Shown here: positions 1-64,000 of the stretch, piece after piece
Numbering within the stretch: the first letter of the stretch is position 1
Layout of the letters: every line of letters begins with the position of its first letter
Assembly (NCBI GenBank): GCA_947166565.1
Contig: CAMVEL010000009.1
Location: forward strand, 1-64,000
Length of the DNA stretch: 64,000 nucleotides
Reading direction: 5' to 3'
Source: an uncultured Erysipelotrichaceae bacterium
GTDB taxonomy: Bacteria > Bacillota_I > Bacilli_A > RFN20 > CAG-826
The notes under the pieces: model-generated
The model's input: the letters and a program-made list of their open reading frames with translations, nothing else
Told to the model about the DNA's origin: nothing
The model's database searches: none
Made by a program: the position numbers and the translations under genes

Positions 1-858
1 GTGGGAATTGATCTCTAGGTTAGAGAAGGTCTCATGGGTTTTCTCGGGGTTATTGACGTCATAGCTTCTCGCGGCTTTGCGGAGTTTGTTGACGGGTTTG
101 ACCAAGACGAAATGGGTGATGGTCGCCCCTAAGGCCGATAGGAGGATGACGGTCGTTACGAGATAAACGAAGAAACGGACGATCTTATCGGCTTGGCTCG
201 CCCTCACCGTCTTCATGTTGATATCGACCAATGAATAGCCGACCACCTCGTTGTTCTTAACGATTGGGGCCCCCGCGGTGACGAGGGTTTCCCCCGTCCC
301 TTCCTCTTCGAAGATCGAGGCGACGAAGCCTAGCATATGGTCTTCGAGCATCGGGTAGTCCTCTTCGTAGAGATCGTCGATCGTCCCCGTAGGATAGAGT
401 TCGCTCTCGGTATCATAGACGATATAGACGCCCAATTTACGGGCGTAATCGACATAGACGAGATAGACCCCATCGGTCTCGGGGTTCGCGTTTTTGATGG
501 AAAGGAGATAGGTTTGGAGCTCCTTATGCTCAGGGGTTTGCTTAATCGCCTCGATCTTGGACATGTAGTCTTCGTATTCGGGGGTTCCCTTTTTATCCAT
601 CGTCGGCTTCTCTTCGTAGGTATCGTAGATCGAAAGAATCTCATCCCTGAGAGTGATGAATTTATCGATATCGACCGTCAGGGCGACCGTATTCGATAAT
701 TTGGTCGCGCTCGACTTATAATATTCCTTATTGGTGTTGGAGGTGACCATCGTGAAATAGACCATGCCGATTTCGGCGAGGATCAATCCGAAAACGAAGA
801 TCGCAAGTACGGTCTTCAGCCCAATCGGGAAACGGTTTTTGATCTTTTTGTTTTCCAA
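1..858 (-). CDS. Membrane sensor protein, N-terminal part (TM - extracellular sensor - TM - HAMP-like), truncated by window start; TTG start
   Basis: Minus-strand frame from TTG at 858 is open to position 1: LENKKIKNRFPIGLKTVLAIFVFGLILAEIGMVYFTMV...VRFFVYLVTVILLSALGATITHFVLVKPVNKLRKAARSYDV; preceded by a c-di-GMP riboswitch. Confidence 0.7.
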   Translation of the reverse strand, partial: MENKKIKNRFPIGLKTVLAIFVFGLILAEIGMVYFTMVTSNTNKEYYKSSATKLSNTVALTVDIDKFITLRDEILSIYDTYEEKPTMDKKGTPEYEDYMSKIEAIKQTPEHKELQTYLLSIKNANPETDGVYLVYVDYARKLGVYIVYDTESELYPTGTIDDLYEEDYPMLEDHMLGFVASIFEEEGTGETLVTAGAPIVKNNEVVGYSLVDINMKTVRASQADKIVRFFVYLVTTVILLSALGATITHFVLVKPVNKLRKAARSYDVNNPEKTHETFSNLEINSH

Positions 859-882
859 GGTTCTTCTTCCAAAATGAACAAA

Positions 883-911
883 ACCCGGTTAGCCGCAAAG
901 CTAAACCGGGT
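883..911 (-). terminator. Intrinsic terminator, expression platform of the riboswitch
   Basis: Minus strand ACCCGGTTTAGC-TTTGCG-GCTAACCGGGT followed by TTTTG. Confidence 0.75.
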
Positions 912-919
912 GGTTGACT

Positions 920-1005
920 TATTCGAAGTGCAACTGGCTGCCCAGGATTTGGGCCCTCTAGCTTTGCGTCGCCGGATTACTCCGGGTTTGCCGAGAATTA
1001 TTTTA
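920..1005 (-). promoter_or_regulatory. c-di-GMP-I (GEMM) riboswitch
   Basis: Minus strand: AATTCTCGGCAAACCCGGAGTAATCCGGCGACGCAAAGCTAGAGGGCCCAAATCCTGGGCAGCCAGTTGC matches the GEMM-I core (GCAAACC...GACGCAAAGC...GGGCC...GGCAGCCAGTTGC). Confidence 0.85.
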
Positions 1006-1136
1006 CCCCTTTTAGTTGACGCCTAAAAGCCCTTTTTTATATGGGTATCAAGGGTAGAAATCAGTTCTTCCCAAAAATAGCCTAAAGCCCATTGACCCGT
1101 TATAATTCAATAAAGCCAAAAGAAAGGGAAAAGCCC

Positions 1137-1652
1137 ATGATCCACGCGACATTTGCTATAGCTAGCAGAAACAACGAGAAATATCGCCTTTATGTCTTTG
1201 CGGATAATTCGCCTCTATCTTTAGCGAAGAAGATAACTTCCTTTCTTGATGACCAGTTCCAGGCGACCTTATCCTACTTCTCTAGGGTTTCGGGGAAGAA
1301 TCTAACCAAGAACACCTCAAATCTAGGTTATGAATTGGAAAAGGCCCATGCGAATCTAAGGGTTTATACGAACCTTCTTGCTAAAGCGGAAGCCGGGGCT
1401 TTATCGCATTTCACCAAATCCGATTTCGAAGGAGGCTTCGAATTCAATAATGGGAAGATCAATATCTACGTTTCCCTAGATTCCTACGCGGAAGGGTTAA
1501 CCGAATTCCTCGATAAAGCTGATCTCTTCCTTTATTCGCAGGGCCTATGGGATCTTCTTCCTTCCGAGTTTTCATCTATCAAGGATGAAGAAAAAGCCTT
1601 TGACGAGGTTTATCAAATCATCAATGGCTTTAACGAGAAACAAGCTGATTGA
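1137..1652 (+). CDS. Hypothetical protein
   Basis: ORF with ATG at 1137 (MIHATFAIASRNNEKYRLYVFADN...), upstream AGAAAGGG and TATAAT. Confidence 0.7.
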   Translation: MIHATFAIASRNNEKYRLYVFADNSPLSLAKKITSFLDDQFQATLSYFSRVSGKNLTKNTSNLGYELEKAHANLRVYTNLLAKAEAGALSHFTKSDFEGGFEFNNGKINIYVSLDSYAEGLTEFLDKADLFLYSQGLWDLLPSEFSSIKDEEKAFDEVYQIINGFNEKQAD

Positions 1653-2054
1653 CTAAATAAACAATGTATACGGGCTTTCGTATAAGGCTATTTTTGCATC
1701 GTGGGTAAGAAAACGGGCGTTGATGGCCTTGGAGGCCCCAAGAAGAAACCGATCAAAAGGATCTTTATGCTTAAGTTCTTCTCTCGAAGGAACGTCGAAA
1801 GAGGATAGCAGTTGGTCTTCCATTAGAGGCAATATAACGAATCCCACTTCTTCGCAGCCCTTGATAAAGTTTTCGGCATCCATAGGCATCGCTTCTTTGT
1901 TTTTCGCGTGTTTGATGCCGATTTCCCAAGCCGAAGCAAGACTAACGAAAACGCGGTTGGAACGATCGGCGATCAATTCCTTTGCCAAAGAAGGCATCCT
2001 TTCGTTACCAAGAATATACCAATAGGCTAGATGGGTATCCAATAAGAGGTCCAT
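1653..2054 (-). CDS. VapC-like PIN-domain toxin
   Basis: MDLLLDTHLAYWYILGNERMPSLAKELIADRSNRVFVSLASAWEIGIKHAKNKEAMP...KDPFDRFLLGASKAINARFLTHDAKI; PIN acidic residues; adjacent antitoxin. Confidence 0.85.
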   Translation of the reverse strand: MDLLLDTHLAYWYILGNERMPSLAKELIADRSNRVFVSLASAWEIGIKHAKNKEAMPMDAENFIKGCEEVGFVILPLMEDQLLSSFDVPSREELKHKDPFDRFLLGASKAINARFLTHDAKIALYESPYTLFI

Positions 2055-2055
2055 A

Positions 2056-2301
2056 TCAATCCCCCTCGAATTCCCTGGCGATTTCATCGTCGAGGGCGAA
2101 GAAATCGTTTTCTTCCTTTGTTTGGTATTTGCCTTTCCAAATCCCAAAGGGGCGTTTTTCGCTTTGTCCATCCAATATCGGGGTCCAGCGAAGAACCGGT
2201 TTTCCGCGATTGCAGACGATGATTTCCTTTTCCTGCCCACTTTCAAGCAAATGCAGGAGTTTGGACATATTCGTTTTCGCTTCATAGATATTTATGACCA
2301 T
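2056..2301 (-). CDS. Phd/YefM-type antitoxin
   Basis: MVINIYEAKTNMSKLLHLLESGQEKEIIVCNRGKPVLRWTP; directly upstream of the PIN toxin. Confidence 0.85.
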   Translation of the reverse strand: MVINIYEAKTNMSKLLHLLESGQEKEIIVCNRGKPVLRWTPILDGQSEKRPFGIWKGKYQTKEENDFFALDDEIAREFEGD

Positions 2302-2319
2302 GGACTTTAAATCTCCTTT

Positions 2320-2336
2320 TTGGTCAACTTGACCAA
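2320..2336. promoter_or_regulatory. Palindromic operator upstream of the TA operon
   Basis: TTGGTCAACTTGACCAA perfect inverted repeat just downstream of a TAAAAT -10 (minus strand). Confidence 0.65.
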
Positions 2337-2390
2337 CTTCATTTTACCATAGATTAGGGATTAGGAAGAATGACTTTTCCAAATAAAGAA

Positions 2391-2418
2391 AACGAGCGTC
2401 TACTGGGGACGCTCGTTT
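2391..2418 (-). terminator. Intrinsic terminator of the SPFH/NfeD operon
   Basis: AACGAGCGTC-loop-GACGCTCGTT with T-rich tract on the minus strand. Confidence 0.75.
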
Positions 2419-2433
2419 TGGGGATGATGTTAT

Positions 2434-3402
2434 TTATTTGCCCTTTTTATCGATGGTTTCGGCGATGGTCGCGGCCACTGCTCCTAGACCCGATAAATCG
2501 GAGGGGAGGAAGATCTTGGTGGCTTTTCCGCTAGCGACGTCGCGGAGAGCCTCATAGCCTTTCATGGTGAGGACGGCGCTATCGGCGTTAGCTTCGCGCA
2601 ATGCCTTCAAGCCATCGGCTTCGGCCTGGCGGACTAAGCGGATACCTTCGGCTTCCGCGGTCTTCATGGCAAGGAGCTTCTGGGCTTCACCTTCGGCCCT
2701 GCGGATCGTCGATTCCTTCTCGGCCTCGGCGTTAAGGATCATGGATTCCTTGTTACCTTGGGCTTGGAGAATCGCGGACTGCTTGTTACCTTCGGCGAGG
2801 AGGATCTGTTCCCTCTTCTCGCGTTCGGCCCTCATCTGACGTTCCATGGCTTCCTGGATATCGCGTGGCGGAAGGATGTTCTTGACCTCGACGCGGGTGA
2901 CCTTGATTCCCCAGGGGTCGGTCGCGGCATCGAGGATCTTCCTCATCTTCTCGTTGATGATGTCCCTACTTGTTAGGGTAGCATCGAGATCGAGTTCACC
3001 GATGATGTTACGGAGGGTGGTCGCGGAGAGGAATTCAATGGCCTTCGCGGGGTTTTCGACCCCATAAGCGAAGAGCTTTGGATCGGTGACGCAATAGAAG
3101 ACGACTGTATCGATCTTCATGGTGACGTTATCCGCGGTGATGACGGATTGGGGTTCGAAGTCACGGACCTGTTCCCTCATGTCGATGCGATGGGCGAGCC
3201 TATCGAAGAAGGGGAGCATCACGTGGATACCGGTCCCATAGGTGGTGCGATAGCTGCCAAGGCGTTCGACGATGCCCTTTTCGGTCTGTCTGATGATCTT
3301 GACGTTAGCGATGATGATTATGAGGGCTAGGAGGAAGATGCCTCCAAGGACAAGTCCCACGATGAGGCCGGGGTTGGCCTCGAAGATTAAGAAGTTTTTC
3401 AT
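2434..3402 (-). CDS. SPFH/Band 7 domain protein (paraslipin, QmcA/HflK-like)
   Basis: RQTEKGIVERLGSYRTTYGTGIHVMLPFFDRLAHRIDMREQVRDFEPQSVITADNVTMKIDTVV. Confidence 0.93.
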   Translation of the reverse strand: MKNFLIFEANPGLIVGLVLGGIFLLALIIIIANVKIIRQTEKGIVERLGSYRTTYGTGIHVMLPFFDRLAHRIDMREQVRDFEPQSVITADNVTMKIDTVVFYCVTDPKLFAYGVENPAKAIEFLSATTLRNIIGELDLDATLTSRDIINEKMRKILDAATDPWGIKVTRVEVKNILPPRDIQEAMERQMRAEREKREQILLAEGNKQSAILQAQGNKESMILNAEAEKESTIRRAEGEAQKLLAMKTAEAEGIRLVRQAEADGLKALREANADSAVLTMKGYEALRDVASGKATKIFLPSDLSGLGAVAATIAETIDKKGK

Positions 3403-3420
3403 TGTCTTTCTTTCCTTTCC

Positions 3421-3870
3421 TTATTCATTATAGGGTTCTACGATCAATTTGTTACCTTCGATTGAGGCAATTCGCACGATTGTCCCCTTCAAAAGCATAT
3501 CGTTGTTCTTAGGGATGGCCGTCCAGATCATTCCGGCGACGTTGACTTCCCCGGCATCAAGAGGGGAAGCGTCCGCGGTCATGACGCCCTTTTTCCCTAT
3601 AATCGTATCGACGTTGCTTTTTGAGATGCGCTTCATCATGAATTTCTTGAGGAAGGGCCTAATCAGCAAGAAGACCAACAAGGAGACCCCGAAGAAGATG
3701 ATGATCTCCGCCCAAAACGGGAAATTCGGGATAAAGGAACAACCTAAGGCAACCAAGCCACCGATTGCAAACCAAATGGAGAGCAAGGCGGCCGTCGCGG
3801 CTTCCGCGATGAAGCTGATGATGATGATCGCTAGCCAAATCAGCCACATCCATTGTTCTATCTGTTCCAT
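3421..3870 (-). CDS. NfeD-like membrane protein
   Basis: TM-rich N-terminus plus OB-like C-term IGKKGVMTADASPLDAGEVNVAGMIWTAI; paired with SPFH gene. Confidence 0.88.
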   Translation of the reverse strand: MEQIEQWMWLIWLAIIIISFIAEAATAALLSIWFAIGGLVALGCSFIPNFPFWAEIIIFFGVSLLVFLLIRPFLKKFMMKRISKSNVDTIIGKKGVMTADASPLDAGEVNVAGMIWTAIPKNNDMLLKGTIVRIASIEGNKLIVEPYNE

Positions 3871-3872
3871 AA

Positions 3873-4250
3873 TCAGTTACTCCTTTCCTTATTCAAAGGG
3901 ATGATGAGGATGCCCTCCTTCTCCTCGTAAATCGTTTCGAACCTCGTCGGCTCCTTGGAGAATTGGAGGTTGAAGGCGTTGGCGATTTGCGAGAGGAGAC
4001 TCGTCGAGGAGATCCTCGCGTATGAGGAATGCGTCACGATCGGATAACATTCCTCCTTGGGTATAAGCCCCTTGTTGTAATCGTCGAAGCTTATCGGCTT
4101 TAGGAGAAGACTACCCGATGAATCGACCCCAACCCGAACGTGTTCGCATTTCTCAAATGGAATCTTGGCGACGGCGTTAAGGGTGAGATTCGACTCATAG
4201 AAGGTCGCGGTCCCCTTTTGTTTTTTCTCATTGAACCATTTTATTTCCAT
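3873..4250 (-). CDS. Hypothetical protein
   Basis: ORF MEIKWFNEKKQKGTATFYESNLTLNAVAKIPFEKCEHVRV...; promoter-like -35/-10 immediately upstream. Confidence 0.65.
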   Translation of the reverse strand: MEIKWFNEKKQKGTATFYESNLTLNAVAKIPFEKCEHVRVGVDSSGSLLLKPISFDDYNKGLIPKEECYPIVTHSSYARISSTSLLSQIANAFNLQFSKEPTRFETIYEEKEGILIIPLNKERSN

Positions 4251-4349
4251 GCCTACATTTTAGACTCCGATTTAAGAGAATTCAAGAAAATTCAAAATAA
4301 TTTAAGATAATGCAAAAATATGCAACAAAAGGAATAATCTTCATGTGTT

Positions 4350-4390
4350 TTTATACAGTGTATAGTAAATCTACAGTGTATAAATGTGAA
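4350..4390. repeat. Two direct copies of an 11-bp box (TACAGTGTATA), putative tandem operator
   Basis: TTATACAGTGTATAGTAAATCTACAGTGTATAA. Confidence 0.5.
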
Positions 4391-4395
4391 TGAAA

Positions 4396-4419
4396 AAGCC
4401 AAGGTTTTGGCCTTGGCTC
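4396..4419 (-). terminator. Intrinsic terminator
   Basis: AGCCAAGG-TTTTGG-CCTTGGCT with TTTTTC on the minus strand. Confidence 0.6.
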
Positions 4420-4476
4420 ATATCCTATATATATTTATATAAGTCCTTCCTTTTTGAGGAAATCTATTAGGATTTG

Positions 4477-4686
4477 TTATCCCCTTTCATCGGGGTCGAT
4501 TCCAATAGATGCCTCTTTTGGCAAAGTTCCAAAGAATCTCTCCAGCAATCGCGAATCGTCTTTTGCGGATGGAACCATCGTGAATATCAAAACCCCGTTC
4601 CTGGTAACCTGAATTTCTTCGGTTTCCGCCAAAGCGGAATACTTTTGGTAGTTGTTTTTAAATTCACTTATAGAGATTATGGACAT
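4477..4686 (-). CDS. Phd/YefM-type antitoxin, apparently orphan
   Basis: MSIISISEFKNNYQKYSALAETEEIQVTRNGVLIFTMVPSAKDD; no toxin ORF adjacent. Confidence 0.7.
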   Translation of the reverse strand: MSIISISEFKNNYQKYSALAETEEIQVTRNGVLIFTMVPSAKDDSRLLERFFGTLPKEASIGIDPDERG

Positions 4687-4779
4687 ATTTTGTTTCTTCG
4701 CGACAAATATACATTTATCTACAAAGAAAATAAATCATTGCGGCATAAGTGCTCAAAAATCTTTGACTCGAATATTAAA

Positions 4780-4812
4780 AGCCCCGATTCCTTCTAACGA
4801 TCGGGGCTTTCG
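4780..4812 (-). terminator. Intrinsic terminator of oligoendopeptidase gene
   Basis: AAAGCCCCGAT...ATCGGGGCTTT stem. Confidence 0.75.
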
Positions 4813-4820
4813 TTATTCGA

Positions 4821-6527
4821 TTAGAATCCGTAGGTCTTTAGCTGTTTGACTAACGGCTTGATGGTTTTTTCGATGACGCCTTCTTGGAACGGGTCCTTCA
4901 TCCCGCATTTGGTGACGAGGGTGCGGAAGGGGTATTTGCCACCCATCTTGCAGAGTTTGACATAACGCTTCCAGGCAAGTTCATGGTTCTTCCTATCGAG
5001 GTTGAAGAACTCGAAGGCCATGACTTGGGCGAGGGTGTAATCGATATAGTAGAATGGGCTGGAGAAGATATGGCCTTGCATTAGCCATCTCCTACCGGAG
5101 CTCAGATATTCGTTATCCTTATACAAAGCGACTTTGTATGGGGTGTATTTGAGTTCGATCTCGTGCCACTTCTGCAAACGTTCTTCCTTGGAGGCATTCG
5201 GGTTTTCATAGACGAAATGCTGGAATTCGTCGACCGTGACGCCATAAGGGAGGAAGGAAATCGAATCCGCGAGGTGCTCATAACGGTATTTGAGGGGATC
5301 GTCGAAGAAGAGGTCCATGTAGGGTTCAGCGAAGAATTCCATGGACATCGAGTCGATTTCCGCGCCTTCCATCGTTGGGGAACGATATTCGGGAACCTTG
5401 ATATCGCGGGCTAAGCAATATTGGAGGGAATGGCCGAATTCATGGGTAAGGACATCGATATCCCCGCTGGTTCCGTTAAAGTTAGAGAAGATGAAGGGGA
5501 CCTTGTAGGCTTCGAAATTGGTCATATAGCCACCGGGCTGTTTGCCTTTTTTGGCTTCGAGTTGGAGAAGATGATGGTCATCCATGAAATTGAACCAATA
5601 GGAGGCCTCTTCGGAAAGAAGGGCGTACATCTTCCTCGCGGAGGCGACTTTCTCTGCGGTCGTGCCCTTTGGAATTGGGTTGCCGTCTTTAAACATAAGG
5701 GCAAGATCATAGATTTCCGGTTTCTTGATGCCGATGCGACGGAACTGGTCCTTGGTGAGTTTGGCGGCAAGAGGGGTCACGAATTTGCCGATCGCCTCAC
5801 GGTAAGAGGCCGTATCCTTCGCATCATAATCGTAACGGGACATGCGGAGATAACCGAGCTCCACATAATTCTTGAAGCCGAGCTTCTTCGCCATTTTGTC
5901 GCGGACTTTGACGAGTTTATCGTAGATATCCTCGAGTTTTGGAGCGACTTCGCTTAAGGCTTTGTAATAGGCTTCGCTTGCTTCCTTGCGGGTTTCCCTA
6001 TCGTTATCGTTAAGGAATTTGCCCATTTGGGAGGTGTTGTATTTCTCGCCGCGGAATTCGATTTGGATCTCGGCGACGGTTTTGCCGTATTCGCTGCTGA
6101 GTTTATTCTCTTCAATCGCCTCCTCGATGATCTCGGGGGAGAAGGAACGGAGGGAATAATCGTAGATCTTGAAGAGGTGGCTTCCTAATTTCTTCTCGAG
6201 ATATTCGCGATAGGGCGATTCCACCATCGCCTTCATGAAGGCCGTCTCGGCGTTTTGGAGTAAGGGGAGGCCTTCATCCAATTTGTTATTGTCCCTTTCA
6301 TAGACGGGATTCGTGGATTCAAGGGTGAAAAGAACCTGGACGTGCACGATTTCGGTGGAGAGCTTATCGAAGAACCTTACATGGGCCTTATAGACGCGAA
6401 GAGCCTCCGCGCCATCTTTGGCTTCCTTTAAATTGAGGGTAAGGTTTTCAACCTTCTTGACCGCGGTTTTGATGGATGGGACCTTATAGGGCCAATTCTC
6501 GAATAATGGTACTTCTTTATTGTTCAT
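4821..6527 (-). CDS. M3 family oligoendopeptidase F-like metallopeptidase
   Basis: HEFGHSLQ (HExxH) plus M3-type sequence over 568 aa. Confidence 0.93.
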   Translation of the reverse strand: MNNKEVPLFENWPYKVPSIKTAVKKVENLTLNLKEAKDGAEALRVYKAHVRFFDKLSTEIVHVQVLFTLESTNPVYERDNNKLDEGLPLLQNAETAFMKAMVESPYREYLEKKLGSHLFKIYDYSLRSFSPEIIEEAIEENKLSSEYGKTVAEIQIEFRGEKYNTSQMGKFLNDNDRETRKEASEAYYKALSEVAPKLEDIYDKLVKVRDKMAKKLGFKNYVELGYLRMSRYDYDAKDTASYREAIGKFVTPLAAKLTKDQFRRIGIKKPEIYDLALMFKDGNPIPKGTTAEKVASARKMYALLSEEASYWFNFMDDHHLLQLEAKKGKQPGGYMTNFEAYKVPFIFSNFNGTSGDIDVLTHEFGHSLQYCLARDIKVPEYRSPTMEGAEIDSMSMEFFAEPYMDLFFDDPLKYRYEHLADSISFLPYGVTVDEFQHFVYENPNASKEERLQKWHEIELKYTPYKVALYKDNEYLSSGRRWLMQGHIFSSPFYYIDYTLAQVMAFEFFNLDRKNHELAWKRYVKLCKMGGKYPFRTLVTKCGMKDPFQEGVIEKTIKPLVKQLKTYGF

Positions 6528-6600
6528 AAATGAAAAATCCTTTCCGCATAATTTAAAACTCGCCTAAGCTTTTTCGCAAGAAAAAGACATCAGGGTTTAC

Positions 6601-7185
6601 CTATTTTTCGTATTTATCAACCATCCAGGAAAGCAAGATACGGCAGGGAAGAGGAAAGATGCGGGTAGGGTCATCCAGCATCTTCTTGATTTCTTCGATG
6701 GTATATAAGGAAGAGGATATATCCTCGAATTCCTCGGGGGTGGCCTTTTCGAAGGAAGCGATATCCGCACTAATGACCGCGCACATCTCGTCACTCAGCC
6801 CTTCCGAATTGGAGGAAGGGGCGATAAGAAGCTTCGCGTTGGTTATCTCTACCCCAACTTCTTCTTTTCCTTCGCGCCTAGCGGCCTCGATGATATCCTC
6901 TCCATTTTCCAATAACCCCGCGGGGATCGAGGTGAAGACCCTCCCGAAGGCGGGACGGAATTCATTGGTCAAGATATAAGCGACTTCACCGTTTTTCTTG
7001 CCCTTTAAAAGGAGGATAACCCCATCTGGCTCATTGGATTTGGTATAGACGCGAAGATGCTCTTTGTCCTTTCTTGAAGCGACGTGATATGGGTGCTTCT
7101 TGCCCCTTACTTCATAAAGAAAGGTGAAATGGTTAAGGAAAGGGCAATCCGTATTTTGCTTTATGTCTAGAAGCTTCCAATCCAT
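6601..7185 (-). CDS. NUDIX hydrolase (ADP-ribose pyrophosphatase-like)
   Basis: Nudix box GLLENGEDIIEAARREGKEEVGVE. Confidence 0.9.
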   Translation of the reverse strand: MDWKLLDIKQNTDCPFLNHFTFLYEVRGKKHPYHVASRKDKEHLRVYTKSNEPDGVILLLKGKKNGEVAYILTNEFRPAFGRVFTSIPAGLLENGEDIIEAARREGKEEVGVEITNAKLLIAPSSNSEGLSDEMCAVISADIASFEKATPEEFEDISSSLYTIEEIKKMLDDPTRIFPLPCRILLSWMVDKYEK

Positions 7186-7188
7186 TGC

Positions 7189-8475
7189 TTAATCCATAAT
7201 CTCCGCGAGAAGATCGTAAACGAAGGCATGCGTGTATTTGATTTTGACGATTTCCCCAACTAGATGGGGCTTCTTCGAAGAGGCGTAAATGGCCCCATCG
7301 ATATCGTCTGGGGCGTTCACGGAGGAACGGATCACGTATTTCCCGTCTTTGGCCTGTCCTAAGATAAGACCATAATCTTCCTTGCCGACCCTTTCCTTAT
7401 TCTTCTTATAGGAAATCGGGCGTTGGAGCTTCATGAGCTCCTCCTTCCGCCTTTCCTTTATCTCATCATCGATTTGGGTCATGTAATAGCCTGGGGTATT
7501 CTCTTCTGGGGAATAGACGAAAACCCCGACATGGTCGAATTCGATATCGGTCAGGAAGCGCTTGGTCTCCTCTTGGTCTTCCTCGGTTTCCTCGGGGAAA
7601 CCAGATATCAAAGTCGTCCTTAAAACGGCGTCAGGGCAAATTCTCTTGATGCGATGGAACAATTCGATTGTCTCCTTCGCGTCCGCGTGGCGTCTCATGA
7701 GGGTGAGCAGATGGTCGCTCGCGGCCTGAACGGGGATATCGAAATAATGGGCGATGACCTTGCTGGAGGCGATTTTATGGATAAGCTCATCGCTGATCTC
7801 GCTTGGATAAAGGTAAAGGAGCCTGATCGAGAAGAAACCCATCTTCTCAAGTTCATCGAGAAGGTCGATGAGGTTTGGCTTTCCTTTAGGGAAATCCTTC
7901 CCATAGACCGTGGTATCCTGGGAGATCAAGGAAATCTCCTTGATTCCCTTTTCCTTCAATATCCTCGCATCCTCGAGGATTTCCTCAAATGGACGGGAGA
8001 CGAATCTTCCCCTGATATGGGGAATCGCGCAGAAGGCGCAGAAATTGTCGCATCCTTCCGAGATGCGGATATAGGCGGTTCCTTCACTCGTGGTGAGATT
8101 TCGCCTTAAAGGATTGAATTCCTTGACCCCTTCTTCTTCGAGAAGCTCTCCGAAGGCTTTGTTGAGGGTTTGGTAATCGTCGATCGAGATAATCGCATCG
8201 ACTTCCTTGAGTTCTTCCTTCAATTCCTTCTCATAACGGGTGGATAAGCAACCCGTGACGGCGATCTTCCCTTTATAGGAAGCCATCTCGAAGATCTTGT
8301 CGATGCTCTCCTTCTTCGCCGAATCGATGAATCCGCAGGTATTGACGATGATCAAATCGGCCTCCTTGGGGTTATCGGTGAGGCAAAAATGGGGGTCATC
8401 GAACATCGCGAGCATCTGCTCGCTATCGACGAGGTTTTTCGCGCATCCTAAGGATACGAGGTGGATTTTCTTCAT
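7189..8475 (-). CDS. rimO: Ribosomal protein uS12 methylthiotransferase
   Basis: KIHLVSLGCAKNLVDSEQML; radical SAM EGCDNFCAFCAIP; TRAM C-terminus. Confidence 0.95.
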   Translation of the reverse strand: MKKIHLVSLGCAKNLVDSEQMLAMFDDPHFCLTDNPKEADLIIVNTCGFIDSAKKESIDKIFEMASYKGKIAVTGCLSTRYEKELKEELKEVDAIISIDDYQTLNKAFGELLEEEGVKEFNPLRRNLTTSEGTAYIRISEGCDNFCAFCAIPHIRGRFVSRPFEEILEDARILKEKGIKEISLISQDTTVYGKDFPKGKPNLIDLLDELEKMGFFSIRLLYLYPSEISDELIHKIASSKVIAHYFDIPVQAASDHLLTLMRRHADAKETIELFHRIKRICPDAVLRTTLISGFPEETEEDQEETKRFLTDIEFDHVGVFVYSPEENTPGYYMTQIDDEIKERRKEELMKLQRPISYKKNKERVGKEDYGLILGQAKDGKYVIRSSVNAPDDIDGAIYASSKKPHLVGEIVKIKYTHAFVYDLLAEIMD

Positions 8476-8479
8476 TCTT

Positions 8480-9958
8480 TTAGGCGCGTCCAGTCTTCTT
8501 TAGGAGTCCGCCATAACTAGACAAGCGGGCGGCGAAATCCTTGAAATCAACGATCTTGAAGGTCCAGTTGACGTTATCGACGATGCCGGGGACGTTGATC
8601 CTCGCGGATGATTTTAGATTAAGGATATCCTGCACGGTGAGGATGACCTTATCCGCGGGCTTATCGAGGCAGAAACGGATGAGTTTATCGACGGTCGAGC
8701 CCTCTTTATAGCCAAGTTCAAGGAGTTTGTCCTCCCATTTCTTCCTCTCTTCTTCCTTCATTCCATCGAGGAAGCCTTGCATCGTGTCGTTATCGTGGGT
8801 TCCTAGGTAGATGACGGAATTCTCCGCGTCATACCCTTCTTTTTTGAGGAAGACATCGTCTTCGAAGGTGAATTCGACGACGTTCATGCCCGGGAAACCA
8901 TAATGGTCGCGGAGGACGAGGACCTCTGGACGGAGATCGCCTAGATCCTCGGCGATGATCTTCTCCTTGAGTTCGGGGGCTTCTTGGAAAAGCAAATCGA
9001 AGAAGGCATAGCCCGGGGCTTCGATCCATTCCCCCTCGATCGCGGTTTCGCAGCTTGAGGGAATCTTCCAATAGGTATCGAAGGCGCGGAAATGGTCGAG
9101 CCTGATGATATCGTAAAGCTTCGCGTTACGGAGGATCCTCTCCTTCAAGAAGGCAAATCCCTCCTTCTCCATCTTCTCCCAGTTATATATGGGGTTGCCC
9201 CAGCGTTGGCCGGTCTTTGAGAAATAATCCGGTGGTACACCGGCGATGAAGGTCGGTTCGAGGGTCACTTCGTCGAGGAGGAAGTTATCCTTATTGGCAT
9301 AGACGTCGCAGGAATCGTAGCCAACATAGAAAGGAACGTCGCCGATGATCTCGATGCCCTTGGAATTAGCATAGGCGTGGAGGGCGTTCCATTGACGGTA
9401 GGCGACCATTTGGAGGTAGATCTCGAATTTGATGGATTTCCTCTCCTCGCGGGTCAGTTTCCTCCGTTTTTCCAAATAGAGGCGATCGTCTTCTGGCCAA
9501 TCGCTCCAAGAGGCGTTATGGATACGGTGGAAATGGGCGAAGATCGCGTAATCGTTCACCCACGGGTTCTCCTTGATGAATTTATCGAGGCAATGGGGGT
9601 TGACCTTGATGTTCTTCTCGAAGGCCTTCCTCAATAAGGGGAGTTTGAATTCCCTGACGGCTTCGAAATCGACTTTGTCGAGGACGCCTTCGTATTTAGG
9701 GAGGCGGGCGAGATAGCCGCGTTTTACCAAATCGTCCAAATCGATGAAGGTCTCATCGATCGCATAGCTGCTATATGGCTGATATGGGGAATGGCCGTAG
9801 CCAACGGGATTGAGGGGGAGGATCTGCCAATAGGCAAAGCCTTCTTTGGCGATAATGTCGACGAAGCGTTTGGCTTCCGTGCCGAAATCGCCGATCCCTT
9901 CTTTTCCTGGCAAGGCCGAAACGGGCATCAGGATCCCAGCTTTTTTCTTTCTTTCCAT
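8480..9958 (-). CDS. malQ: 4-alpha-glucanotransferase
   Basis: GILMPVSALPGKEGIGDFG..., FYVGYDSCDVYAN, IIRLDHFRAFDTYWKIP, IIAEDLG, YLGTHDNDT. Confidence 0.95.
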   Translation of the reverse strand: MERKKKAGILMPVSALPGKEGIGDFGTEAKRFVDIIAKEGFAYWQILPLNPVGYGHSPYQPYSSYAIDETFIDLDDLVKRGYLARLPKYEGVLDKVDFEAVREFKLPLLRKAFEKNIKVNPHCLDKFIKENPWVNDYAIFAHFHRIHNASWSDWPEDDRLYLEKRRKLTREERKSIKFEIYLQMVAYRQWNALHAYANSKGIEIIGDVPFYVGYDSCDVYANKDNFLLDEVTLEPTFIAGVPPDYFSKTGQRWGNPIYNWEKMEKEGFAFLKERILRNAKLYDIIRLDHFRAFDTYWKIPSSCETAIEGEWIEAPGYAFFDLLFQEAPELKEKIIAEDLGDLRPEVLVLRDHYGFPGMNVVEFTFEDDVFLKKEGYDAENSVIYLGTHDNDTMQGFLDGMKEEERKKWEDKLLELGYKEGSTVDKLIRFCLDKPADKVILTVQDILNLKSSARINVPGIVDNVNWTFKIVDFKDFAARLSSYGGLLKKTGRA

Positions 9959-10014
9959 AAGTTTCTTGCTCCTATTTATTTATCAAAATAAAGGCTTAAC
10001 CAAATTATAGCACC

Positions 10015-10899
10015 CTAGACCTCGGGTGTTTCCTGCTTCTTCTTCTTTCTTCTTGCGATATCTTCCTTCATGTCCTTAAGGGTAAACGGCAAACATAAAG
10101 CGGGGAAGAGGACGATGGAGATGATGATAAGTAAGGGCAAAGTCCAGATAATCGGGGTGAAATAGATGACCCCATCGACCTTATAGGTTTGGAGGAAGGG
10201 GATAAGGTAAGGATAGATCCCTCCTAGCGTCGCGTCCAAATTGACGCCTGGGCCATTTGGGTAGGAGGAATTCATGAAGGGGTTATCGCGGGAGAGGAGC
10301 TCGCTCCATTCGAAATTGTGGAAGGCGAAATTCCATAAGGCGTTATTGGACCAAACAAGCCCTAAGACGATGAGGATCATGAAGGGGATCGCCGCATAAC
10401 GTTTATAGGAAAGCTTGTGGATGCCCGAAGCGACCATCAATATGCCCCCATAGAATATCGGCGCGTGGCAAAGATAATACCTGGTGACCTCGAGGAAGCC
10501 GCTTGGAGTAAGCAAATCCACGGTCGAAGGGGAGGTAGGCATCATATAGGCCGCGAGGGCGCTAGGGATACCCATATAGAAAAGGTAATCGCGGAGGAAT
10601 TTGTTCTTGCTTAGGTAGAATAAGGGCGAGAACAAAACCATGAAGGCGCAGAAATTCTCCGCGGTGGAGGAAACTAGTCCTCCAGGCCACTTCTCGATAT
10701 AACTGGGGATGATGACTTGCTTTAGAAAATGGAGGAGGAAATTCGCGGAGAACATCACGATCAGGAAACGATGGGTGAACACCTCTCCTTTTTTCTTGCA
10801 GAGGATTATCAAAAGCGGGGTAAGCAAAAGCAAAAGGCCGATTGGGATCCAATACAAGACCCCAAACTGCTCGACGCTTAGCCCGATTGCTGGATTCAT
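10015..10899 (-). CDS. YwaF/TMEM164-like integral membrane protein
   Basis: Multi-TM ORF with ...FCAFMVLFSPLFYLSKNKFLRDYLFYMGIPSALAAYMMPTSP...YYLCHAPIF. Confidence 0.65.
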   Translation of the reverse strand: MNPAIGLSVEQFGVLYWIPIGLLLLLTPLLIILCKKKGEVFTHRFLIVMFSANFLLHFLKQVIIPSYIEKWPGGLVSSTAENFCAFMVLFSPLFYLSKNKFLRDYLFYMGIPSALAAYMMPTSPSTVDLLTPSGFLEVTRYYLCHAPIFYGGILMVASGIHKLSYKRYAAIPFMILIVLGLVWSNNALWNFAFHNFEWSELLSRDNPFMNSSYPNGPGVNLDATLGGIYPYLIPFLQTYKVDGVIYFTPIIWTLPLLIIISIVLFPALCLPFTLKDMKEDIARRKKKKQETPEV

Positions 10900-10901
10900 T
10901 C

Positions 10902-12068
10902 TTATAGCCTGAAGGGCCCTCCTTCAAGGATTTCGACCTCAACAGTCGATTTCTCCCCAAAATAGGATTTGGCGCTAGCCATAAACAGAGGGAAGACGTT
11001 ATCGGGGACGAAGGCGATGACCGAACCGGCGAATCCCCCACCCATGATGCGGATGGCCCCGCCTTTAGCTAGCAGCGGCTTAAGGGCGTCGATTGCCTGC
11101 TGGGGCGATTTTTCGTATAGCCCAGGGACAAAGGTATTGCCTAGCATGCTTTGGCTAGATAAGCCGGACATGTTGATCGCGTCGAGGAAGGCGTTCTCGT
11201 CTTTGGAATAGATGGCCTGGCGGGCCGCCAAAACGCGGTTGTTCTCCTCGAAGAAATGGGTGGCGCGGAGTTTTGCCCTTTCCGATAAGGAAGGGGTTGG
11301 ACGGCCGATGTTGGCGAAGAATTCCTCGCGGCTAACCTCGCGGAGCACTTCTTTCCCGAAGAGGGTTTTCGCCACGCCTTTCATATCCGCGGGGATCGAG
11401 GCGTAAAGATGGGTGAGCTTCTCATGGCTTTGGCCTGGGTTAACCAAGACGATATGGAGATGGAAGGGGAAGGAAAGATGCTCGACCTCGGGGACGTCGT
11501 CTTTGAAATCGACGTAATTAAGTCCCCCGAATGAGGTGCCGATTTGGTCGAGGAGTCCACACGGTTTACCGAAATGGACGTTTTCCGCGTATTGGCCGAT
11601 TAGCGCCATATCGAGGGGGTCCATTTTGCCTTCGTTATATAAATCGTCCTCGATTTTCGCGATCAAGGATTCGTAGCAGGCGGAGCTAGAAACCCCGGCC
11701 CCTTCGAAGATATCGTTGACCGCGGCCATCTTGAATCCACCGATCTTGTAGCCTTTTTCCTTCATTTTGGCAAGGACGCCGCGAGTCAAGGCAAGGGAAG
11801 TTCCCTTATCCTTTTCCTTAACCTCCAAATCATCGATATCAAAGGAGAATTTCGGATAGCCTTTGGAATAGATGGTCACAGTATCCTCATCGTCTTTGCT
11901 GACGGAGGCCGTGATGCCCATGCTGACGCCTGAGCACATGGTAAGACCCCTGTTATGGTCGGTATGGTTACCGAGGATCTCAAGCCTTCCATGGGAGAAA
12001 TATACGTATTCCTCCTCCTCAGCAAAGGCCTTGTAGAACAGTTCTTGTGATTCGCTAGCTAGTATCAT
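10902..12068 (-). CDS. galK: Galactokinase
   Basis: GRLEILGNHTDHNRGLTMCSGV; AGVSSSACYESLIA; MGGGFAGSVIAFV. Confidence 0.95.
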   Translation of the reverse strand: MILASESQELFYKAFAEEEEYVYFSHGRLEILGNHTDHNRGLTMCSGVSMGITASVSKDDEDTVTIYSKGYPKFSFDIDDLEVKEKDKGTSLALTRGVLAKMKEKGYKIGGFKMAAVNDIFEGAGVSSSACYESLIAKIEDDLYNEGKMDPLDMALIGQYAENVHFGKPCGLLDQIGTSFGGLNYVDFKDDVPEVEHLSFPFHLHIVLVNPGQSHEKLTHLYASIPADMKGVAKTLFGKEVLREVSREEFFANIGRPTPSLSERAKLRATHFFEENNRVLAARQAIYSKDENAFLDAINMSGLSSQSMLGNTFVPGLYEKSPQQAIDALKPLLAKGGAIRIMGGGFAGSVIAFVPDNVFPLFMASAKSYFGEKSTVEVEILEGGPFRL

Positions 12069-12144
12069 CGTCGTCTCCCTTGAATTTCAAGTTGTCTAAT
12101 TGTAGTTAAATAAAGCTTCTTTTTGAATAGATTCCTTTAAGGAA

Positions 12145-13140
12145 TTATTTGAGGGAGGCAAACCTATAAAGGACGTGTCTCCTAAGGGGGTTTTCCTTAT
12201 CGAAAACGTGGTTGCGGTAATCCCCTTGCCGCTCAACCGGCTCAATCGCGATGGAGCCGTGCTTGGTCTCGAGGAAGCCGTTCGATAGCCTTAATCCCTC
12301 ATGGGGGTAATTCATCGTGTAGATTTGCATCGCCGGGTAATCGGAGGATACCTCAAGACGGGTCCTCTCGTTTTCCAAGGTCAAGACCTTCTTAAAGGAA
12401 AAGTCATCGTTCCTATAATAGCAATGGTCATAGCCTTTTAAGGCGTTATTCTGCAAAGAGGGGTCGAATAGCTTCTCGCCGATCCTTCTTTTCTTTAGGA
12501 AGGAAGTGACCTCATCGACCTTGGTCCTTCCATTAATGAGGAGATTCTCCTTATATGTCGCGACCTCATCGATATCGATTTGGAGTTTGGCGTTGAGGAT
12601 GTTCTCATCCCCGAGGGAGAAGAAGGTATGGTTAAGGGTATTGATGGAAGTCTCCTCGCTAGGATCTATTTCGAGGTTCATCATAACCGAATCCTCTTTT
12701 TTAGACACTGTATAGATGACCCTTATATCCAAATCCGCGGGATACGTGTCTTCGATTTTAGGGAAGAATAGTCTAAAGACTACTTCTATCTTCTCTTCGT
12801 CTTCACGGGTTTCGTAATCGAAATTGTGGAAAGCGAAGCAAAGGCCCTCCGAATGGAGACAGATATCGTCTTTGCCAGGCTTGATGACGTAGTCCTTCCC
12901 CTTGAAATTCATATAGCCCTTATATAGCCTCCCGGCGATCGGGCCATCGATCTTGCCGTAATAATCGAGCTTGCTGATATATATGTCATCATCAAGAGGA
13001 TGGGCGGACATATATTCGCCCTTATAGATTAAGTCGCGGATCCCTCCGCCCATCGAGGAAAACCTGACTTTGAGGTTCCTCCCATTGTCGACGAGGATGA
13101 AGGCTACCTCGCCATGATTCTGAATTTCGATATTTCCCAT
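12145..13140 (-). CDS. Aldose 1-epimerase family protein
   Basis: IAGRLYKGYMNFKGKDYVIKP...LNHTFFSLGDENILNAKLQIDIDEVATYKENLLINGR; adjacent galK. Confidence 0.88.
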   Translation of the reverse strand: MGNIEIQNHGEVAFILVDNGRNLKVRFSSMGGGIRDLIYKGEYMSAHPLDDDIYISKLDYYGKIDGPIAGRLYKGYMNFKGKDYVIKPGKDDICLHSEGLCFAFHNFDYETREDEEKIEVVFRLFFPKIEDTYPADLDIRVIYTVSKKEDSVMMNLEIDPSEETSINTLNHTFFSLGDENILNAKLQIDIDEVATYKENLLINGRTKVDEVTSFLKKRRIGEKLFDPSLQNNALKGYDHCYYRNDDFSFKKVLTLENERTRLEVSSDYPAMQIYTMNYPHEGLRLSNGFLETKHGSIAIEPVERQGDYRNHVFDKENPLRRHVLYRFASLK

Positions 13141-13153
13141 TTACGTAACCTCC

Positions 13154-14719
13154 TTATAGGAATGGGGCGATAATGCGAAGTAACGCCCATTGGAGCCATC
13201 TTTTCTCATGGAAGGCGTTATATTCGGCATAGTTTAGTTCATGACTTTTCGCGAAGGTGTCCTCGAAGTCCTTCTTGATATCGAGCAAGGATGGGGAGGC
13301 CACGATCAAAGTTCCGTTTTCAAGGTGGAGGTAGAGGGAACGATAATCGAAATTGATGGTCCCGATGACCCCCATAGTATCATCGATTAGGCAAGTCTTC
13401 GCGTGGACGAATCCCGGGGTGTATTCGTATATCTTGCATCCATTCAGGAGCAATTGTCCATAATGGGAACGGGTTAGTTGGAAAACCCTCTTCTTATCGG
13501 GGATATGCGGGGTGATGAGCCTAACGTCGATCCCGGATTTCGAAGCGGCGATGAGGGCGTTTTCGATTTCCTTATCGATAATGAGATACGGGGTCATGAT
13601 ATAGATATAACGCCTGGCCCTTTGGATAAGCTGGAGATAGACCCTATGGCCGACTGCCTGACGGTCAAAGGGAATATCCCCAAAGGGCTGGACGAATCCT
13701 GAGGTAAGGGGGAATCCACCGACCTCATCGATGTATTTGCTTGGGGAATAGAGGTCCCTATCGATGATCGAATCCTTCTCGAAAGAGGTATGCCAGTTAT
13801 CGAGGAACATCATGCTCATGGAGAATACGGCCTCCCCGCATAGTCTGATCGCGTTATCCTTCCAATGGCCGAAGCGGGTGATCTTGTTGATGTATTCGTC
13901 CGCGAAATTGAAGCCGCCCGTATAGGCCGTATGGCCATCGATTATCACCATCTTGCGATGGTCGCGGTTATTCTGCCTAACGTCGATAACGGGTCTAAAA
14001 CGGTTGAAGCGATAGGCCTTTATCCCTTCTTTGCGCAAAGTCTTATCGTATCCGCTAGGAGCGACTTTCAAAGATCCCATATCGTCATAGATAAGGCGGA
14101 CATCGACCCCCTCCTTGACTTTTTGGAGGAGGATATCGTGGACGTTAGTGAAGAAATAGCCATCGTATTCAAGGATGAAGACCTCTATGAAGATATAATG
14201 CCTCGCCTTTTTCAAATCCTCTATAAGACGGGGAAAGGCTTCGTCGACGAGGGGGAAATAGGTGACGGAGGTCTTCTCGAATATCCCTCCTCCTTTCGCA
14301 TTCGCGATGAATTTTTGGATCGGGACCGCGTTAGGCTCAACGTAATTTAGGGCCTCCAAGGTCTTGGGGTCGCTAGGGACATCCTCAAGGGGGCGGACCC
14401 ATTTGTCGAGGGCCTTCCTTTGTTTGCGTCTGACCTGCTTGTTGGCAAAGGCCAAATACATGATGATGCCCGCTAAAGGAAGAGCGAAAACCGCGATCAT
14501 CCAGGAGAGTTTATAGGCATCGGGGGAGGATGAATTGAAGATATATAGGCCCGTGATGACATTTAGGACGAATAAGGAGGCGATGATCAAAACCGCCCAA
14601 GGGCTAAAAACGGTGTAGATAGCGACGAAGACGAAGAAAGCGATCCAAATGAGGAACTGGATAAGGAGCAAGATGGCGATGAAGGCCTTTTGGAAGAAAC
14701 CAGGACGAAAAAGCTTCAT
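13154..14719 (-). CDS. cls: Cardiolipin synthase (PLD family)
   Basis: Two HKD-type motifs: DHRKMVIIDGHTAYTGGFNFADEY and HAKTCLIDDTMGVIGTINFDYRS; N-terminal TMs. Confidence 0.93.
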   Translation of the reverse strand: MKLFRPGFFQKAFIAILLLIQFLIWIAFFVFVAIYTVFSPWAVLIIASLFVLNVITGLYIFNSSSPDAYKLSWMIAVFALPLAGIIMYLAFANKQVRRKQRKALDKWVRPLEDVPSDPKTLEALNYVEPNAVPIQKFIANAKGGGIFEKTSVTYFPLVDEAFPRLIEDLKKARHYIFIEVFILEYDGYFFTNVHDILLQKVKEGVDVRLIYDDMGSLKVAPSGYDKTLRKEGIKAYRFNRFRPVIDVRQNNRDHRKMVIIDGHTAYTGGFNFADEYINKITRFGHWKDNAIRLCGEAVFSMSMMFLDNWHTSFEKDSIIDRDLYSPSKYIDEVGGFPLTSGFVQPFGDIPFDRQAVGHRVYLQLIQRARRYIYIMTPYLIIDKEIENALIAASKSGIDVRLITPHIPDKKRVFQLTRSHYGQLLLNGCKIYEYTPGFVHAKTCLIDDTMGVIGTINFDYRSLYLHLENGTLIVASPSLLDIKKDFEDTFAKSHELNYAEYNAFHEKRWLQWALLRIIAPFL

Positions 14720-15366
14720 AGACGGACCTTCCTCTTCCCGTTATGGGCGAGGTAATCGGAATAATCGTAATAATTGCAGCCATATTCCTCGAGGATTATC
14801 CGATAGGCCTCGAGGATATTCTGATAGGAGGCGTTGGAATTCACGAGGCGGAGGAATTGCTTGGTTTCCTCCTTCCCGATGCTCTTCTTGAAATAATTGA
14901 GGGAGTCGAACATGGTCGCGATTTTATCGTGCTCCTCCGGGGTAAAGGGGACTTGGCGCTTCCTTTCCTTTAGATATGGCAAGAAAGCCAAAGCCTTACG
15001 GGCCACGAGGTAATCAAGGGGCTCGATGGGCCTGGTCTTGCATTCATCCATGCTTAGATATATGGCCTCGAATCCTTCGTGGGGGAATTTGACGGGGGTC
15101 TCCTCCTCACAATAGAAAGGAAGGAGGCTATCTTTCCCTTTCTTTACGGGGAGAAGTCCCTTAAGGACTTTGACCTCGGATGCGAAATTGACGTAAAAAG
15201 CATCCGCGAGGTGCTTCTTCTGATTGTTCTCCTCAAAGGCGATCGAGGGGAGATGGAAACCCGATTTCGGAAGGCCATCGTTATCGAGGTAACGGATGAA
15301 AAGAACGGTATTCCCGATTTTGAGGATACCGCCGATACGGTTATGTACCTTACTTCCCTTGGCCAT
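14716..15366 (-). CDS. Hypothetical protein (weakly NUDIX-like N-terminus)
   Basis: ORF MAKGSKVHNRIGGILKIGNTVLFIRYLDNDGLPKSGFHLPS... Confidence 0.6.
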   Translation of the reverse strand: MAKGSKVHNRIGGILKIGNTVLFIRYLDNDGLPKSGFHLPSIAFEENNQKKHLADAFYVNFASEVKVLKGLLPVKKGKDSLLPFYCEEETPVKFPHEGFEAIYLSMDECKTRPIEPLDYLVARKALAFLPYLKERKRQVPFTPEEHDKIATMFDSLNYFKKSIGKEETKQFLRLVNSNASYQNILEAYRIILEEYGCNYYDYSDYLAHNGKRKVRL

Positions 15367-15410
15367 AGGAAGATTTTAAACCTTTCGCCTATTTTAGGCG
15401 AGGGGGCAAG

Positions 15411-16337
15411 TTACCAACAGATTTCCTTATGGGTCATCTTGCTTTCGTAAGGTCCCCCATCATGGTCGATCTTGTTTACGAAATCCACGAATAACTGATG
15501 CACGTCCTCGCCCTTTTTGCCGCGAAGCAAAATCTCGTGGACGACCTTATAGTCTTCGTTAGCCTTATTGAAAAGGTCTTCAATCGAGTCGGAAGTCTTC
15601 ATTCCGGAGACGGGATGGGCCCATTCCTTATGGGATTCATTAAGAATATCGACGTAATCAAACCGTTTATATCGTTTTGGATAGCTCATGCCGTAAGCAA
15701 GGGATTCCTTGCCAACAAGGCGGAACAAAAGGCGTTTGGCCCCACTTCTGCTCCATAAGACCCCCTCAACTCCCTTATAGGCTTTGGCGGCTCTATAGAA
15801 GGAATCCTCGGTAAGGACGGGGAAAACGTCATGAAGTTGGTACCACATTCGCGAAATCTCCATCAAATCGTCCTTTTTGACTTTGATGGTCCCGCTAGTT
15901 TTGCGGAAGGTTTCGTATTTCTTTCCGACATAGACATCGAGGATCGCCTCGAATTTGCCATGGGAGAATTTGTAGAAGCCGGATAGATGGCCCGTTTCAT
16001 CCATGCCTGAACGATAGAAAACGTATGGATGGACGTTCCTATCGAGGCAATAATGCATCCAGATGGCGTCAAGATAGGCGAATAGCATCTCCTTCTTCTC
16101 ACTTTTCAAGGCGTATTCCATCATCTTGAAATAATGGTCGCCGATTTCCGAATGGTGGACGGTCTCGCCGACTTCCTGCATCTCCTTTTTGTCTTCGCCA
16201 CTCCAAAAAGGGAGGATTCCATAATAGAAGAAAGGATCGCTTCCTTGGGTTCCAAGGGCGATCACATCGAAATACCCCCGTTCGTCTTCGGGGGTAAAAC
16301 GACTTGCGAAGGTGTAATGGGTTAAGCAAGCTGGCAT
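15411..16337 (-). CDS. Zinc-dependent phospholipase C-like family protein
   Basis: MPACLTHYTFASRF...VIALGTQGSDPFFYYG...GETVHHSEIGDHYFKMMEYA...HYCLDRNVHPYVFYRSGMDETGH: PF00882-like His/Asp pattern. Confidence 0.75.
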   Translation of the reverse strand: MPACLTHYTFASRFTPEDERGYFDVIALGTQGSDPFFYYGILPFWSGEDKKEMQEVGETVHHSEIGDHYFKMMEYALKSEKKEMLFAYLDAIWMHYCLDRNVHPYVFYRSGMDETGHLSGFYKFSHGKFEAILDVYVGKKYETFRKTSGTIKVKKDDLMEISRMWYQLHDVFPVLTEDSFYRAAKAYKGVEGVLWSRSGAKRLLFRLVGKESLAYGMSYPKRYKRFDYVDILNESHKEWAHPVSGMKTSDSIEDLFNKANEDYKVVHEILLRGKKGEDVHQLFVDFVNKIDHDGGPYESKMTHKEICW

Positions 16338-17794
16338 TAATCGTCTCCTGCTCCTAACCCTTCTAGGCCTTTCGCATTAGCGACCTTATGGGCCTTGATG
16401 TTCTTGACGAAGAAGAAGACCGCGAGGGAGATGCCAGAGCAAATGAGGGCGTAAATCGGAAGAAGGGTCCAATCGAAGGTATCGAGGCGGAGAAGCAAGC
16501 CAAGGAGGATTGGGGTGATGGTCTGCGCGGCCATCGACGCCATGTAATAATAGCCGGTGAACTGCCCGACTTTCTTCTTGGAGCAAAGCTCGACGACCAT
16601 CGGGAAGGAATTGAGGTGGACAAGGGACATGCCAAAGCCCTTAAGTCCCCAGACGATATAAAGGTAGAACGGGAAGGAATAATATTCGCTATCGGGGATT
16701 TTCGCGCCTCTTCCGATAGTGTACTGGAGGATGAGCCAAGCCGCTAATCCTAGGGCGGATAAGGCTAGACCGCCGACGATCGTCCATTTCCTACCGATCT
16801 TATCGGCGATGAAGCCGCCGACTGCAAAGCCGACAACCGAGCCAACGCCGCCGACGAGGACCATGATCATGTTGTTCGCGGAGCTTGTCCCTAAGAATCC
16901 ACGGGAATAATTGATCATGAAGGTCGCGACGCCGTTATCGGACATGAACCAGAAGAATTCGGCGACAAGGATGAGGATAAGCATGATGAGATTGGCCTTT
17001 GACATCGGCTTTTCGTCATCGTGTTCGACGCTGTCGGCAACGGCCGCAAGGCGTTCGCCTTCCGCGATTTCGGGGGCGAGTTTCGCTGCTAATTCGTTTT
17101 CCCTGACGGTGAAGATAAGGACGATCGCGGAGATAACCATCAAAACGGAAGCGACGACGAATGGCATCGTGATGGCCCAGATGTTCCCGGTCGCCCAGGT
17201 GGTTTTGCCATCGCCTAGATAATCGGTAAGGACGAAGATAAGGCCGACGACGGTTGCGAAGGCGCCGCCGATATAGCCCATGATGTTGATGATGCCGTTA
17301 GCCCTTGAACGGAGGGGTTTTGGGGTGAGGTCAGGCATCAAGGCGACCGCGGGGTTACGGTACATCATCGCGAAGATGAGGACGACCGCCATCATGGTGA
17401 TGAGGCCGACGAGGTTGTTGTAATGGAAGAAAACGGGGATAAATGGGAAGGCGATCGCACAGACGAGGGTACCGACTAGGATATAGGGCATCCTCTTGCC
17501 AAGCGGGGTGCGGGTCTTATCGGATAATCGCCCGAATATCGGCATCAGGATGAGGGCCGCAAGGTTATCCATGGCCATGATGATGCCGACAAGATATTGG
17601 ACATCGGTATCCTTGACCGATTCCTTTGGGATGCCTTGTCTAGCGGCCATCATGTCGCGGAAGGCCTCGGTCAAAAGGGTTGGACACCAGGTGTCATAGA
17701 CCTGCCATAAAAGCAAGATGCCGAAAAAGGCGAAACCGATGATGAACGTGCGCTTAAGGTTCAATTTCAGTTTCATAGGTGAAGAATCTTCCAT
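16337..17794 (-). CDS. MFS/GPH-type sugar transporter
   Basis: 12-TM-like ORF; FGRLSDKTRTPLGKRMPYILVG. Confidence 0.88.
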   Translation of the reverse strand: MEDSSPMKLKLNLKRTFIIGFAFFGILLLWQVYDTWCPTLLTEAFRDMMAARQGIPKESVKDTDVQYLVGIIMAMDNLAALILMPIFGRLSDKTRTPLGKRMPYILVGTLVCAIAFPFIPVFFHYNNLVGLITMMAVVLIFAMMYRNPAVALMPDLTPKPLRSRANGIINIMGYIGGAFATVVGLIFVLTDYLGDGKTTWATGNIWAITMPFVVASVLMVISAIVLIFTVRENELAAKLAPEIAEGERLAAVADSVEHDDEKPMSKANLIMLILILVAEFFWFMSDNGVATFMINYSRGFLGTSSANNMIMVLVGGVGSVVGFAVGGFIADKIGRKWTIVGGLALSALGLAAWLILQYTIGRGAKIPDSEYYSFPFYLYIVWGLKGFGMSLVHLNSFPMVVELCSKKKVGQFTGYYYMASMAAQTITPILLGLLLRLDTFDWTLLPIYALICSGISLAVFFFVKNIKAHKVANAKGLEGLGAGDD

Positions 17795-17955
17795 ATGAAA
17801 AGTCTCCTTGTATGGTTTTTCTTAAGGAGATTCTACTTTTTATCCTCCATCGTTGCAACTTAGCAAAGAGCAAAATAGGAAACTCGCTTGCAAAAGATTG
17901 TCAAGCAAAACACGGGAAAATGGCTTATGATTATGGGGTTTTGGAGAAAACTCTT

Positions 17956-18696
17956 ATGAAGAAAAACAAAGGATTCCTCATTGTCGCCTTAATCGCCATC
18001 GCCTTGATGACGGTTTTCTTTCTCATCGACTCTTTCGTTAACCTCGCGGCTTTCCTAACAACTGATCAAAGAACCTATCCCTACGCCTTTTTGAAGGATG
18101 TCGACAAGACGACCTTCATGCTCGAGGTCGTCGGGGATTTAATCGGCTTAGTCGTATGCGTCGCGGGCATCGCGATAGGGGCGAAGAAAGCCTCTAACGA
18201 AAGCAAAGTCATCATCGCTCCATTAGTTTCCATCTGCATATTCGATCTTCTTGGAATAATCGGACCGATAATAGCGATTATCCTCACCAAAAACCTCGCC
18301 GAACAAAACGGCTATCTCCTTGATTTGCAGGCCGTTCTCGGTCCGAAATTCTTTGTGATGACGATCCTTCTATCCCTTTCTTTGATTTTCACGCTTATCG
18401 GGATATTCTTCAAAAATGATAACAACGCGAAAATCAAGAAGGGTTTTGGGATTGCGGGTCCTTCCTTGTCCGCGCTAGCTTATCTCATAGTAATTTTTAT
18501 CGGGAATCTCGCGGGGGTCGCGACCTATTCTTTCGCTATCTTTGTCTTTACCGCGGTGATCATCATGATGGCCCTTTATAACGAGAAAACTGGTGATTAC
18601 CCTAAAGACGAAGCCGCCTCTGCCTCTATGGAAGAAAAGCAAGAGGAAGATAGCGAAAGCGAACATTCGGTCGATGATACCGGCTGGATGCAATGA
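17956..18696 (+). CDS. Hypothetical multi-TM membrane protein
   Basis: MKKNKGFLIVALIAIALMTVFFLIDSF... (ORF track start 17779 likely too early). Confidence 0.65.
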   Translation: MKKNKGFLIVALIAIALMTVFFLIDSFVNLAAFLTTDQRTYPYAFLKDVDKTTFMLEVVGDLIGLVVCVAGIAIGAKKASNESKVIIAPLVSICIFDLLGIIGPIIAIILTKNLAEQNGYLLDLQAVLGPKFFVMTILLSLSLIFTLIGIFFKNDNNAKIKKGFGIAGPSLSALAYLIVIFIGNLAGVATYSFAIFVFTAVIIMMALYNEKTGDYPKDEAASASMEEKQEEDSESEHSVDDTGWMQ

Positions 18697-18756
18697 GACT
18701 TTTTTTGCCTAACGGGGCCGAAAAGTGCGATAATCTAAGGGCTTTTGGAGAACTCC

Positions 18757-19701
18757 ATGGAAAGAAAAGAACCCACTTTTATCCGCGAATTGCCCGAACG
18801 AAACGCCTCCGAGCATTTTAGGCCACGGATAAACGAAGCCAAGAAAATCGCCTTTATCCATAATAGTTTTTATATACCGGAAGGCTTCAAAGAATTAATG
18901 GAGATCATCCATGACGCTTTTTTGGACAAAGGGATGATCCTCTATCTTCTTCCCTCCATCGACCTCCTTAACGCAAGCAAGGAACGCCTTTCATTCTTTG
19001 ATTATTTCATTCCTTACGATAAGGATGTGGCCCTTCTTAAAAAATTGGAAAACGAAGGCATGCCCCTTCTGAATTCATCTTTGGGAATCGAAATCGCCGA
19101 TTCGAAGGTTTTGACTTTCCTCGCCCTAAAAACCGCGGGGGTCCCCGTTATCCCTTCCTTTATCTCCCCCTTCTGCTACGAAGGAGGGCGATATGATGAG
19201 CTGTCTTTCCTTGACGAAATCGAAAAGAGCCTCCCTTATCCTTTTATTATAAAAGAGGACAAGGGATCATTTGGCAAAGGCGTCCATTTGGTTAATAACC
19301 ACGATGAAGCCAAAATGTTGATTGAAAAGCTAAATGGCCGGAGATTCCTCTTCGAACCATTTATCAAGGAATGCCGCGGCAAAGATATCCGCGTCTTGGT
19401 CTTAAACGGGGAGATCATCTGTTCATATAGACGTGAGAACCCCTGCGATTTCCGTTCGAATATCGCTCTTAACGGGAAAGCAACTGACTATACGGTGGAC
19501 AAAAACACCGCTTCCGTGGCCCTTAACGCCGTCAAAGCCCTTAATCTAGATTTCGCCGGAGTCGATATCTTGATGTCCAACGGCGGTCCGCTTGTGTGCG
19601 AAATCAACGCTTCGCCGCTATTCCTCGCGGCGAAAAAAGCGACGGGCGTGAACGTCGCGTCGCTTTTGGGGGATTATGTTTTAAGCAAGACAAATCAATA
19701 A
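18757..19701 (+). CDS. ATP-grasp, RimK-like ligase
   Basis: PYPFIIKEDKGSFGKGVHLVNN...RRFLFEPFIKECRGKDIRVLVLNGEII...LDFAGVDILMSNGGPLVCEINASP. Confidence 0.88.
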   Translation: MERKEPTFIRELPERNASEHFRPRINEAKKIAFIHNSFYIPEGFKELMEIIHDAFLDKGMILYLLPSIDLLNASKERLSFFDYFIPYDKDVALLKKLENEGMPLLNSSLGIEIADSKVLTFLALKTAGVPVIPSFISPFCYEGGRYDELSFLDEIEKSLPYPFIIKEDKGSFGKGVHLVNNHDEAKMLIEKLNGRRFLFEPFIKECRGKDIRVLVLNGEIICSYRRENPCDFRSNIALNGKATDYTVDKNTASVALNAVKALNLDFAGVDILMSNGGPLVCEINASPLFLAAKKATGVNVASLLGDYVLSKTNQ

Positions 19702-20192
19702 TGGTCTTCCTGCCTTTTATGGTTCTTCCCGCATTTTTCGATATAGCTATCGATTGCCTCTTTTACGCTTGCCCCAAATAAAGGCAGCATATCAAGGTAT
19801 TCGTCCACCAAAGATAGGTATGGGTCGAGCCGGTAATCGTCTTTGAGGTTCAAGGCTCCTTTATAAAAGGATAAGAGAGCCTCGGTTATGCTATCGAAAC
19901 GGGCTTCGACCTTATGGGTGTAGGTCCTTACCCCTAGGGGGATGCCTAGGGAAAGGAGGAAATGGAGGCCATCGATATACTCTTCGAGGATCACGTCTTT
20001 TGGGGATGGTCCTTTTAGCGACCAATATTTGAAATCGCGGGTTTCGTTCGCGAATTCGCCAAGTTCCACGAGCAAAGCCAAAAGGCGTTTATGGAAGGTC
20101 GATTCATAGGTGACCCCGTGACGGGAAGCGATATCTTCGTCCAACTCCTTCTGTAAGGAATAAAGCCTGGTTAAGTCAAAGACCTCACTCAT
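19695..20192 (-). CDS. Dimeric all-alpha dUTPase-like protein
   Basis: LLALLVELGEFANETRDFKYWSLKGPSPKDVILEEYIDGLHFLLSLG. Confidence 0.88.
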   Translation of the reverse strand: MSEVFDLTRLYSLQKELDEDIASRHGVTYESTFHKRLLALLVELGEFANETRDFKYWSLKGPSPKDVILEEYIDGLHFLLSLGIPLGVRTYTHKVEARFDSITEALLSFYKGALNLKDDYRLDPYLSLVDEYLDMLPLFGASVKEAIDSYIEKCGKNHKRQEDHY

Positions 20193-22608
20193 TGGAGTCG
20201 CCCTTTAGACGTGGGAGGTGCCAGATGTCGCGGTTATATTCCTCGATCGTGCGGTCGGAGGTGAAGTAACCGCTCTTGGCGATATTGATGATCGCCGCTT
20301 TCGCCCAGGCGGAACGGTTCTTGTAGAGCTCATCGGCCTTTTCATGGGCTTCGCAATAGGCGCTGAAATCGGCGAGGACGAAGAATTGGTCGCCATGTCC
20401 CATGATCTCGTCGAAGATCATCCTGAACTTGTTGGAATCGCCTTCGGTCCAAGGGCCGGTGAAGAGGGAATCCATGACGGTCTTGACGCGGGAATCGGAA
20501 TTGTAGACGTCCCATGGGGAATAGGTGCCGCTATCGACCAAATTCTGGACTTCTTCCGCCTTCAAACCGAAGATGATCTCGTTTTCTTCTCCGGCCAAAG
20601 CGGCGATTTCGACGTTAGCGCCGTCTAAGGTTCCTAAGGTGATGGCCCCGTTCATCATGAGCTTCATGTTGGAGGTCCCGGAAGCCTCTTTGCCGGCGGT
20701 TGAGATCTGCTCGGAGATATCGGCGGCCGGGATGATCCTCTCGGCAAGGCTGACGCCGTAATTCTCGACGAAGACGATCTTCATGTATTTGTTGACTTGC
20801 GGATCGTTGTTGATGGCTTTGGCAACGCCGTTGATGAGTTCGATGATCTTCTTGGCGTAGACATAGCTTGGCGCGGCCTTGGCCCCGAAGATATAGGTAT
20901 GGGGAACCATCTTGAAGTCTGGCTCGCTCTTGAAGCGATGGTAGAGATGCATGATGTGGAAGACGTTAAGAAGCTGTCTCTTATAGGCGTGGAGACGCTT
21001 GATCTGGACGTCGAAGATGCTATTTGGATCGATTTCGAAGCCATATTCGACCTTGACGAAATCGGCGAAGTCCTTCTTCTTCTTGAGCTTGACCTCGAGG
21101 AATTTCTTCTGGAAATCCTTGTCTTTGGCGAATGGGAGGAGTTTTTCGATTTGATGCTCGTAATCCTTCTTCCAGGTGTCGCCGATCGCGGAGGTGATGA
21201 GTTTGGAGAGCTCGTGGTTAGCGTAGATCAGCCAACGGCGATGGGTGACCCCGTTGGTCTTGTTGTTGAACTTCTCGGGGTAATATTTATAGAATTCGCG
21301 GAAGGTGTATTCCTTAAGGATGTCCGTATGGATTTTGGCGACCCCGTTGACGGAGAAGACGGTGTAAATCGCCATATTGGTCATATGGATTTGGCCATCT
21401 TTGATGATCGCCATCGCGTAACGGTCGCTTTGGGAGACGTTGTTCTGGTTGAACCAGATGTTTTGCCTCCTATTGATTTCCTCGATGATCATATAGACGC
21501 GAGGAACGAGGGTCTGCACGTAGTTGATCGGCCATTTCTCGAGGGCTTCGGGCATGACCGTGTGATTGGTGTAGGCGAAAAGCTTGGTGACGACCTTCCA
21601 GGCCTCGTCCCAGCCATAACCATATTCGTCCATCATAAGCCTCATGGCCTCGGGGATCGCGAGGATTGGGTGGGTGTCATTCAACTGGATGACATAGGCA
21701 TCCGCGAACTTCTCAAGGCCGCCGAAGCGCCTATTGAAGGAACGCATCGCGGATTGAAGGCCGGAAGAGACGAGGAAATATTGCTGACGGAGGCGGAGCA
21801 TACGGCCGTGTTCGGTCGAATCGTCTGGATATAGACCATGGCAAAGCTCACGGATCGTCCCTAGGTATTCCTCGAAGGTTTGGTCGGTCGGGAGGTTGTT
21901 TTCGCTAGGTTCGGCGGACCATAGACGCAAGGAATTCGCGACCCCGTTACGGTATCCCGGGACGGAGACGTCATATGGGACGGCGCGGATGCAGGTAGGA
22001 TTGGCGATTCGCCAACCATAGGTGCCGTCTGGTTTGAGGAAGGTTTCGGCCTGTCCATAGAATTTGACCTCGACCGCGTGCTTTGGCTTCCTGACTTCGA
22101 AGACGAAGCCGTTGGTGAGCCATTGGTCTGGGAGCTCGACCTGCTTGCCGTTAATGAATTTCTGGCGGAAGAAGCCATATTCGTAACGGATGGTGTTGCC
22201 ATATCCTGGATATCCAAGGGAAGCGATGGAATCGAGGAAGCAGGCGGCGAGACGGCCAAGGCCGCCATTGCCTAAGCCGGCGTCGGATTCAAGATCCTCG
22301 AGTTCATCGATATCGATACCTAGTTCCTCTAAGCCGTCGCGGACGACTTTGAAGATGCCGAGGTTCTGCATATTGGAAAGAAGCAATCTCCCCATGAGGA
22401 ATTCCATGGAGAAATAGATAAGCTGCTTCTTATTGGTAGCGAGGATGTCCTCGCGGCATTCCCTCCAATAATAGCCGGCGTAATCACGGACCATCTCGCC
22501 AAGGACGTCATACCTTTCGGTGATGTGGGAGTCAGGGACCGAACGGCCGTATTTCTCCTCAAGGCGTCTTTCGAAGGTCTGTTTGAAATCTAGTTTGTTT
22601 TGGAACAT
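20185..22608 (-). CDS. glgP: Glycogen/maltodextrin phosphorylase
   Basis: GLGNGGLGRLAACFLDS; EASGTSNMKLMMNGAITLGTLDGANVEI; start ATG at 22608 with upstream AAAGGA (ORF track start 22821 too early). Confidence 0.95.
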   Translation of the reverse strand: MFQNKLDFKQTFERRLEEKYGRSVPDSHITERYDVLGEMVRDYAGYYWRECREDILATNKKQLIYFSMEFLMGRLLLSNMQNLGIFKVVRDGLEELGIDIDELEDLESDAGLGNGGLGRLAACFLDSIASLGYPGYGNTIRYEYGFFRQKFINGKQVELPDQWLTNGFVFEVRKPKHAVEVKFYGQAETFLKPDGTYGWRIANPTCIRAVPYDVSVPGYRNGVANSLRLWSAEPSENNLPTDQTFEEYLGTIRELCHGLYPDDSTEHGRMLRLRQQYFLVSSGLQSAMRSFNRRFGGLEKFADAYVIQLNDTHPILAIPEAMRLMMDEYGYGWDEAWKVVTKLFAYTNHTVMPEALEKWPINYVQTLVPRVYMIIEEINRRQNIWFNQNNVSQSDRYAMAIIKDGQIHMTNMAIYTVFSVNGVAKIHTDILKEYTFREFYKYYPEKFNNKTNGVTHRRWLIYANHELSKLITSAIGDTWKKDYEHQIEKLLPFAKDKDFQKKFLEVKLKKKKDFADFVKVEYGFEIDPNSIFDVQIKRLHAYKRQLLNVFHIMHLYHRFKSEPDFKMVPHTYIFGAKAAPSYVYAKKIIELINGVAKAINNDPQVNKYMKIVFVENYGVSLAERIIPAADISEQISTAGKEASGTSNMKLMMNGAITLGTLDGANVEIAALAGEENEIIFGLKAEEVQNLVDSGTYSPWDVYNSDSRVKTVMDSLFTGPWTEGDSNKFRMIFDEIMGHGDQFFVLADFSAYCEAHEKADELYKNRSAWAKAAIINIAKSGYFTSDRTIEEYNRDIWHLPRLKGDSNE

Positions 22609-22634
22609 GTTGTGTTTCCTTTCGTTTTCAAATG

Positions 22635-22648
22635 AGCGCATCTGCGCT
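22635..22648. promoter_or_regulatory. Palindromic operator candidate in glgP leader
   Basis: AGCGCA-TC-TGCGCT, about 20 bp downstream of a TATAAT -10 on the minus strand. Confidence 0.4.
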
Positions 22649-22878
22649 TGACACGAGCGGATTATAACATGCCTATGCGCGAGGACAAAGCAAAAAGACC
22701 AAATCGCAGGTGCTCGATTAAGCATTTTTTCAACCATCCAAGATAAAACTTTTGAAAAGTCAATTAAGGTTTTATCGGAAAAATTAGCGGTGATTTGGAC
22801 ACTGTCTAAAAAGATTGGCATTTTTCATGAGCCAATTTTCGGTTTTCTTCCCTATTAGTTAGTAGGAGGAAAACCCAA

Positions 22879-23079
22879 ATGGAAGACCTTTGGAGTTTGT
22901 CTCCCCTCATCAATCCGCGCGAAGCCTCCTGGGCAACGTCCCTTAAGCGCGGAAGGAAAGGAGGAAAACGGCGTGTCCAAGAGGCAAAAGAGGCCCGGGT
23001 GGCCCAAGGCGATCGCGAAGGCGGCGCTGAGGATCCTGCTCGCGGCCCTGCTGCTGTTAGGGACGCCGTTCCCCCATAG
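22879..23079 (+). CDS. Micro-ORF A of the repeat element (66 aa)
   Basis: AGGAGG-N9-ATG; MEDLWSLSPLINPREASWATSLKRGRKGGKRRV...; INPREAS...RGRKGG shared with copy 3 (ORF 2 codons longer upstream, in frame). Confidence 0.45.
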   Translation: MEDLWSLSPLINPREASWATSLKRGRKGGKRRVQEAKEARVAQGDREGGAEDPARGPAAVRDAVPP

Positions 23080-23086
23080 GTGGTAA
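22973..23086 (+). CDS. Micro-ORF B of the repeat element (37-aa cationic/hydrophobic peptide)
   Basis: AAAGGAGG-N7-GTG; VSKRQKRPGWPKAIAKAALRILLAALLLLGTPFPHRW*, basic N-terminus plus single hydrophobic segment. Confidence 0.5.
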   Translation: MSKRQKRPGWPKAIAKAALRILLAALLLLGTPFPHRW

Positions 23087-23126
23087 ATAAAAGGGCCGAC
23101 GAGTAGCCGGTCCACACTTATCACCT

Positions 23127-23195
23127 AAACTATACGCCAAGGACCGGGCCCTTTCAAGGGGGCTAGGGCCGGAGACCGTGCGTATAGTTTTTCTT
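23127..23195 (+). ncRNA. Terminal structured hairpin of the repeat element (terminator-like)
   Basis: AAACTATACGC...CCCTTTCAAGGGGGCTAGGGCCGG...GCGTATAGTTT then T-rich tract; same architecture in copies 2 (stem half) and 3. Confidence 0.55.
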
Positions 23196-23232
23196 TGACG
23201 AACACGTCGAATGGCTAGCCTTTTTTCATCGC

Positions 23233-23394
23233 TCGAAAGCGGCGCTGAGGATCCTGCTCGCGGTCCTGCTGCTATTAGGGACGCTGTTCCCCCATAGGTG
23301 GTAAATAAAAGGGCCGACGAATAGCCGGTCCATACTTATCACCTAAACTATACGCCAAGGACCGTGCCCTTTCAAGGGGGCTAGGGCCGGAGAC
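23233..23394 (+). repeat. Tandem partial copy 2 of the element (3' half)
   Basis: Repeats 23015-23176 at an offset of 218 bp with few substitutions; encodes KAALRILLAVLLLLGTLFPHRW* without a start region. Confidence 0.85.
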
Positions 23395-23479
23395 AGAGGG
23401 TATCGCAAGCCTACATTTGAGGTGTCGTTCTTATACTTTATTAGGCAAAATTTGGATATAATGTTTCGGGAGGATTTAT

Positions 23480-24040
23480 ATGGGACCTATTGAAACTAAA
23501 AGGTTGCTTCTAAGGGAATTCCATGAAGGAGACGAAAACGAGATTTTCAATAACTGGGCAAGTGATAAAAGGGTCACAGAATTCTTGACTTGGGCACCCC
23601 ATGCATCGGTTTTCGATTCCAAAGCGATCCTTTCCAAGTGGCTTGATGAGTATAAAAAAGAAGATACCTATCGGCTTGGCATAGTCTTAAAAGAAGAGAA
23701 CAAACTCATCGGGGCAATAGATATAGTCGGCCAGCGTTATGATTGCCCCGAAATCGGATATTGCCTTGCTTATGATTATTGGGGAAAAGGCATCATGACC
23801 GAAGCCGCGACCGCCTTTAGGGACGCCCTTTTCGCCTTGGGTTACCGTCGCCTCGTCATCAGGGCCAGAGCCTCCAACGTCCGCAGCACCAAGGTCATTT
23901 TCAAGCTTGGCGGAAAATTCTATGAGGGCGATTATGATTACGTGGAAAAAGACGATAGGAGTTATTTGATCAATACCTTCTTCATCGATAATCCAAACTA
24001 TCCTCCGCTTCCTCTTCCTAACCCCTATCGTTGTCATTAA
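23480..24040 (+). CDS. GNAT acetyltransferase (RimJ/RimL type)
   Basis: METKRLLLREF-like start (IETKRLLLREFHEGDENEIFNNWASD), EIGYCLAYDYWGKGIMTEA, NVRSTKVIFKLGGKFYEGDY. Confidence 0.92.
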   Translation: MGPIETKRLLLREFHEGDENEIFNNWASDKRVTEFLTWAPHASVFDSKAILSKWLDEYKKEDTYRLGIVLKEENKLIGAIDIVGQRYDCPEIGYCLAYDYWGKGIMTEAATAFRDALFALGYRRLVIRARASNVRSTKVIFKLGGKFYEGDYDYVEKDDRSYLINTFFIDNPNYPPLPLPNPYRCH

Positions 24041-24130
24041 AAAGAAAGAGAAAAACTTTATGTTTTTTTGGGTCTGCCCCAAATTGCTTTAAGTCCCAAT
24101 CTAAGGTAAAATTGCATTCGAGGTTTTTAT

Positions 24131-27100
24131 ATGTCTTTCATCCCGTTGCACGTTTATTCAGGCAATTCAATGCTCCGCAGCGGGCTTTCGGTTGAAAAAT
24201 GCGCGGCCTTAGCCAAGAAAAACGGTTATGAATACGCTGCGATCTGCGATTATCAGACCCTCTCGGGGTTTGCCGAATACAACACCTTATGCCGTAAATA
24301 CGGGGTCAAACCGCTATTTGGCATCGATTTCGAGGTCGAGGGGAACCTCTTAAGCGCCTTCATCAAAAACGAGGAAGGTTACCTTAATGCCATCGCGATC
24401 GATTATGCGATCAGCAAAGGCGAATTCGATTTGGCCTTCCTGAAAAAACATGCGGAAGGCCTTCTATTCGTCCTTGTTTCGGAGCATTCCTTCCTCCACG
24501 AGACCTTTCTTACCGAGGCAAGCGAAATCCCTAGTAGGCTCGCTTCATTATGTAAGGGATTAGGCGAAGTCTACCTAGGCATTCCTTATCTTCCCGAGGA
24601 GAAGCCCTTCATCTCCTTCTTGCGTTCCTTCACGGAGAAATACCCTTATCCAAAAGTCGCCTTCCCACATATCCTTTACCAAAAGAAAGATGATGCGATC
24701 ACTTTGGAGATCCTCCGCGCGATCGCTAACGCGGAACAGCTTGACCATAAAAAGGCGGATGGGCCCAACTATTATTTGACCGACGAAGAAGCCTCTGCAT
24801 TTTTTAACGAAGATGAGATAACAGCGATTGATGGAATCGTCTCCTTGACCAAGGATTTTGCCTTCATCAAGAAAAGAGGGAATCTTTTAACCTTCCCAAC
24901 GAAAGAAGGCTATGACGATAAGAAAGAATTAAGGGAAAGGGCCTACGAAGGGCTAAAAAGGAAAAAACCCGATTACACCCAAGCCTATATCGATAGACTC
25001 GAATACGAACTCTCCGTCATCGAGAAGATGGGTTATTCCTCCTACTTCCTTATAGTCGCGGATTATGTTGCCTACGCCTTATCGGTCGGCATATCGGTGG
25101 GTCCTGGAAGAGGATCTGGCGCGGCATCACTCGTCTCATATTGCCTCGATATCGTAACCCCCGACCCGATCGAAAACGATTTGCTGTTCGAGCGCTTCCT
25201 CAATCCCGAAAGGCAATCGATGCCGGATATCGACGTCGATTTCGCGGATAACCGCCGCGACGAGGTCGCCGCCTATCTCCAAAGCAAATACGGCCATGAA
25301 AGGGTCGCCCATATCATCACCTTCCAAACCCTTGGGGCCAAAGCCGCCTTGCTAGATATCGGCAGGGTCTTCGAATACAAAGACGAGGACATCAGGAAAA
25401 TCTCCAAAACCATCCGTGACGTCATGGGTGGGACATTAAGGGAGAATTATAAGAAAAACGCCAAATTCCGGGCTCTCGTCGATAGCGATCCCTACTATTT
25501 GGAAATCGTCTCCCTGGCCGCGAAGATCGAGGGATTGCCTAGGCAAAGCGGCATCCATCCCGCCGGCATGGTCCTAAATGACGTCCCCCTTCTCAAAGCT
25601 ATCCCAATCCACGAAGACCCAACCTGGGGTTTAGTCGCCTCCTTCGAAATGAATTATTTGGAGGAACAGGGCTTCCTCAAGATGGATATCCTCGGTTTAA
25701 GGAACCTCACCCTCATCGATAATTGCCTCGATATCCTCCATGATAAGGGCATCGAGGAAAAGAAGGCCCGTTTCCTCCCATATCGCGACCCCAAGGCGAT
25801 CGAGCTTATCCGTAAGGGCAAGGTAATGGGACTATTCCAACTTGAATCCTACGGCATGCAGAAAGCGATTAGGGAGGTTTCCCCAACTTCCTTTGAGGAA
25901 GTCGTCGCGATCATCGCCTTATATAGGCCTGGCCCAATGGAAAACATCCCAACATTCGCAAGGCGGAAAAACGGAAGGGAAAAAGTCACTTACCCCTGCA
26001 AGGAAGTCGCTTCCATCCTCTCTTCGACCTATGGCATCATCGTCTATCAGGAACAGATCATGCAGATCCTTTCCGCGATGGCGGGGTTCTCCTTCGGCCA
26101 AGCCGACGTCTTTAGAAGGGCGATTAGTAAGAAAGACGCCTCGAAGATGGTCGCCTTGAAAGACGAATTCATCGAGGGGGCCATGAGAAAAGGCCATAGC
26201 AAGGAGCTTGCGGAAAAAGTCTTTGGCCTCATCTTCCGTTTCGCCGATTATGGCTTCAACAAGGCCCATTCGTTAAGTTATGGGGTCCTCGCTAGCCAAA
26301 TGGCCTATTTGAAGGCCCATTATCCTTTGCCTTTCTTTGCCTCAATCCTCGATGGGACACCCGTGAACGACCGGAAATTCAAGGCTTTGTCGAGTGAGAT
26401 CAAACAAGCGGGCTACGTCTTCCTTAACCCTGACGTCAACGCTTCCCATAACTCCTTCTACCCCGAGGAAAGGGGAATCCGTTTCCCCCTTCTTTCCATC
26501 AAGGGCATCAATTCCTCCTTCTGCCGTGAACTCGTCGACGAAAGGGCCCAAAACGGTCCATATAAGGACATCTTCGAATTTGCCCTGAGGACCAAAAGGC
26601 TTGGCCTAACCACGAATCTTCTGGTCAAGCTCATCGACGCTGGGGCCTTCGATTCCTTGAATGAAAACCGCGAATCGTTAAGGCTATCTAGCGATTCGAT
26701 CCTCTCTTACGCGGAGATGCTTTCTGGGCCAAGCGGGAACGCCGCGCTTCTTAACCTAAATTTCCCAAAGCCTTCCTTAATCGAGATTGCCCCCAATCGA
26801 CTTAATGACCTCCTCGCCGAGAAGGAAGTCCTTGGAATCGCTCTTTCCGGCTCGCTTCTATATGTTAAGGAAGACGTCATCAAGGAGAAAAAACTCCTCA
26901 CCATCGATGGTTTCAGGGAAAAGGGAAGCGGGGAATTCGCGGCCATCATCAATGGGGTGAAGACCATCATCACCAAGAAAAACACGCGCATGGCCTTCAT
27001 AAATTGCTATGACGACGACTCCGAGATCGAACTAACGATGTTCTCGGAGGCTTACGACAATTCCTATTCTTCATTGAAGGAAGGGAACCTCGTCTACGTC

Positions 27101-27163
27101 AAGGCCGAGAAAGATCGAAGCCGCGATGATACCTATATCGCAAGGGAAATCGGACTTTTATAA
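24131..27163 (+). CDS. dnaE: DNA polymerase III alpha subunit, DnaE type
   Basis: PHP-like N-term; GPGRGSGAASLVSYCLDIVTPDPI; MPDIDVDFADNRRDEV; YQEQIMQIL. Confidence 0.96.
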   Translation: MSFIPLHVYSGNSMLRSGLSVEKCAALAKKNGYEYAAICDYQTLSGFAEYNTLCRKYGVKPLFGIDFEVEGNLLSAFIKNEEGYLNAIAIDYAISKGEFDLAFLKKHAEGLLFVLVSEHSFLHETFLTEASEIPSRLASLCKGLGEVYLGIPYLPEEKPFISFLRSFTEKYPYPKVAFPHILYQKKDDAITLEILRAIANAEQLDHKKADGPNYYLTDEEASAFFNEDEITAIDGIVSLTKDFAFIKKRGNLLTFPTKEGYDDKKELRERAYEGLKRKKPDYTQAYIDRLEYELSVIEKMGYSSYFLIVADYVAYALSVGISVGPGRGSGAASLVSYCLDIVTPDPIENDLLFERFLNPERQSMPDIDVDFADNRRDEVAAYLQSKYGHERVAHIITFQTLGAKAALLDIGRVFEYKDEDIRKISKTIRDVMGGTLRENYKKNAKFRALVDSDPYYLEIVSLAAKIEGLPRQSGIHPAGMVLNDVPLLKAIPIHEDPTWGLVASFEMNYLEEQGFLKMDILGLRNLTLIDNCLDILHDKGIEEKKARFLPYRDPKAIELIRKGKVMGLFQLESYGMQKAIREVSPTSFEEVVAIIALYRPGPMENIPTFARRKNGREKVTYPCKEVASILSSTYGIIVYQEQIMQILSAMAGFSFGQADVFRRAISKKDASKMVALKDEFIEGAMRKGHSKELAEKVFGLIFRFADYGFNKAHSLSYGVLASQMAYLKAHYPLPFFASILDGTPVNDRKFKALSSEIKQAGYVFLNPDVNASHNSFYPEERGIRFPLLSIKGINSSFCRELVDERAQNGPYKDIFEFALRTKRLGLTTNLLVKLIDAGAFDSLNENRESLRLSSDSILSYAEMLSGPSGNAALLNLNFPKPSLIEIAPNRLNDLLAEKEVLGIALSGSLLYVKEDVIKEKKLLTIDGFREKGSGEFAAIINGVKTIITKKNTRMAFINCYDDDSEIELTMFSEAYDNSYSSLKEGNLVYVKAEKDRSRDDTYIAREIGLL

Positions 27164-27173
27164 GGAGAGAGAT

Positions 27174-29789
27174 ATGGACAAAAGGAAGCTAATCGTAATC
27201 GACGGGAACTCTTTGCTTTTCCGCGCCTACTATGCGACGGCATATGGGGGTCCGGATACCATCATGCGCACCTCCAAAGGGGTTCCGACCAACGCGATAT
27301 TCGGTTTTTCCAACATGCTTCTTAAACTTCTTTCCTCTTTTGAAGGGAACGAAAGCCTCTTCGTCGGTTTCGACGCGGATAGCCATACCTTCCGTAAGGA
27401 GGAATTCGAGCAATATAAGGCCAACCGTCCGCCTTGCCCCGAGGATTTGATTCCCCAATTCGCCTCCAGCCGCGAGCTTTTGGAATCCCTTAACGTCAAA
27501 TTCTACGAAGAGCACGGCATCGAGGCCGATGATATCTGTGGGACGATTGCCAAAGAAGGCGCGGAAAAAGGATACGAAGTCAAAATCTACACATCCGATA
27601 AGGATTACCTTCAACTAGTCGATGATAAAATCACGGTCATCCTTTTGAAGAAAGGATTATCGGTCGTTGATGAGGTCACCCCTTCATCGATGGTTGAGGA
27701 ATTCGGTTTCGCCCCAAAGCAAATCATCGATTTCAAGGGGCTTCGCGGCGATTCCAGCGATAACCTCCCCGGAATTCCTGGCGTTGGCGATAAAACCGCG
27801 GTCAAGCTCATTCAGGAATACGGCTCCTTCGATGAAATCGTTTTGGCGGCGAAAGATGGCCGCATAAAGGGGAAAATCGCCCAAAACATCATCGATAATG
27901 AGGAATTAGGGAGGACCTGCCTCCGCTTAGCGAAGATCCTAATCGACGCGAAGCTCCCCTTCAATGTCGATGATTGTCTCTATACCGGATGCGACTTCAA
28001 GAAGATTTCCGATTTCTGCCATAAATACGAGCTCCGTCAATTGCTTAACCGCCTTCCTTCGAACATCAAGGCCGAGCCAAAAGTCAAATCCCCGGAAACC
28101 AAAACCGTTTCTTCCTTGAAGGATTTGATAAATAGCAAACGAATCGGTGTCTCCTTCGATATCGATTCCTCCTCTTACCATGACGAAGACCCTCATGGCA
28201 TTGCTATAAGCGATGGGAGAAACAACTATTATATCCATGCGGAAGACGCGAAAATCGATGAGGCCCTAAAAGCGATTTTAGAGGACCCATGTATCGAAAA
28301 AGACGTTTTCGATGGCAAGAAATGTCTTCTTTCCGCGAAGCGTCTAGGCATCTCCATCAAGGGCATCGCCTTCGATATGATGTTAGCTTCCTATATCCTC
28401 GATTCCAGCGTCTCCGATAAGCCCAAGGATGCCTTTGCCCTATTTGGGATAGATATCACCCCCAAGGAAGAAAACATCTCCCTCTTCGATCCTAGCGAGT
28501 CCTCGTTAAACGGGAATATCGCCTATTTCTCCTTCTCCTTAAGGGAAAAGGCTTTATCGAAGCTCAAGGAAGAAGGCAGTTTGAAGCTTTACGAGGAGAT
28601 CGAATTGCCCCTTATGGGCGTCCTGGCCAAAATGGAATCGGAGGGTTTCCCTCTCCATGGTGATGAATTGCAGAAAATCGGCAAGGACTTCTACGCGAAG
28701 AAAGACTATTTCGAAAGACGTTGCCATGAACTGGCCGGGCGCTTCTTCAATGTCGGTAGCCCAAAACAGGTCGGAGAACTCCTCTTCGATGAATTGCATC
28801 TAGGCAAAAACAAGAAAAAGGGCACGAGCGTCGAGGTTTTGAAGGATATCATCGATGAGCATCCGATAGTCGAGGCGATCCTCCAATACCGAAAATACGC
28901 GAAGCTATGCAGCACCTATATCGAAGGGTTGCTCCCCCATATCAAAAATGATGGCTGCATCCATAGCGTATTCCATCAAGCCGAGACCTCCACGGGCAGG
29001 TTATCTAGCAGCAACCCGAATTTGCAGAATATTTCGACCCGCGATGAGGAAAGCAAGGCCATCAGGAAGGCTTTCCATTACGACGATGGCTCTCTTATCT
29101 TGTCGCTAGATTATGGCCAGATCGAACTCCGTTTGTTAGCGGCCCTTGCTTCCTGCAAACCCTATATCGATGTCTTCGCCTCCAACCGCGACGTCCACGC
29201 GGAGACCGCGAGGAAAATATTCGCTATTCCCGATGGCGAAGAGGTCCCTCACGAAAGAAGAAGGCAGGCCAAGGCCATCAATTTCGCGATTATCTATGGT
29301 ACTTCCGCCTATGGCTTATCCGAGCAAATCGGCTGTTCCCCAAAAGAAGCCGGGGCCATGATCGCTTCCTTCTATGAATCTTACCCAGAAATCTCTTCTT
29401 ATCTTTCCAATATCGTCTCCGAAGCGACGAAAAACGGTTATTGCGTGACGATGTTTGGCAGAAAACGCCATCTCCGCGACCTTTCCGACCCCGTCTATGT
29501 CAAGCGCGAAGCCGCGCGTAGGGCGGCGATGAACGCCCCAATCCAGGGAAGCGCGGCGGATTTACTGAAGAAAGCCATGATCGAGGTCGATAGATTCCTC
29601 TCTTCCTCCTCTTACAAAACCAAAATGGTTCTGACAATCCACGACGAACTTCTTTTCAAGGTTCCGCCGGAAGAAATAGAGGAAGTCTCCAAGAAGATCA
29701 GGGAAATCATGGAAAACGCCGTTTCCTTACCGGTCAAGCTCGTCGCGGAAGGAAGCTATGGGACCTCTTGGTTTGAGGCAAAGGAGTGA
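27174..29789 (+). CDS. polA: DNA polymerase I
   Basis: 5'-exo domain (VIDGNSLLFRAYYA); TSTGRLSSSNPNLQNISTR; SLDYGQIELRLLAALA; LTIHDELLFKVP; ATG at 27174 with AAGGAGAG SD. Confidence 0.96.
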   Translation: MDKRKLIVIDGNSLLFRAYYATAYGGPDTIMRTSKGVPTNAIFGFSNMLLKLLSSFEGNESLFVGFDADSHTFRKEEFEQYKANRPPCPEDLIPQFASSRELLESLNVKFYEEHGIEADDICGTIAKEGAEKGYEVKIYTSDKDYLQLVDDKITVILLKKGLSVVDEVTPSSMVEEFGFAPKQIIDFKGLRGDSSDNLPGIPGVGDKTAVKLIQEYGSFDEIVLAAKDGRIKGKIAQNIIDNEELGRTCLRLAKILIDAKLPFNVDDCLYTGCDFKKISDFCHKYELRQLLNRLPSNIKAEPKVKSPETKTVSSLKDLINSKRIGVSFDIDSSSYHDEDPHGIAISDGRNNYYIHAEDAKIDEALKAILEDPCIEKDVFDGKKCLLSAKRLGISIKGIAFDMMLASYILDSSVSDKPKDAFALFGIDITPKEENISLFDPSESSLNGNIAYFSFSLREKALSKLKEEGSLKLYEEIELPLMGVLAKMESEGFPLHGDELQKIGKDFYAKKDYFERRCHELAGRFFNVGSPKQVGELLFDELHLGKNKKKGTSVEVLKDIIDEHPIVEAILQYRKYAKLCSTYIEGLLPHIKNDGCIHSVFHQAETSTGRLSSSNPNLQNISTRDEESKAIRKAFHYDDGSLILSLDYGQIELRLLAALASCKPYIDVFASNRDVHAETARKIFAIPDGEEVPHERRRQAKAINFAIIYGTSAYGLSEQIGCSPKEAGAMIASFYESYPEISSYLSNIVSEATKNGYCVTMFGRKRHLRDLSDPVYVKREAARRAAMNAPIQGSAADLLKKAMIEVDRFLSSSSYKTKMVLTIHDELLFKVPPEEIEEVSKKIREIMENAVSLPVKLVAEGSYGTSWFEAKE

Positions 29790-29792
29790 ATT

Positions 29793-31193
29793 ATGCCTGA
29801 ACTTCCCGAAGTAGAAACCGTCAGAAGGTATCTTGAAAGCGAAATCCTTGGGAAAACCATCCAAGGAATCGAGGTCTACCGTGATAAGAACATCATCACG
29901 GATTACCGCTCCTTTATTAACGAAATAAGAGGAAAGAAAATCATTAAGCTTGGAAGAAAAGGGAAATTCCTCATCATCTCACTTGAAGATGATTTAGCGA
30001 TCCTCTCCCATCTTAGGATGGAGGGCAAATTCTTCTTCTACGAGAAGAAAGAAGAAAAAGGAAAGCACGATATCCTCCGTTTCGATTTTAGCGATGGGAG
30101 CAACCTCGTTTATAACGACACCAGGAAATTTGGGATCCTCGGTTTATATCATGGAAAGGAATTATATGAGGATTCCCCCCTAAATAAATTAGGGCCAGAC
30201 CCATTCGACTGCGATTTAGACACTGTATATAAAAAGATGCATTCAAGCAATAAGCCCGCGAAGGAACTCCTCCTTGATCAAACGATCATGGCGGGAAATG
30301 GCAACATCTACGCGGACGAATGCCTTTTCGCTTCGAATATCCATCCCTTGACAAAAGGCAAGGATCTAAGCAAAAACGAAGTCGATTCCTTGATTAAGTC
30401 CTCCGTTAGGATTCTGAATGAGGCCATTACCCTTGGAGGTTCCACGATTAAGACCTATCACCCTTCCTTGGGGGTTGATGGCAGGATGCAGAATTCCCTT
30501 CTCGCCTATGGTCGTAAAGGTGAGCCTTGCTTAAGGTGCGGAGCGAAGATGCATACCATCTTCGTTGGGGGAAGAAGCTCGACCTATTGCCCGTTTTGCC
30601 AACATCATCGTTCCCGTCCTTTGGTGATCGCAATCGCTGGACCGATCCATTCCGGGAAAAGCCATGCGAGCAGCTTCCTAGCCAAAAAAGGTCTGCCCCT
30701 TTTCGATTCCGATAAGGAAATAAAGAAACTTTATCAAAACGAGAAAGTAATCGAGGGAATCGGCCAAATCGCGGGGAAAGATGTCCTTGAAGGGAATAGC
30801 CTTAACCTCGATTCCTTAAGGAAGAAGATGGAAGAAAAGAAGATAAGGGAGAAGGTCACTGTCTTTGTTTATCCTTTGTTAAGGAAGGAAGCCATCTCCT
30901 TTATCGATAAGCATAAGGGCATCGTCTTAATGGAAGTCCCTCTTCTTCTAGGATCGGGGATGGAAGACCTCGTCGACATCCTCCTTTTCGTTAACGCGCC
31001 TGAAGAGATCAGGCTAGCCCGTTTGCAAAAGGAAGGGAAAGACGCGGAATCATTGATGAAGGTCAATGCCTCCTATCCAATCAAGAAATATGAAAAAGAG
31101 GCGACCCGTGTTATCGTTAACGCCTCTTCGTTAGCTGATTTTGAAGCCGAACTCGATGGCTTTATCGAAGATATCAATAAACGCCTAAGTTAA
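29793..31193 (+). CDS. mutM-coaE: Fused formamidopyrimidine-DNA glycosylase - dephospho-CoA kinase
   Basis: PELPEVETVRRYL..., Zn finger CLRCGAKMHTIFVGGRSSTYCPFC, then LVIAIAGPIHSGKSHASSFLAKKGLPLFDSDKEIKKLY (P-loop CoaE) in one uninterrupted frame. Confidence 0.9.
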   Translation: MPELPEVETVRRYLESEILGKTIQGIEVYRDKNIITDYRSFINEIRGKKIIKLGRKGKFLIISLEDDLAILSHLRMEGKFFFYEKKEEKGKHDILRFDFSDGSNLVYNDTRKFGILGLYHGKELYEDSPLNKLGPDPFDCDLDTVYKKMHSSNKPAKELLLDQTIMAGNGNIYADECLFASNIHPLTKGKDLSKNEVDSLIKSSVRILNEAITLGGSTIKTYHPSLGVDGRMQNSLLAYGRKGEPCLRCGAKMHTIFVGGRSSTYCPFCQHHRSRPLVIAIAGPIHSGKSHASSFLAKKGLPLFDSDKEIKKLYQNEKVIEGIGQIAGKDVLEGNSLNLDSLRKKMEEKKIREKVTVFVYPLLRKEAISFIDKHKGIVLMEVPLLLGSGMEDLVDILLFVNAPEEIRLARLQKEGKDAESLMKVNASYPIKKYEKEATRVIVNASSLADFEAELDGFIEDINKRLS

Positions 31194-32076
31194 CTAATTC
31201 GTATTCTTTATCGATGGCCCCCTTAAGGAGGTTTTCGAATTGTTTGGTCCTTAGTTGACCGATTTTGGTTTTGTATTCGCCCAGGATCTCGGAAATCGAG
31301 AAATCGCTGCCGAAAGCGGTCAAAAGCCCTTTTTGCCTTCTGCTTGAAAGGATTGGGAAAAGCAAAGCGGAATAGACGTATTCGGACTTGAATTCGTTGC
31401 CAAAGCCATCAAGGACGAGCAATGGGCAGTTGCTATAGGCTTCCATTGCCTTGGCAAGGGTCTCCTTATCGTCTGGCCTTTTGGAGAAAGCATAGGTCTT
31501 CAACCTTTCGACCATGGTCGCGCAGTCGCAGAAAGCGACCGGAGAATATGTTAAGGAGAAAGTGTTAGCAAGTGCGGCCAAGATAAAGGATTTGCCGCTT
31601 CTTGAGTTGCCTTTGATATAAAGCCATTTATCGGATTCTCCCTTAACGATTTTCTGGTATTCAGCGAGGATCTTCTTCCTTTCCCCATCCAAATCGACCG
31701 AACGGGCGTCTTTGTCGTTCCATTCATCCGGGAAATCATGACGGAGGAACCTCGCGGCGTATTCTTGTTTTTCCTTTAGTTTGGGGCAAGCGTAGAATTC
31801 CCTAACGACCATCTTGCCGTCATAACTTAGCCTCATTTGGTAATGGGGTTCGTTCTTATCGCATTTATCGAAACCCGGGCAGGAATCGCAATAATGGAAA
31901 TCCTCCTGGAAATCAAGCAAAACGGCGAGGTTATCCTCGACCTGTCCGTTCGTTAAATGGAGTTTATCCCTTATATAGGCATAGACGGCTTCATCGGAAC
32001 GGAGGCTCTCTTTGGCCTCTTCGAGCATCTTCTTGCCGTTATATGTTTGATATCCGCGTAACGAGACTTGTTTCAT
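31174..32076 (-). CDS. dnaI: Primosomal protein DnaI (helicase loader)
   Basis: YCDSCPGFDKC...KWLYIKGNSRSGKSFILAALANTF; downstream of dnaB. Confidence 0.88.
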   Translation of the reverse strand: MKQVSLRGYQTYNGKKMLEEAKESLRSDEAVYAYIRDKLHLTNGQVEDNLAVLLDFQEDFHYCDSCPGFDKCDKNEPHYQMRLSYDGKMVVREFYACPKLKEKQEYAARFLRHDFPDEWNDKDARSVDLDGERKKILAEYQKIVKGESDKWLYIKGNSRSGKSFILAALANTFSLTYSPVAFCDCATMVERLKTYAFSKRPDDKETLAKAMEAYSNCPLLVLDGFGNEFKSEYVYSALLFPILSSRRQKGLLTAFGSDFSISEILGEYKTKIGQLRTKQFENLLKGAIDKEYELVNLGVY

Positions 32077-32081
32077 ATCGT

Positions 32082-33380
32082 TTAATCCTTGCGTTTTTTC
32101 TTCTCGAGGTCAAGGAAAAGCGCATCGAGCATGGCATCGATTTCCTCATCGCTCTTCTCTTCCTTCTTTTCTTCTTTCTTTGCTTTGGAAGGAGAAATCG
32201 GCGTAATGTCCTTCTCCTTTTTAGGAGTTTCGGTAGTCTTGGAGGTGCGTTTCATGGCCTTATCCATTTTCTTGAGGCATTCCATCGCGTCTCTAGCGGA
32301 TTTGCACCCTTCCCTCATCAAATAGGCGCCGACCTTATCGATATAGGCCGCGGATAAGACGTTGTTATTACGCTGCAAGACAAAGGAGACCAAGGCGTTG
32401 ATGACCCCGTTAGGAAGACCTACTTCCATCGCAAGTTTCCATAATAAATCGAGATCATTCTTCGCCGGGCGATGTCCGCCTTGGAGGGATGCCAAATAAG
32501 AAGCCGGGGAAGTCGTATCGAGCATCTTGATGAATTTGGCCATATGGGTTTCCGAAGAGACGGAGGAGACTTTCCCCTTCTCTTGCTTTAGATAGGAGAA
32601 TGGTGCGGCCTCCACGCATTTGGAGGCGTAGACGATTTCGTCGAATGTCTCCCTGCCATCGAGGAAAGTCAAGGAATCGATCGCGATTTGGGCCGCCGTT
32701 TTCGCGGTTATGCCATATAAGACGGCGATCTTTTCGATCCTTTCTTTCTCGAAATCGGAAAGAAGGGTCGGCGATTTTCCGTTTTCCTTCCATTCCGATT
32801 CGAAGGAAGGGCGGTCGAAGGCGATGTTGGCCTTCGCGTAACGCCTATCCCTCATGCCCCCGTTATTGAGGCTTTCGCCATAATACCCTTCGCTTAAATC
32901 GGGGTCGAAATGGGCCTGGAAGGAATCGGAGACGTCGACCATCCCCTTGGTGAGGTCCTTGTCTTTGTATTTTTCCTTGAGGCGGTTGGCCTCCTCTTTC
33001 CCAACGTATTTGAGGAAGGTCCCATAAAGAAGAGGGTCATCGAAGAATTTCTTCGGGGAGAAGGGTGAATATAGGACGTAGACGAAATAAGCGACCCCTT
33101 CCCCAGGGGAGACATAGGTCTTGACTAACCCAACTGCTTCCAAAACGCGGATCGCCGCTTCAAATTCTCCGGCGGTCAGCCTCAAGGCATCGAAGAGCCT
33201 TTGGTGATGGAAAATCTCGTTATCCTTGCTCGATTCGTCCTGTTGGAGGCGGAGGAAGACCGAAAGGGCGTTGCTTCCGATTAACGGAAGGTAGAGGTCC
33301 ACGAGCATCCTGATATCGATATAGGAGAAGAGGGTGATTCTGGAGGAGGAATAAAAATCGGTGGGAAGTACGCGTTTCAT
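32082..33380 (-). CDS. dnaB: Replication initiation and membrane attachment protein DnaB
   Basis: LYLPLIGSNALSVFLRLQQ; FDRPSFESEW; operon with dnaI. Confidence 0.85.
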   Translation of the reverse strand: MKRVLPTDFYSSSRITLFSYIDIRMLVDLYLPLIGSNALSVFLRLQQDESSKDNEIFHHQRLFDALRLTAGEFEAAIRVLEAVGLVKTYVSPGEGVAYFVYVLYSPFSPKKFFDDPLLYGTFLKYVGKEEANRLKEKYKDKDLTKGMVDVSDSFQAHFDPDLSEGYYGESLNNGGMRDRRYAKANIAFDRPSFESEWKENGKSPTLLSDFEKERIEKIAVLYGITAKTAAQIAIDSLTFLDGRETFDEIVYASKCVEAAPFSYLKQEKGKVSSVSSETHMAKFIKMLDTTSPASYLASLQGGHRPAKNDLDLLWKLAMEVGLPNGVINALVSFVLQRNNNVLSAAYIDKVGAYLMREGCKSARDAMECLKKMDKAMKRTSKTTETPKKEKDITPISPSKAKKEEKKEEKSDEEIDAMLDALFLDLEKKKRKD

Positions 33381-33612
33381 AGTGCAATTATTCTAGTTTA
33401 GGTTTACTTGCTTTACAACAAGAAATTTAGTAATCATCGAATGTTTTTGGACTTTTCCACAATAATGAAATAGGGGTAATGGGAGGAAAATGGATTTCTC
33501 CACAATTACCAACAGATGGCCAAGTAGAAAAAGTCGCGTGCCCGCACATTATGCCTGCACATTAAGCGAATTTCGGTTTATAATGTGTCCAATAAGAATT
33601 CGAGGTCCTTAT

Positions 33613-34575
33613 ATGATCAAGAAAATTGGTGTTCTCACTTCCGGCGGCGATGCCCCGGGTATGAACTGCGCGATCCGTGCGGTTGTTCGTGCCGGCCTTA
33701 AATATGGCCTTGGCGTCTATGGCGTCAATGACGGTTACAAAGGGTTGGTGGAAGGCGATATAGTCGAGCTCGACCGCCACTCCGTTTCCGATATCGTCTC
33801 TAGAGGCGGCACCGTCTTGAAGACCGCGAGACTCCGCGAATTCAAGGAGGAAAGCGTCCGTCAGATCGCGGTCAATAACCTCCGCAAACTCGGGATCGAC
33901 GCCCTCGTCGTCATCGGTGGCGACGGTTCTTATATGGGCGCGAAGAAACTCACCGAAATGGGCATCAACTGTGTTGGCCTTCCAGGAACCATCGATAACG
34001 ATATCGCTTCCACCGATTACACGATCGGCTTCGATACCTGCTTGAATACCATCGTCGATTGCGTCGATAAAATCCGCGATACGACCGAATCCCACCAGCG
34101 TTGCGCGATCATCGAGGTCATGGGCAACCATTGCGGCGACCTCGCCCTTTTCTCCGGCATTGCCGAAGGAGCGGAGATGATCATCACCCCCGACCACCCG
34201 ATCCCTGAGGAAGAGGTTATGGCAAGCCTTCGCGATTTGTATGAATCGAAGAAGAAACGTGCCGTCGTCATCGTCAGCGAGAAGATATATCCAGATATAC
34301 ACGCCTTTGCTAAGCGCATCACCGAAGAAACCGGGTTCGAGGCGAAAGCCGAGGTCCTCGGCCGCGTCCAGCGCGGTGGTTCTCCTAGCGCCTTTGACCG
34401 CGTCCTCGCCGCGAGGATGGGCGCCCATGCAGTCGATTGCCTCCTCGAAGGAAAAGGCGGTATCTGCGTCGGCATGATCAACAACAAGATCGTCGATTAC
34501 GATATATACGAAGCCCTTCAGCTTCCCCGTGACAAACATATCTCGATGCTCCGCCTCATCGATGTCTTGAAATAA
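33613..34575 (+). CDS. pfkA: 6-phosphofructokinase
   Basis: KKIGVLTSGGDAPGMNCAIRAVVR; GLPGTIDNDI; VLGRVQRGGSPSAFDRVLAARMG. Confidence 0.97.
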   Translation: MIKKIGVLTSGGDAPGMNCAIRAVVRAGLKYGLGVYGVNDGYKGLVEGDIVELDRHSVSDIVSRGGTVLKTARLREFKEESVRQIAVNNLRKLGIDALVVIGGDGSYMGAKKLTEMGINCVGLPGTIDNDIASTDYTIGFDTCLNTIVDCVDKIRDTTESHQRCAIIEVMGNHCGDLALFSGIAEGAEMIITPDHPIPEEEVMASLRDLYESKKKRAVVIVSEKIYPDIHAFAKRITEETGFEAKAEVLGRVQRGGSPSAFDRVLAARMGAHAVDCLLEGKGGICVGMINNKIVDYDIYEALQLPRDKHISMLRLIDVLK

Positions 34576-34579
34576 AACC

Positions 34580-36034
34580 ATGAAATTCGATATTTCCAAA
34601 AAGACCAAGATCATCTGCACGATCGGCCCTGCTTCCGATAAAAAGGAAATGGTCGAAAAACTCTATAAAGCAGGGATGAACGTCATGCGTATCAATTTTT
34701 CGCATGGCAAGCACGAAGACCATATCGCGAAGATCCAAATCGCCCGCGACATGGAAAAAGAAGGAATCTACATTCCGGTTTGCCTAGATACAAAAGGTCC
34801 GGAAATCCGCACCGGATTCATGGAGAACGATGGCCTTGATATCAAAAACGGCCAGAAGATGAGAATCTCCATGGAACCCGTTTTGGGCAACGCCGAACGC
34901 TTTTCCGTTTCCTATCCGAAACTTTTCGATGACGTTGAAGTCGGACACCATATCCTAATAGATGACGGCAACCTCGATTTCGAGATAACCGGGAAAGACG
35001 AGAAAAACCGCGAGCTTTTGGTCGAAGCCAAAAACGCGCATAGACTCAAAAACCAAAAAGGCTGCAACTGCCCTTCCTCCAAATTATCGATTCCATTCAT
35101 TTCCCCTAAGGATGAAGACGATTTGAAATTCGGCTGCGAGCAGAAAATCGATGCGGTCTTCGCTTCTTTCACCAGGAGAAAGGAAGATGTCCTCGCGATC
35201 AAGGCGGTCTTAGCGAAATACGGCCGCCCCAATACCCCGGTTTTCGCGAAAATCGAAAACCCAGAAGGCGTAGCGGAGATCGACCATATCTTAGAAACCG
35301 CGGATGGCATCATGGTCGCTAGGGGCGATTTGGGCGTTGAGATTCCCCCAGAGGAAGTCCCCCATGTCCAAAGGATGATCATCCATAGTTGCCGTAAGGC
35401 TGGCAAACCCGTCATCACGGCGACCCAGATGCTTGATTCGATGGTCAGCCATCCACGTCCGACGCGCGCGGAAGTCGGCGACGTCGCTACTGCGATAGAC
35501 GAAGGCTCTGATTGCATCATGCTTTCTGCGGAGAGCGCTTCAGGCCTTTATCCTGTCGAAGCCGTGGAGATGCAGGCTAAAATCGCTAGAAAAGGCGAGC
35601 AATACCTCGATTATCCTTCCTTAGCTAGGGAAGCTTATGAAACAAGCGAGAAGACCAATAACGACGCGGTTGCTAACGCCGTCGCCAATATGGCTTCCTT
35701 GATTGGGGCAAAGGCCATCGTCTCCTTCACGGAGACCGGTCGCTCCTCCTTCCGCATTTCCAAAGCCCGTCCCTGCTGCCCGATCATCTCGGTCACCAAT
35801 AGGCGTGAGACCGCGATGATGAGCGCGTTCATGTGGGGCGTGTATTCACATTTGATCAAAACCTCGATGCCTGACTTCATTGAGGAGATGGAGGTTTTGG
35901 CCCTTAAACTCGCAAGGGAATCCGGCATCAAAGAAGGCGAGCCGATAATCCTCGTCGGTGGCACGCCGACAGGGGCGGGGAAGACGAACTTCCTACGCAT
36001 CATCACCTCCATCGGAGTTAGGGAGATTGAATAA
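34580..36034 (+). CDS. pyk: Pyruvate kinase
   Basis: KTKIICTIGPASDKKEMVEKLYKAGMNVMRINFSHG; MVARGDLGVEIP; ATQMLDSM. Confidence 0.97.
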   Translation: MKFDISKKTKIICTIGPASDKKEMVEKLYKAGMNVMRINFSHGKHEDHIAKIQIARDMEKEGIYIPVCLDTKGPEIRTGFMENDGLDIKNGQKMRISMEPVLGNAERFSVSYPKLFDDVEVGHHILIDDGNLDFEITGKDEKNRELLVEAKNAHRLKNQKGCNCPSSKLSIPFISPKDEDDLKFGCEQKIDAVFASFTRRKEDVLAIKAVLAKYGRPNTPVFAKIENPEGVAEIDHILETADGIMVARGDLGVEIPPEEVPHVQRMIIHSCRKAGKPVITATQMLDSMVSHPRPTRAEVGDVATAIDEGSDCIMLSAESASGLYPVEAVEMQAKIARKGEQYLDYPSLAREAYETSEKTNNDAVANAVANMASLIGAKAIVSFTETGRSSFRISKARPCCPIISVTNRRETAMMSAFMWGVYSHLIKTSMPDFIEEMEVLALKLARESGIKEGEPIILVGGTPTGAGKTNFLRIITSIGVREIE

Positions 36035-36036
36035 AT

Positions 36037-36882
36037 ATGGGAAAGAAAGTCATCGCTCTTGATATCGGGGGCACCAATACCCGCGTTGCCTTGATTAACG
36101 ACAAATACGAAATCGAGAAGGTTTTGATTAAGCCGACATTGGTCGGAAACCTCGATTTGTTCCTGCAATCGATCGAAGACGTTATCGTTGAGGCCATCGA
36201 TAATTTCGATGATGTCATCTGCATCGCAGGTGGGGTTCCTGGACGCGTTAGGTGGGATGGCTATATCTACGCTTTGCCGAATATCCATATTTCCCAGATT
36301 CCTTTAGCGGAAAGACTCGAAAAAAGGTTCAACAAGAAAACCTATATCATCAATGACGCGGAAGTCGCGGCTTTGGCAGAAGCCAACATCGGACCTTACG
36401 CGAAATATTCCTCCCTTTATTTCATAACCGTCTCCACCGGTGTCGGGGGCGCGCTTACAATTAACGGCAAACTCCGCTCCTCCTCTTATGAGGTCGGCCA
36501 TACCATGACCCAATATAGGAATGAGGTCCATGAATTCGAGCATATGGCTTCCGGGACCGGGCTAAGGCGTTTGGCGGATGCGAATGGTCTAAACATCGCG
36601 GATGCCAAAGAATTCTTTGCCCTTGTCAAAAACGGTCATGAACTCGCCAATAGGGTATATCGCGATTGGATAAAACTCCTCGCGGGATTCATCGAAATGA
36701 ATCAAGAGAACTTCCAGCCCGAAGTCTTCGCGATTACCGGCGGAGTCATGAAATCCGCGGATATCTTCTGGGATGATTTGGTCCGTAATTGCCCAAATAG
36801 CACTCTCCTTAAGGCTAACGCCGGACAAAACGCGGGACTTCTCGGAGCGGCCGTCTACGGTTTCCAAAAAGCCGCGGAATAA
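36037..36882 (+). CDS. ROK family kinase (glucokinase-like)
   Basis: KVIALDIGGTNTRVALI; NDAEVAALAEANIG; TVSTGVGGALTING. Confidence 0.9.
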   Translation: MGKKVIALDIGGTNTRVALINDKYEIEKVLIKPTLVGNLDLFLQSIEDVIVEAIDNFDDVICIAGGVPGRVRWDGYIYALPNIHISQIPLAERLEKRFNKKTYIINDAEVAALAEANIGPYAKYSSLYFITVSTGVGGALTINGKLRSSSYEVGHTMTQYRNEVHEFEHMASGTGLRRLADANGLNIADAKEFFALVKNGHELANRVYRDWIKLLAGFIEMNQENFQPEVFAITGGVMKSADIFWDDLVRNCPNSTLLKANAGQNAGLLGAAVYGFQKAAE

Positions 36883-36892
36883 TTTAAACAAT

Positions 36893-36944
36893 TAAAAAAT
36901 CCTCGACCCGTGTATCAATAATTGATGAATGTCGAGGATTTTTA
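36893..36944. terminator. Bidirectional terminator between convergent ROK kinase and glmS
   Basis: AAAAAATCCTCGAC...GTCGAGGATTTTT. Confidence 0.8.
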
Positions 36945-36947
36945 AGT

Positions 36948-38786
36948 TTATTCAACCGTGACGGATTTGGCTAGATTACGAGGCTTATCAACATCTAGTC
37001 CTTTGGCGACCGCGACATAATAAGCGAGGATCTGAAGGGGGATAACCGTTAAGCTGGCTGCGAAGAGAGGATCGATATGGGGGAGGGAGATGACGTTCTT
37101 CGTCGTGTCCTTGATGACTTCTTCCGCGTCCATCGAGATGGCAAGAAGCGCGGCTCCGCGGGCTTTGACCTCGACCATGTTGGAAAGGGTCTTCTCCGCG
37201 AGTTCTGGTTGGGAGAGGATTCCAACGACAAGGGTGTCTTCCTCAATAAGAGAGATGGTCCCGTGTTTTAATTCACCCGCGGCATAAGCCTCCGAATGGA
37301 TATAGGAGATTTCCTTTAATTTGAGTGAGCCTTCTAGACCAACCGCATAATCGATGCCGCGACCGATGAAGAAGACGTTGAGGGAATTGGCCCGGTTGTT
37401 GCCGATCCTCTGGAGGGTCGATTTCTTGCAGAAGATCGTTTTGATCTTCTCGGGGATGCCCTCGATTTCCTTTATATAATAAATATATTTCTCTTCGTCG
37501 ATCGTCTTCTTGGCCTTAGCGAGGTTGAGGGCGATGCAATAAAGGGCGATAAGCTGGGCCGAATAGGCTTTGGTGGTAGCAACGGAGATCTCTGGACCTG
37601 CCATCGTTAGGAAGACATAATCGGCTTCCCTAGCGATGGAACTGCCCTCCACGTTAACGATCGCGAGGGTCTTGACCCCTTCTTCTTTGGCTTCCCTCAT
37701 GGCCGCGAGGGTATCCGCGGTTTCGCCGGATTGCGAGATGACGATGAGGAGGGACTTCTTGTTCATCGGGAGTTTGCGATAACGCATCTCGGAGGCAAGT
37801 TCCACCCTAACGGGGATACGGGCTAGTTCTTCCATCAAATACTGGGCGACGACACCCGTATGGTAAGCAGAGCCGCAGGCGGCGATATAGATTTGCTCAA
37901 GGGAAGAGAGGAGATCATCGGTTAAACCGATGCCATCCAAATCGATTTTCCGGCCATGGCAGACTTTGCGGAAGGTATCTTCAACCGCGCGGGGCTGTTC
38001 CATGATTTCCTTCATCATGAAATGACGGTAACCACCCTTTTCGGCGGCGCCTGGATCCATATCGACGTGGACGAGTTCCTTGGTTATCTCCTCCTGATCG
38101 ATGTTGTAGAAATGGATTTCCTTCCCATCGGTGCAGGCGAGTTCGTCGTTATCGATATAATAGATTTCCCTGGTGTGCTTGATGATCGCGGGGACGTCGC
38201 TTGCGACATAGGCTTCGCCTTCGCCCATTCCGATGACCATCGGGGAGTTTTTCCTAGCTAGATAAAGCTTATCGGGTTCCGATTTGAGCATGATCGCTAA
38301 GGCATAGGAGCCCCTGATGCGAAGCATTGCGTGGGAAATCGCGTAAATCGGTCCCATATTGTATTTATTGAGGTAATATTCGATGAGGTTGATGGCGATC
38401 TCGGTATCGGTCTCGCTATAGAATTTGTAATCGTGACGTTCGAGTTTGCCTTTTAGTTCAAGGTAATTCTCGATGATGCCGTTATGGACTCCGACGACTT
38501 GTCCTTTAAAGGAAACGTGGGGGTGCGCGTTATTCTCGGTCGGTTCGCCATGGGTGGCCCAACGGGTATGTCCGATGCCGACGTGGCCCTTGGTCTTCTT
38601 ACCTCCATCGGTCTTATCGAAAAGGTTGGCCAAGCGCCCTTCGGCCTTAGCAACCACGATATTCCCGTCATCGCCCAAAACGGCGATGCCCGCAGAGTCA
38701 TAACCTCTGTATTCCAGGCGACTCAATCCTTCCAAAAGGATTGGCCCGGCTTGTTTGTTTCCGATATAGCCAACAATTCCGCACAT
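36948..38786 (-). CDS. glmS: Glutamine--fructose-6-phosphate aminotransferase
   Basis: MCGIVGYIGNKQAGPILLEGLSRLEYRGYDSAGIAV; C-terminal DKPRNLAKSVTVE. Confidence 0.97.
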   Translation of the reverse strand: MCGIVGYIGNKQAGPILLEGLSRLEYRGYDSAGIAVLGDDGNIVVAKAEGRLANLFDKTDGGKKTKGHVGIGHTRWATHGEPTENNAHPHVSFKGQVVGVHNGIIENYLELKGKLERHDYKFYSETDTEIAINLIEYYLNKYNMGPIYAISHAMLRIRGSYALAIMLKSEPDKLYLARKNSPMVIGMGEGEAYVASDVPAIIKHTREIYYIDNDELACTDGKEIHFYNIDQEEITKELVHVDMDPGAAEKGGYRHFMMKEIMEQPRAVEDTFRKVCHGRKIDLDGIGLTDDLLSSLEQIYIAACGSAYHTGVVAQYLMEELARIPVRVELASEMRYRKLPMNKKSLLIVISQSGETADTLAAMREAKEEGVKTLAIVNVEGSSIAREADYVFLTMAGPEISVATTKAYSAQLIALYCIALNLAKAKKTIDEEKYIYYIKEIEGIPEKIKTIFCKKSTLQRIGNNRANSLNVFFIGRGIDYAVGLEGSLKLKEISYIHSEAYAAGELKHGTISLIEEDTLVVGILSQPELAEKTLSNMVEVKARGAALLAISMDAEEVIKDTTKNVISLPHIDPLFAASLTVIPLQILAYYVAVAKGLDVDKPRNLAKSVTVE

Positions 38787-38794
38787 AGAAATAT

Positions 38795-38960
38795 TACCCC
38801 CTCCAATCGGAGGGTTCCTTATCTGGGATGAGGGGGCTTCTGTTTCCTTCTTTCGAAGGGTTTTTCTTCCCGCTCTATCGAGTCCCTATGTCCCGCGCTG
38901 GCATCCGCCGAGTCTTTCGATAACCAGCGCCCTCGTCGACTTATTCAGTCCTGGCGCTAA
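38795..38960 (-). ncRNA. glmS ribozyme (GlcN6P-activated self-cleaving leader)
   Basis: Minus strand: TTAGCGCCAGGACTGAATAAGTCGACGAGGGCGCTGGTTATCGAAAGACTCGGCGGATGCCAGCGCGGGAC; predicted cleavage between A38958 and G38957; directly upstream of glmS. Confidence 0.92.
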
Positions 38961-39084
38961 TAGGCAAAGGAAATCCAAAACCTATTTGGGGATAGTTTAC
39001 CATTTTAAACAATTGTGTCAAATCTTGGTAATTTTCCCCGATAATCTTGCGGTTTTCCTTTGCTTTCTTAAGAAAGAATAAAGG

Positions 39085-39945
39085 TTAACGGAGATCGCTT
39101 CTCCTAACCCCTATCCGAGAAATCCTTCGGCAATAGGCGGTAAAGGAATTTCCCGAAGAGGTCTTTCGCGGGTTTTTGGTATTAAGACTTTCTATGGCTT
39201 TGGTTTCATCCTCGGTGAGGGCAAAATCATCGATCTCGAAGTTAGATTTGATGTGAGGTTCGCTTTTTGAGCCCGGGAAAACCACGATTTCCTTATCAAG
39301 AAGGAAGCGGATGATGACTTGGGGGACGCTTTTGTCATGGGCTTTAGCGACCTTTTCAAGGAGAGGATCGTGAAGGAGGGTTTTGCTTCCCGATCCAAAC
39401 GGACTCCAGGCTTCGATGACGATGCCCTTCTCCTTCATGAGCCTTCTTTCTTCATCCCTAGTGAAATAGGGGGTGATTTCGATTTGGTTGATCGCGGGGA
39501 TAACTTCGGTTTTGCTTTCTAAAGCGGCAAGCTGCTTCATCGTGAAATTGGAAACCCCGATGCTTTTGGTCTTGCCGTTCTTTTTGGCTTCGACAAGACG
39601 GGTGTAGGCCGAAACATAATCGCCATAAGGGCGGTGGAGCAAAAGCAAATCCAGATAATCGATTCCTAGCCTATTCAAGGTGTTATCGATAGCTTTATCG
39701 ATTTCCTTGAAGGCGTTAGGGAAGATCTTGGAGGTAATGAAAAGCTCTTCGCGGGGAATCCCAGATTCCTTGATGGCCCTTCCGATGGCCTCTTCGTTGA
39801 AATATACATTAGCCGTATCGATATGGCGATATCCAATCGCTATGGCTGCTTTTACCGAATTATAGGCTTCGTTAGGCTTAAGACGATATGTTCCTAAGCC
39901 TAGTTCAGGGATAGCGTTCCCATCGTTTAAGACGATTTTTTTCAT
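39085..39945 (-). CDS. Aldo/keto reductase
   Basis: IPELGLGTYRLKPNEAYNSVKAAIAIGYRHIDTANVYFNE; LLLLHRPYG; IGVSNFTMKQL. Confidence 0.94.
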   Translation of the reverse strand: MKKIVLNDGNAIPELGLGTYRLKPNEAYNSVKAAIAIGYRHIDTANVYFNEEAIGRAIKESGIPREELFITSKIFPNAFKEIDKAIDNTLNRLGIDYLDLLLLHRPYGDYVSAYTRLVEAKKNGKTKSIGVSNFTMKQLAALESKTEVIPAINQIEITPYFTRDEERRLMKEKGIVIEAWSPFGSGSKTLLHDPLLEKVAKAHDKSVPQVIIRFLLDKEIVVFPGSKSEPHIKSNFEIDDFALTEDETKAIESLNTKNPRKTSSGNSFTAYCRRISRIGVRRSDLR

Positions 39946-40020
39946 TGGCTCTTCCTCCAAATGAATATTTTCATTTATATGGTTTCAAAGTCAAATAAAA
40001 TGCGTATAACCATTGCGGAA

Positions 40021-40364
40021 AACTATACGCCCGGATTCCGGCCCTAGCACCCCTTGAAAGGGCATGGTCCTAGGCGTATAGTTTAGGTGGTTTAATAACT
40101 CCGGCTATCCGCCGGCCCTGTTATTTACCACCTATGGGGGAGCAGCGTCCCTAGCAATAAGAGTGCCGCGAGCAGGATCCGTAACGCCGACCGGCGCTCT
40201 TTTGTTTTTCGGCACGCTGTATTCCTCCTTTCCTGCCGCGCCTATGAAACGTCGTTCGGGAGGCTTCGCGCGGATTGATAGGGAGCGGAAACGCATTCCA
40301 GATTTGTTCAATCATGGAAATGTCCTCCTACTAACCAATAGTGAAAAAATCCGTTTTTTGGCTC
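40021..40364 (-). repeat. Multicopy micro-ORF/structured-RNA element, copy 3 (full length, inverted)
   Basis: Reverse complement aligns to 22829-23190 from GAGCCAA to GCGTATAGTT; ORF A-like MIEQIWNAFPLPINPREASRTTFHRRGRKGG; ORF B frame disrupted. Confidence 0.85.
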
Positions 40365-40460
40365 AGATTTTTTCATCTTTTTTTGTTATTTGTTTCGGCG
40401 TTTTCCGAATTAGATAGATTTCATCGAATAAATTAAGGAAAAATATTTTTTCTTTTGTCT

Positions 40461-40491
40461 TTGACAAAGAGTTGTTTTAGGGTGAAAATTG
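40461..40491 (+). promoter_or_regulatory. Candidate sigma-A promoter of thrS leader
   Basis: TTGACA ... AAAATT upstream of T-box. Confidence 0.4.
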
Positions 40492-40494
40492 CTT

Positions 40495-40681
40495 ATGGCA
40501 AAGAAAGAGACACGCCCCTTCCTTATAGGGAAGCGGGTACCACTCTGGAGCCTTCTAGCGAAATAAGTTAGACGTTTCCTAGCGTTAATAGGATAAGAGA
40601 GCGTCTTATATATCTATATATTTAAGGCGAAGTAAGGTGGTACCGCGCTACTTGGCGTCCTTATGGATGGACGCTTTTTGT
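40495..40681 (+). promoter_or_regulatory. T-box leader (tRNA-Thr responsive, by context)
   Basis: T-box sequence AAGGTGGTACCGCG (40634-40647) followed by terminator GCGTCC-TTATGGAT-GGACGC-TTTTT; upstream of thrS. Confidence 0.93.
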
Positions 40682-40701
40682 TTATTTAGGAGGTAAGTTC
40701 C

Positions 40702-42597
40702 ATGAAAGTAATCTATTTGGGCAAGGAAGTCGAACTTGAGGATGGCATTATCGGTTTCAATGCCGTCAAGGCCCTTGACCCCGAACGTCGCAAGGAGGCT
40801 TTGGCCTTCAAGGTCGGCGAACGCATCTATGACATGAACCAAGTCGTTCCTGAAGGCGAACTTAGTTTCGTCTTCCCTAGCGATAAAGAAGGTTTTGAGA
40901 TGATGAACCACTCCTGCAGCCACCTTATGGCGCAGGCTATCCACCATCTTTATCCGCATGCCCAATTCGGCTTTGGCCCCGCGATTGAGGAAGGCTTCTA
41001 TTACGATGTCGATTTCGGCGAAGAGAAGATCACCGACGCCGATTTCCCGGCGATTGAGGCGGAGATGAGGAAGCTTTCCAAGGAGGCTATCCCCTATAAG
41101 AGAAAGGAACTCTCGATCGAAGAGGCCCTCGAAGTCTTCAAGGATAACCCCTATAAGACGGAGCACGTCCCTGAACTCGAGGCCCCAATCTCCATGTACG
41201 AACAAGGCGATTTCATCGACCTTTGCCGCGGTCCCCATGTTCCAAATACCTCCTATTTGAAGCATTTCAAGCTCCTCTCCCTCGCCGGAGCCTATTGGAG
41301 AGGCGATTCCAAGAACAAGCAATTAACGAGGATCTATGCGACTTGCTATCCAACCGAAGAGGCCTTGAAGGAACATCTTGAGGTCTTGGAGAAAAGGAAA
41401 GCCAACGACCATCGCCGCCTTGGCAAGGAACTCGAGCTCTTCATGCTTTCCGATTATGGCCCAGGGCTCCCCTTCTTCCTCCCAAAGGGCATGGTCATCA
41501 AGAATGAACTCATGGCCTATTGGAGAGAGGTCCATATCCCAGAAGGCTATAAGGAAATCGAGACCCCGACGATGCTTTCCCGTGAATTATGGGAAATATC
41601 GGGACACTGGGAACATTATAAGGACAACATGTACACGACCAAGGTCGACGAGAAAGATTTCGCGATCAAGCCGATGAATTGCCCAGGCGCCCTATTGACC
41701 TATAAGAACTCCCTTCATTCCTATAAGGACCTCCCGCTTCGCCTTGGCGAATTCGGACACGTCCATCGCCATGAGGCCAGCGGAGCCCTCAACGGTCTAT
41801 TCCGCGTCAGGGGCTTCACCCAGGATGACGCGCATATCCTCATCACCCCTGACCAAATCGAGGACGAAGTCAAACGCATCATGTCCATCTTCGATAGGAT
41901 GTATTCGGTCTTTGGACTAAGCTACTATATCGTTCTCTCCACCCGTCCCGACGATTATATCGGGGAAAAGGAATTCTGGGATAGAAGCGAGAAGATCCTC
42001 GCGGAAGCCTGCGAGCATTCCGGGCACGAATATCGTATCAACGAAGGCGATGGGGCCTTCTATGGACCAAAGCTCGACTTCAAACTCCGCGACACGATGG
42101 GCCGTACCTGGCAATGCGGAACGATCCAACTTGACGTCAACCTCCCCCATAGGTTTGGGGCCTATTATATCGATGAGAAGGGTGAAAAGGCCGAACCGGT
42201 CATGCTCCATCGCGTCGTCTTCGGCTCGGTCGAACGCTTCATCGGCATCCTCATCGAGAATTATGGCGGAGCCTTCCCAACTTGGTTGGCCCCCGTCCAA
42301 GTCAGGCTTCTTCCGGTTTCCCCCGAAGCCCATGGCGAATACGGGAAAGAGGTTTACGATATCCTCATGAAAGAGGGCATCAGGGTCGAACTCGACGATG
42401 CGAACGAAAAGCTTGGCTATCGTCTCCGTAACGCGGTCGTCTCCAAGATCCCCTATAGCCTCGTACTTGGCGAAAAGGAAAAGGAGACCCGTTCGGTCAC
42501 TTACCGCATCTACGGCCAAAAAGACCAGATCACCGTCCCTCTTGATGAATTCATCGCCCTCATCAAGAAGGCGATCAAGGAAAAGGCCCGTTTCTAA
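40702..42597 (+). CDS. thrS: Threonine--tRNA ligase
   Basis: TGS domain; HSCSHLMAQAIHHLYP; RLGEFGHVHRHEASGALNGLFRVRGFTQDDAHI. Confidence 0.97.
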   Translation: MKVIYLGKEVELEDGIIGFNAVKALDPERRKEALAFKVGERIYDMNQVVPEGELSFVFPSDKEGFEMMNHSCSHLMAQAIHHLYPHAQFGFGPAIEEGFYYDVDFGEEKITDADFPAIEAEMRKLSKEAIPYKRKELSIEEALEVFKDNPYKTEHVPELEAPISMYEQGDFIDLCRGPHVPNTSYLKHFKLLSLAGAYWRGDSKNKQLTRIYATCYPTEEALKEHLEVLEKRKANDHRRLGKELELFMLSDYGPGLPFFLPKGMVIKNELMAYWREVHIPEGYKEIETPTMLSRELWEISGHWEHYKDNMYTTKVDEKDFAIKPMNCPGALLTYKNSLHSYKDLPLRLGEFGHVHRHEASGALNGLFRVRGFTQDDAHILITPDQIEDEVKRIMSIFDRMYSVFGLSYYIVLSTRPDDYIGEKEFWDRSEKILAEACEHSGHEYRINEGDGAFYGPKLDFKLRDTMGRTWQCGTIQLDVNLPHRFGAYYIDEKGEKAEPVMLHRVVFGSVERFIGILIENYGGAFPTWLAPVQVRLLPVSPEAHGEYGKEVYDILMKEGIRVELDDANEKLGYRLRNAVVSKIPYSLVLGEKEKETRSVTYRIYGQKDQITVPLDEFIALIKKAIKEKARF

Positions 42598-42610
42598 AAG
42601 CGTTCCTAAG

Positions 42611-42640
42611 CAGGGCTCTAGAGGCGAATCTAGGGCCCTT
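42611..42640 (+). terminator. thrS terminator
   Basis: AGGGCTCTAGA-GGCGAA-TCTAGGGCCCTTTTCC. Confidence 0.75.
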
Positions 42641-42716
42641 TTCCTTTATCAAAAAATATAGAACAAAATATATAAGAGACCTTTTTATTTACTCCAAAAC
42701 GATATAGAATTATCTT

Positions 42717-43673
42717 ATGAGCAAACCTAATCCTCCTTATAAGTGTCCAATCGCACTAAATCACCATATCCTTAACCTAGCCGCGGACATCGCCTATAAA
42801 GCCGGCGTCCTCGAATCCAATGGTTTCTTCCCCGAACCAACCGATAGGATAATCGGGGTCAAAAGCATCGTCGAGCTTTCGGGAGGCCACCTTACCCCAA
42901 GCCAATTCAAAGGTCTTGCGAATGGGGAAAGCCTTCCCTCCAATCGCATCGCGAACGCCTTTGCCTCAATCTACACGAAACTTCCTAGGCTCAACCCCTT
43001 CGAACGTTCCTTCATCGAGCTCTATGAGAATTCCTATTTTATCGATGGGGTCCCTTCGAGAATGGGAAGGAAGGCCGCGGATTTCCCCTTTGCCTTGCCC
43101 TTAACCCCAAAGATCGAGCCGATGATGAACCATCTTTTCCTTTTCCTTAAGGGGAACGAAGGCAAAACCCATCCCTTGCTTCTTTCGGGGATGGCCTTCA
43201 TCGAGATTCTTTCCATCGCCCCTTATTCAAACGGGAACCTTCCTTTGGCCCTTCTTCTAGCGAAAGCCATCCTTATTAGGTATAGCAAATCGCTTCTATA
43301 CATTCCTTTGGAGGAAGAGATATTAAAAAGGATGGACGCCTTGTTCGCCTCGATTGAAGCCTCGGTGGAAAAAGGCGAATTATCGCCATTCCTCTCCTTC
43401 TATCTTTCGACTATGTCGATCGCGATTAAGCGTCTTCTTTCTAGAAGGGAAAAGAAAAACAAGGAAACGAGCATTCAGGTAAGACGCTTAATGGAAGTCA
43501 TGAAAGAAGGTAGATTCTATGGGGCGAACGAATTATGCGAGCTCCTTAACCTTAAGTCGCGTCTAGGTTTGATGAAGAATTACATCAACCCCGCCTTATC
43601 CGCAGGACTCATCAAACGTAGCGACCCAACCTCCCCAACCTCCCGTAACCAAAGATATGGAAAGGTGAGCTAA
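42717..43673 (+). CDS. Fic-fold protein with degenerate catalytic motif and C-terminal winged-helix
   Basis: HPLLLSGMAFIEILSIAPYSNGNLPLALLLAKAILI aligns to the HPFxxGNGRxxR region; C-term YINPALSAGLIKRSDPTSPTSRNQRY typical of Fic-wHTH proteins. Confidence 0.65.
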   Translation: MSKPNPPYKCPIALNHHILNLAADIAYKAGVLESNGFFPEPTDRIIGVKSIVELSGGHLTPSQFKGLANGESLPSNRIANAFASIYTKLPRLNPFERSFIELYENSYFIDGVPSRMGRKAADFPFALPLTPKIEPMMNHLFLFLKGNEGKTHPLLLSGMAFIEILSIAPYSNGNLPLALLLAKAILIRYSKSLLYIPLEEEILKRMDALFASIEASVEKGELSPFLSFYLSTMSIAIKRLLSRREKKNKETSIQVRRLMEVMKEGRFYGANELCELLNLKSRLGLMKNYINPALSAGLIKRSDPTSPTSRNQRYGKVS

Positions 43674-43674
43674 G

Positions 43675-44100
43675 ATGGGACTGCTTCTGCCGATTCTTTT
43701 CGCCGCCGCTAGTTTAGCTAGCTTCCTTCTTTTCAAGTTTTTGAAAAACATCAAGGAATGGCTTAAGTATGTATTTTTTGGTTTGACCATCGGCTTTTTG
43801 ATTGCCTCGATGACCTTCGCCTATCTTTTCGTCATCGATACCTTCCCCCTCGATAACGTCGTTAGGGGTTGCTTCGCGGCGACTTTCCTCTATGGCTTTG
43901 CTATCTCCGTTCTTTTCTTCATCTTGACCATCAAGAAGGAAAACAAAATCTATGGCATCGTCTTCACGGGGACGACCCTTCTTTTCGGGGTCCTTTTCCT
44001 CGTATTCGGCTTTATCTTCGGTAGGGAAAGTCTCCATAACGAGGAGGAGATCATCAAAAGCTCCGCCTCCGCGATCGCCTTGCTCTTCAATTTGGGATAA
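43675..44100 (+). CDS. Hypothetical membrane protein
   Basis: Four hydrophobic segments; ORF coupled with neighbours. Confidence 0.6.
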   Translation: MGLLLPILFAAASLASFLLFKFLKNIKEWLKYVFFGLTIGFLIASMTFAYLFVIDTFPLDNVVRGCFAATFLYGFAISVLFFILTIKKENKIYGIVFTGTTLLFGVLFLVFGFIFGRESLHNEEEIIKSSASAIALLFNLG

Positions 44101-44597
44101 TGGATAAGAATTACGTTAAGGACATTAGGAAAGACCTTGGGAGTAGGAAGATCATTTTGAATGCGGCCGGAGGGGTCATCGCCAAAGACGGCAAAGTCCT
44201 TCTCCAAAGGCGCAGTGACAACCGAAAATGGGGTTTGATCGGCGGACTCCTTGAACTTGATGAAACCTATCTTGAAGCGGCCCTTCGCGAAGTCAAAGAA
44301 GAGACCGGCTTAACCGTTAAACCTCTCTATTTCTTAGGGATTTACCATAATCATAATATGGTCTGGGCCAACGGGGACAAAGCCCATACGATCGGGGCTT
44401 ATTACGTCTTCGAGATAATCGAAGGCGAATTAAGGATCGATGAGGAATCCCTTGAGCTGCGTTATTTTGGTAAAGACGAGATTCCCAATTTGTTCGCGGA
44501 GGATCACCGTGAGGCGTTGAAGGCCTATTTTTCGGGGATAAAATACGACATTCCAGTAGAAAATAAGGCTAAATTACCTCTTTTCATAGAAATATGA
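44100..44597 (+). CDS. NUDIX hydrolase
   Basis: GGLLELDETYLEAALREVKEETGL Nudix box. Confidence 0.92.
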   Translation: MDKNYVKDIRKDLGSRKIILNAAGGVIAKDGKVLLQRRSDNRKWGLIGGLLELDETYLEAALREVKEETGLTVKPLYFLGIYHNHNMVWANGDKAHTIGAYYVFEIIEGELRIDEESLELRYFGKDEIPNLFAEDHREALKAYFSGIKYDIPVENKAKLPLFIEI

Positions 44598-44639
44598 AAA
44601 ATAATGCTTGATTTAGCCATATATTCGCGTATTATTTGC

Positions 44640-44770
44640 CTTGTCGATAGACAAGTAGAAAGCAATCGCTTCGGACGATTCGCCAGATTCCCCTAGGGAG
44701 TTGGCAAAAAGCTAAATGGAGAGACAACCGTTTTAGTGGGCCGGAAGCGAATGCTGTCCGGATTTTTTAT
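44640..44770 (+). promoter_or_regulatory. infC-rpmI-rplT leader with attenuator-like terminator
   Basis: Long structured leader ending in CCGGAAGCGAATGCTGTCCGGATTTTTT before infC; context as in the L20-autoregulated Firmicutes operon. Confidence 0.6.
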
Positions 44771-44794
44771 CGATAGACCTAGGAGGAATACACA

Positions 44795-45364
44795 ATCGCT
44801 TACGCAAACAAATTTGACCGCCGCCGTCCAAATAAGGCAGTCGACCCCATCAATGAAAACGTTCGCTACCCGGAAGTCATCCTCATCGGACCAGATGGCC
44901 AAAACCTCGGCCGCATGAGCTCCCGTCAGGCTAACGACATCGCAAAAAGTTACGAACTCGACCTCTTCTGCGTCGCTCCAGGCGCCAATCCCCCGGTTTG
45001 CAAGATCATCAACTATGGGAAATATCGCTATGAGCAGCAGAAAGCCGAAAGGCAACAACGCAAGAATTCCAAAGCCAACCAAGCCCAGCTTAAGGAAGTC
45101 CAACTCCATATCTCGATCGGGGAACATGACCTCCAAACCAAGGCCAAGCACGCGAGGGAATTCCTCTCAGATGGGGATAGGGTCAATATCCGCGTCGTCC
45201 TCAAAGGTAGGGAAATGGCGCATAAAGACCTAGGTGAAGCCCTCTTCGACCGTTTCGTGGAAACTCTCAAATCCGAGGATATCAATCCGACGTTGGAGAA
45301 GCCCGCGAGCTGGGAAGGAAAATGCTATTCCTCCATCGTCACATCGAAAGCAAAGAAGCAATAA
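44795..45364 (+). CDS. infC: Translation initiation factor IF-3 with AUC start
   Basis: AGGAGG-N8-ATC GCT TAC GCA AAC...: IAYANKFDRRRPNKAVDPINENVRYPEVILIGPDGQNLGRMSSRQANDIAKSYELDLFCVAPGANPPVCKIINYGKYRYEQQK; ORF-track ATG (44915) lies inside the conserved N-terminal domain. Confidence 0.88.
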   Translation: MAYANKFDRRRPNKAVDPINENVRYPEVILIGPDGQNLGRMSSRQANDIAKSYELDLFCVAPGANPPVCKIINYGKYRYEQQKAERQQRKNSKANQAQLKEVQLHISIGEHDLQTKAKHAREFLSDGDRVNIRVVLKGREMAHKDLGEALFDRFVETLKSEDINPTLEKPASWEGKCYSSIVTSKAKKQ

Positions 45365-45379
45365 GGAAGGAGAAAACTT

Positions 45380-45574
45380 ATGCCAAAGATGAAATCCAAC
45401 CGCTCGCTAATGAAGCGAGTCAAAGTCACAGGCAACGGCAAACTCAAATATGTCCATGCCTACAAAGGGCACCACGCCCCTTACAAAACCGCCAAGCAGA
45501 GCCGTCAGCTCCGCCGCGCCGGTATCATTGACAAGACCGACTACAAGAGAATTCGGTTCATGATTGTCAAATAA
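45380..45574 (+). CDS. rpmI: 50S ribosomal protein bL35
   Basis: PKMKSNRSLMKRVKVTGNGKLKYVHAYKGHHAPYKTAKQSRQLRRAGII. Confidence 0.96.
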   Translation: MPKMKSNRSLMKRVKVTGNGKLKYVHAYKGHHAPYKTAKQSRQLRRAGIIDKTDYKRIRFMIVK

Positions 45575-45593
45575 GGAAAGGAGATAATTAACA

Positions 45594-45953
45594 ATGTCAA
45601 GAGTCAAAGGTGGCACCGTCACACGCGCAAGGCGCAAAAAGATCTTGAAGATGGCCGAGGGTTACTTCGGTTCCAAGCATCTCCTCTTCAAAACCGCGAA
45701 GGAACAGGTCCTTCACTCCCTCCGTTACGCCTATGTTTCCAGAAGGCTCGTCAAGAGGGATTACCGCAAGCTCTGGATCAGACGTATCAACGCCGCTTGC
45801 AGGGTCAACGATATCTCTTACTCGGTCTTCATGAACGGCCTCAAGAAGAGCAACATCGCCATCAACCGCAAGATGCTCTCCGAGATCGCGATCACCGATC
45901 CAAAGGCCTTCTCTTCCTTGGTCGAAACCGCTAAAGGCGCGCTTGCTAAGTAA
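45594..45953 (+). CDS. rplT: 50S ribosomal protein bL20
   Basis: [69 protein letters not shown]. Confidence 0.97.
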
Positions 45954-45983
45954 AGAAAAAAGAAAAACAAAAAAGTAGGATTG

Positions 45984-47508
45984 TGAAATGTACCCAAAAG
46001 TCTGGACTGGAATCAGTCTAAGGCTGGAGGGTATTTTTTCATGAAATGGACGTTTGAGCAGAAGTTGGCTTGGGCCAAGTCGTACATGGCCGGAGAGTTC
46101 GTTCCCATCCCCGAGGGTTTCTCCGGATCGATGAAAAGATGGCGCGACAGAGTCAGAAGGTGGGCGCACGTGCTTTCGAAATACGGGGAGCGCGGGCTGA
46201 ATCCATCTCGGCAAACCAGATCCTTTCCGGCCGAATTCAAGCTCGCGGCGGTGTTGCGCGTGTTGTCGGGTGAATCCGCCTTCTCCGTTGCGTATTCGAT
46301 CGGGATGTCCTGCAACGCTGGCGTATTGTCCTGGGTCAAAGCCTATCGAGAAAAGGGCGTCGATGGTTTAGAATCTAGGCCGAAAGGCAGGAAGAAGCAT
46401 GCCGAAGAAGAAGCCCAGATCCCCGGAGTCCCTCGAGTTGGAGAGGCTCAGGCGGGAGAACTACATGCTGACCCTCGAGAACGCCTACTTAAAAAACTTG
46501 AGGGCCTTGGCGGAGTCGGAGGAGCGAAGCCAAGGCGGAAGTACGAAGCCATCCTCCAGACCAAAAAGGAATTCAAAGAAGCCAGGCTGAGCGACCTGAT
46601 CGCCGTCGCCGGGCTCCCCAGATCCACCTACTTCTACGAGGCCGGAAGGCGCGATTTCGACGCGAAGAACGCGGATCTGATCGAGAAGATCAGGAGGATA
46701 TTCGACGCATCTAGGGGCCGTTACGGCGTCCGCAGGGTGGCCGCGGAGCTGCGTTCCCTCGGGATCGCCGCGAACCATAAGAAGGTCCAGCGCCTCATGG
46801 CGAAGCTCGGGCTCTCGGCGAGGAGGAAAACCGTCCATTACAATTCCTACCGGGGAAGCGTCGGGAAGGTGGCGGACGACCTGATCATCATGGAGTACGT
46901 CCGGAAAGACGGGCAGGTCCATCACAAGTCCGACTTCTCGTGCACGGGGCCGAACCAGAAATGGACGACGGACGTCAGCCAATTCTCCTTCCCTTGGGGG
47001 AAATGCTTTCTGAGCCCCATCAAGGACATGTACGACGGGAGGATCGTCGCCTATGACCTGAGCCTCCGCGCGGACATGTCCCAGGCGAAGAGGATGCTCG
47101 AGAAGGCGTTCTCCCTCGGATACGACCTGAGCGGGCTCATATTCCATTCCGACCAGGGCTGGCAATATCAGCAGAGCTGGTATGTGGAGCAACTGAAAGA
47201 GAGGGGGATACTCCAATCGATGTCGAGGAAGGGAAACTGCCTGGACAACTGCATCATGGAGTCGTTCTTCGGGACGATGAAGAACGAGATGTTCTACGGC
47301 CACGAATCGGAATACGGGAGCTTCGAATCGTTCCGAAAGGCCGTCGACGAATACATAGTCTGGTACAACGGGACGAGGATTAGGTACCAAAAGGGGACGA
47401 AAAAATGGATGTCACCTCAGGCTTGCTTCGAGGCAAGTTCCGGTGGACATCCATTAAGCGCGTCGTTATGATGGTTTCAATTCGGTCCAGCAAATTGGGT
47501 ACACATCA
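45984..47508 (+). mobile_element. IS3-family (IS150-like group) insertion sequence, 1525 bp
   Basis: TIRs TGAAATGTACCCAAAAGTCTGGACTGGAATCAG / TGATGTGTACCCAATTTGCTGGACCGAATTGAA (right, rev-comp); 3-bp TSD TTG (45981-45983, 47509-47511). Confidence 0.9.
46041..47471 (+). CDS. IS3-family transposase, OrfA and OrfB regions in one frame
   Basis: HTH N-term; DDE: TTDVSQF / FHSDQGWQYQ / NCIMESFFGTMKNE. Confidence 0.9.
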   Translation: MKWTFEQKLAWAKSYMAGEFVPIPEGFSGSMKRWRDRVRRWAHVLSKYGERGLNPSRQTRSFPAEFKLAAVLRVLSGESAFSVAYSIGMSCNAGVLSWVKAYREKGVDGLESRPKGRKKHAEEEAQIPGVPRVGEAQAGELHADPRERLLKKLEGLGGVGGAKPRRKYEAILQTKKEFKEARLSDLIAVAGLPRSTYFYEAGRRDFDAKNADLIEKIRRIFDASRGRYGVRRVAAELRSLGIAANHKKVQRLMAKLGLSARRKTVHYNSYRGSVGKVADDLIIMEYVRKDGQVHHKSDFSCTGPNQKWTTDVSQFSFPWGKCFLSPIKDMYDGRIVAYDLSLRADMSQAKRMLEKAFSLGYDLSGLIFHSDQGWQYQQSWYVEQLKERGILQSMSRKGNCLDNCIMESFFGTMKNEMFYGHESEYGSFESFRKAVDEYIVWYNGTRIRYQKGTKKWMSPQACFEASSGGHPLSASL

Positions 47509-47526
47509 TTGATTCCTACTTTTTTG

Positions 47527-48672
47527 TTATTTGAGAGCTTTTTTGATTCTTCCTAAGGCTTCTATTAGGAGGCTTCTAGGAAGAGCGATGTTCATTCGGA
47601 AATAGCCTTTCCCTGATTTCCCGTATTTGCTTCCAGGCACCAAGAGTAGGCCTGCTTCCTTTAGTTTTTCGTTAAGTGCTTCTTCCTCTAAATTAAAGTT
47701 AGAAGCGTCTATCCAAAGAAGATAGGTGAAATCCGAATCGATGACCTTGAAGCCAAGGCTCTCAAGTTCTTTAACCGCGAGCAGCCTATTTTGATAAACG
47801 CATTTATTTAATTCGTCCAAATAGGAATCCCCGTTTTTATAGGCTTCCTCCAAGGCGACGAGGGAGAAGGAATTAGGCTCTCCGCAATCATCATACCCGA
47901 GTTGGTTTTCCATTCTTTCCTTCAAAATGGGGTTATCCGCATAGGCAAACGCGGCTTGAAGGCCCGCGGTATTGAAGGCTTTGCTTATCGAAGAAGCCAT
48001 GATGACCACTTCTTTGCTTTCTTCTAAACATAATGAAGGGAGGTATTTCTTGCCTGGCGTTGAGATAAGCCCATGGATCTCATCGGAAAGGATGAGGACA
48101 TCATATTCTTTTGCAAGGCGGAAGAGTTTGGTTAATTCCTCTTTGTCAAAGCATTTACCGACCGGATTATGGGGGGAGCAGAGGATAAAGCCCTTGTTCT
48201 CCTTCTTCTTGAATTCCTTTTCGAGGTTAGCAAAATCCAAATAAAAGGACCCGTTTTCAAAAAGAAGGGGGACATCTACGACTTTTCGGTTGCAATGAGT
48301 GATGCAAGAGGAAAAGCAATCATAGATTGGGGAGCAGAGTATTATGCCATCGCCCTCTAAAGTAAACGCGCGGATAAAGGCGGTGACGGAAGCTAAAACC
48401 CCAGAGGCGAAGATCAGGTTTTGGGGGTCCATCTTTAGTCCGAATCTTCTTTCATAGAAATCGGTTAAGGCTTTTTTCCAATTATCGTTATCCTTAACAT
48501 AGCCAAACAAAGGATGCTCAAGACGTTTTTTTATGGCCTCGATAACGCAATCAGCGGTCACGAAATCTGTATCCGCGACGGTAAGAGGGATTTGGTCTTC
48601 CTTAACCCCATATCCATATTTCGCGGAGTCGGAATGATGACGGTCATAGACTTTATCAAAACTCATCATCAA
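47527..48672 (-). CDS. MalY/PatB-type aminotransferase (cystathionine beta-lyase-like)
   Basis: PLTVADTDFVTADCVIEAIKKRLEHPLFGY; LCSPHNPVGKCF; LSDEIHGLIS; SSISKAFNTAGLQ. Confidence 0.93.
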   Translation of the reverse strand: MMMSFDKVYDRHHSDSAKYGYGVKEDQIPLTVADTDFVTADCVIEAIKKRLEHPLFGYVKDNDNWKKALTDFYERRFGLKMDPQNLIFASGVLASVTAFIRAFTLEGDGIILCSPIYDCFSSCITHCNRKVVDVPLLFENGSFYLDFANLEKEFKKKENKGFILCSPHNPVGKCFDKEELTKLFRLAKEYDVLILSDEIHGLISTPGKKYLPSLCLEESKEVVIMASSISKAFNTAGLQAAFAYADNPILKERMENQLGYDDCGEPNSFSLVALEEAYKNGDSYLDELNKCVYQNRLLAVKELESLGFKVIDSDFTYLLWIDASNFNLEEEALNEKLKEAGLLLVPGSKYGKSGKGYFRMNIALPRSLLIEALGRIKKALK

Positions 48673-49534
48673 ACCCCTTGTTTAGGTCATACGTGTATTT
48701 GAATTCGCCTTTTTGCTCATCACGTTTATCATCGTTGATGATAAGCTCTTTGATGCCTTTGCAAATGAGGGTTAGGTTAGAAGGGTTCTTCACCGAATCG
48801 ATGACATCGAGGACCTTAGCTTTCCCCGAAGTATATTCGAATGAAAGGGTGGTCCCTTCAAGATAGCAATCATCGAGTACCACGTTATCCATATAGCAGA
48901 ATCCTTGATTGGAGACGACTTTGCATCTTCTTAAGGTCACGTTTTTGGCGTTCCAACCAAAATATTCCCCGATTATCGTCGAATCCTCTATCAAAACATT
49001 TTGGGAATTCCAGAAGGCATCCTTGCTATTTAGCAAACATCCTTTGACATGGATATCCTTTCCTCCATCAAGAAGATAATTGCCGTCTAGCCTAACGTTT
49101 TCTAACGTTATTCCAACGGAATCCTTCAAAAGGTAATCGCCTTTGAAGGTCGAATCCTTGATGAAGGCGTTACGGCAACTCCATAAGGTTTCCTGGGCAT
49201 CGAGGAATTCGCCGCGGACGATCTTGATATCGTGACATCTGCGGAAATACTTGACGGCTTTGAATTCGCAATCGACGAATTCCGAATTATGGGTATACCA
49301 AATACCGCTTCTCGCGGTTTCGAGGAATACGCATTCCTTAACGATGTGATTCTCTCCGTACCATAACGGGTATTTCCATTGGAAGGTGCATTTGTTGACG
49401 TTAAGGTCCCTCCCTTCCTTCAAAGGGGATTCGCCATCATGGAAAAGACAGTTTTCAATGTCGCAGGAAGAGAGGAAAAACAAAGCGCGCTCACCTTCGA
49501 AGTTCCCGTTTTTATAACATTCTCTCTTATTCAT
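48656..49534 (-). CDS. DUF3737-like right-handed beta-helix protein
   Basis: MNKRECYKNGNFEGERALFFLSSCDIENCLFHDGESPLKEGRDLNVNKCTFQWKYPLWYG; adjacent to PatB-like gene. Confidence 0.8.
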   Translation of the reverse strand: MNKRECYKNGNFEGERALFFLSSCDIENCLFHDGESPLKEGRDLNVNKCTFQWKYPLWYGENHIVKECVFLETARSGIWYTHNSEFVDCEFKAVKYFRRCHDIKIVRGEFLDAQETLWSCRNAFIKDSTFKGDYLLKDSVGITLENVRLDGNYLLDGGKDIHVKGCLLNSKDAFWNSQNVLIEDSTIIGEYFGWNAKNVTLRRCKVVSNQGFCYMDNVVLDDCYLEGTTLSFEYTSGKAKVLDVIDSVKNPSNLTLICKGIKELIINDDKRDEQKGEFKYTYDLNKGFDDEF

Positions 49535-50726
49535 CTTGGTTTCGTCCATCCTTGATGATGGCTCCATTTCTTATATAGATGCTATAGGAATTCGCGACCG
49601 CTTCCTCGATTAGGGTTTCGTAATCGAATTTGCTTTCATAGAAACGGGCTTCTTCCAAGGAAGGTTTGGTCTTTGGGTTCTTGGGTTTGAATATCGTGCA
49701 GCAATCCTCATATGGACGGATGCTGATCTCATAGGTCCCAAGTCTTTTCGCTTCGTTGATAATCGCGATTTTATCGCTTGTTGCTAGAGGCCTAAGGATT
49801 GGGACGTTCGTGACCTCGTTGATAACTCCAAGGGATTCGAGGGTTTGACTGGCGACTTGTCCAATCGATTCGCCTGTAGCTATGCCTAAGGCGTGGTTCT
49901 TCTCTTTGCATTTGGCGGCGATGCGCAGCATCATCCTGCGCATGATCGTGATGCAATAAGGCTCCGCGACATAACGGTAGATCGCTTCTTGGAGTTTGGT
50001 GAAGGGGATTACCTCAAGACGGATATCCTCTTGATAGGCGGAAAGGACCTCAAGGAGATCGATTAGCTTATCAAGGACGGCTTCGCTCGTATATGGAGGG
50101 GAGGCGAAATGGAGGCATTCGACCTTGATGCCCCTTCTAATGAGGGAATAGGCGGCGACCGGGGAATCGATTCCTCCAGAAAGCAAGGTAGTGACCTTGC
50201 CGTTCATCCCTAGGGGATACCCTCCTAAGCCGATTCTTTCATGGCAATATAGATAGGCCCCACTGGATTTGATATCGACTCTCATCAAGACATCGGGGTT
50301 ATGGACATCGACCTTGAAGCGTTTGACGTTCCTCAAGACTTCACCACCGAGTTTCGCGGATAGGTCCATCGAGGAAATCGGGAAGGTCTTATCGACGCGA
50401 TGGGCTTTGATTTTGAAGGTATGTCCTTCTTCTTTTTCCATGATCTCCACGACCGCGGAGGCGATCTTCTGATAATCCTTTTCTAAGATGTAGACCAAGG
50501 AAAGACGTTGGATGCCCGCGACCAACAAAAGGCGGTTCATCACGAGCTCAGGGTCCTCTTCATGGAGATTGACCAAGATGAAATCCCTTCTTTCATCGAT
50601 CTTCAAAGTTGGGTAATCCTTCAAGGCATGACGGATATTCCTCGCCAGGCAATTGATGAATTGCTTTTGGTTATTGCCTTTGGTGGAAAGCTCCCCAAAG
50701 TGAACATATATGGCATCGACTTTCAT
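49527..50726 (-). CDS. thiI: tRNA 4-thiouridine synthase ThiI
   Basis: THUMP region; LLSGGIDSPVAAYSLIRRGIKVECLHFASPPYTSE; no C-terminal rhodanese. Confidence 0.95.
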   Translation of the reverse strand: MKVDAIYVHFGELSTKGNNQKQFINCLARNIRHALKDYPTLKIDERRDFILVNLHEEDPELVMNRLLLVAGIQRLSLVYILEKDYQKIASAVVEIMEKEEGHTFKIKAHRVDKTFPISSMDLSAKLGGEVLRNVKRFKVDVHNPDVLMRVDIKSSGAYLYCHERIGLGGYPLGMNGKVTTLLSGGIDSPVAAYSLIRRGIKVECLHFASPPYTSEAVLDKLIDLLEVLSAYQEDIRLEVIPFTKLQEAIYRYVAEPYCITIMRRMMLRIAAKCKEKNHALGIATGESIGQVASQTLESLGVINEVTNVPILRPLATSDKIAIINEAKRLGTYEISIRPYEDCCTIFKPKNPKTKPSLEEARFYESKFDYETLIEEAVANSYSIYIRNGAIIKDGRNQDE

Positions 50727-51859
50727 CTATGGCGAACCTCTTTCATTATGTTATCTAACGTGGAGATGAAGGTTTCCATCTCCTCCATGGTGTTCTCTTT
50801 CCCAAACGATACGCGTAAGGCATTTGAGGAACGTTCCTCATCGAATCCGGCGGCAAGCAAGGCTTTGGAAGGGATGTCCTTCTTCTTCGCGCAGGCGGAA
50901 ATCGATGACAGGCATATCCCCTTTTGGCTTAAGGCTTCCAAAATGACGGAGGCCTTATGGAGTTTTAGGGAGAAATTGAAGAGATACGGAACCCCATCAA
51001 GCGGGGAATTTATCTCATATAGGTCAGGACGGCTAGTTAGGTATTCGCTTAACCTTTCGCGAAGTTTTTTGCAATTATCGAGGAAAGCGGGTTGCTTAGC
51101 TAAGGATATCTCCAGGGCTTTGGCCATTGCCATGATGCCGGGGACATTCTCGGTCCCTCCACGGAGTCCGCCTTCTTGATCGCCTCCTGAAAGAAGAGGA
51201 AGAAAGGTAATGTTCTTTCTAAACAACAGGATGCCTACCCCTTTGGGTCCTCCGAATTTATGGGATGAGGCCGTCAGGATATCGATATTCTCATAAGGGA
51301 AAGTTATCTTCCCCAAGGACTGGGTGATATCGACATGGAGGAAGCATTTTGGGTATTTGGCCTTGATATCGATAATGCCCTTAAGGTCGTTTTTGGCCCC
51401 CGTCTCGTTATTGACGGACATAAAGGAAAGAAGGATCGTTTCGTTATTGATGAGGGATTTAAGTTCATCTAGATAAATCGCCCCATCGTTCTTGTTATCA
51501 AGAAAATGGACGTCGAATCCGAAATATTCGCCAAGCTGATGGACCGTATTGAAGACGGAGGCGTGTTCTCCGTTTGAGGAGATGATTCGCTTACCCCTAT
51601 TTTGATAATTGAAGGCGATGCCTTTGATGGCCATGTTGTTACCTTCGGTCGCCCCCGAGGTGAAGATCAGGTTATGGGTTTTTGATAAGCCAAGGAGATC
51701 GAGGATCTTCTTCCTCGCTTCTTCTTTCGCCCTATCGGCTTTCCTGCCGATGCGATGGGCGGCCCCGGGATTACCAAAACAATCCTCGCAGTATTCTTTC
51801 AATACTTGCATGGATTCGGGCAAAATGGGACTGGATGAAGCGTGGTCGAAATAAATCAT
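50723..51859 (-). CDS. Cysteine desulfurase (NifS/NifZ-like)
   Basis: MIYFDHASSSPILPESM; SSHKFGGPKGVGILLFRK; ISACAKKKDIPS; overlaps thiI start. Confidence 0.94.
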   Translation of the reverse strand: MIYFDHASSSPILPESMQVLKEYCEDCFGNPGAAHRIGRKADRAKEEARKKILDLLGLSKTHNLIFTSGATEGNNMAIKGIAFNYQNRGKRIISSNGEHASVFNTVHQLGEYFGFDVHFLDNKNDGAIYLDELKSLINNETILLSFMSVNNETGAKNDLKGIIDIKAKYPKCFLHVDITQSLGKITFPYENIDILTASSHKFGGPKGVGILLFRKNITFLPLLSGGDQEGGLRGGTENVPGIMAMAKALEISLAKQPAFLDNCKKLRERLSEYLTSRPDLYEINSPLDGVPYLFNFSLKLHKASVILEALSQKGICLSSISACAKKKDIPSKALLAAGFDEERSSNALRVSFGKENTMEEMETFISTLDNIMKEVRHR

Positions 51860-51862
51860 GTC

Positions 51863-53593
51863 TTATTCGTTAACACCCCTAAGGCGTTTTATGGCCGCGG
51901 TGGTATCCGCATAGGAATTGGCGAAATCGGCGGAGAAATAGAGTTTCTCGGTTTGGAGGAGGATGGCGTTAAGCTGCCCGAAGTCCGCCCTGCGACGGTT
52001 CGCATAGACGATCGCGGCATCCGCCTTAAGCATCATCTCATATTGGGATTGCATGTATTTGGCGAGTTCATCCCCATCATGATGGAGGACATCGACTTTG
52101 GCGTTGATCGCGGCGACGTCTATTGGACGGGTATAAAGGCGAGAGTATATCTCATCGATGGTTTTGAAGAGCTCATCGATTTTCGGGGTGACCGCCTCAA
52201 CAAGGGCGGGGACATCGATTTTCCTTAGGGTGACCTCGATATTCTGCAGCGATTCATAATAAATCGCGACCGCCTTCATCGCGGCCTCGCTATCGGCTTT
52301 GAGGGAGAAGAGGTATTTATCGAATTCATCGATCGCGTTATTGGCTTCACTGGCTTCATCCCGAAGGGTATGCATCTTCTCAACGAGGAGGGAATAAGGC
52401 TGTTTGGTGCCGGAATGGATGAAGGTATCGAGGCTACGCTTGGTCGCGGAGGCCTTGTTGATAAGGGTTTTGATGTAATCGACCTTGGCCTGCTCCTCTT
52501 CCGCGAGAGCGTAGATCTTCTTAACGTCTGGCAGGGCGTTGCATAGCCTGATGTTCTTTTGCTCGACGTTAGATTCCTCAACATAAATCGCGTCGCATTC
52601 GGAATCGAAGGTGACGCGGGCTTCCTTCTCCCTTTCGAAGGATTCGAAATAATCCTCGATTTCCGCGGAGATGCCATCAAGGGCCTCGGGGACTCCGTTA
52701 AGGGAGAATTCCCTAACGGCCTTGATCGCGGCCACCAGTTCTTCTCTCATCTCGGCGATTCTTTCCTTGCCCATGATATGATGGAGAGGATAACCGGCCT
52801 CGATCATATCGCCATAACGGTTCTCAAGACTATTGATCTTCTCGGGGATGACCGTTTGGATGGTGATGCATAGATTAGGGAGAATCTGGAGGTCCTTTCC
52901 AAGTTCCTTGATAACGGAGGCGATCGAAGGAAGGAGGTTATTGGCCTCATCGTATTGGGCGGATTCGACGTAGGATTCAAAGGTTGAGAACCTATCGTCA
53001 AGAAGGCGGAAGACCTTCTCGAAGGAAGCGGAAACAAGGGAGAGGTCCGCTTGCTTGATGTAATAATCCTGCTTGATTTGACGGAGGTTCTCCTTCAAGA
53101 CGAGGGATTGCTGACGGCATTCCTCCTCTGGGCGGATGACTGCGAGCAAATCGTCATTGAGGGAATTGACCTTCTCCTCGAATTCCGCGAGTTTAGCCTT
53201 AACGTTAGGGAGGTCGAGTTTAAGTTCCTTGTAATTATGCTCGTTGAGATAATCGCGGATGCGGTTGACCTCCTCTTGCATCGAGGAATCGCCGGAATCG
53301 CGAATTTCCTTGAACCTCTTATTGAAGTTCATGTGGATATCAAGATAGAGGATGTTGGTCCTTGAGATGATTTCGATACGTTTGATGTATTGGGAATCCT
53401 GACCGAATAGCAACGCGTGGAGATATTCGAATTTACGGTTGATTTCCCTAACCTGCTTCTTCATTCTCATGTGGGCGAAGGCCGTGAAATAGAAAAGGAT
53501 GCCTAAGCCGATTAGAGCAAGGGTTCCAAGGACCATCCCCACGATGATCCAGGGGTTAAGAGTGTCAACTAAAAGAAGCGTTTGGTAATTCAT
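51863..53593 (-). CDS. ezrA: Septation ring formation regulator EzrA
   Basis: N-terminal TM, long coiled coil; order ezrA-desulfurase-thiI as in Bacillus. Confidence 0.85.
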   Translation of the reverse strand: MNYQTLLLVDTLNPWIIVGMVLGTLALIGLGILFYFTAFAHMRMKKQVREINRKFEYLHALLFGQDSQYIKRIEIISRTNILYLDIHMNFNKRFKEIRDSGDSSMQEEVNRIRDYLNEHNYKELKLDLPNVKAKLAEFEEKVNSLNDDLLAVIRPEEECRQQSLVLKENLRQIKQDYYIKQADLSLVSASFEKVFRLLDDRFSTFESYVESAQYDEANNLLPSIASVIKELGKDLQILPNLCITIQTVIPEKINSLENRYGDMIEAGYPLHHIMGKERIAEMREELVAAIKAVREFSLNGVPEALDGISAEIEDYFESFEREKEARVTFDSECDAIYVEESNVEQKNIRLCNALPDVKKIYALAEEEQAKVDYIKTLINKASATKRSLDTFIHSGTKQPYSLLVEKMHTLRDEASEANNAIDEFDKYLFSLKADSEAAMKAVAIYYESLQNIEVTLRKIDVPALVEAVTPKIDELFKTIDEIYSRLYTRPIDVAAINAKVDVLHHDGDELAKYMQSQYEMMLKADAAIVYANRRRADFGQLNAILLQTEKLYFSADFANSYADTTAAIKRLRGVNE

Positions 53594-53662
53594 GGGCTAT
53601 ATTGTAGCACAACGCGAGGGCGCGTGTAGACGGGTGAGAAAAATGATTTCCCGAAGAAGATA

Positions 53663-54778
53663 TCAGTCTTCCAGCATTATTTCGCAGATTGTATTGAGCT
53701 CGTCGTTCGTAAAACCAAGACTGTTAAAATAAGCGAAGGCTTTTTCTTGGAGGGTAGTCCCTGCAAAGGCATTGATGTAATTGAAATGCGAATTGATGTT
53801 ATCAAGGCCTCTTGATCCGCCGATGTTGCCAAAATTAGAGAAAAGATAATCACGATATATGTCTTCTGGTTCAAGTCCTAACAAAGCGCTTAAGTAAAAA
53901 GCAACTACTCCCGTCCTATCGGTTCCGATCGCGCAATGGAAGACTATTGGGTAGTTTTCAATGTCAGTGAAAACCTTAAAAACGTTTCTCATCATTTCTG
54001 TTTCGTTTTTCGGGATATTAACGACATCCCAACCCATGTGATAAGGGAAATAGTTAACTTCTTTCCCCAAAATGCTATCGTATAAAGCTCCGCTTTCATT
54101 GTTGTAGATTTCGCGGAGATCTATTTCGCTTTTGACCTTGAAATCGTCTAGAAGTGTCTTTCTTCCGTTTAAAGAAATCAGTGGGGTAATGTTAAGAACA
54201 TACCTCTCGTTTAATTGGCCCATCCTATAGACGAGGCCTTGCTTAACCCGCTTTCCGCTAGACGTTGTATAGCCACCTAAATCCCTCGCATTAGTCACTC
54301 CGCTAACGTAAACATTCCTTGGCCCTTTGTCGATTGTTTCAAAGGATTTGATTTCGCTAGAATAGGCAACGTCACCGATGTTCGCGGTCACGAAGTAAAA
54401 GTATTCCGTTCCAATGAAAAGATTTGTAAAAGTATATGATGGATCTTCTAAATGATGGGTAATAAAGCCATTTAAATCTGGATTGGTCGTGTAACTTAAA
54501 CTGTAATAATCGACATCTTGGCCTGTAGATATATCGAACGTCCAAGAAAGCGTAAAGGTTTGAGGTCTCGACAATTCGCTTGTGCCTTCCGCGTATTTGC
54601 CGATGGAATCATAGGTGTCCGCCAAATACGAAGATTGCAAAGGAGTATGGGTATTGATTACATCATAATCGGAAAAGGAAAAGGAATATTCCACGTTTTC
54701 TTCGATGGCTTTAAACCCTTCCGAAGAAGAACATCCGCTGAGGATAAATGGCAAAACAAACAAAAAGTACTTCTTCAT
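53663..54778 (-). CDS. Lipoprotein with protein-tyrosine/serine phosphatase domain
   Basis: Lipobox FILSGC; VSGVTNARDLGGYTTSSGKRVKQGLVYRMGQL; active site HCAIGTDRTG. Confidence 0.88.
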   Translation of the reverse strand: MKKYFLFVLPFILSGCSSSEGFKAIEENVEYSFSFSDYDVINTHTPLQSSYLADTYDSIGKYAEGTSELSRPQTFTLSWTFDISTGQDVDYYSLSYTTNPDLNGFITHHLEDPSYTFTNLFIGTEYFYFVTANIGDVAYSSEIKSFETIDKGPRNVYVSGVTNARDLGGYTTSSGKRVKQGLVYRMGQLNERYVLNITPLISLNGRKTLLDDFKVKSEIDLREIYNNESGALYDSILGKEVNYFPYHMGWDVVNIPKNETEMMRNVFKVFTDIENYPIVFHCAIGTDRTGVVAFYLSALLGLEPEDIYRDYLFSNFGNIGGSRGLDNINSHFNYINAFAGTTLQEKAFAYFNSLGFTNDELNTICEIMLED

Positions 54779-54780
54779 TT

Positions 54781-55674
54781 TCACCATCCTATCAGGCAAT
54801 GATGCCAAATCGAAGCTTCGACGATAAAATCATCCTCGCCTATTGTGACCAAAAGGTCCCCACCAGGAATAAGGCGTTGTATCACGTTATGATCGCTACA
54901 TCCAAAATATGAAGCATTCAAAGGCCCATATAACATGTATTTGTAATCAAAGAGATGCAATTCTTCCTTTTCATCGATAAGGAGATAATTACCTTCGCTG
55001 ACAACGCATTTCTCTCCATAATAGGTTGATTTATGAATGTTATTTGCAAAAAGCAATAAACGCGAATCTGAATTCGAAGCAAAAATAACGGGGACATTAT
55101 CTTGTTTTTTCATTATGGCGATATCCGAACGATAGACGAAGTCTTCGTAAGTGATTACGATTTGACCCAATCCTATTTCGGTATTGTTTGGAAAACTTAC
55201 ATCATAATCATTGATTATGTGTTCGCCCGATTCATCATATTTGATGAGGGAAAAATAATCGCGATTAAAAGTTTCTCCGAGGAAATAGACATATTTCTCA
55301 TCGTAATTATGGTAAACATAGCCTTTGACGATTATCGAAAAAGAGGCAACGAGAATACCATTTTTGATAATGACCTCTTTCCTTCCGGGCGTGGACGTGT
55401 CCACTTCTGTTACTTCGTATTCATCAAGAATCGCGAGTTGTTGACCATCGCGATAAAGGAAGACGAGCAATGAATCAAGATTTAATTCCTCACCTAATTC
55501 ATACACGCGTTTGGCGGAAGAATAGTCGAGAACGATACGATTAGGTTCTTCGTCTATTTGGTTCATTTGTTCTTCTTTTTCGCTAACGTCAGCTGAAGTC
55601 GAAGGAACAATAAAAGAGCAAGATGAAATCAAAGCAGTCAAAGCACATATGCTAGCGAGACCCTTTTTCATCAT
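54781..55674 (-). CDS. Putative lipoprotein with Ig-like region
   Basis: MMKKGLASICALTALISSCSF lipobox; YELGEELNLDSLLVFLYRDGQQLAILDEYEVTEVDTSTPGRKEVIIK. Confidence 0.7.
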   Translation of the reverse strand: MMKKGLASICALTALISSCSFIVPSTSADVSEKEEQMNQIDEEPNRIVLDYSSAKRVYELGEELNLDSLLVFLYRDGQQLAILDEYEVTEVDTSTPGRKEVIIKNGILVASFSIIVKGYVYHNYDEKYVYFLGETFNRDYFSLIKYDESGEHIINDYDVSFPNNTEIGLGQIVITYEDFVYRSDIAIMKKQDNVPVIFASNSDSRLLLFANNIHKSTYYGEKCVVSEGNYLLIDEKEELHLFDYKYMLYGPLNASYFGCSDHNVIQRLIPGGDLLVTIGEDDFIVEASIWHHCLIGW

Positions 55675-55692
55675 CTTGCTCTCGTTTGATTA

Positions 55693-57477
55693 TTAGTTGA
55701 AAGCAGCTAGGAAATCAGCAAGATTGGGGTGCGCGGTAACGTTTGATCCGCTGGTTGGCTTGCTGGATAACCCCCATGCAGAGTCCGCCAAATGATAAGT
55801 ATGAAGGTCGCACGACCTGACACCAGTAGCTCCGAAGAAACTAGTTACATCGGAACCGCCTGTGTTATCGAAACCGCGGGCTAAATTGCCTAAACCAAAT
55901 TTGAAGGTTTCGTCCCAATTGAATTTTTTAATATCATCTGAAGAAGTCGCGTTAATCTTTATTCCAGAGCAATAAGAGCCGCCGGAAATGTTTGGATCGC
56001 TCCAAACGGCGTCGTTCCAGTCGGTAGCTGTATCGGAGGAATAGATCGCTGCTGCGCCTTTCACGAAATTAAGGGTATTGCTGTTGGAGAGATATATACC
56101 AACGGATGGGTCTCCGCCGGTACTTCCGTTCTTGCTGACGTCGATCATGAGTTTGCCTGCATGTTCGGCATCGCCAACTTGAATGCTGCATCTTTGCGTT
56201 CCGCGCCTGCAGCCCGAAATATTGACGTTACTACGTATGTTGATGGCGGGGTAATAAGAAGCATCAACTCCGCTAATACCCCAGTTGCAATCGGAAATGT
56301 TGAGCGTTCCGGCGTTTTGGTTTAAATCTCCTCCGGTCGCTTTCTGATTAAAGCGGATTCCGCGATTACACTTTGAAATAGTCACGTCGCTTTCAAGTAC
56401 AAGGTTTCCGTTGTTGACATAAATGCCATCCACCGATCTGTTATCTGGTCCGGAGAAAACGAGTGGACTTTTAACCGTAGTGTATAGCGCCTCGCTGTCC
56501 AAAGTCGCACTAGGAAAAGTCAATGTTTCGCCCATGAAGACCAAAACACCGTATCCGCCTCTGAATTTAATGCCCCCGATTTTAGCGTTATTCTCTGACT
56601 TTATAATGATTTGGGCATTCCCAGAATTAGTGACATTCGAATCGATATAAAGCGTTTTGCCGCTGTTATCGCCATTAAGCGTAAGGACGAAACGCTTGGT
56701 TCCAGAGTTCAAAAGGTTTTGATAATCGAATTCTAACGTGCCGGCACGTCCTGGGTTGGCATAAGAATCCAAATTATATGGCGTATATTCAACTTTATCA
56801 TCGGTGGTTGTGCCGATTTTGATGGAATAGGCGCTGAAATCGACTTCTTCAAATCTATAATCGCAAATGTCGCAGGAATCGTAATATTTAACTCCATCGC
56901 TGGTATCACGAATGATCTTATGAACGTGAGCATGTTCGTCTTCTTGACTGCATGTGTAGAAGAAAGTCATGTCGGTGATGTTGACATCGTTGCCAGATTC
57001 GTTAATGACCTTGAAAGTATCGGGGTAACCATTGCCCTCAGGGAAATTGAACGAATTAAGGCTATCGTCAATTATAGTTTCGTAATAAGTCGGCTTTCCG
57101 GATTCGACATACCCATATTGAAGCTTCAAGGTTCCGTCGATGGTATAGGTAATGTTGGTTAGGCCGCCAATCCTGCCGTTAAGTTGGAAATACCCGTTAT
57201 TGGATAAGGTTCCCCAGGAGGAGGGAGAGCTATGGGTGTAACCTGAGTAGGTGAGTTCCCGGCTATTGTTTGGGTCGGATAGATAGACGGTGCCGTTGCC
57301 AGATCCGTCAGTCAAAAGGTTGGTTGTACCGTTTAGCGAGATTCGATGATCGCCAACGTCACCGTTAGTAAATTGGATACCCCCCCCCAATCGAATTTGG
57401 GACATTCCAACAGTAAGAGCGGTGCAAGCTCCTGCAATGCCGAGGGCTGCTAAGCCATAAACAATTTTCTTCGTCAT
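55693..57477 (-). CDS. Secreted beta-helix-like surface protein with 5' G9 tract
   Basis: Signal-peptide-like N-term MTKKIVYGLAALGIAGACTALTVG; repetitive polymorphic beta-helix-like body. Confidence 0.75.
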   Translation of the reverse strand: MTKKIVYGLAALGIAGACTALTVGMSQIRLGGGIQFTNGDVGDHRISLNGTTNLLTDGSGNGTVYLSDPNNSRELTYSGYTHSSPSSWGTLSNNGYFQLNGRIGGLTNITYTIDGTLKLQYGYVESGKPTYYETIIDDSLNSFNFPEGNGYPDTFKVINESGNDVNITDMTFFYTCSQEDEHAHVHKIIRDTSDGVKYYDSCDICDYRFEEVDFSAYSIKIGTTTDDKVEYTPYNLDSYANPGRAGTLEFDYQNLLNSGTKRFVLTLNGDNSGKTLYIDSNVTNSGNAQIIIKSENNAKIGGIKFRGGYGVLVFMGETLTFPSATLDSEALYTTVKSPLVFSGPDNRSVDGIYVNNGNLVLESDVTISKCNRGIRFNQKATGGDLNQNAGTLNISDCNWGISGVDASYYPAINIRSNVNISGCRRGTQRCSIQVGDAEHAGKLMIDVSKNGSTGGDPSVGIYLSNSNTLNFVKGAAAIYSSDTATDWNDAVWSDPNISGGSYCSGIKINATSSDDIKKFNWDETFKFGLGNLARGFDNTGGSDVTSFFGATGVRSCDLHTYHLADSAWGLSSKPTSGSNVTAHPNLADFLAAFN

Positions 57478-57615
57478 CTTCTTTTCCTCCTAATGAAACT
57501 AAAAAACGATTTCAAAGTTTACTTAAGTAGATTATAAAATTAAAACCTTCGCTCTTGCTCAATTGCAATCGAGTTTGCTCAACTTTTTGATTAAATGTGA
57601 AAAAGTGTCGATTAA

Positions 57616-59616
57616 TCAAAATGAATCCGGATAGGTTTCTTTGTCAAAGTATTCAATGGTCATGTTCAGTTCTTCTTCATAACCATTGATGTCATTGATC
57701 GTGTGGAGGAAGCGTCCTTCGCCGCCAAAATAACGCGCGGAGACGTGTTCCAAATCGATTCCTTCGTTGCAAGGGGTTTCCAAAGCCGTGTAGCAAAGCT
57801 CTTCAATGCCACTGGTATTTATAAAATAAATGCCGATGCCATGGGCTTTATGATTGATGACGTTATCCGAAATCTTGTAGGATGGATAACCCATCGAGGC
57901 TTCCCCTTCATATCCTTCATCTACCCTAGACCAATATGTTGGGCTAGGTAAATCATATGGGGTTTCCGATTGGTAGAAGATGACTTCGCCATATTCTCCG
58001 TTCCAGATTAACTGGTATTTATAGAAATGCTCGATCATGAGCGCGTGGCAAATAACGCGTTGACCATTTATGACACATCCGTATTTGCCATAATTCTTCT
58101 TATAACCGATGTTTTTGCCGTGATCTGCCCGCCAAATCCAGAAATTGTCCCCGATGACGTTATCTTGGTTGATGATTAAGCAAGTATCGACGTTCACGTC
58201 TTTGCTCGTATGTCCGCCTACCCTAAAGAAGAGATCCGACAAGGTGGATCTAGAGGGGTTATCCGCTTCTTCCAAGACCAAATAGTTCTCGGTTTTGCCT
58301 TCGCTTTGGAAAAGCAAAGAGGACATGTGGTTATTGATTGACTTAACGGACATTATCTTCTTTTGGGTTCCATTCGCGGATAAGGTCGCATAGCCTAGCC
58401 CCATGATAAAGGAACCATCATGAACCACTTCCAACGTTTCGTCGAGGTTATAGGTTCCGGGGGTGAAGAGGATATATTTGTTTTGCCTAAGCTTCTCGTT
58501 GATCTTCTTTGCACTATCGTTTGGACTCATTACGGCGAATTCGCTTAAAGGGACAAAATCATGGTCATCAAGAGAAAAGTCATGGCCTTTGTTCTTGTTT
58601 AAGGTAGTCGGGACATAATAACCGAACCCTTTTGTTTCATCATAGACGAGGAAAGGTTTTTCGATTACGTCGAGGGAAGTTTCCATCAAGGTCGTCCTCG
58701 ATTCGATCCAAGTACCTTTGGGCGTTTCTCCAACCGTTCCTTCAAAGACCATGTTCATGTTGGAATGATTAAAGGAAGCGAAGGTATCATTCCTCATCAG
58801 GAATTGCTGTTGGGTACCTGGGTTAATCGTTCCATCTATCAAAGAATTCGCGATGAAGCCACCGGATGAGAGGCCGTTCCCGCCCTTCAAATCAAATAAG
58901 GCTAGATCGCCCCTAAAATGGGTTCTCCTTAAGGAAGTCGCTTGGGAAATCGCCCAGGTCGAATTACGGTAGAAGGATAGATTCTCCGCGCTTCTCCAGA
59001 AATTGATGAGGGCATTCCCTGTCCTAGGATGATTTATCGTCTGCATTGAGGAGAATATGCAATCATCCGGGGAAGCCCCTAAGCCCCTGAAGGAAGTGTA
59101 ATAGCCGTTTTTTAAGGTAATGTCGGTATAAAATCCCGGCATGAAAAGGACCTCGACCCGATCCTCGCTCCATTCGTCGGAACATAAAGTCGCGTATTTA
59201 TTATCGATGAACCGTTGGATTTCATCATGGTCATCGTCAGGGAAGAAGACCTTGACGTTGTTATTCCCAAATACACCTTCGACATATGGTTTGACCAAGA
59301 TGGTATAGCTTCTTTTCTCGCTTCCGTTAACAAGAGGGACGATTTTGAAGGAGGCACGGATATCCTCGTTAGAGAAAAAAGGCGAGGAAAGCTTCTCTAA
59401 AAGTTTGTATTCGCTTTCGCTATGGCCTTTTTTGTAAAGGTTAAATTCCTTGTAGTCCTCGCCTTCAAAACGGAATTCCGCCTTTCCTTCCTTAAAGGAA
59501 TAGGTGATTTCCCCATTATATTTTTCGGTATTCTCCGCTTCTTGTCCGCAACTAAAAAGAAGGGACAAAGAAAGAAGAGACGGGAGAAGGAATACAACCT
59601 TTTTGGGTTTGATCAT
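57616..59616 (-). CDS. Lipoprotein with beta-helix (pectate-lyase-like) architecture
   Basis: Lipobox SLLFSC; ILFTPGTYNLDETLEVVHDGSFIMGLGYATL; two pectin-lyase-like regions. Confidence 0.75.
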   Translation of the reverse strand: MIKPKKVVFLLPSLLSLSLLFSCGQEAENTEKYNGEITYSFKEGKAEFRFEGEDYKEFNLYKKGHSESEYKLLEKLSSPFFSNEDIRASFKIVPLVNGSEKRSYTILVKPYVEGVFGNNNVKVFFPDDDHDEIQRFIDNKYATLCSDEWSEDRVEVLFMPGFYTDITLKNGYYTSFRGLGASPDDCIFSSMQTINHPRTGNALINFWRSAENLSFYRNSTWAISQATSLRRTHFRGDLALFDLKGGNGLSSGGFIANSLIDGTINPGTQQQFLMRNDTFASFNHSNMNMVFEGTVGETPKGTWIESRTTLMETSLDVIEKPFLVYDETKGFGYYVPTTLNKNKGHDFSLDDHDFVPLSEFAVMSPNDSAKKINEKLRQNKYILFTPGTYNLDETLEVVHDGSFIMGLGYATLSANGTQKKIMSVKSINNHMSSLLFQSEGKTENYLVLEEADNPSRSTLSDLFFRVGGHTSKDVNVDTCLIINQDNVIGDNFWIWRADHGKNIGYKKNYGKYGCVINGQRVICHALMIEHFYKYQLIWNGEYGEVIFYQSETPYDLPSPTYWSRVDEGYEGEASMGYPSYKISDNVINHKAHGIGIYFINTSGIEELCYTALETPCNEGIDLEHVSARYFGGEGRFLHTINDINGYEEELNMTIEYFDKETYPDSF

Positions 59617-59622
59617 ACGTTA

Positions 59623-60321
59623 TCAGTATGTGCAGAATTGGCCGACATGGTCAAGATAATAGGAATTGAAGAGATCGTCTGTTACCAAGTTGACGGGGTT
59701 ATCGTCGTTAGCAAAGCTAATCTTGACCTCCCTTCCCCTAGTATACCAATCCACTTCTTCCTTCTTGATGATCTTGTTCATCTCGAAGTCGACTTCCTTA
59801 TCGGGGGTTTGGTGTTTCGCGGTGATGCCGCCTCCAAACCACCAAAGCTCGTTGACCGAGAAATTGCAGCCATAGAACCTCTCGGTTCCACTTTCTGGAG
59901 AAGATAGCGATACCGTGTATTCGTTTTGGTTGAGTTTGGAGAAGGTATAGGTTCCAAAGACATCGACGTTGATGGACATCATTTCGGGGCAATTCCAGGG
60001 ATTGCCGAAGATGATGTCATAGACATAATGGAAGGTGTAATCCTTCTGCAAGGTGAGGGTTTGGCTATAATAATACCTAAATTCCTGACCCGCCTCATGA
60101 CTTTCATAGCAACCGAATCCCGTCATGGTGTTTAGGGGATATGTCGAGGTATAAAGGTAGAGGTCATCGGTCGAAACGTCGTTACGGTGGAGGACCTTTA
60201 GTTCCACTTCGTTGGAGAATTTCCCCTTTAAGCCATTGGCAACTACCGAGGATTGCTCGGGAGATGAGGAGCCTCCGCAGGAAGATAGGAGGATCGTCGC
60301 AAGCAATAATATCTTCTTCAT
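59623..60321 (-). CDS. Putative lipoprotein
   Basis: MKKILLLATILLSSCGGSSSPEQ lipobox. Confidence 0.7.
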   Translation of the reverse strand: MKKILLLATILLSSCGGSSSPEQSSVVANGLKGKFSNEVELKVLHRNDVSTDDLYLYTSTYPLNTMTGFGCYESHEAGQEFRYYYSQTLTLQKDYTFHYVYDIIFGNPWNCPEMMSINVDVFGTYTFSKLNQNEYTVSLSSPESGTERFYGCNFSVNELWWFGGGITAKHQTPDKEVDFEMNKIIKKEEVDWYTRGREVKISFANDDNPVNLVTDDLFNSYYLDHVGQFCTY

Positions 60322-60335
60322 CGTTATTTCCTCCT

Positions 60336-62186
60336 TTAGAAATTAAGCACAGGCATATGCCATTCGGTGGATAATGAGTAGAAGGCGACGCCTTGGACGG
60401 TCGCGGTGAAGCCTTCTGCATCCTCGATGGCCCCATATTCATCGACGAGGCGACCATTGTTATAATCCGCGCTTTGGAAATTGGAGGCCCAGGAATTGTT
60501 CTCTTTGAAATAATGGAAGGCATACACGAATTTTTCGCCATCCGCCCTCTCATATAAATATTCGCCGGTGACGGTGATTTCTTGGAGTCCCCAAACATAA
60601 TTTGAAGAACTATAGAGGACGAATAAGGTAAGCTTATCGCCATTTCCGTTACGGTTATGGAGATGGAGGATCCTCGCCGCGTCGAAGGAGGCTTCTTCGT
60701 AATAGGAGAATTTCGCGTAAGCCGCTCCTACTGCGACCTTGCAATCGTATTTGCCAGAGGTTGTGGAGGCGGTGACGGTGACTTGATATAGGTCAGGGGT
60801 GAGGACGAAGGTCGTTTGTTCAGCCCCTGGGAAATCCTCAGCTTTCTCTAGCCTTGAAGATTGGCCGTCGAGTTCGACCCAGACGACAAGTTTCGAATGG
60901 TCGAAGCTGCCGTCAGGATTCTTCGTGATGGTGTTGTTGCGGAATTCGAAGTTCATGACCTTAAGGACCTTAACCTCGATATAGGCGGCGTAATCGATTC
61001 CTCCGATATTCTTGCGGAAGACGATAGGTTTATCGCCTGAAGTCTCGAAGTTATATTCGACTTCGGTCTCGTTGATATCATAGATATCCTCACCGACTTT
61101 GAAGGATAATCCCGCCGTATTGAGGGTCTCCCCAACGAAATATTCGAGTTGGGCCTCTGGGCTTATTACGATTTCGGCGTTGATCTCGCTTGGATCGACG
61201 ATGACTTCTGGCGTAGGTTCGACTTCTTCCATGCCAAGGACTGGATAATGCCATTCGGATTTGCTTGCGAAGAAGGTCGTCTCACCGATGGTGACCTTGA
61301 CCCCTTCGGTCGCGTCGTCGTAGGTATCATAGACCTCGCTGTTAAGGGTATTGGAACGGAAATGACTATCCCAGCTGAAGGCAGGCTTAACATAGGAGAA
61401 ATCGAATAGGCGTTTCTTCCCTAGGATGTTTTCGTAAAGGTATTTGCCAGTTACATTAACTTCCTCATCGTAAGTGATGTCGTTGAAGTTATTGGAACTA
61501 GTCTCGCAGAAAAGGGTGAGCTTCTCCCCGTTATTGGAATCGTTATGGAAAGAGAGGACCCTATCCGCGTTAAAGGTCGATTCATCGTAATAAGCAAACG
61601 AGGCGGTCGCATTACCGGCTATGACATTGCCTTGATAGACCCCTTCCACCGCGGTTTGGACGACGTTGATGGAATATTGGCCTTCGGTCATCTCGATGAT
61701 TTTCTCCCTATCGCCTAAGCCTTCTGGCCTAATGAAGGCGTTGGTAGGCTCGTTAAGCTCGGCCCAGACGGTTAATTTGGAGGTATCCCAAGTGCCGTCT
61801 TCTTTCCTAGCGATGCTGCAATCGCGGACATCGAGATGTCTTACATGATAGACATGGACCGGCATCAAGGCCTTGTAGATACGGTTGCCGCTTTCCTTGA
61901 CGAATTCGACTACACGGGTGCCCGTAACGTCGAAATTGTAGGTGATCTTCAACTCCTCCATCGTGGCGGTTTTGTTTTCATACATGAAGGTGATGCCGGT
62001 GGTATCTAGTTTCTCGGTTTCAAGATATTCAAGACGGACGTTCTCATCCAAAACGAGCTTGGCCTCGATTACTTCCGCCTCGGTATAGTTCTTCGCGCCC
62101 ATTGAGGCCCAAACGGTCAAGGGGGCAAAGGCGGCTACGCCGACGGCACCGATCGCAATATAAGCGATTAACAAAGGTTTCTTCAT
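60336..62186 (-). CDS. Surface-anchored protein with two tandem ~285-aa Ig-like/unknown modules
   Basis: N-terminal TM; repeated pattern VWAELN.../VWVELD..., FAYYDESTFNADRVLSFHN/FSYYEEASFDAARILHLHN, VTGKYLYE/VTGEYLYE, SEWHYPVLG/TEWHMPVLN. Confidence 0.75.
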   Translation of the reverse strand: MKKPLLIAYIAIGAVGVAAFAPLTVWASMGAKNYTEAEVIEAKLVLDENVRLEYLETEKLDTTGITFMYENKTATMEELKITYNFDVTGTRVVEFVKESGNRIYKALMPVHVYHVRHLDVRDCSIARKEDGTWDTSKLTVWAELNEPTNAFIRPEGLGDREKIIEMTEGQYSINVVQTAVEGVYQGNVIAGNATASFAYYDESTFNADRVLSFHNDSNNGEKLTLFCETSSNNFNDITYDEEVNVTGKYLYENILGKKRLFDFSYVKPAFSWDSHFRSNTLNSEVYDTYDDATEGVKVTIGETTFFASKSEWHYPVLGMEEVEPTPEVIVDPSEINAEIVISPEAQLEYFVGETLNTAGLSFKVGEDIYDINETEVEYNFETSGDKPIVFRKNIGGIDYAAYIEVKVLKVMNFEFRNNTITKNPDGSFDHSKLVVWVELDGQSSRLEKAEDFPGAEQTTFVLTPDLYQVTVTASTTSGKYDCKVAVGAAYAKFSYYEEASFDAARILHLHNRNGNGDKLTLFVLYSSSNYVWGLQEITVTGEYLYERADGEKFVYAFHYFKENNSWASNFQSADYNNGRLVDEYGAIEDAEGFTATVQGVAFYSLSTEWHMPVLNF

Positions 62187-62187
62187 T

Positions 62188-62631
62188 TTATTTAGCCTCC
62201 TTTATCTTGACGATCTTAAAGAAGCTTCCGATTACGAAGAGGGCTCCTGATACGGCGAAGAGGACGCAGCCCGTTATGCAACGGGGAACGACCACCGCGT
62301 AAGTCTCCATATCGCCCATGTTGACGGTGAAATAGATGCCAATTGGGGTAAGGAAGGGGATGAGGAGTTTCGCAAAGCTAAAGAGGACGAGGAAGCAATA
62401 GGCCAAATCGATCAGGCTAAACCAAACCGGTTTGTCCTTATCGAGGAAGGACATCACCACTTCCGCGATGATGATGTACATCGCGAAAAGCGGGAAGATG
62501 ATGACGAACCTATCGGGGGCCTCGTTATAGGCCTTGAAGGTCGATAAGGCGACGATATAGGCGACGAGAAGGACAATGAGTGAGACGGCGTAGAAATATA
62601 GGCCGATCCACGGAAGTTTTTTATTCTTCAT
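62188..62631 (-). CDS. Hypothetical four-TM membrane protein
   Basis: MKNKKLPWIGLYFYAVSLIVLLVAYIVALS... Confidence 0.65.
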   Translation of the reverse strand: MKNKKLPWIGLYFYAVSLIVLLVAYIVALSTFKAYNEAPDRFVIIFPLFAMYIIIAEVVMSFLDKDKPVWFSLIDLAYCFLVLFSFAKLLIPFLTPIGIYFTVNMGDMETYAVVVPRCITGCVLFAVSGALFVIGSFFKIVKIKEAK

Positions 62632-64000
62632 CTTCGTTTCCCTCCTTTCCTTCGGATGAGACCGTATCGAAAGTTGGTTCTGAAGGACCTGCTACATCCG
62701 TCTTCTCCTTCTTCTTATAGATATTTAGGAAGACATAGACCCCAAAGACGAGGAGAGCGACACCCAAAGAGGACGCCCCTCCGACGATGAAGCCGATTTG
62801 CCATGGCGAGACGATCGTCGAGGAATCGATCGCGACGGTCGTTGCATCTAGGCCATTTAGGGAACTGCTATTAGCGATTGCATAAAGGTAATAATGCATG
62901 TTCTCCTTGAGGGCTTCGTTAAGGAATGGGTCGTTTTTGGTCTTGTTCGCGTAATCCGCCCATTTGGTGGAGAGGATGCCATCGGAATTGCCGCAGGCCA
63001 TGAAGGTGACGTTATTGGCAACGCAATCCTGGGGGTTGAAGAAGTCGCCAGTTGCGACGAAATCGGTAGAAATCAGTCCTTTGAATCCCCATTCCTTGCG
63101 GAGGATATTGACCATCAAACCCGTGTGGGCGTTAACGCCGGTGCAGCCTAAACGGGAGAAGGAAGACATGAGGCCAAGCGCGTTGACATCATGATGTTTT
63201 GGCGAAGGAACGCGGATATCCTCGAACAAACCTTGGAAACCCCTAAGCTCAAGTTCGCGGGCCGCCTGTTCGTTCATGAATTGCGATAAGCCTTCGCGAT
63301 ATGTTTCCTGGGTATTGAAGGCGAAATGCTTCGCGGAGAGGATCGCCCCTTTCTTAAGGCCGCCCGTAACGAAGGCGGAGCCCATGATGTTCGTAAGCAT
63401 CGGGTCTTCCGAATAATATTCGTGATTACGGGAATTGAAGGGTGAACGATGGAGGTTCATGCCGGGAGCCCAAAGGATCTTGCAGTTATCCCATAAACTC
63501 ATTTCCCCAAAGCTATCGCCCTCTTCTTCGACGAGTTTTCTGTTGAAGGTCGCGGCGATTATCGGTTCGCAGGGCATATCGCAGGATTTATAGGAGAAAT
63601 TGACGTCGGCCTTGTTCATAGCCATCGGACCAACCGCGCTAGCCTTATCGCCAAGGGTCTTGGTGAGGTTGCCGTTAGGTCCATCGGCCTGCCAGACCTC
63701 GGGGGCGTTGATGCTCTTGAAGGCCTTGCAGTTGCTTCCGCCCCTAGGAGCGAAATACATGGCTTCGTTGAAGGTGATTTGGTCGAGCAAATAATCCCAT
63801 GATTCATCTTCATAAGCCGCGTTTTTGTAGTTGGCGATGACCTCTTGGGAAAGAGGGTTACCATCACTATCCTCCTCGAGGGAATGGTCGACTCCCCAGA
63901 CCGTATTGACCTTTCCGGTTTGGAAAGCGTATACATGTCCCCCGTTATCGCGTCCTTTGCCAAGGTAGAGTTCCATGTCGGTGGTGATCTCTAACCCTGG
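62621..64000 (-). CDS. Glycoside hydrolase family 3-like protein with C-terminal TM anchor (N-term beyond window)
   Basis: WAPGMNLHRSPFNSRNHEYYSEDPMLTN; AKHFAFNTQE; GFKGLISTDF; C-terminal WQIGFIVGGASSLGVALLVFGVYVF; frame open through 64000 (PGLEITTDMELYLGKG). Confidence 0.9.
   Translation of the reverse strand, partial: PGLEITTDMELYLGKGRDNGGHVYAFQTGKVNTVWGVDHSLEEDSDGNPLSQEVIANYKNAAYEDESWDYLLDQITFNEAMYFAPRGGSNCKAFKSINAPEVWQADGPNGNLTKTLGDKASAVGPMAMNKADVNFSYKSCDMPCEPIIAATFNRKLVEEEGDSFGEMSLWDNCKILWAPGMNLHRSPFNSRNHEYYSEDPMLTNIMGSAFVTGGLKKGAILSAKHFAFNTQETYREGLSQFMNEQAARELELRGFQGLFEDIRVPSPKHHDVNALGLMSSFSRLGCTGVNAHTGLMVNILRKEWGFKGLISTDFVATGDFFNPQDCVANNVTFMACGNSDGILSTKWADYANKTKNDPFLNEALKENMHYYLYAIANSSSLNGLDATTVAIDSSTIVSPWQIGFIVGGASSLGVALLVFGVYVFLNIYKKKEKTDVAGPSEPTFDTVSSEGKEGNEDEE

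What the first reader, a model, noticed from the sequence alone, without database searches (positions are those of the whole stretch)
22829..23190. Undescribed-looking multicopy ~350-bp element: two micro-ORFs plus structured 3' RNA (copies at 22829-23190 and 40021-40364)
Seen directly: the plus-strand segment 22829-23190 aligns end to end with the reverse complement of 40021-40364. Homology starts upstream of the first SD (GAGCCAA-N4-CGG, identical spacing to GTTAGTAGGAGGA) and ends at GCGTATAGTTT. Both copies lie between genes and carry no recognisable transposase or terminal inverted repeats. Shared layout: SD-ATG ORF A, internal SD-GTG region for ORF B, a stem overlapping the ORF B stop, and a long terminal hairpin. 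Inference: this is a family of small genetic units, such as type I toxin-like modules, a regulatory peptide/RNA, or a REP-like non-autonomous mobile element. I do not recognise a named family.
Basis: partly seen in the sequence, partly recalled or inferred. Interest (0 to 1): 0.85.

Follow-up and report, generated by a model that had tools for sequence, protein, structure and literature searches.

The report
Competence-controlled toxin-antitoxin-like gene family
The repeated 350-base element looks like a small family of genes for a membrane-active peptide, switched on with the DNA-uptake (competence) programme and apparently held in check by a very short antisense RNA, much as known type I toxin-antitoxin pairs are; this is predicted from sequence only.

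Summary
The repeat is real. The window holds two full copies (22829-23190 +; 40020-40364 -) and a 3'-half copy (23234-23403). The genome has five full copies plus two 3' remnants. A sister rumen genome (RUG266) has the same five loci plus three remnants. No other family genome searched has it.

1. The first 37 nt are a regulon promoter (GAGCC-N18-CTATTAGTTAGTAG). It also precedes recA, dprA, comEA-comEC and a ComFA-like gene, so the element belongs to a competence regulon.
2. ORF B (about 37 aa: basic, then hydrophobic, then PHRW) is under purifying selection (pN/pS 0.42). The overlapping part of ORF A is not (1.75).
3. Inside the terminal hairpin, on the opposite strand, lies TTGAAA-17-TATNNT. 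A terminator-like hairpin follows about 30 nt downstream. Together they predict a 37-39-nt antisense RNA just 3' of ORF B.
4. All 15 units keep this antisense gene (one remnant weakened), including a frameshifted copy and five toxin-less remnants.

Best reading: a type I toxin-antitoxin-like family with a TisB/IstR-like layout, under a competence promoter instead of LexA. Toxicity, the antisense RNA and its action are untested. No Rfam, Pfam, NCBIfam, PADLOC, phage or plasmid match was found.

The parts
22829..22865 (+). Regulon promoter of copy 1: GAGCC-N18-CTATTAGTTAGTAG
   Evidence: 19 fixed-spacing sites in the genome, 18 in the sister, none for the reversed control pattern; genes downstream include recA, dprA, comEA-comEC and a ComFA-like gene
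22879..23079 (+). ORF A (66 aa), upstream/overlapping leader ORF
   Evidence: pN/pS 0.69 in the unique part, 1.75 where it overlaps ORF B; truncated by frameshift in copy 2
22915..22952 (+). Conserved CCGCGC...GCGCGG stem ending 6 nt upstream of the ORF B Shine-Dalgarno
   Evidence: low diversity (0.07-0.10), no covariation available; sequence reading
22973..23086 (+). ORF B (37 aa, GTG start): basic N-terminus, hydrophobic segment, PHRW end; proposed toxin peptide
   Evidence: pN/pS 0.42; hydropathy peak about 2.2; SD AGGAGG at 22959-22964
23078..23126 (+). H1: stem over the ORF B stop (P1) enclosing the P2 hairpin
   Evidence: RNAalifold with two-sided changes at several pairs
23127..23190 (+). 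H2: terminal hairpin AAACTATACGCC...GCGTATAGTTT
   Evidence: arms differ between the two genomes with compensatory changes
23129..23157 (-). Antisense sigma-A-like promoter TTGAAA-17-TATAGT inside H2
   Evidence: the only sigma-70-like sites in the 671-nt region are this one and its twin in the remnant (expected 0.3, sd 0.5); kept in all 15 units
23085..23122 (-). Predicted 38-nt antisense RNA ending in the terminator-like P2 hairpin plus T-tract
   Evidence: 37-39 nt in the 11 units measured
23234..23403 (+). 3' remnant copy: no promoter or SD for ORF B; antisense promoter and terminator intact (orphan antitoxin candidate)
23347..23375 (-). Antisense promoter TTGAAA-17-TATAGT of the remnant
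40020..40364 (-). Copy 2, full element on the minus strand; ORF A starts at 40315, ORF B frameshifted
40328..40364 (-). Regulon promoter of copy 2
40054..40082 (+). Antisense promoter TTGAAA-17-TATAGT of copy 2, followed by a terminator-like hairpin at 40101-40115

Best explanation
A chromosomal, multi-copy, type I toxin-antitoxin-like gene family wired into the natural-competence regulon. When the competence sigma factor is active, a short-leader mRNA is made that carries ORF A (a leader or translation-control ORF) and ORF B, a small basic-plus-hydrophobic peptide that inserts in the membrane and slows or arrests the cell, or permeabilises it. In non-competent cells a constitutive housekeeping (sigma-A) promoter inside the 3' hairpin of each unit makes a 37-39-nt antisense RNA. 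It pairs with the region just after the ORF B stop codon and silences leaky toxin mRNA, presumably by double-strand cleavage or by remodelling the 3' end. Induction of the sense mRNA out-titrates the antisense RNA. Copies whose toxin is lost survive as orphan antitoxins. Shown by sequence analysis: repeat family, shared promoter with competence genes, selection on the ORF B frame, conserved RNA structures, conserved antisense promoter and terminator, asymmetric loss. Inferred: transcription of both strands, membrane toxicity, the silencing mechanism, the sigma factor.
For: Regulon. ORF B is the constrained frame; hydrophobic segment. Antisense promoter and terminator found by an independent scanner; present in all 15 units, predicted RNA 37-39 nt in the 11 measured. 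The -10 box varies only at positions 4 and 5 (TATAGT, TATCAT, TATTAT), and the -35 box is invariant in all 10 full copies. Asymmetric loss: the frameshifted copy 2 and all five remnants keep the antisense unit; two remnants begin right after the antisense terminator. The predicted single-stranded 5' tail of the antisense RNA is the most divergent stretch of the element (pi 0.51, as high as the flank at 0.47), as expected if each antitoxin pairs with its own mRNA. Orphan antitoxins and an upstream ORF of unproven translation are known from zor/orz and tisB/istR (PMC11264685); antitoxins converging on the toxin 3' end are known from fst-Sm/srSm (PMC3543317).
Against: No expression or toxicity data. 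A 38-nt antitoxin would be shorter than those found in the papers read (about 70 nt for RNAII and srSm). The terminal hairpin is itself maintained, so part of the promoter's conservation could be structural. On the antisense strand some P2 stems have A-C mismatches. ORF B has no similarity to any toxin family in the libraries. The family is known from only two closely related genomes, so independent evolution of the copies is limited. The remnants may be recent enough to have kept the antisense unit by chance.
Confidence: 0.55

Rival explanations
1. ORF B is a competence or quorum peptide precursor (signal-peptide-like, with a short C-terminal peptide such as LFPHRW), amplified in five copies for dosage and positively fed back through the shared promoter.
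For: Basic N-terminus + hydrophobic segment + short tail resembles small pheromone precursors in general (own knowledge); it sits in the competence regulon, which also contains a C39 peptidase/ABC transporter gene; C-terminal variants HRW, HR and RR occur.
Against: No adjacent receptor or regulator gene recognised; the antisense gene and its retention in toxin-less remnants are not explained; the hydrophobic core, not the C-terminus, is the invariant part.
Confidence: 0.15
2. ORF B is a competence-induced holin-like or immunity-type small membrane protein (for example for lysis, DNA release or pilus/DNA-uptake function) with antisense fine tuning, but not a self-poisoning toxin.
For: Same sequence evidence as the best explanation; small membrane peptides need not be toxic.
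Against: Small hydrophobic peptide + 3' convergent antisense + orphan antisense units is the usual type I pattern.
Confidence: 0.17
3. The element is primarily a regulatory RNA family (3' hairpins H1/H2 act in trans on other competence transcripts); the ORFs are by-products.
For: H1/H2 have covariation; remnants keep the 3' RNA part; copy 2 has lost ORF B.
Against: ORF B frame pN/pS is 0.42 with synonymous leucine-codon changes, against 1.75 for the other overlapping frame; a conserved SD precedes its GTG.
Confidence: 0.1
4. A non-autonomous mobile or REP-like element.
For: Dispersed intergenic copies, terminal palindrome.
Against: All five loci are at orthologous positions in both genomes; no transposon-type ends; absent from phage and plasmid collections at the sensitivity used; the 5' part is a regulon promoter used by ordinary genes.
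Confidence: 0.03

Closest known systems
TisB/IstR-1 (E. coli, type I toxin-antitoxin)
   Same: Stress-type inducible promoter for a small membrane peptide preceded by an upstream ORF of unproven translation (tisA); constitutive small antisense RNA (PMC11264685)
   Different: IstR-1 acts far upstream of tisB, here the antisense lies 3' of the ORF; LexA there, competence promoter here; single locus there, five loci here; no sequence similarity found
Fst/RNAII and Fst-Sm/srSm (enterococci, streptococci)
   Same: Antitoxin RNA converges on the 3' end of a gene for a roughly 32-aa hydrophobic peptide in an intergenic region (PMC3543317)
   Different: No Fst Pfam match; antisense about 38 nt against about 70 nt; terminator of the antisense lies in its own hairpin just after the ORF, not a shared bidirectional terminator; inducible sense promoter
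TxpA/RatA, BsrG/SR4, YonT/SR6 (Bacillus subtilis)
   Same: Antisense promoter on the opposite strand downstream of the toxin gene, overlapping its 3' end (abstract of PMC5848175, for SR6; own knowledge for the others)
   Different: Longer overlaps, prophage genes, different peptides
Ibs/Sib and zor/orz repeat families (E. coli)
   Same: Several dispersed chromosomal copies of a short toxin + RNA unit (Ibs/Sib from own knowledge); orphan antitoxins reported for orz (PMC11264685)
   Different: Unrelated sequence; not linked to competence
Streptococcal ComX/SigX late competence regulon
   Same: One promoter motif in front of recA, dprA, comEA-comEC and comFA-type genes
   Different: Motif here is GAGCC-N18-CTATTAGTTAGTAG; sigma factor not identified

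Membership tests
Type I toxin-antitoxin system (general) | Small hydrophobic peptide ORF under coding selection | tested here: met
Type I toxin-antitoxin system (general) | Promoter for an RNA antisense to the toxin mRNA | tested here: met
   sequence level only:
Type I toxin-antitoxin system (general) | Antisense RNA is actually made | not testable with these tools
   needs RNA mapping
Type I toxin-antitoxin system (general) | Peptide is toxic and antisense RNA relieves it | not testable with these tools
   needs expression assays
Known type I toxin families (TisB, Fst, Ldr, Hok, Ibs and others) | Match to a curated protein family model | tested here: not met
   Pfam E<=1 none, NCBIfam none, PADLOC none
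Known antitoxin RNA families in Rfam | Covariance-model match | tested here: not met
Competence regulon gene | Shares a specific promoter motif with recA, dprA, comEA, comFA-type genes | tested here: met
   the recA site has a deviating upstream box and ComFA is identified by sequence reading
REP/MITE-like mobile element | Differing insertion sites between relatives, terminal repeats, target duplications | tested here: not met
   five shared positions; no transposon-type ends found by inspection; target duplications could not be assessed because no empty site was found

The most novel reading that the evidence does not exclude
A previously undescribed toxin-antitoxin family in which the self-poisoning peptide is a late competence gene and the antitoxin is an exceptionally short (about 38-nt) RNA encoded inside the toxin mRNA's own 3' hairpin. 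Five loci evolve in concert and shed orphan antitoxins, so that competent cells use a built-in membrane toxin (growth arrest, division delay or DNA release) the way SOS-induced E. coli uses TisB.
Probability: 0.4. Interest if true: 0.78.

Novelty: new variant of a known kind. Interest (0 to 1): 0.66.

Why it matters
If true, it links natural transformation to a type I toxin-like peptide, giving a testable reason for growth arrest or heterogeneity in competent cells. It would also supply one of the shortest proposed RNA antitoxins, and a natural set of cognate pairs plus orphan antitoxins for studying how such RNAs gain specificity. It also defines a competence promoter in a group of uncultured rumen bacteria in which my one literature search found no described competence regulon.

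Tried and rejected
Rfam at the gathering threshold (window and loci) and at relaxed E-value for the element and for the C22 RNA: none for the element. Pfam, NCBIfam and PADLOC for ORF A and ORF B: none. Phage and plasmid collections by DNA and by protein, and the viral contigs by hairpin pattern: none. ORF B and the 3' RNA model in the other 29 genus genomes: weak hits only; those inspected lie in or opposite coding genes (G186, G190), the rest were left as chance-level. ORF B in the wider family: one weak hit with stops in frame. ORF A as the main product: rejected because its overlap region is not under amino-acid selection. A conserved minus-strand protein: frames are long-open by composition but inconsistent between copies. 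A sigma-like protein (MG284/MPN403 C-terminal domain) next to the promoter at C15: hit below cut-off and the model also rings in control genomes, so no claim. Sigma70 region 2 proteins: three found, neither alternative one shows the motif nearby; the competence sigma factor remains unidentified. Identification of the C22 RNA or its similarity to the TnpB 3' region: none.

Full report
Observation. The two copies reported are real: 22829-23190 (+) matches 40020-40364 (-) end to end at 73% identity (E 3e-57), and the genome holds three further full copies at 78-82% identity. A 3'-half copy sits directly downstream of the first one at 23234-23403, 94% identical. One close relative, called here the sister genome and identified by public contig names as uncultured Erysipelotrichaceae bacterium RUG266 from the rumen survey, has five full copies and three 3' remnants. 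The other 29 genus genomes and about 195 further family genomes have none.

The 5' end is a regulon promoter. The first 37 nt are GAGCC-N18-CTATTAGTTAGTAG with invariant spacing. There are 19 such sites in the genome and 18 in the sister at two or fewer mismatches, with none for the reversed control pattern. The genes that follow include dprA and comEA (Pfam), with comEC after comEA by position and sequence reading (not confirmed by Pfam), and a C39 peptidase/ABC transporter gene. A ComFA-like helicase gene was identified by reading its sequence. recA has the same CTATTAGTAAGTAG box but a deviating upstream box. Other targets are a MacB/LolD-type ABC transporter, a small peptide gene, three MuF_C-domain paralogues, a TnpB gene and an apparently non-coding transcript. 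This is a competence regulon, and the five element copies belong to it. In other species of the genus the comEA upstream regions show only a loosely similar CTATA-type box just before the SD, so the promoter has diverged. The sigma factor was not identified.

Which frame matters. Over nine intact copies the ORF B frame has pN/pS 0.42, with synonymous changes among leucine, isoleucine, arginine and glycine codons. ORF A has 0.69 before the overlap and 1.75 within it. ORF B is therefore the constrained product: a basic N-terminus, a hydrophobic segment (15-residue hydropathy maximum about 2.2) and a short PHRW/PHR/PRR end. ORF A is best seen as a leader or translation-control ORF. A CCGCGC...GCGCGG stem ends 6 nt before the ORF B SD and is nearly invariant. 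In predicted full-length mRNAs the ORF B SD is about 70-90% paired in all ten copies.

RNA structure. RNAalifold on eleven 3' regions gives two adjacent hairpins, H1 over the ORF B stop and H2 at the end. There are 35 pairs, eight of them with changes on both sides. The H2 arms differ between the genomes (AAACTATACG/CGTATAGTTT in four of five own loci; TTATGATACC/GGTATCGTAA in four of five sister loci) with the pairing kept. The run of T after H2 in the window's genome is lost in four of five sister loci, so H2 is not simply an intrinsic terminator of the sense mRNA.

The antisense gene. A generic scan of 22780-23450 finds only two sigma-70-like promoters on either strand, where 0.3 (sd 0.5) are expected. 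Both lie on the minus strand inside the terminal hairpins of the copy and of its remnant; the 40 kb copy and the sister copies behave alike. All 15 units carry TTGAA[A/T]-17-TATNNT, except one remnant with TTAAAA and a 16-nt spacer. The -10 hexamers TATAGT, TATCAT and TATTAT differ only at positions 4 and 5, and the -35 box is invariant among the ten full copies. A GC-rich hairpin followed by a T-rich run comes about 10 nt after the predicted start, in the same orientation. In the eleven units measured the predicted RNA is 37-39 nt. Its first ten nucleotides are the most variable stretch of the whole element (pi 0.51, against 0.47 in the upstream flank and 0.11 in the ORF B core), which fits cognate specificity but could also mean absence of constraint.

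Asymmetric loss. Copy 2 in the window has a frameshift between the ORF B start and its hydrophobic core but keeps the antisense promoter. The five remnants lack the sense promoter and the ORF B start, yet keep the antisense promoter and terminator. Two of them begin immediately after the antisense terminator, so nothing of ORF B is left. In three remnants the right arm of H2 is lost or replaced while the left arm, which holds the -10 box, is intact. No unit has kept the toxin and lost the antitoxin. This is the pattern expected of a toxin-antitoxin pair; orphan antitoxins are documented for zor/orz (PMC11264685).

Evolution. All five loci are at orthologous positions in the two genomes, judged from matching flanking genes and flanking sequence. 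Internal sequence has nevertheless been exchanged between loci, and hairpin arms are homogenised within each genome. Gene conversion among fixed copies explains this better than transposition. The remnants look like the 3' ends of older copies left behind when a new copy was recombined in.

Interpretation and limits. The anatomy (inducible promoter, upstream ORF, small hydrophobic peptide, constitutive-type antisense promoter, orphan antisense units, several dispersed copies) works like a type I toxin-antitoxin system. Regulation and order resemble tisB/istR-1; the position of the antisense RNA resembles fst-Sm/srSm. It is not a member of any named toxin or antitoxin family that I could test. 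Transcription, toxicity and antisense action are inferred. My confidence is about 0.9 that this is a competence-regulon gene family encoding a small hydrophobic peptide, and 0.55 that it is a type I-like toxin-antitoxin family.

Noticed in passing
L035/L137 (G000:C22:24094 on) and L055 in the sister genome: The competence-type promoter is followed by about 600 nt of apparently non-coding sequence that looks structured and recurs at the matching site of the sister genome; no tRNA/tmRNA and no Rfam match even at relaxed E-value. Possibly an undescribed competence-induced RNA.
   Followed up: partly
L037/L136 (G000:C34:9833 on): A TnpB/OrfB_IS605-like gene with a Cas12f1-like TNB domain (Pfam) stands under the competence-type promoter and is followed by several hundred nt of non-coding sequence with repeated GAGAGGC..CTCGGGG-like hairpins; possible domesticated TnpB with guide RNAs.
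   Followed up: partly
L026, L024, L025 (G000:C1:39562, C26:26357, C27:173): Three paralogous 167-173 aa proteins under the same promoter; the one scanned has a Phage MuF_C domain match.
   Followed up: partly
L027 (G000:C2:8432) and L045 (G140:C34): Small peptide gene (...GEAITLATVMVVFTVVILTVVAYRLF...) under the promoter; a relative in another genus lies just before radC behind a similar box. No Pfam or NCBIfam family; bacteriocin-like.
   Followed up: partly
L034 (G000:C15:30549) and L044 (G089:C6): Two-gene unit (about 97-120 aa protein, then about 350 aa protein) under this promoter type in different genera of the family; weak sub-threshold hit to the MG284/MPN403 domain.
   Followed up: partly
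L102-L128, comEA upstream regions: In other species of the genus comEA is preceded by a variable CTATA-type box directly before the SD, suggesting a fast-diverging competence promoter.
   Followed up: partly
L013 (G000:C26, near 26500): Two tandem copies of a sequence around GGAGTCAGCCAGCGAAAGC...CTGGACGCG...AAAAGCGTGGCAAAGATCA, possibly a structured RNA, beside a MuF_C-type gene; no Rfam match at gathering threshold.
   Followed up: no
window 38820-38969 (-), 926-1002 (-), about 40520-40700 (+): glmS ribozyme and c-di-GMP-I riboswitch found by Rfam; a T-box-like leader in front of the 631-aa ORF at 40702 was seen by eye but not reported by Rfam at gathering threshold.
   Followed up: no
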